From Chitinophagaceae bacterium (lineage in GTDB: Bacteria > Bacteroidota > Bacteroidia > Chitinophagales > Chitinophagaceae), in NCBI GenBank assembly GCA_022841365.1, contig JALHRP010000041.1:1-35291 (forward strand): a stretch of DNA of 35,291 nucleotides. Reading direction: 5' to 3'. Under the pieces are notes generated by a model. It did not search any database. It was given only the letters and a program-made list of their open reading frames with translations, and was not told the DNA's origin. Position numbers and translations under genes: made by a program. The stretch's first letter is position 1, and each line of letters begins with the position of its first letter. Below are positions 1 to 35,291 of the stretch, piece after piece.

Positions 1-129
1 ACGACTGTATGGGTCATGTTCCGGGTCGTAACTTTTAGCTGCTTTATCTTCTTCTAAAAATGGGTACAAATACGCATTTACAGCGTTGATAAACATTTGT
101 TCTAGGTTGCTTTTTTGTATTGGTGTCAT
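1..129 (-). CDS. Hypothetical protein, cut by the window edge
   Basis: Only the first 43 codons are visible, starting MTPIQKSNLEQ, and the reading frame is still open at base 1. The visible part is an amphipathic helix followed by an acidic, proline-containing stretch (FLEEDKAA, then DPEHDP). I do not recognise the family. The start follows an A-rich leader ending AACAACATG, the same leader type as the next two genes upstream. A hairpin terminator lies about 25 bases before the start. If the molecule is circular, the frame continues from base 35291 for only nine more codons and stops inside the tRNA-like gene there, giving a protein of about 52 residues. Confidence 0.7.
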   Translation of the reverse strand, partial: MTPIQKSNLEQMFINAVNAYLYPFLEEDKAAKSYDPEHDPYSR

Positions 130-140
130 GTTGTTTTTTT

Positions 141-183
141 TATTTTATTGTGAAAAATGCCGCCCCGAGTGGAGCGGCTTTGA
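141..183 (-). repeat. 43-nt duplicated leader/terminator module, copy A
   Basis: This stretch is identical over 43 bases to 517-559. It combines a GC-rich hairpin, a U-tract on the minus strand and the AT-rich leader that runs into the next start codon. Both copies sit between small minus-strand genes, so the module was probably duplicated together with a gene or moved by recombination. Confidence 0.85.
153..178 (-). terminator. Rho-independent-like terminator
   Basis: On the minus strand a 7-bp stem, GCCGCTC with GGGCGGC (one U-G pair), closes a 6-base loop and is followed by ATTTTT. It lies after the small frame ending at 191 and just before the start at 129. Confidence 0.7.
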
Positions 184-190
184 GTGTTAT

Positions 191-312
191 TTAAAATCCG
201 TTTTTGCCAAAAAAAGCACCTACTTCGTTATTTAGTGCAAAGTGCATTTTTACCAAAGTTTTTAAGCTGCTTACTTCTCTTTTTTCTTGATGGTTGGTTT
301 GAATTTGTCCAT
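191..312 (-). pseudogene. Small frameshifted reading frame (possible broken gene)
   Basis: An ATG overlaps the stop of the gene upstream in the form TAATG, the usual coupling arrangement in this genome, and opens MDKFKPTIKKKEK before a stop at 271. A shift to the -1 frame inside the run of six A residues would extend the product to about 40 residues, ending FFGKNGF at base 191. This could be a one-base indel in the A-run, a recoding site, or two unrelated tiny frames. The run is not a textbook slippery heptamer, so a broken gene or a sequence error is the likelier reading. Confidence 0.35.
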
Positions 313-506
313 TATTCTTTGATTTTTACGTCAAACAATACGGCATCAGCGCAATCCATCCAAGATATTTTTTCCATAAGTTCTAGACCCTCTTGAGGGG
401 TTCTAGTTCCATCTTGCACCGTTAGCCCTATGTTATATTGTATTCCTGCTTCGATACATCTGTTTGATGCTTTGCAAAGCGCATTAAATTTTTCTAGATT
501 TGTCAT
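312..506 (-). CDS. Hypothetical protein, 64 aa
   Basis: A small protein starting MTNLEKFNALCKASNRC, with two cysteines near the N-terminus, a central VQDGTRTPQEG turn and a charged end (FDVKIKE). The family is not recognised. The start follows ACAACAACATG without a Shine-Dalgarno sequence. It is preceded by copy B of the duplicated hairpin module, so it is probably transcribed from readthrough or from a promoter I cannot see. Its stop overlaps a downstream ATG by one base. Confidence 0.7.
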   Translation of the reverse strand: MTNLEKFNALCKASNRCIEAGIQYNIGLTVQDGTRTPQEGLELMEKISWMDCADAVLFDVKIKE

Positions 507-516
507 GTTGTTGTTT

Positions 517-559
517 TATTTTATTGTGAAAAATGCCGCCCCGAGTGGAGCGGCTTTGA
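517..559 (-). repeat. 43-nt duplicated leader/terminator module, copy B
   Basis: An exact 43-base match to 141-183, in the same position relative to a downstream start codon. The hairpin stem is GCCGCTC with GGGCGGC on the minus strand. Confidence 0.85.
529..554 (-). terminator. Rho-independent-like terminator
   Basis: The same 7-bp stem and ATTTTT tail as the hairpin at 153-178. It closes the 566-787 gene and lies about 25 bases upstream of the next start. Confidence 0.7.
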
Positions 560-565
560 TGGTTG

Positions 566-787
566 TTATTTATTCATTTCATTGTGATATGCCAAAGCAT
601 CTTCAAATGATTTGAATTGTCTGCAATCAACCATTGAATTGTATCGGTTGTTTTTAAACCAATAGTCTAAATCTTCATCGGTTTCTTGTACTGGATAATG
701 ATAATCCCAACCGCCTAAACCGTTGTTATTGTCATTAGAATAAACTACCCATGTTTTTGCATTGTTTGTTGTTTCTGAATTTGTCAT
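566..787 (-). CDS. Hypothetical acidic protein, 73 aa
   Basis: The protein starts MTNSETTNNAKTW and is rich in Asn, Asp, Trp and Tyr (DYHYPV, DLDYWFKNN). A longer frame exists upstream, but its first codon is a TTG inside the -7 promoter element, so the internal ATG is the real start. The leader between promoter and ATG is about 50 bases. The C-terminal part (FKSFEDALAYHNEM) resembles the short helix of many phage small proteins that read 'fkt.edA..y', but no function is implied. It is the first gene after a well-formed promoter. Confidence 0.75.
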   Translation of the reverse strand: MTNSETTNNAKTWVVYSNDNNNGLGGWDYHYPVQETDEDLDYWFKNNRYNSMVDCRQFKSFEDALAYHNEMNK

Positions 788-835
788 GTGTGATAATTTT
801 TTGTTGTTATAAAATGTTTCGTTGTAAGTATGTAC

Positions 836-865
836 CAAAGATAGTTATTCTTTTTGATTTGTCAA
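836..865 (-). promoter_or_regulatory. Bacteroidota-type promoter
   Basis: On the minus strand a -33 TTG (within TTGAC) is followed after 19 bases by TATCTTTG, a perfect match to TAnnTTTG. It drives the 566-787 gene and possibly the two small genes beyond it. Confidence 0.75.
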
Positions 866-980
866 GACTTATCAATAATTATTTTTCAAAAACAGTAAAT
901 TTTAACTAAAAAACTTATCAAAAAACTATTATTGGCGTGTTTTGGTGCGAATAGTTTACTTTTTGGTGGATTTTGAAAAT

Positions 981-1013
981 AAAAAAACGCTTTGAGGTTA
1001 TCGCAGCGTTTTT
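981..1013 (-). terminator. Bidirectional-looking terminator
   Basis: AAAACGCT pairs with AGCGTTTT around a 13-base loop, with a T-run on both strands. It closes the minus-strand operon that ends with the gene at 1016. Confidence 0.8.
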
Positions 1014-1015
1014 AT

Positions 1016-1237
1016 TTACAATCCAAGTTCCTCCCTTAGCTTTTCTTTTTTTATGCTTAGCCCATCAAACATAGACTTTATATTATTAAGTTTTATTTCT
1101 TTTTCACGTGGGAACGCTTCTTTTGTTTCTATTTTTATTTGTTGAAGGTGCGAATGTTCACATTGTAGTTTTGTTATAGCTTCAATTAACTCGCAATAAT
1201 CTTTTATTTTTTGTTGCAATATTTTAAAGTCGTTCAT
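1016..1237 (-). CDS. Hypothetical coiled-coil protein, 73 aa
   Basis: Almost the whole sequence is predicted helix, with alternating Lys/Glu and Leu/Ile (LQQKIKDYCELIEA, then KEKLREELGL), which suggests a short coiled coil and possible self-association. The start overlaps the previous stop as ATGA. It is the last gene of the endolysin string and is followed by a terminator. Function unknown. It has no signal peptide or membrane segment, so it is unlikely to be a spanin despite its place after the endolysin. Confidence 0.75.
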   Translation of the reverse strand: MNDFKILQQKIKDYCELIEAITKLQCEHSHLQQIKIETKEAFPREKEIKLNNIKSMFDGLSIKKEKLREELGL

Positions 1238-1452
1238 TTTTTTAGTTTTTGATTAAAAGCCTTTTCATCAGCTTCTATTTTGTGAATAGTGTTATTTATT
1301 ATCTTTTGCGTTTCCTTGCTAAATTCGTGGCTTATTGGTGTCATTGGATGCAATCCGAAACGCTTTAATACTCCCCAAATTTCGTTATACGCTTCTTTGT
1401 CGCTTTGGTGGTATAAGTAGGAAGCTACTTTGCTAAGGGTTAGGCGTTGCAT
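1234..1452 (-). CDS. Hypothetical protein, 72 aa
   Basis: A soluble small protein, MQRLTLSKVASYLYHQ, with a helical Lys-rich C-terminus (AFNQKLKK). The first half has a helix-turn-helix-like rhythm (KVASYLYHQSDKEAYNEIWGVLKRFG), but the match is too loose to call it a DNA-binding protein. It overlaps the 28-residue frame upstream by 13 bases and the next gene by an ATGA. Its place inside a translationally coupled chain after the endolysin is the only functional clue. Confidence 0.75.
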   Translation of the reverse strand: MQRLTLSKVASYLYHQSDKEAYNEIWGVLKRFGLHPMTPISHEFSKETQKIINNTIHKIEADEKAFNQKLKK

Positions 1453-1526
1453 TTATACGCTCTGATGCTACTATAATAAAACGGTTTTAGGTTGTTTTCG
1501 TGGCAGAAAATTAAGTATTGTATCAT
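1440..1526 (-). CDS. Very small protein, 28 aa
   Basis: A 28-codon frame (MIQYLIFCHENN to YKCNA) fills the only gap in the endolysin chain. Its ATG overlaps the endolysin stop as ATGA and its stop lies 13 bases inside the next gene, so it may be real, or it may only serve to carry ribosomes from one gene to the next. There is no membrane segment. No family can be assigned at this length. Confidence 0.5.
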   Translation of the reverse strand: MIQYLIFCHENNLKPFYYSSIRAYKCNA

Positions 1527-2005
1527 AGAAGGTATAAGTTGTAAGTTTCAATAATCTTTTTTAGTCGTTTTGTATATTTGGCATCCCCTGCGTAACCACA
1601 GCATTCTAATTTTGTAAACCAATCTTGCAAAGTAACGCAGCCCTTGTAACAATCTTGTCCTAATACTTTTGCCCCATAGTCCACAAAGGATTCAAATTTG
1701 CAGCTATACATTTCGTATTTGCCACATCTGCGAACCCCAAAGAAATTGTTATTGTGTACGCAATTTTTGGACGTACCAAAGCCCGTTTCCTGCGCTGATT
1801 GTGCAAGAACTAAGGCTATCGGTATCTTGTATTCATTAGAAACAAAAACCGCATCATTCCAGATACGATTGAAAAATAACGATACCTTTTTGTTTTTTAT
1901 TTGCTTCAAAATATCCCCACGTGTCGAGGTTCCCGTTTGTGGATGTTGTACCGTACCGCTTTGGAGTGCAAAGGGGAATAGGAATATAAAAAATAGTGTT
2001 TTCAT
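1523..2005 (-). CDS. Secreted glucosaminidase-type endolysin
   Basis: Probably hydrolyses the glycan strand of host peptidoglycan during lysis. The protein starts MKTLFFIFLFPFAL, a Sec signal peptide or signal-anchor, which argues for export through the host Sec system rather than through a holin. A longer in-frame extension upstream lies inside the neighbouring gene and is rejected. The rest fits the GH73/FlgJ glucosaminidase family: ALVLAQSAQETGFGTS around residues 64-79 holds the expected catalytic Glu73, NNFFGVR follows at 86-92, and YAGDAKYTKRL near the C-terminus matches the usual closing motif. Length 160 aa is near the minimum for a lone catalytic domain. Seven cysteines after residue 80 suggest disulfides in the periplasm. 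It starts a chain of overlapping genes. Confidence 0.88.
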   Translation of the reverse strand: MKTLFFIFLFPFALQSGTVQHPQTGTSTRGDILKQIKNKKVSLFFNRIWNDAVFVSNEYKIPIALVLAQSAQETGFGTSKNCVHNNNFFGVRRCGKYEMYSCKFESFVDYGAKVLGQDCYKGCVTLQDWFTKLECCGYAGDAKYTKRLKKIIETYNLYLL

Positions 2006-2009
2006 TTTG

Positions 2010-2273
2010 TTAGTCGTTTTCGTTATCAAATACATCAAATACCCCAATGTCGAAATAGTCGCAAATATCAACCATTTGGAAAGCCATGCAGTCCGATTTT
2101 AAAACGCCTTTTGTTATTCTGTTAGCTAGGAATGTAACCCCTAAAAGGTTTTGAAATTCTGCCAAAATATCGAACGGGACAAATAGTATTACGTCTGCTT
2201 GGCTGTCAATCGTTACGTGGTGGTATTCTAATTTGTTTTTCTGTACAAATTTGTACAATTCTAATGCTTTCAT
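2010..2273 (-). CDS. Hypothetical protein, 87 aa
   Basis: Starts MKALELYKFVQKNKLEYH and reads as a mixed alpha/beta small domain (HVTIDSQADVILFVPFDILAEF) with a strongly acidic tail (DVFDNEND). It resembles the small uncharacterised proteins that accompany early genes in Bacteroidota phages, but I cannot name a family. The leader before the ATG carries TTAAAACGA, shared with several genes here. Only four bases separate it from the endolysin gene, so the two are co-transcribed. Confidence 0.78.
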   Translation of the reverse strand: MKALELYKFVQKNKLEYHHVTIDSQADVILFVPFDILAEFQNLLGVTFLANRITKGVLKSDCMAFQMVDICDYFDIGVFDVFDNEND

Positions 2274-2308
2274 TTTGTTTGTCGTTTTAATCCCGTTTGG
2301 GAAGTTGG

Positions 2309-2527
2309 TTATTTTGTTTCAATATCTTCATCTTCTAAATCAAATTCATTTTTTAGCGTTTCAGCAAGCCAAAATCCATCGCTTTCTATTTCTTCGTCAT
2401 CATCTTGTTCTATAATACTATCATCCATTCCAACATATCCAGTATGTTCAATAATGTAGGCAACAGCTAAAGCTATTAAATAGTGCTTTTCGCTTTTGAA
2501 TTGGGATTGTTTTTTTCTTAGTTGCAT
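2309..2527 (-). CDS. Hypothetical acidic protein, 72 aa
   Basis: The N-terminus is basic (MQLRKKQSQFKSEKHY), the middle is a hydrophobic helix (LIALAVAYIIEHTG) and the second half is very acidic (EQDDDEEIESDG, DLEDEDIE). It is the first gene behind the leftward promoter of the control region, a position often used by phage host-takeover or DNA-mimic proteins, though that is only a suggestion. The start is preceded by ATTAAAACGAAACGAAA. Confidence 0.78.
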   Translation of the reverse strand: MQLRKKQSQFKSEKHYLIALAVAYIIEHTGYVGMDDSIIEQDDDEEIESDGFWLAETLKNEFDLEDEDIETK

Positions 2528-2565
2528 TTTCGTTTCGTTTTAATCGTTAAAAATTATTGTCGGAA

Positions 2566-2598
2566 CAAAGATACAAATTATTTTTGATTTTAAAACAA
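2566..2598 (-). promoter_or_regulatory. Leftward Bacteroidota-type promoter
   Basis: TATCTTTG matches TAnnTTTG exactly and is identical to the element at 836-843. The best -33 TTG is 22 bases upstream, slightly longer than the usual 19-21. It feeds the 2527-1016 gene string. Confidence 0.65.
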
Positions 2599-2632
2599 TT
2601 TTAAAATAAAAGTAAAATAAAGTTCAAATAAT

Positions 2633-2663
2633 TTGCAAATTAGAAAAAGGCATAGTATATTTG
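2633..2663 (+). promoter_or_regulatory. Rightward Bacteroidota-type promoter
   Basis: TTG followed after 20 bases by TATATTTG, a full match to the consensus. It faces the plus-strand early operon and lies back to back with the leftward promoter, about 35 bases away. Confidence 0.75.
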
Positions 2664-2686
2664 TCAAAGAATTAAACGAACAACAT

Positions 2687-2718
2687 TTTTAAAACGAATT
2701 AAAACAACCACAACATGA
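2687..2718 (+). repeat. 32-nt duplicated leader, copy 1
   Basis: Identical over 32 bases to 3121-3152, ending in each case with a start codon (AACCACAACATGA). It contains TTTTAAAACGAATT. It may be a shared translation-initiation region or the scar of a gene duplication. Confidence 0.85.
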
Positions 2719-2990
2719 GAGATTATAATAAAGTACCTAATTGGGATAGAAGCAAAATTGAATCAGTACAGATTGGTTCTCCAAAAAGAGTTTTTATACC
2801 AAAAAAGCCTATTGGAATTATTGCAAATAATGGGGCGTTTTATTATGGCTATGATGGAGACGGGTACTACGTTTGCGATTTCATGGATTTGAGCGTTGTA
2901 AATACGTGCAAATTGACATTTGAACAAGCAAAAGCCTTTATGATGCTTTGGTGTTTAATGGGGAATGTCTTATTAATCACAAGGCTATAA
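2715..2990 (+). CDS. Hypothetical protein, apparently frameshifted
   Basis: The first gene behind the rightward promoter. The visible frame gives 91 aa starting MRDYNKVPNWDRSKIE, with a beta-rich, aromatic middle (FYYGYDGDGYYVCDF). Its last dozen residues (MLWCLMGNVLLITRL) look unlike the rest. In the -1 frame, coding potential continues for another 150 bases (see the next entry). Restoring one T in the run around base 2940 would join the two parts into a protein of about 125 aa. Either a one-base deletion has truncated the gene, or a -1 slip makes a longer product, or the sequence contains an error. Function unknown. Confidence 0.65.
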   Translation: MRDYNKVPNWDRSKIESVQIGSPKRVFIPKKPIGIIANNGAFYYGYDGDGYYVCDFMDLSVVNTCKLTFEQAKAFMMLWCLMGNVLLITRL

Positions 2991-3091
2991 TTGAGTTTTT
3001 AAAGTCGCTCAAAAAGTGCAAAATAAAATCAATTAAAGAATACATGAATTATTGTTTTTGGGGCTTTATTGATGCCGCAGAATCTAAATAA
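2940..3091 (+). pseudogene. Out-of-frame 3' part of the 2715 gene
   Basis: Reading one frame back from the annotated gene gives YDALVFNGECLINHK, a Lys-rich helix (FLKSLKKCKIKSIKEY) and an end FIDAAESK just before a strong terminator. It has no start codon of its own near its beginning, which argues for a continuation of the upstream protein rather than a separate gene. Confidence 0.55.
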
Positions 3092-3096
3092 AACAA

Positions 3097-3125
3097 AAGC
3101 CGCTCCTAGTGGGCGGCTTATTTTA
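3097..3125 (+). terminator. Rho-independent-like terminator
   Basis: AAGCCGC pairs with GCGGCTT and is followed by ATTTT. The hairpin resembles the duplicated one near 160 and 540. It lies just before the second copy of the 32-base leader. Confidence 0.7.
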
Positions 3126-3152
3126 AAACGAATTAAAACAACCACAACATGA
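3121..3152 (+). repeat. 32-nt duplicated leader, copy 2
   Basis: Exact copy of 2687-2718, ending at the start codon of the next gene. The terminator's T-run merges into its first bases. Confidence 0.85.
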
Positions 3153-3532
3153 CAAAATCAGAATGTTTATTAATCTTGGCAGCGTTGCCACAAAATGAAA
3201 AGGTACGTCTTATTATAGATACCGAAGCAGTACAAGTTGATTCTATGCAATTGCCTTGCATTCATTACGACTGGGTACAAAATGAATTTTCAAGCCCTTG
3301 GAACGGTGTACAAGGCGAGGTTTCTTGTATTGAATTGGTGGGTAGTGATTTTAACACTACAAAAATGGACGGCTTCGACTTCGCTTGTTGGTTTAACGAC
3401 ATTACAAACCCATCAATAGAACCTGCTGCAATTGAATACACCAAAGAACAACAAGAGCAAATGTGGGCTTTGCACTACGAAACAACCCAACAAAACCACG
3501 TAGGGTATTTATCAACTTCAAAAGGCGAATAA
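3149..3532 (+). CDS. Hypothetical protein, 127 aa
   Basis: Starts MTKSECLLILAALPQNEKVR and appears to be a soluble alpha/beta protein with many aromatic and acidic residues (MDGFDFACWFNDI) and a Gln-rich C-terminal helix (TKEQQEQMW). I do not recognise it. It sits directly before the Rad52-like gene with a two-base gap, so it belongs to the same operon and may assist early DNA metabolism (inference from position only). Confidence 0.78.
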   Translation: MTKSECLLILAALPQNEKVRLIIDTEAVQVDSMQLPCIHYDWVQNEFSSPWNGVQGEVSCIELVGSDFNTTKMDGFDFACWFNDITNPSIEPAAIEYTKEQQEQMWALHYETTQQNHVGYLSTSKGE

Positions 3533-3534
3533 TC

Positions 3535-4281
3535 ATGGACTTAAAAGAATTAAATAAACCCCTTGCAATTAAAGATGTTGATTTTCGCATTCAGTCAATC
3601 AATAACGGTGGTTATGCCACTATTTTAGCCTATAAAGATGCAAGAGTAGATATGAACCGCCTTGATGCTGTTGTAGGCTGTTTAAATTGGAAACGTGAGC
3701 ATATCGTTATTGATGGTTCGATGTATTGCCGTGTTTCAATTCTGAATAAAGAAACTGGCGAATGGATTTATAAAGAAGATGTAGGCACGGAAAGCATGGC
3801 GGACAAAGAAAAAGGATTAGCTTCTGACTCCTTCAAACGTGCGTGTTTTAATTGGGGCATAGGACGTGAATTATACGACTATCCTAGAATATCAATAAAG
3901 CTAAATAAAGACGAATTTGAAGCCAAAAACGGGAAAAACTACGCTACATACAACCTAGATATAAAGTCATGGATTTGGAGCGCAGAATTTGACCAAAACA
4001 ATACTATCATTTCTTTGTCGGTGGTGGATAGCAACAACAAAACCCGTTTTAATTGGAATGCTAAAAGCGGAACGGCAAAGATAGAACCGCCAAAAGCAGA
4101 ACCCGAAACGATAAAAGAACTGCCACCGTTCCCACCTGCGCAATATGAAACTTTAGCAAAATGGCTTTTTGAGAAAAAAACTACTTTGGACGTGGAAAAA
4201 ACAAAGTACACATTTTCAGAAGCAGCACAAAAGGTTATTTCAGGACACTATAAAAAACTTGTAGCAGATGCAAAAAAATAA
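3535..4281 (+). CDS. Rad52/Sak-like single-strand annealing protein
   Basis: Likely anneals complementary single strands during phage recombination and replication, like Sak and other Rad52-family phage proteins. The first 110 residues carry the family pattern: DAVVGCLNWKRE (44-55), a strand-rich stretch around YCRVSIL, then EDVGTESMADKEKGLASDSF and KRACFNWGIGRELY (about 81-114), which matches the Rad52 'G..s...AKs.A..DAlKRA....G..LY' signature. The C-terminal third is Pro-rich then helical (AEPETIKELPPFPPA) and probably binds partners such as an SSB. The ATG at MDLKELNK is chosen because the longer frame overlaps the upstream gene. Length 248 aa is normal for the family. The next gene starts inside its 3' end. 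Confidence 0.8.
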   Translation: MDLKELNKPLAIKDVDFRIQSINNGGYATILAYKDARVDMNRLDAVVGCLNWKREHIVIDGSMYCRVSILNKETGEWIYKEDVGTESMADKEKGLASDSFKRACFNWGIGRELYDYPRISIKLNKDEFEAKNGKNYATYNLDIKSWIWSAEFDQNNTIISLSVVDSNNKTRFNWNAKSGTAKIEPPKAEPETIKELPPFPPAQYETLAKWLFEKKTTLDVEKTKYTFSEAAQKVISGHYKKLVADAKK

Positions 4282-4447
4282 CGACCAACCAAAGATAGTG
4301 TACAAAGGACGCACAAAAAGCGAAATAGCACATCTTCATTTTTGCGCTAATCTTTTTAACGTGCCTTTTGAGGAGATGATAAAGCCGTTTAGCTTTTCGG
4401 AATCCTACTACGAACCAAAGGACAGAATTATAGAAGATGATTTTTAA
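4268..4447 (+). CDS. Hypothetical protein, 59 aa
   Basis: A short gene whose ATG lies 14 bases inside the Rad52-like gene, indicating translational coupling. The sequence (MQKNNDQPKIVYKGRTKSE, then FNVPFEEMIKPF) ends with an acidic tail (IIEDDF) similar to the C-terminal acidic tips by which SSB-type proteins recruit partners, but it is too short for an OB fold. Function unknown. A terminator follows eight bases after the stop. Confidence 0.72.
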   Translation: MQKNNDQPKIVYKGRTKSEIAHLHFCANLFNVPFEEMIKPFSFSESYYEPKDRIIEDDF

Positions 4448-4454
4448 ATAACCA

Positions 4455-4484
4455 AACCGCCTGCAATCGTGGGCGGTTATTCTT
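4455..4484 (+). terminator. Rho-independent-like terminator
   Basis: AACCGCC pairs with GGCGGTT across a 10-base loop, followed by ATTCTT. It probably separates the recombination genes from the next group, although the next start codon is only about eight bases downstream. Confidence 0.65.
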
Positions 4485-4491
4485 AAAAAAA

Positions 4492-4911
4492 ATGAAAACA
4501 CCTGATCAAGTATTTGAAACCTACTTTGGTAAAACGCCAGTAGAAAAGGCTACAAAACTTATTTCAAATGATTTAGACCATTTTAAATCAGATTGTGAAA
4601 CTTGGTTATCTGACTTAGAAATTATAGAAGAACGGCTAAATCAGCGAATTAAAAACGAATTAGAAGATAAAATAAAAGATTTGTACCGAAAATCGGAGGA
4701 ATTGATTTCAGAACAAGTTGAAAAGGTTTTTTGTTTTTCTACGTTTGAAGATTTTGTAAACGAATATTTCCCTTTTCGTTCTATTGAATATAAAATATCA
4801 AAACAGCTTATTTTGCTTGACGAAAACGACAAAGAAAACTTTGATAAAGTCGCACAATTTGCCAAAAACGACAAAGAGTTATTTATTCAGCTTTTAAAAT
4901 CTTTGGAATAA
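4492..4911 (+). CDS. Hypothetical helical protein, 139 aa
   Basis: Starts MKTPDQVFETYFGKTPVEKATK. The middle (residues 30-80) is a long charged helix with heptad character (EERLNQRIKNELEDKIKDLYRK), so coiled-coil pairing is likely. The last 50 residues alternate aromatic and acidic stretches. No enzymatic motif is visible. Its stop overlaps the next start as TAATG, the first of three such links in this operon. Confidence 0.78.
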   Translation: MKTPDQVFETYFGKTPVEKATKLISNDLDHFKSDCETWLSDLEIIEERLNQRIKNELEDKIKDLYRKSEELISEQVEKVFCFSTFEDFVNEYFPFRSIEYKISKQLILLDENDKENFDKVAQFAKNDKELFIQLLKSLE

Positions 4912-5360
4912 TGGCACGATACACAGACCAACAACTTCAAAACAAAATCCTATCCGAGTTAGAGTGGTACGAATTTGAATCAGACACCGCCACAATAGAC
5001 CAGCTTTTAGGCTTTCAAGATAGGGTAAGTATAATGTCGTATTATTTGGCTCGAATTGCAGCCAAAACAAAAGGTTCTTACCTTCGTGCCTACTTTAATC
5101 GAAAACTTGATTTTTCGACCTCTAAAGTAAAGCACATTGATTTAAAAAGTAGTGCAGCAAAAGCGGAGGAACTAGCAAACATAGAAACACAAGGTGTAAG
5201 GTTATGCGAAATAGAAGCAGCACAAGCGGCTCACATTATCGAATTAGAATTAAAGCAGATTAACAAAGTTCTTTCGGCTTGTCAGCAAAGAATATCTTTT
5301 GAAAAAGCTGAAAAGGAACGGACGGAAAAATTAAGTAGTTATTCAAAAACACAAAAATAG
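4911..5360 (+). CDS. Hypothetical helical protein, 149 aa
   Basis: Starts MARYTDQQLQNKILSE and is helical throughout, with basic (RAYFNRKLDFSTSKVKH) and alanine-rich parts (EAAQAAHIIELELKQIN). The charge pattern would suit nucleic-acid contact or oligomerisation, but I do not recognise a family. It is linked to both neighbours by stop/start overlaps (TAATG upstream, TAGTG downstream), so the three products are probably made in fixed ratio. Confidence 0.78.
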   Translation: MARYTDQQLQNKILSELEWYEFESDTATIDQLLGFQDRVSIMSYYLARIAAKTKGSYLRAYFNRKLDFSTSKVKHIDLKSSAAKAEELANIETQGVRLCEIEAAQAAHIIELELKQINKVLSACQQRISFEKAEKERTEKLSSYSKTQK

Positions 5361-5656
5361 TGGAAACAACAACACAAAAAAAGCCTTTGCTTTGCGTAGA
5401 ATCGCAGGAGGTTATTAGGCAGCACATCGGACGTTTATTTCGTGAGCTTGGCGAAAATAAAGAACTGCAAACGACGTACAACAAAGGCACAAGCAAAATA
5501 TTATTTGGTGTATGTTACAATACAATGCGCTGTATTTATAATCGTGAGTATGTAGCTAAGCGCAGTATCGAAAAAGTATTAAGGGGCTTCGGGTTAAAAT
5601 ACGATAATGATTTGTGGCTTTCGGATGGCGTTATTAAAATATTGGACAATGAATAA
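5360..5656 (+). CDS. Possible HTH DNA-binding protein, 98 aa, GTG start
   Basis: The start is GTG overlapping the upstream TAG stop, read as METTTQKKPLL. Residues 45-80 (KILFGVCYNTMRCIYNRE, then AKRSIEKVLRGFGLKY) have the spacing of a helix-turn-helix in which a recognition helix is followed by a stabilising helix, as in Xre/Cro-type folds. If so, it could be a small transcription regulator within the early operon. The match is by pattern only and there is no clear Xre signature at the N-terminus, so the call is tentative. The C-terminus overlaps the next gene by eight bases. Confidence 0.6.
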   Translation: METTTQKKPLLCVESQEVIRQHIGRLFRELGENKELQTTYNKGTSKILFGVCYNTMRCIYNREYVAKRSIEKVLRGFGLKYDNDLWLSDGVIKILDNE

Positions 5657-5843
5657 AGAAATAAATAAAAAATGGTTTACGGGAGATGATTTGCAGTTGT
5701 GGTATCCATACGTAGAATCTTATTTTCTTGATATATTAAATGGGGATTACGATTTGCAGACCGCTAGAGAGGATTTAAAAAGCCTTATCGGTTCAAAATG
5801 GGATTCAAGAACTCAAAAAAAAGAAGACAATGGCGAAAAGTAA
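5649..5843 (+). CDS. Hypothetical protein, 64 aa
   Basis: The real start is taken as ATGAATAAAGAA, which overlaps the preceding stop; a longer frame in the upstream gene is rejected. The protein (MNKEINKKWFTGDDLQLWYP) is acidic in the middle and basic at the end (SRTQKKEDNGEK). Function unknown. Its last 14 bases encode the beginning of the next gene. Confidence 0.72.
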   Translation: MNKEINKKWFTGDDLQLWYPYVESYFLDILNGDYDLQTAREDLKSLIGSKWDSRTQKKEDNGEK

Positions 5844-6024
5844 ACATTTTTGTACGGGAAAGGCTGTTTATAGAGTCCCGAAAAGACTTTGGCATTTACT
5901 CGAAATAACTTCTGATACCGAAAAGTTTAACGACAATAAAGATATGGTATTGATAGATGAAGCGGTAAAAGAGCTAAAAGAAAAATCTAAATTTTTATTT
6001 TACCTAGATTCAATTATAACCTAA
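5830..6024 (+). CDS. Hypothetical protein, 64 aa
   Basis: Starts MAKSKHFCTGKAVYRVPKRLW: a basic N-terminal part, then an acidic-basic helix (VLIDEAVKELKEKSKF). Its first 17 coding bases are identical to those of the next gene, which also starts MAKSK, pointing to a local duplication of the start region. The stop overlaps the next ATG as TAATG. No function can be assigned. Confidence 0.75.
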   Translation: MAKSKHFCTGKAVYRVPKRLWHLLEITSDTEKFNDNKDMVLIDEAVKELKEKSKFLFYLDSIIT

Positions 6025-6530
6025 TGGCGAAAAGTAAACAACCGCAAAAAATTACATCTGCTGAATTTCAAAAGAAGTACGCAGCTAGGACAAATATAAG
6101 GGGCAAAGTACAAAAAACGCCCTCTGAAACTGTTGAGCAGGGTTGGCTAACAACATGGGTAAAAAATACCTATCCAAATGTTTGTTTTACGGTGGATTTA
6201 GCAGGTTTAAACCTATCAAAAGCACAACGGGCTATCTACTCACAAAGAAAGCGAGGGCATCCCGATTTGATGTTTCAAGTTTGGTACAAAGACGATTATT
6301 GCGGATTAGCTATTGAGTTCAAAAAAACGGGTATAAACGTGCCTAAAATGTGCCTTACGGAAGAACATTTCAAAGAGCAATTGGAATACCTTTTAGCCCT
6401 TCGTGGTGTACAATGGTTAGCGGTTTTTGTCGCAGGAATTGAGGACGCAAAAAAGGTAATAGCTGCGTACATGGAAGCAAACGAAAACAGCATTGAAACG
6501 ATTAAAAAACATTCTTACCCAACTTTCTAA
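6024..6530 (+). CDS. VRR-NUC family nuclease
   Basis: A PD-(D/E)XK-fold nuclease, probably acting on branched or recombination intermediates, as other VRR-NUC proteins do. The active-site signature is clear: GHPDL at residues 78-82 gives the metal-binding Asp81, and IEFKK at 97-101 gives Glu98 and Lys100; QLEYLLALR (119-127) is the usual helix after the core. A basic N-terminal arm of about 35 residues (MAKSKQPQKITSAEF) precedes the domain. Length 168 aa is typical of stand-alone phage members. It sits in the early operon a few genes after the Rad52-like protein, so the two may cooperate in recombination-dependent replication (inference). Confidence 0.82.
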   Translation: MAKSKQPQKITSAEFQKKYAARTNIRGKVQKTPSETVEQGWLTTWVKNTYPNVCFTVDLAGLNLSKAQRAIYSQRKRGHPDLMFQVWYKDDYCGLAIEFKKTGINVPKMCLTEEHFKEQLEYLLALRGVQWLAVFVAGIEDAKKVIAAYMEANENSIETIKKHSYPTF

Positions 6531-6531
6531 C

Positions 6532-6843
6532 ATGGCAAACAAACGGCTCACAATAGCCCAAAGGCGTACTTTAAAAGAATTGAGTATGGTAGTGTGCATC
6601 TTGCGAGAATACCAAGCAAATACAACGATAAGGGTAAGGCTTTATAACTATCTTTATTCAAGTGGTATCCGAAAAATGACGTTTGGAACGTTGGAAGTTT
6701 TGGTAAGTCGTGGATTAGTGAAGATAGATAGTCAAAAAAGCACAAAAACAAATCATTATTATTTTATAACCGAAAAAGGGCAACAAGCTATAAATACACA
6801 TGGCAACACAAAAATATTACTACGCAATTGTAAGAAAGGATAA
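6532..6843 (+). CDS. Winged-helix-like protein, 103 aa
   Basis: The start MANKRLTIAQRR is chosen because the longer frame overlaps the nuclease gene. Residues 40-90 read as a winged helix: a helix (RVRLYNYLYSSGI), a recognition-type helix (FGTLEVLVSRGLVKI) and a wing that ends YYFITEKGQQAI, as in MarR/PadR-like regulators where 'Y.lT.kG...l' closes the wing. It may bind DNA as a small phage regulator. The last 44 bases overlap the next gene in another frame, which makes the end of the protein (ILLRNCKKG) look unusual. Confidence 0.6.
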   Translation: MANKRLTIAQRRTLKELSMVVCILREYQANTTIRVRLYNYLYSSGIRKMTFGTLEVLVSRGLVKIDSQKSTKTNHYYFITEKGQQAINTHGNTKILLRNCKKG

Positions 6844-7012
6844 CGCAAATTTTTGTTTTATCTTTGGGCAATTACCTATTTTTTGGAGTAAAGAATACGC
6901 AAAAGACAAAGGTATTAATGTTTTTGGCTACAATTGGCGGGATATTTATACTATCCAAAAGATTAAAATTACAGACCTTGAAAACCTTATTTTAAAATCA
7001 AAAAAAGCGTAA
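6800..7012 (+). CDS. Hypothetical protein, 70 aa
   Basis: Starts MATQKYYYAIVRKDNANF and reads as a small alpha/beta domain (FIFGQLPIFWSKEYAKDKG) ending in a basic tail (LILKSKKA). Overlaps the winged-helix gene by 44 bases, the longest overlap in this operon. I see no conserved motif. The codon use and the A-rich 5' context suit a real gene. Confidence 0.68.
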   Translation: MATQKYYYAIVRKDNANFCFIFGQLPIFWSKEYAKDKGINVFGYNWRDIYTIQKIKITDLENLILKSKKA

Positions 7013-7014
7013 CC

Positions 7015-7377
7015 ATGTCACTATCAAAAAAACAAAAAGCAGCAAAGCAGGAGATTGAATTAGAACCTAATGTACGGCTTTTAAATAGCGGTGCGTGGGG
7101 ATATGTTTACGAAGGTAAGGCGATATTTAGGAGTGCAGATGTTTTAAAAGTTAATTTGTTTTCAGATTGGGTTAAGTCTTATTTAGAATCTACTTACCAA
7201 TGGAGATTTAAGGAGAAAAGAGGGAAGGAAATTAAAAAAGAAATACTAGAAACCGCTAAGGAATGGCAAAAATTAGAAGGCGAACCCAAAATATTACCAC
7301 AAGTTTTTGAACAAGTACATTGGAGAGGTGGCGATGGGAATAATTTTGAATCACAAATAAAAATACCGAAGGGGTAA
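7015..7377 (+). CDS. Hypothetical basic protein, 120 aa
   Basis: The start MSLSKKQKAAKQEIE gives a basic N-terminal arm, followed by a glycine-containing strand region (NSGAWGYVYEGK) and a Lys/Glu-rich helix (KEKRGKEIKKEILETAKEW). It ends with a Gly/Asp turn (HWRGGDGNNF). It has no recognised domain. It lies two bases after the previous stop, so it is part of the same operon. Confidence 0.72.
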   Translation: MSLSKKQKAAKQEIELEPNVRLLNSGAWGYVYEGKAIFRSADVLKVNLFSDWVKSYLESTYQWRFKEKRGKEIKKEILETAKEWQKLEGEPKILPQVFEQVHWRGGDGNNFESQIKIPKG

Positions 7378-7382
7378 CGATA

Positions 7383-7706
7383 ATGCTAGAAAAACAATTT
7401 AGGATCTTAGTAGATTTGGCAAAGAAATACTTTGGAGAATACAAAGAAGAGATTTTAGGCTATGAATTAATGTACTGCGATGGGTATGAAAATTATTATA
7501 GTGAAGAGATTTTACAAGCAAACGACCTGCTAAACGTAAAAGATGATTTTTATGGGATACCAAACGCAAAAGATATAGAAGATAGGCTAAATTCTAATCA
7601 AGAATATTTTTGGTATGATAACCACACCTACGCAATAATTAAACGCTTTAAGGTAATAAATAAGGGATGGAAAATGGAAATTATAGAACTTATCCAATCC
7701 CTATAA
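7383..7706 (+). CDS. Hypothetical acidic protein, 107 aa
   Basis: Last gene of the early operon. It starts MLEKQFRILVDLAKKYF, is rich in Tyr, Glu and Asn (YCDGYENYYSEEIL) and has no visible motif or membrane part. The start context TAACGATAATGCTA recurs immediately after its stop, where it opens only a six-codon frame, as if a second copy of a gene start had been left behind. A stack of hairpins follows. Confidence 0.75.
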   Translation: MLEKQFRILVDLAKKYFGEYKEEILGYELMYCDGYENYYSEEILQANDLLNVKDDFYGIPNAKDIEDRLNSNQEYFWYDNHTYAIIKRFKVINKGWKMEIIELIQSL

Positions 7707-7712
7707 CGATAA

Positions 7713-7754
7713 TGCTACTAAGGAAAGTATAGCGTCAAAGTAGCACATTTTTTT
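7713..7754 (+). terminator. Weak hairpin with T-run
   Basis: TGCTACT pairs with AGTAGCA around a 19-base loop and is followed by a run of eight T. It is the first of three hairpins that close the plus-strand operon. Confidence 0.5.
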
Positions 7755-7798
7755 AAACATTCTTAGTAAACTTATACAATTTTAAAAGGTTGTAGTTT

Positions 7799-7834
7799 GC
7801 CCTCAGTTCGTGGTTGTACTGAGGGCATTTTTAT
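7799..7834 (+). terminator. Strong Rho-independent terminator
   Basis: GCCCTCAGT pairs perfectly with ACTGAGGGC (9 bp, 10-base loop), followed by ATTTTTATTT. Main end of the early operon. Confidence 0.88.
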
Positions 7835-7840
7835 TTAAAC

Positions 7841-7878
7841 AAAAAAGCCCCTTACCTTTTTGGGTTGGGGCTTTTTTT
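7841..7878. terminator. Bidirectional terminator between converging operons
   Basis: AAAAAAGCCCC pairs with GGGGCTTTTTT, giving a T-run on both strands. It ends leftward transcription of the late virion and lysis genes and backs up the early-operon terminators. Confidence 0.85.
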
Positions 7879-8176
7879 ACATACAAGAAGGGCAAAGCGT
7901 GGATTTCAAAACACCAGCAGCCCACCAAAATACATCAGTTGGTGTAATTGTTTTGTTTTCGGGAATATCTATCAAAGTACCTGCATTAAAAGCCGTACCT
8001 TGTACGTTATAGCCTTGTACATTTGGCACTTCCCAACGTTCGTTTTCTTCATGGTAATAAGGCTCGCCCCACGAACAAACCCCGTGATTTTGCCCCGTAA
8101 TTTCATCGTTTTCAAATTCTGCATAATTACTAGAAAGTTCCCCCTCTTCATTAGCATTCAATAATGCAATAGCCAT
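7877..8176 (-). CDS. Hypothetical protein, 99 aa
   Basis: Last gene of the leftward virion operon. It starts MAIALLNANEEGELSSNY and is rich in acidic and aromatic residues (HEENERWEVPNV, DVFWWAAGV). It ends CPSCM, a CxxC pair three bases from the stop that could bind metal or form a disulfide. There is no signal peptide or transmembrane segment. It overlaps the gene upstream by 19 bases. Unknown function; its position after the tail genes and next to small membrane proteins leaves lysis or virion completion open. Confidence 0.72.
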   Translation of the reverse strand: MAIALLNANEEGELSSNYAEFENDEITGQNHGVCSWGEPYYHEENERWEVPNVQGYNVQGTAFNAGTLIDIPENKTITPTDVFWWAAGVLKSTLCPSCM

Positions 8177-8391
8177 AATTTATATTTTAGATAGTTTACA
8201 AAATCAGTAGGTTTAAACGGTGTACCCTCGCTAAATGAATCAAACAACGAAGGTATAAGCACTTGTATTAAATAAGCCATTTCTGGTACTTCTACCTCTA
8301 AAGTGTACAAGCTCCACCCCAAGTAACAAACCGCCAAAAAAACAGTAAAACGATGGGAAATAGGGTATAAGTTGAGTATCGTATGTTTCAT
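8158..8391 (-). CDS. Small membrane protein, 77 aa (lysis candidate)
   Basis: One hydrophobic segment at about residues 16-31 (FTVFLAVCYLGWSLYT) lies behind a basic N-terminus, and a second moderately hydrophobic part follows (MAYLIQVLIPSLF). Small membrane proteins coupled to one another at the end of the virion operon are typical of holins or antiholins, but the sequence itself does not decide. It overlaps its upstream neighbour by an ATGA and its downstream neighbour by 19 bases. Confidence 0.65.
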   Translation of the reverse strand: MKHTILNLYPISHRFTVFLAVCYLGWSLYTLEVEVPEMAYLIQVLIPSLFDSFSEGTPFKPTDFVNYLKYKLWLLHY

Positions 8392-8615
8392 TTTTTCAGC
8401 TTTTTTAATTCGTCTTTCAATTCTAAATAATTGTTAAATGCTTTTTTGCGTGTTTCCTCGTTTTCCTCTTCTAAAATCTTAATAATTTCTTGCTTTTCGT
8501 CATACATGAAATTAAAGAACTCTAAGAACGTGAGGGGTTTCGTAGCGAATACAATCGCATACACGCCAACAAATATATCTACACACAAAAGCGTAGAGAT
8601 AACGATAAATTCCAT
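8388..8615 (-). CDS. Membrane-anchored coiled-coil protein, 75 aa (holin/spanin candidate)
   Basis: An N-terminal membrane segment (FIVISTLLCVDIFVGVYAIV, residues 3-22) is followed by a long, strongly charged helix (KQEIIKILEEENEETRKK, then YLELKDELKKLKK). One N-terminal anchor plus a charged coiled coil is the layout of inner-membrane spanins (Rz type) and of some phage membrane adaptors. It pairs with the next small membrane gene by an ATGA overlap. No outer-membrane lipoprotein partner is nested here; the only lipoprotein in the window is far away at 33346. Confidence 0.6.
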   Translation of the reverse strand: MEFIVISTLLCVDIFVGVYAIVFATKPLTFLEFFNFMYDEKQEIIKILEEENEETRKKAFNNYLELKDELKKLKK

Positions 8616-8681
8616 GTTTCATAGCTTTACATTCGGGGGAATGGTTAAAAAATATGATTTGGGGGTATGTCTGTTTTTAAT

Positions 8682-8957
8682 CTAAATAGAAGCAACTAAC
8701 TTATCAAATAAATCTGCATTACTAATAGGTGCGACACCGTTTACTGTATCAACTTGTAAAGAACCTGCTGAACCGTCAAAAGTCAAAGCCCAACTATTTA
8801 AAGCCCCAACGTAAACCTTTACAAAAGTAGCGTCTAAGTGGAATGTAACAGTTAGTTTATTAAAAGAACTTTTTGCAGACTTCGTAACTGTTGGGTAATA
8901 TACGCCAGTATCCACTATAAAACAATTTGCTGTCGTTGTTATCGTTATATTTGCCAT
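8682..8957 (-). CDS. Small beta-rich virion-like protein, 91 aa
   Basis: Starts MANITITTTANCFIVDTG and consists of Thr/Val/Ser-rich strands (KLTVTFHLDATFVKVYVG), like small tail or decoration proteins. It lies one base after the stop of the large fibre-like gene, so it is probably a partner or assembly helper of that protein. No catalytic motif, no membrane part. The gap downstream (66 bases) carries two G5 boxes on the plus strand. Confidence 0.68.
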   Translation of the reverse strand: MANITITTTANCFIVDTGVYYPTVTKSAKSSFNKLTVTFHLDATFVKVYVGALNSWALTFDGSAGSLQVDTVNGVAPISNADLFDKLVASI

Positions 8958-8958
8958 T

Positions 8959-11010
8959 TTATAAAAGGTCTAAGAAGGTTAAAGAAGAATAAAAAGTTTC
9001 AGTCGTTCCGTTCAATCTTTGAACTGCCAAACAAACAATATCAGCAGTACCCGCAATATTAGAACCTATTACCAAATCACTTTGAGTAGTATTTTCAACG
9101 CCTTTAACGTTATTATTTACATCGCTTCCTAGCCCAGTATCTAAAGTTGTACCCGCCGAAACAGTTGTTGCGTTTGTTGGGAATGCGTATTCAATTGAAC
9201 TATTAGTTAAGCCCGTAAAACTTAAAGCCGTACCAGTAACCGTTGGATTTAAAATGATGTACCACGCATAATCTGCTGTCGAAGTACATTTTAAATTAAA
9301 AGAAATTAGCTTTATCAAAGCCCCAAAATGCGTACTTTTTAACCTCAAAGCGATTAAGGGGTATATCAAAGCATTATTATTGGTTACTAGCGTATTTGTT
9401 TCCCTATTTAAGCCACGTTTTACGCCTGTTGTTTGCCGTCCACCTTCGATAATTACCGTACTACAAATGTCGGTTATACTAGATACTCCGCCCGTTCCAT
9501 CGTTTTGTATTTCGGTTCTAAGTGGTAAATTTGGCGTACTCATGTAAACAACCGTATTTATGTTTGAATTGTTTATAGCATGGACGTAATAAGGTAAGCC
9601 ACCAATAAAAAAGCCAAAACGAACCGTACCAACTCCCAACCATTCAAAATCACAAAAATAAATTAATGTTTTTGTATAGTCCAAAGTGATACCACTCGCC
9701 CCCGTTCCGTCCATTTTATCAATATTCCAATTAGCTTGTAAAACGTTGGTATCAACAGCCGCACCACTTGTATAGGTGCGTACACTTACACTCATTCCGT
9801 TAGCTTTTTGCTCAAAAAACAACCCGTTTCTTTCGTCAAAAAGTCCTAAGCGTTTTGTTATTCCCGTTCCTGCTGTGCCAAATACGCCCGTCCGTATAAA
9901 TAGAAAACTTTTGCCCGGCTGATAATTGAATCTTTGGAAAGTTTGGCGAACCCGTAACCCTGCTGTTAAATTTGAAACCGCTAAGGTAGTAGATGCTTGA
10001 TTTGTGTTGTACGTGCTAGATGTTCCTGCACCGCTTACCGCTTGGTCATCAAAAAATAAGGGTTGTTTGTCTGCTATTTGCTTACTGTCAAATATCGTTT
10101 CGGGCTGTGTCATTCGCAAACGTGCGAACGCATCAAAATTTAAAGGTTCTAGTTTTGAAATGCTTACGGGCTGCGTGTCGCTAAGTTTTGCAAGTGCTTG
10201 TATATTCGCCTCTACACTTTTTAAACGCTCGTTTATTTCGTCTAAATTCGATAAAGAAACGGCAGGGGAATCAGCAAAAGTATCCCAAAACAAATCGCCA
10301 AAATTAGACGTATCTATTGTTACGCTTTGTAAGTCGGCAAGCGTTTTTGTACCGTCATTCATTAACAAAGTCGTTTCGTCAATAACCGAAAAGACAATGT
10401 AATTTTGTGAGGTGTTAAGAATTGAAACTAGTTCCGTTGCATTGTCAGCAGCCGAACCGCTTTCTATGCTAAAACTTAGCCCAAAATTAAACACGAAGGA
10501 AAATAAAGGAGGGTCAACCAAGTTTAAAGGATAACCGCCCCAACTATTTGCCCCGTTCGTATTCGCCAAATCCAATATTTTGCCTATTGCCTTTTTGCCT
10601 AGATAGTCGGTTATTTTATCGCTTAAATTAGCTTGTTCTTGTTCAGTTGCTGCGCCCGTTGGCAATGGCAAAGATGTAGCAGTAACAGGCAGAGGATTAG
10701 GGACAACCCCACCACCTGCACCGCTGACATTATTGTTTAAATATTCTTCGTTTAGCTTAGTCAAAAGTTCGTCAACAGTACCAGCCCATCTAACGGCACT
10801 ACCTCCAATATCTTGTACTTTTATCCCTGAAAACGGCAAAATATAAAGCAGTTCCCCACCAATACTATACAATTCTATGTTCTTACCGTTTCTTTGTGTC
10901 CTAGCTTGCGCCAAAACAGAAATAGAAAATACAATTTGTTTACCGTCTGATTTGGAGGTATCAACAATATTTACAGAAAAATCCTTTTGTTGAATTATTA
11001 GTGTGTTCAT
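8959..11010 (-). CDS. Large fibre-like virion protein, 683 aa
   Basis: Probably an exposed structural protein such as a fibre or decoration. The N-terminal 90 residues form a compact alpha/beta part. A glycine linker (SGAGGG) leads to NPLPVTATSLPLPTGAATE at about 105-123, a phrase common in tail and virion proteins. A short coiled coil follows (DEINERLKSVEANIQAL, 257-273). Then comes FARLRMTQPETIFDSKQ at 295-311, which resembles the 'F.R.R.s.P.TLFDSk' motif found in many phage structural proteins. The rest to the C-terminus is beta-rich and Thr/Asn-rich. I infer a virion role from these signs and from its place after the portal and adaptor genes. The receptor, if any, cannot be read from sequence. 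Confidence 0.7.
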   Translation of the reverse strand: MNTLIIQQKDFSVNIVDTSKSDGKQIVFSISVLAQARTQRNGKNIELYSIGGELLYILPFSGIKVQDIGGSAVRWAGTVDELLTKLNEEYLNNNVSGAGGGVVPNPLPVTATSLPLPTGAATEQEQANLSDKITDYLGKKAIGKILDLANTNGANSWGGYPLNLVDPPLFSFVFNFGLSFSIESGSAADNATELVSILNTSQNYIVFSVIDETTLLMNDGTKTLADLQSVTIDTSNFGDLFWDTFADSPAVSLSNLDEINERLKSVEANIQALAKLSDTQPVSISKLEPLNFDAFARLRMTQPETIFDSKQIADKQPLFFDDQAVSGAGTSSTYNTNQASTTLAVSNLTAGLRVRQTFQRFNYQPGKSFLFIRTGVFGTAGTGITKRLGLFDERNGLFFEQKANGMSVSVRTYTSGAAVDTNVLQANWNIDKMDGTGASGITLDYTKTLIYFCDFEWLGVGTVRFGFFIGGLPYYVHAINNSNINTVVYMSTPNLPLRTEIQNDGTGGVSSITDICSTVIIEGGRQTTGVKRGLNRETNTLVTNNNALIYPLIALRLKSTHFGALIKLISFNLKCTSTADYAWYIILNPTVTGTALSFTGLTNSSIEYAFPTNATTVSAGTTLDTGLGSDVNNNVKGVENTTQSDLVIGSNIAGTADIVCLAVQRLNGTTETFYSSLTFLDLL

Positions 11011-11011
11011 T

Positions 11012-11611
11012 TTATACGACTTTAAAGCCTAAACCGCCTTTTGGTTTACAATGTGTTATACATTTATGGGTACAGGTACATCCGCATTCTAAAACGGCAC
11101 AAGAATATAAATTTGTGTTTTTATACCAGTATTCTTCTAAGAATCTTGAACGCCCTTGGTTGGCATAGTCCGATGTTGCAATTTCTAAACGTTTTCTTTC
11201 AGCTTCTAAAGCCTGTTGAAATCCGTTTTTATATTGTTCATCTGTATTACTCAAAGTGATTAAACCAGCTTCTTTTATTTTGCTTGTTGATTCTCCTTTT
11301 AACCAATGCCATAACAGCCGATTTGCGTACCACTTTTTAAAATACTTGTTAGATACAACCGCAACCCAATTCGCAGCCAAATAAGGCAAATAATCGGTTT
11401 CGTTTGCATCGGTAGCCAATACAATAGCCGCTGCGATAGCTTCACAAAGTTCATTGGCACAATCAACGCCCATCAAATCGTCCATATCATCCGTTGCAAA
11501 CTGCCAATTTGCATCGCTTAATATTGTAGGGTCTTTTATTATAGAGAATTTAGTAACACAATCCTCTGAAATCGGACGGCAACCACAGGGGCAACTATTA
11601 CAATCTTCCAT
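11012..11611 (-). CDS. Head-tail adaptor-like protein with cysteine-rich ends, 199 aa
   Basis: The core (residues 30-160) is helical and Trp/Tyr-rich (YLPYLAANWVAVVSNKYF, WYANRLLWHWLKG, then GFQQALEAERKRLE), a pattern seen in neck adaptor proteins that dock to the portal. Both ends are unusually cysteine-rich: CNSCPCGC near the start and CGCTCTHKC near the end, enough for a metal site or a disulfide knot. It directly follows the portal gene with a TAATG overlap. The adaptor call rests on position and general fold and is tentative. Confidence 0.55.
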   Translation of the reverse strand: MEDCNSCPCGCRPISEDCVTKFSIIKDPTILSDANWQFATDDMDDLMGVDCANELCEAIAAAIVLATDANETDYLPYLAANWVAVVSNKYFKKWYANRLLWHWLKGESTSKIKEAGLITLSNTDEQYKNGFQQALEAERKRLEIATSDYANQGRSRFLEEYWYKNTNLYSCAVLECGCTCTHKCITHCKPKGGLGFKVV

Positions 11612-13104
11612 TATTTAGCGGTTGGTTTGTTGATAAATTCTTTTGAATAAGCAGGTATTAAACCGCTTGCAATTTGTTCAGAAGTTGGGGCATTTAAGCC
11701 ATAAGCAGCCATCATTTTATACCATTCGTCAGGGTGCATGTAATGTTTAGCCAATGATTCCGAAACGCTCAAAAATGATAGATTTGGAATTATTACCGCT
11801 CTTTCTGTTATCCCTAACAAAGGGTTTATAATCGCATTTAAAAAGCCGCTTTGAGGGTCATCTAATAAAGCCTTTTGAGGGATAACTACAAACTGATTAA
11901 GCAAATTTACAGCGTTTATTAGCTTATCGCCACCCTCTGAAAGTGTGCTTTTTTCATCACGTACTCCAATCAATTCAGGCATAATGATATTATTCGCAGT
12001 AAGGATATTATTTTTTATCCTTAAATCGAAAGTGTCGTGCCGTCCTTTGTCGCTATTAGTTTTGAACGCTTCAAACTCCATTGAGCCGTTTGTTGCAGTT
12101 GTGCGCCCCTCTGAATTTATACCAACGGGAACGATAACAACCGCACCACTATTATAAGAACCTTTTAACTTTGCCCTTACCTCTTCTGCCTGTTGTTCAA
12201 AAGTTGTTTTTGCTTCGCCCGTTTCGGGGTCGTTGTACGCTTCGTGGAATACTTTTACCAAGCCGCTTGCGTGGAATCCGTTTTCTATATCGTCCACGTC
12301 AAAGCAAGATAAAAAGAACTCTGCACGCTCATAGTTAAACGTTGTAGCGGTGTACCATGAAGGAGTTGGGTAATGGTCAGAAAGCCCATCAAACCCCCCA
12401 ATCATTACGCTTTGCAGGCGGTTTACTTCATCTGTTAATTTGCGTTCTTTGTCGTAAGAATAGACAAAACACGCTTCGTCAAAGTTCTTTTTTGGGTCTT
12501 TATTCCAATCTAACCAAGATAAGGTTTTTGTTGAAACGCTTTGTTTTCTACTTTTGCCCTCATATCTATACCCCCAATTTCTATGATAAAAATGCTTATC
12601 GTAAAAATACTGATTATTTTTCCACATCGGGAACGATAAACGACCAGTTTTATATTGTCTATTTGTAACAGAGCTCAAAGCCATTCCACGCCCGTTTGAA
12701 CCAAATTCTAAGCAGTTAAAAGAACCACCTTGTAAGTAGTTTGATTGTACGCATGGAGATATAAAAGCATGGTTTGTAATACCTACGCTTTTGTATAATT
12801 CGATTAGTTGCTTTTGTCTTTGTGGGGTTATTGCTTTGCCGTCTTCGCCCTGGAATACTAAACGCCCGTTTACAATATTTGTGATTGTAAGAAACGCCCG
12901 TTTTTGTAATAAAGAACGCTTTGCGGTTTCTTCTATGTCAAAAGGGAAATAGTTATCAAAACCATTTTTTACATAGTCTTCGCCAATCTTTAAATCTACG
13001 CCCTTAGATTCATCGTGTTGATTACCTTCTCCCCTAATAGCTGTCTTACTTTCAGATACGAAGCTATGCGATGTTTTGTTGAAATATAGTGTACCTCCGA
13101 GCAT
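11611..13104 (-). CDS. Portal protein
   Basis: Forms the dodecameric ring at the capsid vertex through which DNA is packaged and to which the tail attaches. At 497 aa it fits HK97-type portals. Features include the N-terminal clip-side region (ENYFPFD-like NYFPFDIEETAKRS), the central YPTPSWYTATTFNYER motif typical of portals from Bacteroidota phages, a wing with GAVVIVPVGINSEGRT, and a long C-terminal helix region (NIIMPELIGVRDEKSTLSEG) followed by NAVNLLNQFVVIPQK. It lies far from the terminase genes, which is unusual, but next to capsid genes. It overlaps the downstream gene by TAATG. Confidence 0.8.
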   Translation of the reverse strand: MLGGTLYFNKTSHSFVSESKTAIRGEGNQHDESKGVDLKIGEDYVKNGFDNYFPFDIEETAKRSLLQKRAFLTITNIVNGRLVFQGEDGKAITPQRQKQLIELYKSVGITNHAFISPCVQSNYLQGGSFNCLEFGSNGRGMALSSVTNRQYKTGRLSFPMWKNNQYFYDKHFYHRNWGYRYEGKSRKQSVSTKTLSWLDWNKDPKKNFDEACFVYSYDKERKLTDEVNRLQSVMIGGFDGLSDHYPTPSWYTATTFNYERAEFFLSCFDVDDIENGFHASGLVKVFHEAYNDPETGEAKTTFEQQAEEVRAKLKGSYNSGAVVIVPVGINSEGRTTATNGSMEFEAFKTNSDKGRHDTFDLRIKNNILTANNIIMPELIGVRDEKSTLSEGGDKLINAVNLLNQFVVIPQKALLDDPQSGFLNAIINPLLGITERAVIIPNLSFLSVSESLAKHYMHPDEWYKMMAAYGLNAPTSEQIASGLIPAYSKEFINKPTAK

Positions 13105-13105
13105 A

Positions 13106-13378
13106 TTAGTAAATTATTGCAGGTAGTGAGTAGGTCGGCAAAAGTGCGCCCGTCTCGTAAAATTCTAGTTTATAATTGCCAATAGGCATACACGGAAGTT
13201 CAAAGTAAAACAACGTGTAGTCATGACAAATAAAAACACCGTCAATAAATACAACAAGAACTTGACAAGAAACTTCTTTAGTCAATACGATGCGATTCCA
13301 TCCTGTGGTCTGCACATCCTTGTCGTAAATTTTGACGGTGTTTTTGCTGCCACCTGTTAAGGGGTTCGCAATAGCCAT
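13106..13378 (-). CDS. Small beta-rich virion-like protein, 90 aa
   Basis: Starts MAIANPLTGGSKNTVKIYD and is made of short strands (NRIVLTKEVSCQVLVVFIDG, CMPIGNYKLEFYETG). It has no membrane segment. It lies one base upstream of the portal gene in the capsid-portal stretch, so a structural or connector role is probable. The family is not recognised. Confidence 0.68.
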   Translation of the reverse strand: MAIANPLTGGSKNTVKIYDKDVQTTGWNRIVLTKEVSCQVLVVFIDGVFICHDYTLFYFELPCMPIGNYKLEFYETGALLPTYSLPAIIY

Positions 13379-13385
13379 TTTATTA

Positions 13386-13814
13386 TTATTTGGCTGCCTT
13401 TTCTTTTTTCAATTCAGCAGCTTTTTTGTTCTTTGCTATTTCAGCTTTGTTCAATGTTTCAAGTTTGTGAGCAACACCTTCGTTTCTACGTGCAAAAGTT
13501 GCCAAAGATTGTTTTTGTTTTTCTTTGAACTCTTCAATAGCTACTTTTTTAACGTTAGAAGTAGGGTCGAAAGCCGTTCCCCGTGTAACTTTGCTCATAT
13601 CCAATTTAGTAAAAACTACTTTTTTAGCTCTTACATTGGCTTCTTTTTGCAACTTTTCAAGGTCTTCATAGTACATTGCAATAGGAGAAAATACATACTT
13701 TTCAGCTTGCGTTTCTGCTTCTTTCAAAGTAACTTTTACTTTTTTACCTTGATGTAAAAAACCCACCGTAGGGTTAAATTTACTTTGGTATTCTGCTTTA
13801 ATTTGTCCCTTCAT
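13386..13814 (-). CDS. Basic helical protein, 142 aa
   Basis: The start MKGQIKAEYQSKFN is chosen over a longer frame that lies inside the upstream gene. The protein is strongly basic and Ala/Lys/Glu-rich at its C-terminus (KNKKAAELKKEKAAK), like scaffolding or head-completion proteins, and has a helical arm (EEFKEKQKQSLATFARRN). No enzymatic motif is seen. It overlaps the preceding gene by 17 bases. Given its place between capsid and portal genes it may take part in head assembly (inference). Confidence 0.7.
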   Translation of the reverse strand: MKGQIKAEYQSKFNPTVGFLHQGKKVKVTLKEAETQAEKYVFSPIAMYYEDLEKLQKEANVRAKKVVFTKLDMSKVTRGTAFDPTSNVKKVAIEEFKEKQKQSLATFARRNEGVAHKLETLNKAEIAKNKKAAELKKEKAAK

Positions 13815-14034
13815 TTGTATTATCTTTTTTTGTTTTTTTAGGCTCTTTAGCCAATTTAATAGATTCATGTGTAAAGAATCCGTGCAACTTGTCAAGGTGA
13901 AAACCCTTGCTAACTGCTATCAAAAGGTTTTCTTTTGTGATGGGAACTAATCTACCTAAAGAATCAATCTTAATTGTGAGTAGCCCACCGCTTAATACGG
14001 ATTGTTTAAATTCTAATTTGCTAACGTCTAACAT
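13798..14034 (-). CDS. Small protein of the capsid operon, 78 aa
   Basis: Starts MLDVSKLEFKQSVLSGG and has a short strand-turn part (LTIKIDSLGRLVPIT) and a Lys/Thr/Asn-rich tail (KKTKKDNTNEGTN). I do not recognise it. It is the first gene behind a consensus Bacteroidota promoter located inside the capsid operon, so it and the following portal and fibre genes can be transcribed independently of the capsid gene. Confidence 0.7.
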   Translation of the reverse strand: MLDVSKLEFKQSVLSGGLLTIKIDSLGRLVPITKENLLIAVSKGFHLDKLHGFFTHESIKLAKEPKKTKKDNTNEGTN

Positions 14035-14054
14035 GATAATTATTTTTTGTCAAT

Positions 14055-14085
14055 CAAATATAAGGATAATTGTCAAGAAAAACAA
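14055..14085 (-). promoter_or_regulatory. Internal Bacteroidota-type promoter
   Basis: On the minus strand a TTG is followed after exactly 20 bases by TATATTTG, matching the consensus in both parts. It lies in the short gap after the tail-tube-like gene and should give extra transcripts of the portal-to-lysis genes. Confidence 0.75.
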
Positions 14086-14685
14086 CTATGCGTTAATTAA
14101 ACCGTTTACAGGGTCAACCGATACAGGAACTAAAGCGGTTGCAGCCCAAGCACCAGAATCACTATAAGATACAAATAAGGCTCTATCTTTCGCACGTCCG
14201 CTAAGCGTTACTACTTTGTAGGCTTGGTTTGAGTTCCAAGCAACAGAAGACACTTTCAAGCCACCTGACCAGTTAATAAAACGCCATTTGCCGTCTTTGC
14301 CTTTGTACAAAAATGCTACTTGTTGCCCAATCATGGAATCCAAAGTACATTCTTCGTTTGGATTGTTGCTATTTGTTTGGAATGCAAAAGTATAATTTCT
14401 TACTGTGTTACCTGTATCATAGGTATCATCAGCGGTAAATAATGCGCCCGTATCATCGTCTTGTTGAACGAAGCTAATAGGCTGCAAAAGACCGTCAGGA
14501 GCAGCTGCATCTAGTGCAAATTCTTCTATCTCGTTTTGAGCGCAACATGTACTCGTAGAAGCTGCGTAAACGATAGAGATAATGTTTTGATAAGGCGTAT
14601 AGTACAACTCCGCTATTCCTGTTTGAGTTGCACAAGCCGTCCCACCCAATGGAATAGGACATACACAATTTACAATTGTTGCCAT
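14086..14685 (-). CDS. Tail-tube-like structural protein, 199 aa
   Basis: The sequence is beta-rich, cysteine-containing at the start (MATIVNCVCPIPLGG, then TSTCCAQNEIEEF) and carries a Gly/Trp-rich middle (GKDGKWRFINWSGGLKV). The order of strands, with a central helix-like SMIGQQVAFLYKG, resembles major tail (tube) proteins of siphoviruses, which stack along the tape measure. The position next to the capsid gene and a hairpin-bearing leader that suggests high expression support a major structural role. A decoration protein is an alternative. A database or structure-prediction match would be needed to settle it. Confidence 0.55.
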   Translation of the reverse strand: MATIVNCVCPIPLGGTACATQTGIAELYYTPYQNIISIVYAASTSTCCAQNEIEEFALDAAAPDGLLQPISFVQQDDDTGALFTADDTYDTGNTVRNYTFAFQTNSNNPNEECTLDSMIGQQVAFLYKGKDGKWRFINWSGGLKVSSVAWNSNQAYKVVTLSGRAKDRALFVSYSDSGAWAATALVPVSVDPVNGLINA

Positions 14686-14700
14686 TTTTATATTGAATTT

Positions 14701-14736
14701 TGCGAGTGCCTAACAATTTTAGACACTCGCATTTTT
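14701..14736. terminator. Hairpin between capsid and tail-tube-like genes
   Basis: TGCGAGTG pairs with CACTCGCA (8 bp, 15-base loop). The T-run follows on the plus strand, against the direction of the genes, so on the leftward mRNA it may act as a processing or stabilising hairpin rather than a terminator, while it would stop any rightward transcription. Confidence 0.6.
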
Positions 14737-14748
14737 ATAAATCGTTTT

Positions 14749-16953
14749 TTAGCAATTCATTACTAAAGCCGTGGTATCGTTGGCTGTTGTAGCAGAAGTC
14801 AAAATGATGTTGTCAATGAAGCTAGGAACGTTGGTCATAGAGAACGTTACAACGGTTGCAGGTTTTGCCAAAGTTGCAGTTGTGCCAGCCAAAATAGCTT
14901 CGATTTCCAATTCAATAGCAGGGTAATCGCCTGTTGTATTCAAGCTCAAAGCAGCATTTGTCAAAGCAACAGTAGTAGTTACACCGTCAATATCATAAGA
15001 CAAAGAAAGCGCAGTTGTTAAGCTGTTTGCTACTTGGTCATTTGTAATTGTTCCTGTGCAATAAGTGATACCGTCACCAGTTCCAAATTGAGTAGCATAA
15101 GCCAAATATCCAATACAGTTATCCGCACCGCTTGAGGTTACTGTTCCTGTTATTGTCAATCTCAAACCTGCTTCCGTTTGGTCACCAGGGAGCGTAATAG
15201 TAAAGTTAGGAGTTGTTACACCAGTTGAACCAGTACCATCCGACAAAGCCCATTTAATAGCGTATGCTAGTGTTCCATTTGCGCCAAAAGATTCAATCGC
15301 AACCGTTACAGTTGTTTCGTCTGCAATTTCGTCATAAGCAGCAGAAGTTTCAATTCTACTAGTTACTTCGCAAGTTGCAGGAACTTGACATTGATTTTTT
15401 ACATCAGCATCAAAACAAACGATTTGCAATTTTGCACTTTCGCATGGCTCACGGTCAGCAAGTCCATTTTCAAGAACAAAACGAGAACCTAACAAGTTAC
15501 TTGCAAACAATCCCCAAGCCTCAACGCTTGAACCAATAGGAGGTACACCACCGAAAATATTAACCATGCCTGGGGCATCTCCACACGCTTCTTTAATCAT
15601 TACTCTACCCATGTTGCTAATGGTATTCATAACGTTTGAACCGTCATCTAACATCAACAAATTACCTTTGGTAGTCATGAAAAACAAACCGCTTCCAGTC
15701 AATGCGTTCAATGGAATAAACTGACCAAGTTGTAAACCCGTAATGTCCATGAAGTTAGTATTGACATTACCATCAATTACTTCATTGTTGATTTGTTGCG
15801 TTCTTTGAATCATCAACAAAGGGTCAATACCAATAAAAATATCACTTGGTGCAATGTCGCTAAATCCGTTGTTGTGTAGGTAAATGAAAAAATCATTTTT
15901 GTACTGCATAAACAATTGAGCAAAGTTTGTGCTGTTGATAGCTGTATAATCAAACAACAAAGGCACATCGTTTATCATCATAGACTGCTCATAAACGGTG
16001 TAAACCAATTCATCAACTTTCGCTTGTTTGCAGCTCCAATCAATCGCAGAACCATCATTCAAAATGATACGCAAATCAATGTCTTTTGTAACAAAGTTTG
16101 ATTGAATTGTAACAACGTTTGTCGTAATATCCCAAGCAGCAGAAAACAAAGAAGCACCGTTTACAACGTGGCTATTCAACCAAGTTACAAAGTCTTGAAT
16201 GTAAAGTGTAGCAGTTCCGAAATCTGTAGGAGCTGTGTCGTAATGCGCACCGCCTACGATTGCGTTAATGTAGGTATTGTCAAAGTCGCTACGCACTAAG
16301 CTCAAATCGTAGCTAATAAGGTGGAAATATTGGTTCATAGCTGCGTAATACGCTTTAGCTAGGATTCCATCATCACCGTGGCGAGCTTCAACAGGACTAC
16401 CACAAGCAGCCAAAAGCATAAATTCAGGAATGAATGCTTTGTATTTTTCGATAATAGCTGCAACGATAATGTTTGCCATATCGGTATTAGCAAAAGCATC
16501 AGCTTCGTAGTCAGCGATTGCACCACCAATAAAGTCCTGCCATTTTGTACCGATAAAATCTTTAGTACAAATTTGCAAATCTTTAGATGTATTTACAACA
16601 TAGAATGTTTTTTCAAAGTCTTTAACGGTAATCCCGTCAAACATAACTTTACATTCGTTTTCCTTTGGTGCGCCTGAATCTTGGGTTCTGATAGGACCTA
16701 CATCAATACCGCTTTTTTTGATTCTAAGGCTATTGCCTAAACTTGAACGTTCAATTCTGCGTACAAAACCACTTGTAAAAAGTTGGTTATCTACTAGCAT
16801 ACGCTCACGAAGCAATGCACTTTCTTCATTTGTCCATTGTTTGCACTCCAAAGGAATACCATTGTTGATGTTTATGATAACACCACATGAACCCGTACAA
16901 CCTGTTTGGTTTACAAATTCAACCGTTCTGGGGCTTACTAATGTTCTTGCCAT
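14749..16953 (-). CDS. Major capsid protein with Ig-like C-terminal extension, 734 aa
   Basis: Residues 1 to about 510 form the shell domain: an N-terminal arm (TNEESALLRERMLV at 41-54), a middle with YEADAFANTDMANIIVAAI (149-167) and a late core segment (DIFIGIDPLLMIQRTQQIN, 371-389) typical of capsid proteins of Bacteroidota phages. From about 525 the sequence becomes Thr/Ser/Gly-rich and repeats an Ig- or PKD-like rhythm (YAIKWALSDGTGSTG, then LRLTITGTVTSSGADNC), with a second beta domain from about 630. Such domains are displayed on the capsid surface and are thought to bind host surface or mucus glycans. The protein has 14 or so cysteines and ends in Cys. It follows the protease/scaffold gene directly, as in other phages. 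Confidence 0.75.
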   Translation of the reverse strand: MARTLVSPRTVEFVNQTGCTGSCGVIININNGIPLECKQWTNEESALLRERMLVDNQLFTSGFVRRIERSSLGNSLRIKKSGIDVGPIRTQDSGAPKENECKVMFDGITVKDFEKTFYVVNTSKDLQICTKDFIGTKWQDFIGGAIADYEADAFANTDMANIIVAAIIEKYKAFIPEFMLLAACGSPVEARHGDDGILAKAYYAAMNQYFHLISYDLSLVRSDFDNTYINAIVGGAHYDTAPTDFGTATLYIQDFVTWLNSHVVNGASLFSAAWDITTNVVTIQSNFVTKDIDLRIILNDGSAIDWSCKQAKVDELVYTVYEQSMMINDVPLLFDYTAINSTNFAQLFMQYKNDFFIYLHNNGFSDIAPSDIFIGIDPLLMIQRTQQINNEVIDGNVNTNFMDITGLQLGQFIPLNALTGSGLFFMTTKGNLLMLDDGSNVMNTISNMGRVMIKEACGDAPGMVNIFGGVPPIGSSVEAWGLFASNLLGSRFVLENGLADREPCESAKLQIVCFDADVKNQCQVPATCEVTSRIETSAAYDEIADETTVTVAIESFGANGTLAYAIKWALSDGTGSTGVTTPNFTITLPGDQTEAGLRLTITGTVTSSGADNCIGYLAYATQFGTGDGITYCTGTITNDQVANSLTTALSLSYDIDGVTTTVALTNAALSLNTTGDYPAIELEIEAILAGTTATLAKPATVVTFSMTNVPSFIDNIILTSATTANDTTALVMNC

Positions 16954-16986
16954 TGTATTTTTTATTTATAGATTTCTAATTGTGAA

Positions 16987-17496
16987 TTACTTACTTTTTT
17001 TTCTTTTTGCATCCAAAGCAGCAGCGGCTTCCGCTTCGATTTGGTCGTATGTTTTCTTGGTAGAAACAACTGTATTCTCAACCGTTTGTTGATTGTTGAT
17101 AGGTGTTTCAGCAGCTTTTACACCGCCCAATTCTTTATTATGAGCAAATACCGTTTCAAGTTCTTGCAAAGCAGCTTCTAAAGTTTCAAAGCCTTTGCTT
17201 TGTAGCAACTCGCTTTGAGCTGTCAAAGTAGCAGCCATTTCAATAACCTTTGCTTCGTTTGTTTCTGCCAATAAAGCAGACTGATTAAGTTGCTCGTTTA
17301 GCTTTTCAATTTCAGCTGTTGCCGTTGCGTTTAGTTCGCTTACATTTGCAAACTTTTTTTGCAATTCGTCAAATTTTGATTGTAGTTCTTTGGTAGAATT
17401 TTGCACATTTTGCAAATCAGCTTCCGCTTCCGTTGCCGTTGATGCTCCAAAAATCTTTTCAAAGAAGCTCAATTTTTTTTCATTCTCAATTGACAT
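16987..17496 (-). CDS. Putative internal scaffold product, 169 aa
   Basis: An in-frame ATG (MSIENEKKLSFFEKIFG) opens exactly where the protease domain ends and the coiled-coil scaffold begins. An A-rich stretch (CAAACAACAGATATT) precedes it, like other starts in this genome. A separate scaffold made from inside the protease gene is well known in lambda and relatives. Here it is predicted from the layout only. Confidence 0.5.
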   Translation of the reverse strand: MSIENEKKLSFFEKIFGASTATEAEADLQNVQNSTKELQSKFDELQKKFANVSELNATATAEIEKLNEQLNQSALLAETNEAKVIEMAATLTAQSELLQSKGFETLEAALQELETVFAHNKELGGVKAAETPINNQQTVENTVVSTKKTYDQIEAEAAAALDAKRKKSK

Positions 17497-18435
17497 AATA
17501 TCTGTTGTTTGGTTTGTATTACTATTTTGTTTCTTTGCTTTTTTGCCTAAAATCCTAGCCCGTTCAATTGCATATTCAAGGTTTTTAATCCCATCTATTG
17601 CGCCTATTTTCATAGCATCAGTAGCAGAATATAATTTGCCCTTGAATACGTGTCCATCGTCTTGTAATTGTGGACGTGATTTTTTAACCGACTTAATAAA
17701 GGAATCTGTTAGGCTGCTTAGTAACTGCTTCATTGGCTCTAAATTTCCGTCCAATGCTTCGTTTACTTCTATGTTCTTTTCAGTGCTTTGTGGTGCGTAT
17801 ATTTCAAGGTAATTAACGCCCATTGATTCCCAAAAAGCCCTATCATCTGCGATTGTGATGTATGTTCCAATACTGCCCCAATAACTTTGAGTTTCGGCTG
17901 CGTATAATTCATTAACACCCTCAAAAGCATAAACAGCAGCGGAAGCCATACCTTCAAAGAATCCAACAGTAGGCGTTTTAGTAGATGCAATTACCCTGCT
18001 TAGGCTTTCGTTTCCGTCCGCTTGACCGCCTGGGGAATTGATATAAAAAACAATTCCATCAACATTCTCGTTTTGGTCTAATGCTTTTACAGTAGCTTCT
18101 AAATCCCTTGTACCACTCACAAAGCCGTCCGACATAGTACAATAAGAATCTCGCATCATTGCACCCATAACAGGCACAACCGCAATAGAACCCTTTTCAA
18201 TCTTTGTAAAGTCGGCTGCAAATTTACCGTAGGCAATATTCGTAGAAGCGTTGTAGAATTGTACTTGGATAGGATTTTCTTTTGAGGAAACAATACCATC
18301 AAAAGCCCCACTTTGACGCATAGAATCGTATCGCATTACCAAGGCTTGTGCCTGATGCTTTTCAATAAAAAGGGGCAAATGTGCCATACTTTTTATAACT
18401 GAAACGATTGCGGATTGTGTTGTTTTATCACTCAT
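16987..18435 (-). CDS. S49-type prohead protease with internal scaffold, 482 aa
   Basis: Likely cleaves the scaffold and capsid arms in the prohead, as lambda C protein does. The start MSDKTTQS is preferred over an ATG six codons upstream. The protease part shows VDGIVFYINSPGGQADGNES (about 125-144, oxyanion NSPGG) and EGMASAAVYAF, where Ser165 is the expected nucleophile of the SppA/S49 fold, followed by GSIG at 187-190. After residue 313 the sequence changes to a long Glu/Leu-rich coiled coil ending in a Lys-rich tail (LDAKRKKSK), the scaffold part. Its own in-frame start at base 17496 would give a free scaffold of 169 aa, the lambda C/Nu3 arrangement. It stands directly upstream of the capsid gene. 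Confidence 0.85.
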   Translation of the reverse strand: MSDKTTQSAIVSVIKSMAHLPLFIEKHQAQALVMRYDSMRQSGAFDGIVSSKENPIQVQFYNASTNIAYGKFAADFTKIEKGSIAVVPVMGAMMRDSYCTMSDGFVSGTRDLEATVKALDQNENVDGIVFYINSPGGQADGNESLSRVIASTKTPTVGFFEGMASAAVYAFEGVNELYAAETQSYWGSIGTYITIADDRAFWESMGVNYLEIYAPQSTEKNIEVNEALDGNLEPMKQLLSSLTDSFIKSVKKSRPQLQDDGHVFKGKLYSATDAMKIGAIDGIKNLEYAIERARILGKKAKKQNSNTNQTTDIMSIENEKKLSFFEKIFGASTATEAEADLQNVQNSTKELQSKFDELQKKFANVSELNATATAEIEKLNEQLNQSALLAETNEAKVIEMAATLTAQSELLQSKGFETLEAALQELETVFAHNKELGGVKAAETPINNQQTVENTVVSTKKTYDQIEAEAAAALDAKRKKSK

Positions 18436-18490
18436 ACATGTAAATATAAACACATCGTAGTATTAAAACACAATTTTATATCTTAGTGCG

Positions 18491-18522
18491 TTGGTTTTTA
18501 TCGCATTAAGTTCGTATATTGC
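18491..18522 (+). promoter_or_regulatory. Candidate promoter for the tape-measure cassette
   Basis: TTG, 21 bases, then TATATTGC: one base short of the TAnnTTTG consensus. It lies in the 130-base gap between the divergently read protease and tape-measure genes and would serve the inverted three-gene cassette. Confidence 0.5.
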
Positions 18523-18565
18523 TATCTCAAAATAAAATGTCGTATTTTTATAAAAAAATATAAAT

Positions 18566-21454
18566 ATGGCAGAGGAAATTTTATTGCTTACGGTAAAACT
18601 GCAAGCGGATTCTAAGAATGCAAAGACTATAAACGACCTTATTAAAGCTAATAAAGAACTAGCAAAGGTTATTAGAGATGCTCCACGTGAAGGTGCGGCT
18701 GGGTATGCTGAATTATCGGATACTTTGGACGAAGCTAAAAAGCAATTTGCAGCTAACAAGGTTGAAATTGATAAATTCAATAAGGAATTAAAGACAGGCG
18801 AAAAGCAAGTCGAAGCAAAGTCTAGTTCTTTGATTGGGCTTTCAAAAGATTTAAAGAATCTTGAAAAGGAATATAAGCTGCTAAGTGCAGAAGAACGCAA
18901 TAGTGCAAAGGGTCGTTTTTTAGAAAAAAGTATTTTCCAAACTAGACAGGAACTATTAAAAGCTGAAAAGAAATTAGGGGATTTTCGTAGGCAAGTAGGT
19001 AATTACGGGGTAATAGTCGCAGGGTTAAGCCCTCAATTGTCTGCTTTAGGGTCTAGTATTGGAACGGTGGTAAGTGGTTTTACTGCTTTGAATGCAGCCT
19101 TTAAAAGTTCAGGCGCAGCGGCAAAGGCTTTTTTATTGGCATTAGGACCAGTAACCGTTGCAATTGGTGCGTTATCTTTTGCATTGTCAAAATTTGAAAG
19201 TGTAAGGGAATCGTTCCAAAGAGGATTCGCAGGGTTTGGCGCAGCGTTTAATGTGATTATAGAACGAGTTGGACAGGCTGCATTTTCTTTTGAAAAACTT
19301 TTATCTTTAGACTTCAAAGGCTTTGCTGCTGATTTTGGAGGTGCGTTTAGTGGTTTGACTGATGAAATAAAAAACGATTTCAACGCAGCAACAGAAGCAG
19401 TTAGGGGGTTGCAAGAATTAGAAGATGATGAAATTGCTAGGATAGTAGAATTAGCAAGGCTTGAGCGTGATATTTCAATTGCTAAACGTGAAGCAGAGGA
19501 AGCAAGCGCAACCAATAAAGAAGAATCTATACGTCAAATTCAAAGGGCTATTGATTTAACAAACCAACAATTTGCAATAGAAATAGAATTTGCAAGACGT
19601 AGAGCTGAAATATTAGCAGAACAAGTAAGAACTAAGGGTGCAACGGCAAGCGATGACGAACGTAGGGTGGTAGAAGAAGCACGGGCAAATCAATTGCGTT
19701 TAGAAGCTGCACAAGAAAACGAAATTAAGGGATTAACTCGGAGGTTGAATCAACTTAGAAAAGGCGTTAAGGACGAACAAACTGCATTACAAGTTTTGCA
19801 ACAACAACAAACCCTGCTTACTGAAACTTTGAAACTGCAAATTTTGGCAGGGGAGGATGTAACGGCAACCTTGGACGAATTGAAAGCGGTTACTTTGGAT
19901 TTGATTGCAGTAGATGAAACTTACAAGGCTTTAACTGATAGTATTGGCGTTAGTTTGACGTTTACAAATGGCAGTTTACAACAGTATAACAAAGAACTTG
20001 AAACGCAAAACGCCAAACTTGAAACGCTTGTAATTGGTTCTAAGGAGTACGAAGAAACGCAAAACTTAATTCTGCAAATAGAAGCTAAACGAAGCGTTGC
20101 AATTGGGGATGTTACAAGGTCTATTGAGGAATTAAACAAAGTACAGGAATCAAGTAAGAACGCTTTAGAAGACAGTTTAAAGGAATTGCAACTACGCACC
20201 GAAGCGCAAAAGGCTATAGAAGCAAGTGCAGGGTTAGAAGGTGCAGCAGAAAAACGCATTCAAATAGAGAAACAACTAGACGAAGATTTAAAGCAAATTA
20301 GAGTTGATAGGATACTAGATGAACAGGCAGCACTTGAAACCGAATTAAATTTGGTTGAAACTGACTTACAAAAAGAACTAGAACTTTACAAGGATAACGA
20401 GCTTAAAAAGTTAGAATTGTCTTTGATTGCACAAGGCAAACAAGACGAAATAAGACAAAGAAGTTTAGAGTTAGAAGCAGAATACCAACAAATTAGCTTA
20501 GAGCAGTTTAACAAAGCAGAGGAACAAAGAACTGAAGATACCAAAAAAGCAGAATCACAAAGGAATGAAATCCGTGATATGGCTATCCAAGGCACGGTAT
20601 CCGCTGCCAAAAAAGTAACTGAATTACTAGGTGTTTTACAAAAGCAAGCAACCGAAAAAGAATCCGCTGAAATAAACGCCCGTGAAGAAAAGCAGTTAAA
20701 GGAAGCTGAACTATTAGGTAAAACAGAAGAGCAAAAACAAGCGATTAGGGATAAGTTCGCAGCCGAACGGGAAGCATTGGAACGCAAAGCAGCAGCAGAA
20801 CGAAAAGCTATTGCAATAGGTGAAGCGGTTATTGATATAGCAGGTGCGGTTTTAAATGCCTTGAATAGTCCAGCTCCTGCAAATTTTGGTTTAGCTATTA
20901 CGGCAGGTGTTTTAGGAGCTTTGCAATTGGCTATCATTGCGGCTACTAATTTCGCAAATGGTGGTTTGGTTACGCCTGTTAAACTTGGGAACGGTAAAAT
21001 AGTTAATTCGCCAAATATCCCACAAATGCAAAACGGGGATAATATCTTGGCAACTGTTAAAACAGGTGAGGTAATTCTAAACGAAAAGCAACAGGCGGCA
21101 CTTGGTGGATATGAAACATTTAAGCGTATCAAAGTGCCTGGTTTCTCAAATGGTGGTAAAATTACAAAACCTTTAGAAAGTGCGTTCCCGTTTGCAAGTG
21201 GTGGGATAGTTCCGACCTTTAGACGCAGTCCAGTTGTTGCCCGTGCTTTTGCTAATGGTGGGGCTGTTACGGCTCAAAATTCGCAGGAACAAATACAGCA
21301 GCAAAGCGATGCTTTTATTGAAAGAATTGCACAAGCAGTACGAATTGGGGCGGCTATTGGGTCAAAAGAAGGAACAGAAAACGCTGATATAACAGGTCAA
21401 ATTGCTAAACAAAATCAAAGAAATGCAAGAAGGACAACTAATGAAGGATTGTAA
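18566..21454 (+). CDS. Tail tape measure protein, 962 aa
   Basis: Sets tail length and is ejected with the DNA. It has a long coiled-coil N-terminal part (KELAKVIRDAPREG, ELKTGEKQVEAKSS), a hydrophobic Ala/Gly-rich region at about 145-225 with candidate membrane segments (LGPVTVAIGALSFALSKF), a very long helical middle rich in Glu/Lys/Gln, another hydrophobic stretch near 750-790, and a C-terminal end with the phrases typical of tape measures: NGGLVTP, NGDNILATVKTGEVILN, and repeated FANGG or FASGG. At about 1.5 angstrom per residue the tail would be near 145 nm. It is on the plus strand, opposite to the capsid and tail chaperone genes. Confidence 0.88.
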   Translation: MAEEILLLTVKLQADSKNAKTINDLIKANKELAKVIRDAPREGAAGYAELSDTLDEAKKQFAANKVEIDKFNKELKTGEKQVEAKSSSLIGLSKDLKNLEKEYKLLSAEERNSAKGRFLEKSIFQTRQELLKAEKKLGDFRRQVGNYGVIVAGLSPQLSALGSSIGTVVSGFTALNAAFKSSGAAAKAFLLALGPVTVAIGALSFALSKFESVRESFQRGFAGFGAAFNVIIERVGQAAFSFEKLLSLDFKGFAADFGGAFSGLTDEIKNDFNAATEAVRGLQELEDDEIARIVELARLERDISIAKREAEEASATNKEESIRQIQRAIDLTNQQFAIEIEFARRRAEILAEQVRTKGATASDDERRVVEEARANQLRLEAAQENEIKGLTRRLNQLRKGVKDEQTALQVLQQQQTLLTETLKLQILAGEDVTATLDELKAVTLDLIAVDETYKALTDSIGVSLTFTNGSLQQYNKELETQNAKLETLVIGSKEYEETQNLILQIEAKRSVAIGDVTRSIEELNKVQESSKNALEDSLKELQLRTEAQKAIEASAGLEGAAEKRIQIEKQLDEDLKQIRVDRILDEQAALETELNLVETDLQKELELYKDNELKKLELSLIAQGKQDEIRQRSLELEAEYQQISLEQFNKAEEQRTEDTKKAESQRNEIRDMAIQGTVSAAKKVTELLGVLQKQATEKESAEINAREEKQLKEAELLGKTEEQKQAIRDKFAAEREALERKAAAERKAIAIGEAVIDIAGAVLNALNSPAPANFGLAITAGVLGALQLAIIAATNFANGGLVTPVKLGNGKIVNSPNIPQMQNGDNILATVKTGEVILNEKQQAALGGYETFKRIKVPGFSNGGKITKPLESAFPFASGGIVPTFRRSPVVARAFANGGAVTAQNSQEQIQQQSDAFIERIAQAVRIGAAIGSKEGTENADITGQIAKQNQRNARRTTNEGL
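21428..21434 (+). promoter_or_regulatory. Shine-Dalgarno-like site
   Basis: AGAAGGA lies six bases before the ATG at 21441, inside the end of the tape-measure gene. It is one of the few purine-rich ribosome sites in this genome and favours this start over an ATG 18 bases upstream. Confidence 0.5.
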
Positions 21455-21662
21455 ATTCAAAGATGAGTTTTTGAAAATGCTAAGGGATGCACCTGAAAAA
21501 GTTGTGCAGGCTCTTAGCTACTTTGACGTAATAAAACCTTTAATTTGGAAGGATTTAAGGCGTAACGGTGGTAAGTTTGGATACCGTGGCATTGCTAAAA
21601 AATACGGCATCACAGAATCACAAGCCCGTACAACTATTAAGAACATCGAAAACCAACAATAA
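21441..21662 (+). CDS. Small helix-turn-helix protein between tail genes, 73 aa
   Basis: Starts MKDCKFKDEFLKMLRD; an alternative ATG lies six codons upstream. The C-terminal half (FGYRGIAKKYGITESQARTTIKNIEN, residues about 45-70) has a clear helix-turn-helix rhythm like 'yr.IA.kyGis..q.r..ik'. A DNA-binding protein nested between the tape measure and tail-tip genes is unexpected; it might regulate this cassette or be an assembly factor with an HTH-like fold. The gene overlaps both neighbours (14 bases upstream, TAATG downstream). Confidence 0.65.
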   Translation: MKDCKFKDEFLKMLRDAPEKVVQALSYFDVIKPLIWKDLRRNGGKFGYRGIAKKYGITESQARTTIKNIENQQ

Positions 21663-24058
21663 TGGCACTAGCTAGAATTATAATGATGAATCCCCCGTCT
21701 TTGATGCCCTCTTACATGGCAGATTTTGACGGGTTTTATTCTTTGGACTTAAAAGAAAAAGAAGTATTGGCACTTACTCGCAAGATTGATGAATATACGG
21801 ACGTGGGGAAAATTAAGCAAGATACTTTTAAAGAAATAGAAGTGCCTATAACTAAAAAGAATCGTCTTTTATTGGGGCAAATTGGTAACCCTTCTGCTTT
21901 GAATGAAGATAACAACAAGATATTCAACATTCAAATACTTTGCGGTGATTATACATATCCATCACAAGGTTTGCAAGTCGTGGGATTAAGTGAAGATTCC
22001 GCTTCGTGGGAATGTGTTTTGTTTGGAGAGGTTGCAGGTTGGGCGGCTGACATTCGAGAATTGAAATTGAATACTTTGGATTTAGGTAGTGAGGTTTGTG
22101 ATGATAATTTTGTAAGACAAGTTTTACCATTACAGCACCTTTACACAGATACAAGTTACCCCGTTTTTGCCCCTGCTTGCAATTACGGCAAACACTTTAT
22201 AAATCATAATTTGATAGCTAATTCTGCTAATTCTCAAATGGTTTTTAATTCGTATCGTTATTGGTATTCTCCTTTAGCTTTAATGCGTGCTGTGTTTTGT
22301 GCTGTTGGTTACGAATTAATTGCACCGATTTTGGAAACGGAGGAGTGGCGTAGGACTTGGATTTATATTCTTGACCCTAATTTTGAAACTATTAATCAGG
22401 CAGACATAGCAAATAGACCGTTTCAAGGAACAAGGGCAGGGAATACGACATTAGGAGCTTCTACAAACGACAAGATGGTAAACTTTAACCCCGTCATTTC
22501 AGACCCTGGTTCTCATATTACCGTTGGATATTGGGGCGGTGGCGGTGGTGATGGTTGGTTTTATGCAGGGGGTGTTATTGGCAATTTTAGCACAAGCGGT
22601 ACTATTGCTTTTACAAATCCTTTGCCCCAAATACTACTGCCTACTGCACCCGAATTCATAACCGTAAAAGTAAGCATTTGCAAAACCGATAAATACGGAT
22701 GGGATACACAAGAACAAGCCGTTACTAATTCAACGGTTTTAGCTTACCAAGAATTTCAACGCGTCAATCCAATAGGACCAGGTAACGTTGTAAATTTTAA
22801 TTGGGATATTTCAACAGGTGATGTAAAGGTTTACCAACATGAAGCAGTATTTGTAAGATTTGAAGTAGTGGCTTATTTGGTGGAATCAGGAACGGGTATA
22901 GTACATGATGGTAATTTTGTTAGATTAAATTCTAACTATTTAACAGGTTCTACGTTCTTACTACTACCCACCACACAAGTAATCGAAAAAGGCGATACTT
23001 TAGATTTCGCTTCTATGATTCACGCAGACTATACAGGCATGGACTTAGTGCAAGGCATAGCACATTTGCATAACTTGAAAATTCAAACTGATGTAGTAGG
23101 TAAGAAGATTTACATGTATCCTGAATTTGAAATTGATATGCCTATAAGCGGATTGCAAGAAGGATTTTTCAATAAAAATACGGATAACCCTTTGCAAGTA
23201 ACCGATAAAATCCAAGTAAAAAGCCTACAACAAACGTTTTTAAATACGGATTTGAAACGCAATGTTTATCTAAAATTTAAAGATAGTACAGACGGTTATA
23301 TTGGCGGTTTGAACTTGGAACAGGAACTGCATAGTAAGCGAATTGATTTAGGTGATAAGTATGTAAATGGGGATAACGAAATTGAAAACCCATTTTTTGA
23401 GCCTATGCAAATTGCAATAGATAATACTTTAAGTGTAAAATATCCTTTGTTTTTGCCTACCTATGAATTGCGTTCCGCTAACTTAATACCGTTCTTGTGG
23501 GAATCGGAAGCAAGCGCAAACGAACAGCCTGCACTTGGTTATAAATTTGCGCCACGTATTGGAATAGCTTATGAGGAATCTTTTAGAATAGAAATATTCA
23601 ATATTGGGGTTAATCCTTCGTTGGATATGTTTGTTTATGAAGATACGCTTTGGGCGCAGGCTAATTGCTTTGCTCAAATATATCCAGTCTTACCTATTAC
23701 AGTTGTATTCTATCCAACGTCTGCACCTGCTACTCCTACATATTGCGATTTGGGTATTGTTTACGGGCGTGGAATCTATGACGAAATAACGCCTGACTTA
23801 TGGGAATTGGTTTATAGAAGGTCAGTAAACCAAGCGTATTTTAATATCTCACTTAGGCTATTAGCTGACATAGATTTGACGGTTTTTTCTGCCTTCTCTT
23901 TCCGTCAAAAATGGCACTTAGTTTACAATTCTTTGGCATGGGGTGAAATTGATATTTATTGTCGAATTAGCTACATACAGGACTATGTAATCGGTGGGAA
24001 TATGGTTACTCCTATTGAGTTGATTCCAGATAGCAATAACTTTTTGAACTGCGAATAA
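21662..24058 (+). CDS. Tail-tip / baseplate-like structural protein, 798 aa
   Basis: Follows the tape measure, where siphoviruses keep distal tail and tail-hub proteins. The N-terminus (MALARIIMMNPPSLMPSYM) leads into an area with FKEIEVPITKKNRLLLGQIG, similar in style to hub proteins of Bacteroidota phages that read 'a.ipl...N...F......f..qI.cG'. The middle has a Gly-rich turn (YWGGGGGDGWFYAGG), then strand-rich parts and a late region YTGMDLVQGIAHLHNLKIQTD that could be the hub core. Many aromatic residues. No peptidase or lysozyme motif was seen. A strong terminator follows. Confidence 0.65.
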   Translation: MALARIIMMNPPSLMPSYMADFDGFYSLDLKEKEVLALTRKIDEYTDVGKIKQDTFKEIEVPITKKNRLLLGQIGNPSALNEDNNKIFNIQILCGDYTYPSQGLQVVGLSEDSASWECVLFGEVAGWAADIRELKLNTLDLGSEVCDDNFVRQVLPLQHLYTDTSYPVFAPACNYGKHFINHNLIANSANSQMVFNSYRYWYSPLALMRAVFCAVGYELIAPILETEEWRRTWIYILDPNFETINQADIANRPFQGTRAGNTTLGASTNDKMVNFNPVISDPGSHITVGYWGGGGGDGWFYAGGVIGNFSTSGTIAFTNPLPQILLPTAPEFITVKVSICKTDKYGWDTQEQAVTNSTVLAYQEFQRVNPIGPGNVVNFNWDISTGDVKVYQHEAVFVRFEVVAYLVESGTGIVHDGNFVRLNSNYLTGSTFLLLPTTQVIEKGDTLDFASMIHADYTGMDLVQGIAHLHNLKIQTDVVGKKIYMYPEFEIDMPISGLQEGFFNKNTDNPLQVTDKIQVKSLQQTFLNTDLKRNVYLKFKDSTDGYIGGLNLEQELHSKRIDLGDKYVNGDNEIENPFFEPMQIAIDNTLSVKYPLFLPTYELRSANLIPFLWESEASANEQPALGYKFAPRIGIAYEESFRIEIFNIGVNPSLDMFVYEDTLWAQANCFAQIYPVLPITVVFYPTSAPATPTYCDLGIVYGRGIYDEITPDLWELVYRRSVNQAYFNISLRLLADIDLTVFSAFSFRQKWHLVYNSLAWGEIDIYCRISYIQDYVIGGNMVTPIELIPDSNNFLNCE

Positions 24059-24061
24059 ATT

Positions 24062-24098
24062 AAAAAGCCTACCAAATTTTGTTTGGTAGGCTTTTTTT
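24062..24098. terminator. Bidirectional terminator between converging genes
   Basis: AAAAAGCCTACCAAA pairs with TTTGGTAGGCTTTTT around a 5-base loop, a nearly perfect 15-bp stem with T-runs on both strands. It separates the plus-strand tail-tip cassette from the leftward gene at 24097. Confidence 0.92.
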
Positions 24099-24315
24099 AT
24101 AATAACCCTTTTAGTTTTTCAATTGCTTTGTAGATTTCGCTTTTTGAATTGGTAATAGTTATAATCAAATCATCTTCATCATTGGCATCTACCCTTATAT
24201 TTTTCTTGTCGAACTCTAAAGTGATTGCGTTTTTTCTTTCATCCAAAGGCTCGTTACAATCCTCGTACCAATGCTCGTTATCAGAGGTTAGCATTATGCT
24301 TGATTTTGAACTCAT
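24097..24315 (-). CDS. Hypothetical acidic protein, 72 aa
   Basis: Starts MSSKSSIMLTSDNEHWYED and is acidic with a strand region (AITLEFDKKNIRVDANDEDD, LIITITNSKSE) and a basic C-terminal helix (AIEKLKGLL). Last gene of the leftward block, followed by the bidirectional terminator that overlaps its stop. Function unknown. Confidence 0.72.
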   Translation of the reverse strand: MSSKSSIMLTSDNEHWYEDCNEPLDERKNAITLEFDKKNIRVDANDEDDLIITITNSKSEIYKAIEKLKGLL

Positions 24316-24333
24316 GTTTTTTGTTTTAGCTTG

Positions 24334-24762
24334 TTAATCAATAATTTTCCCAAGGTGGTAATTTAATCCAACCACGGCAACCATGCAAAACACAGTTTCC
24401 ATGTTATGCGAAGGTAGCAAAAAAATAAAACTTGCAACCAAAACAAAGTATAATATTTTGCTGAAAAAATCAACATCAATAGCACGTCCGAATAAAATTG
24501 ACATTATGATAAGCCATGCAAAAAACCAACAATAAATTGATAAAAGAAGCCAGTCCAATTGATAATAATAGCCAAAATAAATACACGTCCAAAGCGAAGC
24601 CATGCAAGTACGGCACTCAATAACAGGCTCAAATAATACGCTACGTAATTCTAAATTCTTATCATGGGTAAACTTTTGCAAAAATTCAAAGGGCATTTGT
24701 TCACGGGTCAATGCGTGGATTCCAAGTATCAAAACCCAAACATAAAATATCGTTTCTATCAT
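24334..24762 (-). CDS. Multi-pass membrane protein, 142 aa
   Basis: Three to four hydrophobic segments: residues 3-16 (ETIFYVWVLILGIH), about 56-90 (LWTCIYFGYYY, then WLLLSIYCWFFAWLIIMSIL) and 103-118 (ILYFVLVASFIFLLP), with a polar loop bearing the motif CRTCMASLW. Proteins with this 'TR..MP' N-terminus and CxxCMAS motif occur in Bacteroidota phages near tail genes, but I know of no proven role. A holin or injection-related membrane protein is possible. It is the third-last gene before the end of the block. Confidence 0.68.
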   Translation of the reverse strand: MIETIFYVWVLILGIHALTREQMPFEFLQKFTHDKNLELRSVLFEPVIECRTCMASLWTCIYFGYYYQLDWLLLSIYCWFFAWLIIMSILFGRAIDVDFFSKILYFVLVASFIFLLPSHNMETVFCMVAVVGLNYHLGKIID

Positions 24763-24763
24763 G

Positions 24764-26398
24764 CTAGTTTTTTTGTAAGTTTAAATCTTCGTTTAGGTAG
24801 TAATTAAATTTCAATACAAGTGTATTATCGTCTTTTGAATAGTATTTTGCAGAACCATCCACCAAGATAACTTTTGAAAATATTTCACTTTCGCCTTGGA
24901 TTGTGTGGCGCACGTACTTTTCTGGTGATGTTAAAAACTCACGAAGCCACAATCTTGACTGATAAGAATCTGCAAATTTGCTTGTAACTTCAAACACATC
25001 TCTAGCACTTTGGTTAATTATTCCCTTGCCTTTTGCGCCCGTCCCATCATTAGCTATAACAGCATCAGCACAATCCAAGAAACTTTCAAAAACAGCGTTT
25101 TCTTGCGCAATATCAATACTTGATAATTGGGTAAAAGTTATCGTATCAAATCCCCCGTATTCGTTTTGAAAATACATTTCAACTTGACCCTCACAGCAAG
25201 GAACAATTTTAAAATACTTGCTGCCATAGTACGTATCTCCCGTTGGAATTGGTAATGCTGTATCACGAACCACAAAGCGAACCCTATAATAAGAAGCTAC
25301 CTTTAAAGGGTCAGAATAAAATGAAATGAAATCCCATCCACTTTGAACGCATACAAAGCCATTAGCCAAAACTGGAACACTAGGCAAAGACGAACCAATT
25401 ACGCTATCGCTTGTGCCGTCTGTATAGAATATTTCCCAAAAAGACGAATAAACAACGCCAACAGGAGCAGGGAAAACCAAAATATCCTCTAGCCAAATCC
25501 AAAGATAACCAACTGAATTTTCGCACATTTCTGTATATTCAGGTGTATTTGTCATAAACTCATTAGCGCACATTTCAGCGGTTTTGTCGCTTGCGTCTGC
25601 ACGCTGAAACGCAGAATTTACAACAAGTATTTCAGAAGACGTTGCAAAATCTCTTGTTCTATTTCTGCATTCGTCCAAAGAATCGCTATACATTTCCCCA
25701 TATCTCAACATAAACGTTTTTGAAATAAGGTCGTCAAAGTTTACATTTGATGGGAACGGCAAAGAAAAAACAAATCTACTTTTCAAAAGCGGTGCAACTT
25801 TTCGACCTATGTTGATAGAAAATAAACCGTTTGAATTTGGTATGTAAGATTCTTTAGAAATTTGTTTTGTTGGCACTCCATTTGAAGATTCCCAAATTTC
25901 AACTATTAGCCTATAATTATCCAAGTAAACAGCATCAGTTCCGTTTGTTTCTGAATTTGTTATCCCCGTTGCAGCAAATCCACCATAAGAAAAAGAGAAG
26001 TCAGATTTTACACCAACCTCACGAGCAGTAACTGTTATAATGTCGCTGCCTGCGCCTGACAAAGCAACTGTATAATCTGTAAAAATATTTGAATTTGCTT
26101 CTAATGCTGCCTTTATTCTTGATGCTAAAAGAGTAGAAGTTAAAACGGCACTTGTATTTATTCTTTGGTAATTGTTTTCCGTTGCACTTGTTAGATAGCT
26201 ATTAGATGCGATTAATAAAACGCCAGCAGGTGCAATTGAAGCAACAGACAAAGCAGAACAATCAATTACAAATTGTGCAGCCGTTCCAGCAGAAACCAAA
26301 AAATCAGTACAATCAAATTCGTAATTAACACAATTATAGGCAGGGTTTGGACATACCAAACTAGGCTCTGAATTTATATCTATTGTAGGGTGTGCCAT
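24764..26398 (-). CDS. Large virion protein, probable tail or baseplate component, 544 aa
   Basis: Beta-rich and cysteine-containing. The N-terminus starts MAHPTIDINSEPSLVCPNPA and carries several Cys (VNYEFDC, FVIDCSALS). A Ser/Ala/Thr-rich part (about 50-150) reads like an Ig- or Hint-free beta sandwich; the second half has charged turns (SESEIFSKVILVDGS-like QGESEIFSKVILVDGS) and ends YYLNEDLNLQKN. No motif shows enzyme activity. It lies after the tail-completion genes in a coupled row (TAATG upstream), which supports a tail role. The exact position in the virion is unknown. Confidence 0.6.
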   Translation of the reverse strand: MAHPTIDINSEPSLVCPNPAYNCVNYEFDCTDFLVSAGTAAQFVIDCSALSVASIAPAGVLLIASNSYLTSATENNYQRINTSAVLTSTLLASRIKAALEANSNIFTDYTVALSGAGSDIITVTAREVGVKSDFSFSYGGFAATGITNSETNGTDAVYLDNYRLIVEIWESSNGVPTKQISKESYIPNSNGLFSINIGRKVAPLLKSRFVFSLPFPSNVNFDDLISKTFMLRYGEMYSDSLDECRNRTRDFATSSEILVVNSAFQRADASDKTAEMCANEFMTNTPEYTEMCENSVGYLWIWLEDILVFPAPVGVVYSSFWEIFYTDGTSDSVIGSSLPSVPVLANGFVCVQSGWDFISFYSDPLKVASYYRVRFVVRDTALPIPTGDTYYGSKYFKIVPCCEGQVEMYFQNEYGGFDTITFTQLSSIDIAQENAVFESFLDCADAVIANDGTGAKGKGIINQSARDVFEVTSKFADSYQSRLWLREFLTSPEKYVRHTIQGESEIFSKVILVDGSAKYYSKDDNTLVLKFNYYLNEDLNLQKN

Positions 26399-26865
26399 TA
26401 TCTTTTAATTGCTTGTTTTACTTGTGAAATACTGTGCGCCAAAAGTGCGTTGGTCGTTTTTGGTATGTATGCCTTTTCAAAATACTCAATAGTTTTACCT
26501 GCTACATCTATCCCATCACGTTTGTTTTTTGCGATTGAACGAGCTAGAACGAAGTCAGAACCTTGAAAGCCTACTAACTTTTTCCAATATCGCAATTCAT
26601 CTACCAAAACAAATTTATTACCCTCTTTTTTCATTGGGTATTTTGTATTGGCAGGCTTACCTTCTATTATGTATTTTAGTCCAAAACCTCCAAATATATT
26701 GATAGTTGCTTCGTCATTATCTATTTCAGTTTCACCACGTATTGAGCGAGCAGTTGCACCGCTGACAATCTTATTTAGTTCTTTCAAAGTTACCACCGTT
26801 GAAGTTACTAAATCGTTTTGAATGCCTTGGATAATTGACTTATCAATTAGGTTTATTAGTGCCAT
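26398..26865 (-). CDS. Tail-completion (HK97 gp10-like) protein candidate, 155 aa
   Basis: Starts MALINLIDKSIIQGIQNDL. The layout matches neck/tail-completion proteins: an N-terminal helix, a strand pair around ATARSIRGETE and NDEATINIFGGFGLKYIIEG, where these proteins often read 'G..Ya.yvE.G', and a long C-terminal helix (YIPKTTNALLAHSISQVKQ). GKPANTKYPMKKEG forms a loop as in tail-component proteins. It sits in a row of small connector genes, which agrees with the call. It overlaps the downstream gene by one base. Confidence 0.6.
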   Translation of the reverse strand: MALINLIDKSIIQGIQNDLVTSTVVTLKELNKIVSGATARSIRGETEIDNDEATINIFGGFGLKYIIEGKPANTKYPMKKEGNKFVLVDELRYWKKLVGFQGSDFVLARSIAKNKRDGIDVAGKTIEYFEKAYIPKTTNALLAHSISQVKQAIKR

Positions 26866-26868
26866 GCT

Positions 26869-27129
26869 TTATTGTTTTGTAACGAAGTCTAAAACCGATT
26901 TTTGAAAATCTGTGAGCCATTCATCAGTCTGCAAATCGACAATCATTTCGTCATAAGTTAATTCCTGCCAATTCTTTAGGCAGTCGTGTTTTTCATTATC
27001 GCCCTCTTGTAACTTAATTATTCGGTTGCCAAGTTTTGAAGGCTGCATTTGAGTTTCACGGTTTCCGACTATTACTTTTTCTATCTCTATTGTGATTTGA
27101 CCGCTACCTTTAAAGTATCTATTTGCCAT
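26869..27129 (-). CDS. Small connector-row protein, 86 aa
   Basis: The start MANRYFKGSGQITIEIE is chosen because the longer frame runs back into the adhesin gene. The protein has strands at the N-terminus and an acidic helical end (TYDEMIVDLQTDEWLTDF). Lies one base after the LamG gene stop and three bases before the tail-completion gene, so it is co-expressed with them. Family not recognised. Confidence 0.7.
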   Translation of the reverse strand: MANRYFKGSGQITIEIEKVIVGNRETQMQPSKLGNRIIKLQEGDNEKHDCLKNWQELTYDEMIVDLQTDEWLTDFQKSVLDFVTKQ

Positions 27130-27130
27130 A

Positions 27131-28849
27131 TTATGTTGGTATGTCTGTTGATAAATCAGCGAGTTCCATGTTCCTTGATTGAAACCCACTTGCAATATTT
27201 GTGTAATCTGGATAAACTCGCACCGTTTCGCCAAAAATAGAACCCTGCCCAAGTTTATTCCAATAAATTAAATCCGCCTCATATTGTGGCGTATCGGTTA
27301 CAGTAGGCAAAGCGGCAATTTCAGCAGGAGTTAAAACACGATTTTTGTAAACCATTGCTTCGTAAATCCTACCTGCAAAATATGCAGGAGCATCACCCCC
27401 ACATTGAATAATATTTGTAGCGTCCACCGTCGTACCCGTTAAGGCGTTTTGGAAAATAGTATAAGGCGTAGAAACTTTATCCAAATACATCAAGACACCT
27501 GAAGCGTTGCTATTCCCCGTGTAAGTTACCGTTATACGTGTCCAAGTATTTAATGGTATTTTTGCCACCGTTATAGTCGTTACTGTATTCCCTGTACTTT
27601 CATTACTAGCTAACTCGAATACAACCGAGCCGCTATTTATTGTCCAAATTACCCAACCTCTGCGAGTTCCTTGATAGTCAAATTTTCCAACTATCGCACC
27701 TATTGTATAGCTTGTAGGTTTTACCCACACGTCTATTGTAAACGGGTCGCTTCTATCTAATTCGTGAAAAGGACTATAAGAAGATGCAACACTTTCGTTA
27801 ATACCGTCAAAAGTTGTGGAATACCTTGGCAATGAAGGCGTAGTACAAAGCCAATTTTGTAAATCCGTTTGCTGCGTAGGTGTTACAATTGCCTGAATGG
27901 CAGGGTCGGAAAAATCCACCAAAGGCAATAACCACGCTATTAAATCGCTTTGTTGTTGCGGTGTTATAATTGCTTGGATATTCACATCTGAAAAGTCCAC
28001 CAATGGCAAAAGGTAATTTGTTAAATCGCTTTCTTGTTGTGCCGTTAATAGGTTTTGCCAAACAACATCTGCAAAATCATATTGAGGTAATAACCACGTT
28101 GCTAAATCTAGTATTTGCTGTACAGATAAAGCGTTTTGTGTTGCTGTTTGTGCGAAGTTATAAGTCGGAAGTATGCAAGTTAATAGTGTTGTTTGGCTCA
28201 ATTTACTTAGTAAAATGTCGCAATAATCTTGTGGAGTTCCACCGCTTGCATTGTTTAGTAGATTCCATGAATTAGAACCTAAAACCATCAAATCACGCAA
28301 TTCTTGCAGTTGATTAACATTGTTATAATCAATCAAACAACACGCCCCTCCGTCAGGGTCTATTGAACTCAACACAAAATTTGCAACTACTCCCGTTGTT
28401 TCGTCACCGCCTTGTTTGAACTTGTTTTGACTGCCTATAAAGTTTACAAGTTTAAAGTCCAATTCAGAATAAATCGTATCAAATGGACTGATAAGGTTTG
28501 AAACTTTTTTAGGATTGACTAGCAATGTTATAAGCTGCTCAATCATTTGCTCCAATAAGAAAAACAAAGCGTGTCTATCTTGTGCTTGTGCTAATTCAGG
28601 ATATTGACACCAAGATAACGGCTTTCTTTCCTCGACTAGGATTTCAAGTATTACAAGGTAATTGCTTCGCCATTGGTTTTTTGAGGGGTCGTATGTTTTA
28701 CCCTGCGCTCCTACAATTGTGTAATCAATTAGGGGGTATTTGCGCACAATGTTTTCCCCATCCCTTGAACTTCTAAGAGTAAAGGACGGGGCGAGTATTG
28801 GTGCGAGGGCTTCTAAGGCTGTATCTATCGGGTGTTTTTGGTATTGCAT
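27131..28849 (-). CDS. LamG-type adhesin-like virion protein with 27-residue repeats, 572 aa
   Basis: Three parts can be seen. Residues 1-200: an alpha/beta region (MQYQKHPIDTALEALAP, KYPLIDYTIVGAQGK) resembling small tail-completion or terminator proteins. Residues 214-334: four repeats of 27 residues plus a partial fifth, each around 'LLP.vDFsD...QaI.t.qQ..dL..wL'. Residues about 345-510: a LamG/concanavalin-like beta sandwich (FTIDVWVKPTSYTIGAIVG, then MVYKNRVLTPAEIAALP), as in laminin-G-3 domains that bind glycans. The LamG part probably contacts host surface glycans; the repeats may be a stalk. This fusion of a connector-like head with an adhesin is unusual. It follows the tail chaperone gene. 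Confidence 0.7.
   Translation of the reverse strand: MQYQKHPIDTALEALAPILAPSFTLRSSRDGENIVRKYPLIDYTIVGAQGKTYDPSKNQWRSNYLVILEILVEERKPLSWCQYPELAQAQDRHALFFLLEQMIEQLITLLVNPKKVSNLISPFDTIYSELDFKLVNFIGSQNKFKQGGDETTGVVANFVLSSIDPDGGACCLIDYNNVNQLQELRDLMVLGSNSWNLLNNASGGTPQDYCDILLSKLSQTTLLTCILPTYNFAQTATQNALSVQQILDLATWLLPQYDFADVVWQNLLTAQQESDLTNYLLPLVDFSDVNIQAIITPQQQSDLIAWLLPLVDFSDPAIQAIVTPTQQTDLQNWLCTTPSLPRYSTTFDGINESVASSYSPFHELDRSDPFTIDVWVKPTSYTIGAIVGKFDYQGTRRGWVIWTINSGSVVFELASNESTGNTVTTITVAKIPLNTWTRITVTYTGNSNASGVLMYLDKVSTPYTIFQNALTGTTVDATNIIQCGGDAPAYFAGRIYEAMVYKNRVLTPAEIAALPTVTDTPQYEADLIYWNKLGQGSIFGETVRVYPDYTNIASGFQSRNMELADLSTDIPT
27848..28210 (-). repeat. Tandem 81-bp coding repeats (four and a half copies)
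   Basis: Each copy encodes 27 residues beginning with a Gln-rich turn (QQ..DL), followed by WLLP or YLLP, then DFSD or DFAD. The two middle copies are the most similar, the first and last are diverged. Copy number may vary between relatives by slippage or recombination. Confidence 0.8.
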
Positions 28850-28850
28850 T

Positions 28851-29135
28851 TTATTTGCTTTTCAATCGTATCATTTCCATTTCGGCTTCTGCTTCTTTGC
28901 CTTCTGCATAACATTTCATATCAAATTTAGTAACTTCTTTGCAGAATAACTCATAACTGAATAACCAAATTTCATCGCTTGTGTATTTTGAAGCATCTAC
29001 AAGCATTTCAATAGTTGATTCAATGCCAAACTTTTCACGGTATATTTTCGCTTGTTTGGTTTTTAGTTTGCTGTTATCGCTTTTGAATGCTGATTCCCAA
29101 CGCTCTCTAGTATCTGCTTTTTTTTTTCGTAACAC
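28851..29135 (-). CDS. Frameshift extension of the tail assembly chaperone (GT-like)
   Basis: This frame has no plausible start of its own: the first possible codon is a GTG inside the upstream gene. It opens in the -1 frame at an A-run and would be joined to the upstream protein by programmed -1 frameshifting, giving a fusion of about 355 aa that ends with this 88-residue part (DTRERWESAFKSDNSK to IRLKSK). In lambda the G and GT products prepare the tape measure for tail tube assembly. The acidic-basic helical character fits. Translation by re-initiation at the GTG is the alternative. Confidence 0.7.
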   Translation of the reverse strand: MLRKKKADTRERWESAFKSDNSKLKTKQAKIYREKFGIESTIEMLVDASKYTSDEIWLFSYELFCKEVTKFDMKCYAEGKEAEAEMEMIRLKSK

Positions 29136-29917
29136 ATCAAAACACCAATAGCCACGGGCAAAAGTAAGTTTTCAAAGTCTGCACATCTTTTTTCCACATC
29201 CTTGTCTAGTTCTTGTTGATAAAACGTTGCCTTGTCAGCGTGATTGAAACTAGCTAAGGCTTTTGAATTGATAAAAGATTTGTTTGAAAATGCAATATCA
29301 AATTCCTGTTTTATAGGACGTGCAACCAACGCAACGAATTTACAAATGTTATCCCATGCCCCTGCTGATATTTCAAGTTTATAGTTAAAAGCGGTTTGAG
29401 CTTGAACGCTTGCTAAGGCATCCCTCATAAGCGTATTTTTGTCCATATCTTGGACTTTATACCTTTTGCTTACCCAGTCTTTTTTGCTGCGATGTTTGAA
29501 CGCTTCTACCATTTGGCAGGCGTTGAAGTAATCCACAAACGCCCCGTATTTATTGGCTATTGCTTGCGTTATCTCTACCAAGATTGGATAAGTTACCCCA
29601 TCCGTATTTTCAAGGTAAAATTTGATACCTTTTTGATTGCAGCATACATCTAGTAAGTCAATCATTTGTGAAGCCAAATTGATGCGTATAAAGTCAATAT
29701 CAAAATCAATTCTATCTGCTTCTATTTCTGCCTGTTCACTCATTCCCATATCCACCAACGAAGATAATCCGTCATACTTTTGTATTTCGGCTTGCATGTC
29801 AGCGTTTAATCGCTCAATTTCTGCAACAATTGGCATCCACTTTTTAATATCAATCAGGGTAAAATTATCGTATGAATCTTTGAAAGACCAAACTTTTGAA
29901 CCTATTTTTATTTTCAT
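29063..29917 (-). CDS. Tail assembly chaperone (G-like), 284 aa
   Basis: Starts MKIKIGSKVWSFKDSYDNF. The first 70 residues mix strands and helix (FTLIDIKKWMPIVAEIERL); the middle contains aromatic and Cys-rich stretches (LLDVCCNQKGIKFYLEN); the C-terminal part is helical (VEKRCADFENLLLPVAIG) and ends with MCYEKKKQ at the frameshift site, followed by 15 more residues in frame. Size and placement before a -1 overlapping frame fit the first of a pair of siphovirus tail chaperones. It is unusually distant from the tape measure gene and on the other strand. It overlaps the small gene upstream as ATGA. Confidence 0.65.
   Translation of the reverse strand: MKIKIGSKVWSFKDSYDNFTLIDIKKWMPIVAEIERLNADMQAEIQKYDGLSSLVDMGMSEQAEIEADRIDFDIDFIRINLASQMIDLLDVCCNQKGIKFYLENTDGVTYPILVEITQAIANKYGAFVDYFNACQMVEAFKHRSKKDWVSKRYKVQDMDKNTLMRDALASVQAQTAFNYKLEISAGAWDNICKFVALVARPIKQEFDIAFSNKSFINSKALASFNHADKATFYQQELDKDVEKRCADFENLLLPVAIGVLMCYEKKKQILESVGNQHSKAITAN
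29117..29123 (-). promoter_or_regulatory. -1 ribosomal frameshift site
   Basis: In the run of ten A on the minus strand the zero-frame codons GAA AAA AAA AAG place the classic slippery heptamer A AAA AAG so that a -1 slip leads exactly into the GT-like extension (next codon GCA). No clear stimulatory hairpin was located by eye. Confidence 0.75.
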
Positions 29918-30045
29918 GGTTTGTCTTTAATTGGCATAAAATGAAAATATTTATCTATCCAAGCAGGGCAAACATTATTAAAAGATACGAGCGTCGGCAT
30001 TGGTCTGAAAATGTATTTTTTAGGTTTAATTGTCTTCTTTGTCAT
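29914..30045 (-). CDS. Very small basic protein, 43 aa
   Basis: Starts MTKKTIKPKKYIFRPMP and is highly basic in its first third, with a single Cys (FNNVCPAWIDKYF) and an end KPIK-like (PIKDKP). Its ATG overlaps the preceding stop as TGATG, and its TGA overlaps the chaperone ATG as ATGA, so the frame fills the only gap between the 30045 and 29917 genes. Small proteins at this spot could be connector helpers. No family is recognisable. Confidence 0.6.
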   Translation of the reverse strand: MTKKTIKPKKYIFRPMPTLVSFNNVCPAWIDKYFHFMPIKDKP

Positions 30046-30422
30046 CAAATATTTGGTCTAAGGTCGTGAATAGTTTTTGGCTCAATAACGGTTTCTATTT
30101 GCGATTCTTTGCCCCCGTTTAGAAGTATTTTGTACTGCTCAAGGTGCAACAAAGCCCGTTCTATTTCTGCCCTCATTCTCGCAGTTTTTACGCAACTTGA
30201 ACAACTATCAGAAACGCTTTTCATAAGGATTTCTGGAATAGATAAATTAAAGTTGTCGGACTTTGGAAAGCCAGCCCCAAGATGTTTAACCTCTTTATAA
30301 AAACCTGCCAATCCTTGCCGTACTGCCTTGTTGTCTAAATATGTTTGAACGGGAAACAAACTATTTAACTTTTGCAATACCGCTTGTTTTCTTCTTTGGT
30401 TGTATTCGTCCACTATCGACAT
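30045..30422 (-). CDS. Hypothetical helical protein with CxxC, 125 aa
   Basis: The N-terminus (MSIVDEYNQRRKQAVLQ) is basic and helical; CSSC sits around residues 74-77 and a long helix follows (RMRAEIERALLHLEQY). Start codon overlaps the upstream gene by 62 bases. A disulfide or metal site at CSSC is possible. It lies between terminase and tail chaperones in the packaging-tail row, suggesting a virion or connector role (inference). Confidence 0.65.
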   Translation of the reverse strand: MSIVDEYNQRRKQAVLQKLNSLFPVQTYLDNKAVRQGLAGFYKEVKHLGAGFPKSDNFNLSIPEILMKSVSDSCSSCVKTARMRAEIERALLHLEQYKILLNGGKESQIETVIEPKTIHDLRPNI

Positions 30423-30960
30423 CAGTTTGATAGATTAGGGTGATTAATCGTTTTATGTCCTTCGCCAACAAATCTACATTTTCAGATTGTAGATAGGCTG
30501 CTTCTAATTCTATGCCTTCAAATTCGCTTTCAAATTCTGATTTAATGAATTGGTCTTTGGTTTGGTGTACCGTGTTGGTTGCTTCGCCAATGACCTGCAA
30601 ATGTATTGCGTTGGCTAGTCGTGCTTTTCGGTAAGACTTCACAATGTCTATCTTTTCGGAAAAGGCATAAGCAGTTGAACCGTCTTTGTCCTTTGTTTTT
30701 TTGAGCAGAACTATTACTAAGTTGTTAGCCTTAGCATTATCCAAATGCTGTTTTTCTATTCCGCAATTCTTTACAGCAGGGTCACCAAACACCAAATAGC
30801 CTTCGTAAGGTAACAATTTTATATCGGACGGGGTCAAAACTTTAGCGCCATTTATTTTGAAATACTTATTTTTCGATACCGTCTTTGTTTCGGCTTCCTC
30901 AATTTGTTGTGCTTTTGGTGCAATGTTACCCTTTTTTCTGTTATCAGTTTCTACTTTCAT
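30361..30960 (-). CDS. Hypothetical protein of the packaging row, 199 aa
   Basis: Starts MKVETDNRKKGNIAPKAQQ and is basic and Lys-rich at both ends (SKNKYFKING; QPKKKTSGIAKVK). The middle is an alpha/beta stretch (LPYEGYLVFGDPAVKN) and the C-terminal helix is acidic (FESEFEGIELEAAYLQ). Starts with TAATG on the terminase stop. No recognised motif. The position right after the large terminase suggests a packaging or head function, but nothing in the sequence proves it. Confidence 0.65.
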   Translation of the reverse strand: MKVETDNRKKGNIAPKAQQIEEAETKTVSKNKYFKINGAKVLTPSDIKLLPYEGYLVFGDPAVKNCGIEKQHLDNAKANNLVIVLLKKTKDKDGSTAYAFSEKIDIVKSYRKARLANAIHLQVIGEATNTVHQTKDQFIKSEFESEFEGIELEAAYLQSENVDLLAKDIKRLITLIYQTDVDSGRIQPKKKTSGIAKVK

Positions 30961-32417
30961 TATAATTTATTTCGGTTTTGATATTCACTTTTAAATACTG
31001 TAACTGCCATGTAACGGCTTCCATCAACTGCGTGTCCACGTGCTTGATAGGTACGCTTTACTTTTATCCCATCTTCTAAGAACGTATCGGATGCGGTGGT
31101 CTTTAGTATCGTCCCGTCCGTATCGGTCTTTGTCTTTTCAAAGTCTGCAATGTGATAGCCACACAAAGGAGATATTTGTATTTTGATATTCGCTCCCCCG
31201 TGATTGCTATTCTCTTTTGATACCTTTACATATCCGTTAAAAATATCGTTCAAAAAGTCCAAAGAAGTTGCAACCGATGGATTAACTACCGTCCTATCTT
31301 GAACGTCAAAATTTGCCCCTTTTAGCTTCGTTTTAATTTGCGCCACAAAATCCGTTGTATCGTGGTCTTTCTTGGTGTTTCCAGAATAATCGCAAATGAT
31401 AACTATTCGATTTGTTGCATAGCCTTTTTGCTTTAGGTACTCAATTATCTTTTGTGTTACCTCTTTTACAGAATGGTCAGGCAAACAAAACTCATTTACC
31501 AAGTTCCAAAAATATTCATTCGTTCCACGTTCAAACCCTCCAAACTGCCATAATCCCACAGTATGATGTGGCAGCCTGTTAAAATCCCACGACAAATATA
31601 CTAAAGCTTCTTTATTAAATTGTACTTTATCGCTCACGTGCTTTATTCTATCAAACGCCTTTAGTGCCATGTTGGACTGCTTAGCGGTCATTATAAGTCC
31701 TAGTCCTGTGATTTGATAGCGTTCGTAAGAATACCGTTTTTGGTCTTCAAACATTTCAAGTATATTCTGCGGCACGTAAGGATTCATTAAGTACGTGCTG
31801 TGCATTATCGTTGTGTTTCTCCTAGTGCTTTTTACGTAGGTGTGAGAACCGTCCAACTTTTCAAAACTTTCACGGGGTGGAAACCAACGTTTAAAAATCC
31901 AATGGTTTTCATCAACTACGTGAGTATTAAAAATCAAAATTACTTGAATGTCATTTGAACCCCTCAATGAAAATATCATTTCTTCGACTTCGTTTTCCGT
32001 ACATTGGTCGGCTTCCTCAACTATCGCATCCGTGGGATTTAGTACAGATTTTGCGTTCCCTGTTTTCCCTGCATGCTCATAAAGCCCCATCGGCATAAAT
32101 GAATTACCGTTTGCCCTGCATAGAATTTGCATAGCGTGGTCTTTAAACTCAAACAAATGGTCAATTCCTATTCGCTTAGCAACACCCTTTAAAGTGTCGT
32201 ATAATGATTCCCTAACATCGCTTTGAAACTTACGAACCATTAAGCATTTAAAGTACGGCAATGTCAAACAACGGTATAGGGCAATGAAACAAGCTATATC
32301 TGATTTGGTGCTATTCCTAGAACCGTATAAAATTTTGGTAGTGTTTTTGTCGTGAAGCAGCGGTATAAATTCGGGTGCAAAGTGCCACTTTTCTAACTTG
32401 ATGTTTATATCCGTCAT
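30960..32417 (-). CDS. terL: Terminase large subunit
   Basis: The motor ATPase and nuclease that fills the capsid and cuts the DNA. The ATPase part has a variant Walker A, YGSRNSTKSD at residues 31-40 (Lys38), a Walker B region DAIVEEADQ (130-138, hydrophobic strand followed by Glu134/Glu135) and a coupling motif FNTHV at 163-167. The nuclease part has the RNase H-like acids: SWDFN (Asp278), ICDYSG (Asp343) and HAVDGSRYM (Asp465). Length 485 aa is normal for Terminase_3-type proteins. The downstream gene starts on its stop; the small terminase candidate overlaps it by an ATGA upstream. Confidence 0.92.
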   Translation of the reverse strand: MTDINIKLEKWHFAPEFIPLLHDKNTTKILYGSRNSTKSDIACFIALYRCLTLPYFKCLMVRKFQSDVRESLYDTLKGVAKRIGIDHLFEFKDHAMQILCRANGNSFMPMGLYEHAGKTGNAKSVLNPTDAIVEEADQCTENEVEEMIFSLRGSNDIQVILIFNTHVVDENHWIFKRWFPPRESFEKLDGSHTYVKSTRRNTTIMHSTYLMNPYVPQNILEMFEDQKRYSYERYQITGLGLIMTAKQSNMALKAFDRIKHVSDKVQFNKEALVYLSWDFNRLPHHTVGLWQFGGFERGTNEYFWNLVNEFCLPDHSVKEVTQKIIEYLKQKGYATNRIVIICDYSGNTKKDHDTTDFVAQIKTKLKGANFDVQDRTVVNPSVATSLDFLNDIFNGYVKVSKENSNHGGANIKIQISPLCGYHIADFEKTKTDTDGTILKTTASDTFLEDGIKVKRTYQARGHAVDGSRYMAVTVFKSEYQNRNKL

Positions 32418-32977
32418 TGTTCATCTTTGACCTGTGATTGTTCCCAGCGTTTCTTTGCTTCTTCGTCAGGTTCTGGTAATTCAATATTTACATCTTGGTT
32501 GGCGTTCTTATTATCGTTTTCAGTCTTAGCTTTCCAATTGTGTTTTGTCATTAAAAGAAGGTTTGCTACCCCTGCGTTTACTGCCCCATTGGCAGCATCG
32601 TTATAGACGTTATTTTCGCAAGTTTCCGAAATAGTTTGAAGCATTCGGATTATAGTATTATTTTCCTTATACTTTATTGCCATATCACTAAAGAAGTCCA
32701 TATTTAAAACATGGAACTTTTGAAGTATAGTTGTCTTGGTGTGGTGTCTTCTTTTCCTTTTTTCAACCGTCTTTTCTGAAAATTCGTAATCCCCTTTTTC
32801 GCCTTCCTTAGTTTTTACGCTTACCTCTATTTCGTAATCTTCATTTAAGAACTCTATCATTTCAAAAAGGGTTCTTTCGACAAGTTCAGCCGTCCAATAG
32901 GATTCCTTTAAAGAGTTTTTCATTTTCTCTCTAATAGCTTCCTTGGTTTCTTCCGTATGTTTTTCGCCTTTTTTCAT
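32414..32977 (-). CDS. Probable terminase small subunit, 187 aa
   Basis: Binds the packaging site and recruits the large subunit, if the call is right. The N-terminus is basic (MKKGEKHTEETKEAIREK), the middle helical (AELVERTLFEMIEFL, then HHTKTTILQKFHVLN), and AANGAVNAGVANLLLMTKHNWKAKTE around residues 127-152 is reminiscent of the 'a.....a.f.Lk...gWkdk' region of small terminases. An acidic tail (DVNIELPEPDEEAKKR) ends the protein. It is directly upstream of terL with ATGA overlap and behind a palindromic operator-like site. Confidence 0.72.
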   Translation of the reverse strand: MKKGEKHTEETKEAIREKMKNSLKESYWTAELVERTLFEMIEFLNEDYEIEVSVKTKEGEKGDYEFSEKTVEKRKRRHHTKTTILQKFHVLNMDFFSDMAIKYKENNTIIRMLQTISETCENNVYNDAANGAVNAGVANLLLMTKHNWKAKTENDNKNANQDVNIELPEPDEEAKKRWEQSQVKDEQ

Positions 32978-32986
32978 TGAAATTTA

Positions 32987-33004
32987 TAACTAAAACTTTA
33001 GTTA
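32987..33004. promoter_or_regulatory. 18-bp palindrome upstream of the terminase genes
   Basis: TAACTAAA and TTTAGTTA form a perfect 8-bp inverted repeat with a 2-base spacer. It lies ten bases before the start of the small terminase gene. A related half-site (AAAAGTTACT) lies about 25 bases further upstream. A repressor site or an mRNA hairpin in the leader are both possible. No TAnnTTTG promoter was found here. Confidence 0.45.
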
Positions 33005-33027
33005 CTTATCGTTTTCCCGTGTTTATA

Positions 33028-33237
33028 CTAAAAAGTTACTCCATTTGAATCAAAAATCTGCGCAAGTTGTACATCTCCATTCATAAGGTAGTAAATAGGT
33101 TTGTTTGTTGCTGAATTAACTTCTGTGATTATAGATGTTATTGCAGTTGCCACAATCAAATCCCCTACCTTAATCGTAGTGCGCACACCATTTGTTCCAT
33201 CGTCAAATCCTTGTGGTATTGATATTATTGTTGCCAT
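33028..33237 (-). CDS. Small beta-rich protein, 69 aa
   Basis: Starts MATIISIPQGFDDGTNGVR and contains short hydrophobic strands (TTIKVGDLIVATAITSIIT). It has no signal peptide. It may be a small structural or decoration protein, because it resembles the 8682 and 13106 products in style, but it lies outside the virion block, between tiny genes and the terminase. Function unknown. Confidence 0.68.
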   Translation of the reverse strand: MATIISIPQGFDDGTNGVRTTIKVGDLIVATAITSIITEVNSATNKPIYYLMNGDVQLAQIFDSNGVTF

Positions 33238-33239
33238 GT

Positions 33240-33344
33240 TTAGTTTTCAGATAATTTATGTCCTACCAAAAGACAAAAGCCACGTCTATAATATTGGCTC
33301 ATTATGTAAAATGGTTCTTGCTGTATTTGGAATATTAAGTGCAT
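33240..33344 (-). CDS. Very small protein, 34 aa
   Basis: Starts MHLIFQIQQEPFYIMSQYY and ends with a basic-hydrophobic part (RRGFCLLVGHKLSEN). The ATG lies one base after the lipoprotein stop and its TAA is two bases before the next start, so it fits exactly in the gap. Coupled arrangement supports a gene; at this length no family can be named. Confidence 0.55.
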   Translation of the reverse strand: MHLIFQIQQEPFYIMSQYYRRGFCLLVGHKLSEN

Positions 33345-33345
33345 T

Positions 33346-33705
33346 TCATTTCTCATAAGTTACTTTTTTACCTTTCAGGTCTATCAAATCAAAAGTGTTA
33401 GTAAATACGTACATTCTGAACTGATTGTACCTGTTTGCGTATATCTTGCAATATGCAATGTAATTACCTTTGAAATCAATTACAATCATTTTTTCCATGC
33501 CATGATTGAAAACGACATAATCGCTGACGTATTCGCAATTCGAGAAGCTAAAGCTGCACGGATTGCCTATTGTCGTATCATTTGGATAATAAACAGCATC
33601 ACCAAGTTTTCTTTGAATGTCGTTCTTTATAATTTCGCTTTTACTGCACGAAACAAACAAAAGTAAGATTGTAAAAAATACGATTAATGATTTAGGTATT
33701 GCCAT
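33346..33705 (-). CDS. Lipoprotein, possible superinfection exclusion protein, 119 aa
   Basis: An N-terminal signal peptide (MAIPKSLIVFFTILLLFVS) ends with the lipobox LFVS-C, so Cys20 should be acylated and the mature protein of 100 residues anchored to a membrane. The segment after it (SKSEIIKND) is charged, as in surface-exposed Bacteroidota lipoproteins. The mature part has two Cys (NPCSFSFSNCEY) and beta strands (KMIVIDFKGNYIAYC). The start two codons upstream is a TTG, so MAIPKS is chosen. Phage lipoproteins of this size often block a second infection (T5 Llp, for example), an inference here; an outer spanin is less likely, because it is far from the endolysin. Confidence 0.72.
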   Translation of the reverse strand: MAIPKSLIVFFTILLLFVSCSKSEIIKNDIQRKLGDAVYYPNDTTIGNPCSFSFSNCEYVSDYVVFNHGMEKMIVIDFKGNYIAYCKIYANRYNQFRMYVFTNTFDLIDLKGKKVTYEK

Positions 33706-33707
33706 CT

Positions 33708-33742
33708 TCAAAAATTAAGGGGCAGCATTTGCCTACTGCCCC
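33708..33742 (-). terminator. Terminator before the lipoprotein gene
   Basis: On the minus strand GGGGCAG pairs with CTGCCCC (7 bp, 10-base loop), followed by TTAATTTTT. It closes the row of tiny genes and lies only about 14 bases from the lipoprotein start, so lipoprotein transcription depends on readthrough or an unseen promoter. Confidence 0.75.
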
Positions 33743-33762
33743 AATTCCTAATTTAAACTATT

Positions 33763-33954
33763 CTATGATTCTTTCAATTCAGTTACTTTTGCCGTTCCCC
33801 AATAATCCGCCGTTTCAATACTCACATCCCTACCTTCGTTATCTTCTACGGGTTGCAGCCTTGTGAGTTGCTTTTGTAGTTCGTCTTTCAAATCTTCTTG
33901 GCTGATGTGCTTATCCGTTTGGACTGTTATTTCTATTTTGAATGTTTGTTTCAT
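33763..33954 (-). CDS. Hypothetical small protein, 63 aa
   Basis: Starts MKQTFKIEITVQTDKHISQ: two strands and an acidic helix (EDLKDELQKQLTRLQ), then another strand pair (VSIETADYWGTAKVTEL). It looks like a small ferredoxin-like or DNA-mimic fold, but nothing decides. Last gene before the terminator of the small-gene row. Confidence 0.72.
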   Translation of the reverse strand: MKQTFKIEITVQTDKHISQEDLKDELQKQLTRLQPVEDNEGRDVSIETADYWGTAKVTELKES

Positions 33955-33975
33955 GGCAGTTCTTTTATGCCTAAC

Positions 33976-34155
33976 TTACAAAAGTGGCTTCTTTTTTTGG
34001 ATAATCGCTTCGCCTTGGTGGGCTGTTCCGCAAACAATACCGCCACTTTTGAAGTTATTATTTTGCCTTTGCACTTCAAAAATCTTTTCCATGTATTTAG
34101 AAAGTACAAAACTATTGTATTCTGCTTCCGTGTTTATTTTTATTGGTTCGCTCAT
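33976..34155 (-). CDS. Hypothetical small protein, 59 aa
   Basis: Starts MSEPIKINTEAEYNSFVLSK, helical in the first half and Gln/Asn-rich (EVQRQNNNFKSGG), ending in a basic tail (IIQKKKPLL). The start overlaps the preceding stop as TAATG. Function unknown. The gene is short and close to its neighbours, like the rest of this row of coupled genes. Confidence 0.65.
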   Translation of the reverse strand: MSEPIKINTEAEYNSFVLSKYMEKIFEVQRQNNNFKSGGIVCGTAHQGEAIIQKKKPLL

Positions 34156-34316
34156 TATTCCGTTATTTCGTAAACGTCCTCAAAACACGGTTGTTTCAGT
34201 TCTTTCAAATCCGATTCAACCAACAAAATAGCCCACGCTTTCTTTTGTGTCGCTGCTTTGGTGGTTAAATGGTTTGCTTTGTTGCCCCATTCTTTGATAG
34301 TTCGTGGTTTTAGCAT
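34155..34316 (-). CDS. Hypothetical small protein, 53 aa
   Basis: Starts MLKPRTIKEWGNKANHL; the first half is basic and helical, the second acidic (VESDLKELKQPCFEDV). TAATG link to the next gene and a one-base gap upstream. The pattern is compatible with a small DNA- or protein-binding factor, but no family is visible. Confidence 0.65.
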   Translation of the reverse strand: MLKPRTIKEWGNKANHLTTKAATQKKAWAILLVESDLKELKQPCFEDVYEITE

Positions 34317-34317
34317 T

Positions 34318-34422
34318 TTATTCCGCTTTTACAAATGTAGTATTCGACTTAGAACCGTCATAGGTAATTGTCATTGAATACCAAACGTTATTTTTAGGCT
34401 TTGTTGGTGTTTTCTTTGGCAT
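34318..34422 (-). CDS. Very small basic protein, 34 aa
   Basis: Starts MPKKTPTKPKNNVWYSM: a Lys/Pro-rich arm followed by a strand (MTITYDGSKSNTTF). It is joined to the upstream gene by TAATG and to the downstream by a one-base gap, so it is likely translated. Nothing more can be said at this size. Confidence 0.6.
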   Translation of the reverse strand: MPKKTPTKPKNNVWYSMTITYDGSKSNTTFVKAE

Positions 34423-34631
34423 TATCCTACATTTTCACCTGCTGACAATAAAATAAACTCATTCTTTAGAAATTCGATATAACCCAAAACACGGGTTTCC
34501 AAATCAATAATATCTTGGATTGGTTTTATTGCTTTAGCTTCTTGAACTTTGAGCAAAAACTTTTCCCATTCGTCTTTTGCGTTTAGTGTATCTGCGCAGG
34601 TGTATTCTACGCCTTCTTTCCAATCTGCCAT
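34422..34631 (-). CDS. Hypothetical acidic protein, 69 aa
   Basis: Starts MADWKEGVEYTCADTLNAK and is acidic and helical (DEWEKFLLKVQEAKAI, IDLETRVLGYIEFLKNEF). TAATG links on both sides. No motif is recognised. Such coupled tiny genes near the likely transcription start often act on the host early in infection (inference). Confidence 0.7.
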   Translation of the reverse strand: MADWKEGVEYTCADTLNAKDEWEKFLLKVQEAKAIKPIQDIIDLETRVLGYIEFLKNEFILLSAGENVG

Positions 34632-34828
34632 TATTTTGATAGCTTTTTGCGCTTTGATTCTAATTTCATTTGAGATATAGGCACTATTTTATCCGCTTCG
34701 TTTGTTGGCGTAAATTTACCTTGATAAAGTTCTGCAAAACGCTTAAGGTTACTATCAAACTTTTTGCTTATTTCATATTCGGTGCGCTTAGCAGCCCAAA
34801 TACAATCTTTTTTGCTTGAATTTTCCAT
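34631..34828 (-). CDS. Hypothetical basic protein, 65 aa
   Basis: Starts MENSSKKDCIWAAKRTEY and ends with a very basic stretch (QMKLESKRKKLSK). Helical in the first half. Nine bases separate it from the small Cys-rich gene upstream. Function unknown. Confidence 0.7.
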   Translation of the reverse strand: MENSSKKDCIWAAKRTEYEISKKFDSNLKRFAELYQGKFTPTNEADKIVPISQMKLESKRKKLSK

Positions 34829-34837
34829 ATTTCAATT

Positions 34838-35005
34838 TTAAATACCCCAAATGCTACAAACCAAGTCTTTCAAAGTTATTTTTGATAAATACCTTTCTGA
34901 TTGTGGATTGTTGCATTTATGGCGTTTTTGTTTACCTATTCTAAAGGATTCCGCAAATTTACAATGCTTGCACTTTGCTGATGTTGTTATTGTAATTACT
35001 GCCAT
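34838..35005 (-). CDS. Small zinc-finger-like protein, 55 aa
   Basis: Starts MAVITITTSAKCKHCKF. CKHC gives a first cysteine pair; HKCNN provides a His and a Cys about 16 residues later, and a fifth Cys lies near the end (VCSIW), so a small metal-binding finger is plausible. The C-terminal part is basic (ERYLSKITLKD). It is the first protein gene after the tRNA-like genes and follows a hairpin by about 16 bases. Confidence 0.65.
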   Translation of the reverse strand: MAVITITTSAKCKHCKFAESFRIGKQKRHKCNNPQSERYLSKITLKDLVCSIWGI

Positions 35006-35020
35006 CTTTCAATTTTAAAC

Positions 35021-35046
35021 CCGTGCGGCACATGACAACCGCACGG
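35021..35046. terminator. Perfect hairpin after the tRNA-like genes
   Basis: CCGTGCGG pairs with CCGCACGG (8 bp, 10-base loop). The T-run on the minus strand is poor (GTTTAAAATT), so on the leftward transcript it may mark the end of tRNA-like processing or attenuate rather than terminate strongly. Confidence 0.55.
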
Positions 35047-35069
35047 ATGACCATTATTAACTAAAACAA

Positions 35070-35085
35070 TTTAAAACGAGTGCAA
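35070..35085. repeat. 16-bp direct repeat, copy 1
   Basis: TTTAAAACGAGTGCAA occurs here and at 35215-35230. Each copy covers the 3' end of one tRNA-like gene (minus strand) plus its trailer, so the two genes look like tandem units. Confidence 0.85.
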
Positions 35086-35213
35086 TTAAAAGGAATCGAA
35101 CCTTTGCCACTATTGCGAATAGTTACACATTTTCACCATTACCATTTTCGCATTTGATAATCTGCGTGTATCAATGGCGGTCAGCCCTTTGCTCTGCCCT
35201 GAGCTATAACTGC
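35081..35213 (-). tRNA. tRNA-like gene with oversized insertion
   Basis: The acceptor arms GCAGTTA and TAATTGC pair with one G-T and leave discriminator A; a D arm (GCTC, 6-base loop, GAGC) and a good T arm (AAAGG, TTCGATT, CCTTT) are present. Between them lie 85 bases instead of about 23. One possible anticodon arm follows the D arm (loop CTGACCG, anticodon GAC, mismatched stem) and leaves a variable region of over 60 bases; another sits next to the T arm (ACTA, loop TTCGCAA, TAGT, anticodon CGC) and leaves a 60-base insertion upstream. Neither is fully regular. No CCA is encoded. Function as a normal tRNA is doubtful; a tRNA-derived RNA is the cautious call. Confidence 0.6.
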
Positions 35214-35214
35214 A

Positions 35215-35230
35215 TTTAAAACGAGTGCAA
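35215..35230. repeat. 16-bp direct repeat, copy 2
   Basis: Second copy of TTTAAAACGAGTGCAA, 145 bases from the first, again covering the 3' end of a tRNA-like gene and the trailer. Confidence 0.85.
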
Positions 35231-35284
35231 AAGGCAGGACTCGAACCTGCGACCCAAAGCTCTAACCAACTGAACTACATTTGC
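35226..35284 (-). tRNA. tRNA-like gene lacking the anticodon arm
   Basis: Acceptor arms GCAAATG and CTTTTGC pair with one T-T mismatch and leave discriminator A. The D arm is textbook (GTTC, AGTTGGTTA, GAGC) with A14, G18, G19 and A21; the T arm is perfect (GCAGG, TTCGAGT, CCTGC) with TTC and A58. Between them only eight bases remain (TTTGGGTC), of which GGGTC is a normal variable region. So about 15 bases, nearly the whole 17-base anticodon arm, are missing. It cannot decode. It might be a decoy or structural RNA, a pseudogene, or a recombination remnant. No anticodon can be given. Confidence 0.7.
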
Positions 35285-35291
35285 GCCCCTG

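Follow-up and report, generated by a model that had tools for sequence, protein, structure and literature searches.

The minus strand at the right end of the sequence studied here carries a tRNA-like element of 59 nt (element 1), which keeps the acceptor, D and T arms of a tRNA and lacks the anticodon arm. Elements of the same build recur in further phages unrelated to this one, where both acceptor strands change together and where many of the nameable neighbours are late genes; the otherwise retained fold points to a role apart from protein synthesis. As its likeliest use we tentatively propose that the element serves as a processing/leader element of phage late mRNAs, recognised by the host RNase P. 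The sequence, called the window below, is the whole 35,291-nt stretch of contig JALHRP010000041.1 from a Chitinophagaceae bacterium, whose assembly comprises 4.56 Mb in 326 contigs. Its relevant features are as follows.

35226-35284, minus strand: tRNA-like element 1 without anticodon arm, 59 nt (RF00005, 42.5 bits)
35214-35225, minus strand: 12-nt spacer CTCGTTTTAAAT between elements 1 and 2, recurring after element 2
35081-35213, minus strand: tRNA-like element 2, 133 nt (RF00005, 40.3 bits)
35021-35046, minus strand: 8-bp GC-rich hairpin without a clear U-tract, seen by eye, separating the two tRNA-like elements from the first small ORF
34838-35005, minus strand: first small downstream ORF (55 aa), a presumed gene, opening a run of small ORFs toward the terminase genes
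32414-32977, minus strand: 187-aa ORF directly 5' of TerL, putative terminase small subunit by position only
30960-32417, minus strand: terminase large subunit, TerL (phrog_3717, E 1e-31; phrog_2, E 3.3e-25)

A preliminary description of this DNA had placed at 35226-35284 a tRNA-like gene with intact D and T arms, a 7-bp acceptor with one mismatch and no anticodon arm, and had proposed a covariance search as a check. The Rfam cmscan of positions 30000-35291 bore out the description on each of these points: the tRNA model RF00005, with a gathering cut-off of 29 bits, matches element 1 end to end (model positions 1-71, 42.5 bits, E 9.4e-7), with 3 nt in place of the model's 18-nt anticodon arm. 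The acceptor GCAAATG/CTTTTGC forms 6 of 7 pairs, with T.T at pair 6; the D stem GTTC/GAGC is fully paired (4/4), U8 and A9 are present, and the T stem GCAGG/CCTGC (5/5 pairs) encloses the loop TTCGAGT, the conserved bases of both loops being retained. Instead of an anticodon stem-loop, the D and T stems are connected by an 8-nt joint, TTTGGGTC. The discriminator is A and CCA is not encoded. Having no anticodon, element 1 is excluded by its anatomy from decoding. The features by which we propose to define the arm-less class, i.e. acceptor covariation, C48 and a short joint, are represented in element 1 by the 6/7 acceptor and by a joint ending in C.

ARAGORN made no tRNA call anywhere in the window. 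The folding energy of element 1 is unremarkable (z -0.07), while the related elements of phages Danklef and K476, described below, have unusual values (z -2.33 and -2.40, respectively); the evidence for element 1 comes from the sequence model together with covariation among relatives and does not rest on stability. Past element 1 the contig continues for 7 bases only, and the upstream side lies outside the sequence.

Element 2, which the preliminary description had overlooked, has a 7/7 acceptor, a D arm and a 5/5 T stem, and 85 nt between the D and T stems replace the anticodon arm; its folding energy is likewise unremarkable (z -1.02). Both elements are followed on the 3' side by the identical 12 nt, a repetition that may be a sign of tandem duplication, and are distinguished by paired double changes, of which the acceptor has two and the T stem another two. 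To judge from their sequences, elements 1 and 2 look like tandem copies that diverged with their stems kept. The host assembly holds 44 matches to the tRNA model, these two included.

Downstream of element 1, TerL follows on the same strand at a distance of 2.8 kb, beyond the run of small ORFs. The terminator scan listed nothing at the hairpin 35021-35046, and the 187-aa ORF at 32414-32977 had no PHROG match. A tape-measure-like ORF at 18566-21454 is on the plus strand, while the head protease (16987-18453) and TerL are on the minus strand, so that the late genes are split between strands. An IMG/VR search with one protein, which reaches close relatives only, gave no relative of the window TerL. 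In the family of the host, 28 distant TerL homologues were found, with at most 32% identity; the stretches upstream of 20 of them (18 of 7 kb, two shorter) comprised 19 without a tRNA and one with an intact tRNA-Arg 5-6 kb upstream, and none of the 20 contained an arm-less element at the Rfam cut-off.

Relatives of element 1 were sought in IMG/VR with a strict pattern, in which the D and T loops were fixed and 9-19 nt were allowed between them, and at least 119 stretches were found. As most D- and T-loop bases are fixed by the pattern, their conservation is no evidence; the acceptor, base 48 and the joint lie outside it. Among the 118 listed matches with full flanks, 82 have 7/7 acceptor pairs, 17 have 6/7 and 19 have fewer, the last of which are probably not members of the class. 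All unique matches listed amount to 93 elements, 81 of which have at least 6 acceptor and at least 4 T-stem pairs. The 7-bp acceptor is perfect in 67 of the 93; in 500 trials with re-dealt 3' strands the number averaged 1.4 and never exceeded 5. Every acceptor pair occurs among the matches listed as several Watson-Crick types. Base 48, the partner of G15 in the tRNA core, is C in 90/93 of these elements and in 81/81 of those with at least 6 acceptor pairs, as in 129/131 full tRNAs; the G15-C48 core pair is therefore kept.

For the joint, a distinct consensus, CTTGGGTC, was derived from the 33 eight-nt joints among the matches listed. The first base of the joint is C in 48/81 arm-less elements listed, while the corresponding base is a purine in 121/131 full tRNAs. 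The complete IMG/VR scan found the exact consensus joint in 11 contigs, and because 9 of these were already among the strict-pattern matches listed, the list appears to hold most of what that pattern can find, which suggests that the elements are recurrent but rare. When 9-25 nt were allowed (80 of at least 120 matches used), 60 unique elements had 6 or more acceptor pairs; their joints measured 8-9 nt in 19, 20 nt in 16 and other lengths in 25.

Several elements with a 20-nt joint show by eye a short stem with a tetraloop-sized cap, e.g. CTAAG-GAAA-CTTAG in the IMG/VR contig L588; in this contig and in L576, L554, L534, L582 and L586 the place of the arm is taken by a short stem capped by 4 to 6 nt (e.g. 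GAAA or GGAA). Such elements are apparently also non-decoding. A scan for 45-75 nt between the loops gave at least 116 matches, 88 of them replaced-arm elements in which the T stem is good and 6 or more acceptor pairs form. This number counts element 2 of the window twice (L001) and includes a few composites of neighbouring or doubled tRNA pieces (L170, L137). Inserts of 62-69 nt are present in L141, L163, L132, L153, L188, L198, L216 and L158, most with an ACAGCAA- or CAGCAA-like stretch, and by sequence they look like one inserted domain.

Two further kinds of tRNA-like sequence were observed. In the Bacteroidota contigs L254, L304, L282, L311, L330, L294, L252 and L280, D and T arms are connected by AACAGACAA-like linkers and the acceptor is mostly unpaired; some of these contigs have tRNA arrays, and in others the sequences stand alone. 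In L592 (G000:C3:78900-79800), an intact tRNA is followed by repeats of about 130 bp, each with a partial tRNA (33.1 bits, model positions 6-65) whose 5' acceptor strand is missing; a run of N lies between two of the repeats.

The arm-less loci (99) fall into 63 groups by DNA similarity and 38 groups by DNA and protein similarity combined. Group members retain the arm-less state even where their acceptors differ on both strands, as in GCAGGTT/AACCTGC versus GCAGGCT/AGCCTGC or ACTGCCG/CGGCAGT versus GCTGCCG/CGGCAGC. In one head-tail gene block, L028, L029 and L088 have CCTCTCG/CGAGAGG in an element between the major head and tail protein genes, while L074 and L106 have GTCTCCC/GGGAGAC in an element placed one gene earlier. 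Directly before the arm-less element of L074, at 1866-1903 on the plus strand, there is a match to the Rfam abiF RNA (39.9 bits, cut-off 37). A nearly identical joint, TGTAGTGTC, occurs with four different paired acceptors, the flanks not being alignable throughout, and hardly any variation of the element is seen in a group which includes the Acinetobacter contig L298, where most flanks are unalignable and the joint measures 8-14 nt.

These observations bear on the reading, left open in the preliminary description, that the element is a deletion scar, i.e. an ordinary phage tRNA whose anticodon arm was deleted and which was caught before further decay. The rarity of the arm-less elements, the mismatched acceptor pair of element 1 and the share of listed joints of lengths other than 8, 9 and 20 nt would fit a scar. 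The paired changes, seen among related elements and between both copies in the window, argue against it, as do the near-invariant C48, the joint consensus with its own first base, and the peaks of joint length at 8-9 and 20 nt among the matches listed. We therefore regard a scar as improbable for the class. The argument of the preliminary description that decay would not spare everything except the decoding arm holds at this level, given the number of perfect acceptors, C48 and the both-strand acceptor changes in related phages.

As a reference set for the arm-less elements, 138 full phage tRNAs were obtained by the same procedure, the counts in both cases referring to the matches listed. CCA is encoded in 9/93 arm-less elements and in 68/138 full tRNAs (p 7e-11), and discriminator C is commoner in the former (15/93 versus 3/138, p 2e-4). 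The helix is thus kept and the marks for charging are relaxed, which would speak against charging. This bears on the idea that the element is a chargeable tRNA stub acting as an amino-acid donor outside the ribosome, in peptide or lipid modification. Synthetases that ignore the anticodon can charge minihelices, and the acceptor and elbow that such a donor would need are kept; on the other hand, acceptor sequence, discriminator and CCA are not conserved, and the class I synthetase families PF00133 and PF09334 each occur in 1/116 pooled downstream ORFs, so that we consider this role very improbable. The two sets also differ in setting, since no other ARAGORN tRNA lies within 4 kb of 54/82 arm-less and 37/108 full loci among the matches listed (p 2e-5).

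Among named phages, Polaribacter phage Danklef_1 (PMC8776804 is the paper on the Danklef phages) has a 58-nt gene with a perfect acceptor, likewise missing the arm, which is annotated 'tRNA-OTHER, Undet' and lies on the strand of TerS, 1.8 kb upstream of that gene; Danklef_2 to _5 have the same BLAST match, annotated tRNA-OTHER. Vibrio phage K476 has a 60-nt copy within a tRNA array, and six more Vibrio phage records have the same match. Lactococcus phages P335, bIL309 and TP712 each have a 61-nt copy (37.8 bits) near the end of the record, with one non-standard D-stem pair, and the bIL309 record names the laboratory strain Lactococcus lactis IL1403 as host; when two Lactococcus copies were scanned with Rfam at gathering level, only that of TP712 was reported. 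In genome_contigs there are at least 32 clean elements among at least 113 matches, and of the matches listed 33 have N between the D and T arms and 47 have fewer than 6 acceptor pairs. Clean elements occur in bacterial contigs of, e.g., Streptococcus porci, Weissella bombi and Corynebacterium flavescens, and the S. porci element is identical to that of viral contig L083. Across 395 genomes of the phylum, a pattern narrowed to joints of 4-9 nt matched element 1 of the window and nothing else; read backwards through these genomes, it had no match.

The lactococcal copies sit within about 250 bases of the phage record ends, and about 2.1 kb away from the element of Danklef_1 there is a short ORF with an integrase annotation; both would suit the idea that a host tRNA was copied to serve as a phage attachment site. 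Such a site (attP) requires no more than a portion of a tRNA gene, and yet the 5' acceptor strand of the elements varies in step with the 3' strand; an attachment site is the least credible of the explanations considered.

For many elements the nameable neighbours are late genes: terminase, portal, major head, tail and endolysin-like genes. In the CTGCCG group the element precedes an endolysin-like gene in 6/8 viral members, and in L019 and L079 it precedes a portal gene. In ORFs pooled from the downstream same strand, phrog_2 (TerL) accounted for 10/116 ORFs in the arm-less pool versus 2/116 in that of full tRNAs (p 0.03) and 3/116 in that of replaced-arm elements (p 0.08), and for 5/116 in the upstream arm-less pool, which makes the downstream excess modest. 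The downstream pools comprised 116 of 178 arm-less ORFs (near-duplicates removed by eye, Danklef_1 included), 116 of 163 for full tRNAs and 116 of 137 for replaced-arm elements (both drawn at random), and the upstream arm-less pool 116 of 167. PF03237, sought in 37 records, was matched in 20 and unmatched in 17; the 20 matched records divide into 6 with TerL on the same strand no more than 3 kb downstream, 2 with it 6.6-6.9 kb downstream, 2 with it upstream (0.8 and 3.4 kb), and 10 with it elsewhere, either distant or on the opposite strand.

Some candidate associations were rejected. An intrinsic terminator as a fixed upstream partner was seen by eye in two groups, with overall frequencies of 8/77 at arm-less elements versus 9/120 at full tRNAs; a strong upstream hairpin is not specific to the arm-less elements (z -1.32 versus -0.95 for full tRNAs); and the replaced-arm elements, with the phrog_2 count given above, do not have the same terminase association. 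A co-oriented downstream ORF is equally common at arm-less elements (39/47) and full tRNAs (49/55), the count being based on the 48/81 and 57/131 elements, respectively, with 1.5 kb on both sides, and among these on the ones flanked by ORFs on either side.

The processing/leader reading is suggested by these late-gene positions, taken together with the way in which RNase P recognises its substrates. RNase P grips the elbow and gauges the acceptor-T stack (PMC4919913), and it cleaves acceptor/T-arm hairpins and some mRNAs, that of T4 gene 32 among them (PMC11143913). We envisage a phage-encoded, non-decoding RNA element which would have lost its anticodon arm and kept the parts read by host tRNA-maturation enzymes, i.e. 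the 7-bp acceptor stacked on the T arm, the elbow of D and T loops, and G15-C48. It would be transcribed within the late mRNA, in the 5' leader or between late genes, and would fold there; cuts at or around it would be made by the RNase P of the host, with RNase Z or other 3' nucleases probably taking part. The element would thus punctuate the transcript, setting mRNA ends and stability and separating the late message from what lies upstream, and late gene expression may be affected in this way.

Several findings count against a processing element: the equal frequency of co-oriented ORFs at full tRNAs, the TerL matches in the upstream pool, the position of TerL far away or on the other strand in half of the matched records, the lack of a general terminator or upstream fold, the elements situated within tRNA arrays (K476, L013), and the CCA encoded in a few of the elements listed. 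In addition, more of the tRNA core is retained than would be required of a minimal RNase P substrate.

The main rival, which we consider rather unlikely, is a free, stable, non-decoding RNA acting as a decoy or regulator. Such an RNA would be excised and matured as tRNAs are, would occupy a tRNA-binding protein and would be immune to anticodon nucleases; its candidate targets would be the CCA-adding enzyme, PNPase, a modification enzyme, or a defence enzyme with the acceptor or elbow as its site of action. The elbow core with its C48, the frequent isolation from other tRNAs among the loci listed, and the fact that in other phage elements the arm has given way to short capped stems or to different sequence are in keeping with it. 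The rarity of encoded CCA and the variable discriminator and first base argue against it, no partner other than late genes is prominent in the pooled family counts (top 25 families), and PADLOC found no defence match in the seven neighbour proteins tested. Of the readings left open by the preliminary description, an RNA-processing signal agrees best with the positions, and a decoy or regulatory RNA is a less probable alternative.

The known tRNA mimic YrlA, a bacterial Y RNA (RF02553), has a closed acceptor, a permuted chain order and a terminal Y stem. Element 1 differs in its linear order with an open acceptor. In common with it, YrlA has D, T and acceptor arms that mimic tRNA; the 5' and 3' ends of YrlA form a separate stem, and its tRNA-like domain binds PNPase (PMC8394870), a precedent that favours a decoy. 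Identity with YrlA was rejected, the order of the arms being wrong for it; RF02553 reached 18.8 bits (E 2.7, gathering 69) at 35257-35188, and none of the scanned arm-less or replaced-arm elements, nor L479 or L480, reached its cut-off. No Ro/Rsr gene (TROVE, PF05731) was found in the host assembly, which counts against the Y RNA reading as well as against a decoy, with the phage possibly incomplete in the contig. L480 and L479 are mycobacteriophage Snenia (1480-1600) and Sinorhizobium phage phiM12 (1485-1600), in which BLAST and inspection by eye revealed permuted, Y-RNA-like, unannotated sequences in the order T arm, short loop, D arm, with acceptor strands pairing; the Snenia sequence follows a gene annotated 'RNA-binding protein' and that of phiM12 precedes a macro-domain gene.

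tmRNA is also a natural 'upper half' of tRNA, its 5' end made by RNase P, and is charged with alanine (PMC3985003). Its models are far longer (355 positions in RF01849) and contain further domains, whereas element 1 is a contiguous 59 nt; no tmRNA family was found at cut-off in the window and no tag-coding or pseudoknot domains lie between the halves, so that identity with tmRNA was rejected as well. The mRNAs cut by RNase P (T4 gene 32, polycistronic operons) share with our proposal the action of this enzyme on transcripts other than tRNA precursors; they are not described as complete tRNA cores in the passage of PMC11143913 concerned, and cleavage of the arm-less elements would be the corresponding prediction. 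The M3 RNA of phage phi80 is annotated at 60 nt and is listed as an RNase P substrate (PMC11143913); its annotation makes it a homologue of the lambda oop RNA, and it was rejected as a precedent. Nematode mitochondrial tRNAs likewise do without an arm, and in the opposite sense, since it is the D arm or the T arm, or the two together, that is absent (PMC4919913) and the anticodon is kept. Ordinary phage-encoded tRNAs share the match to the Rfam tRNA model, the elbow, the acceptor and the phage location; the arm-less elements differ from them in lacking the anticodon arm, in rarely encoding CCA and in lying more often without tRNAs nearby. The open-access literature searched held no description of an anticodon-arm-less, stand-alone, linear tRNA gene in phages.

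Forms with the arm removed and with the arm replaced stand side by side in the window. We venture, more guardedly than for the processing role itself, the possible generalisation that phages have repeatedly made the tRNA into a modular non-decoding chassis, in which acceptor, elbow and core are fixed and the arm is removed, capped short or swapped, and which would act in late mRNAs as a processing or regulatory module.

Annotation overlooks arm-less elements, as ARAGORN did in the window, or labels them undetermined, as in Danklef_1. The usefulness of a tRNA core without an anticodon arm is already demonstrated by tmRNA and YrlA. Phage tRNA genes are usually explained by codon usage or by the replacement of cut host tRNAs; a conserved, non-decoding tRNA core would show that some phage genes of tRNA type serve another purpose.
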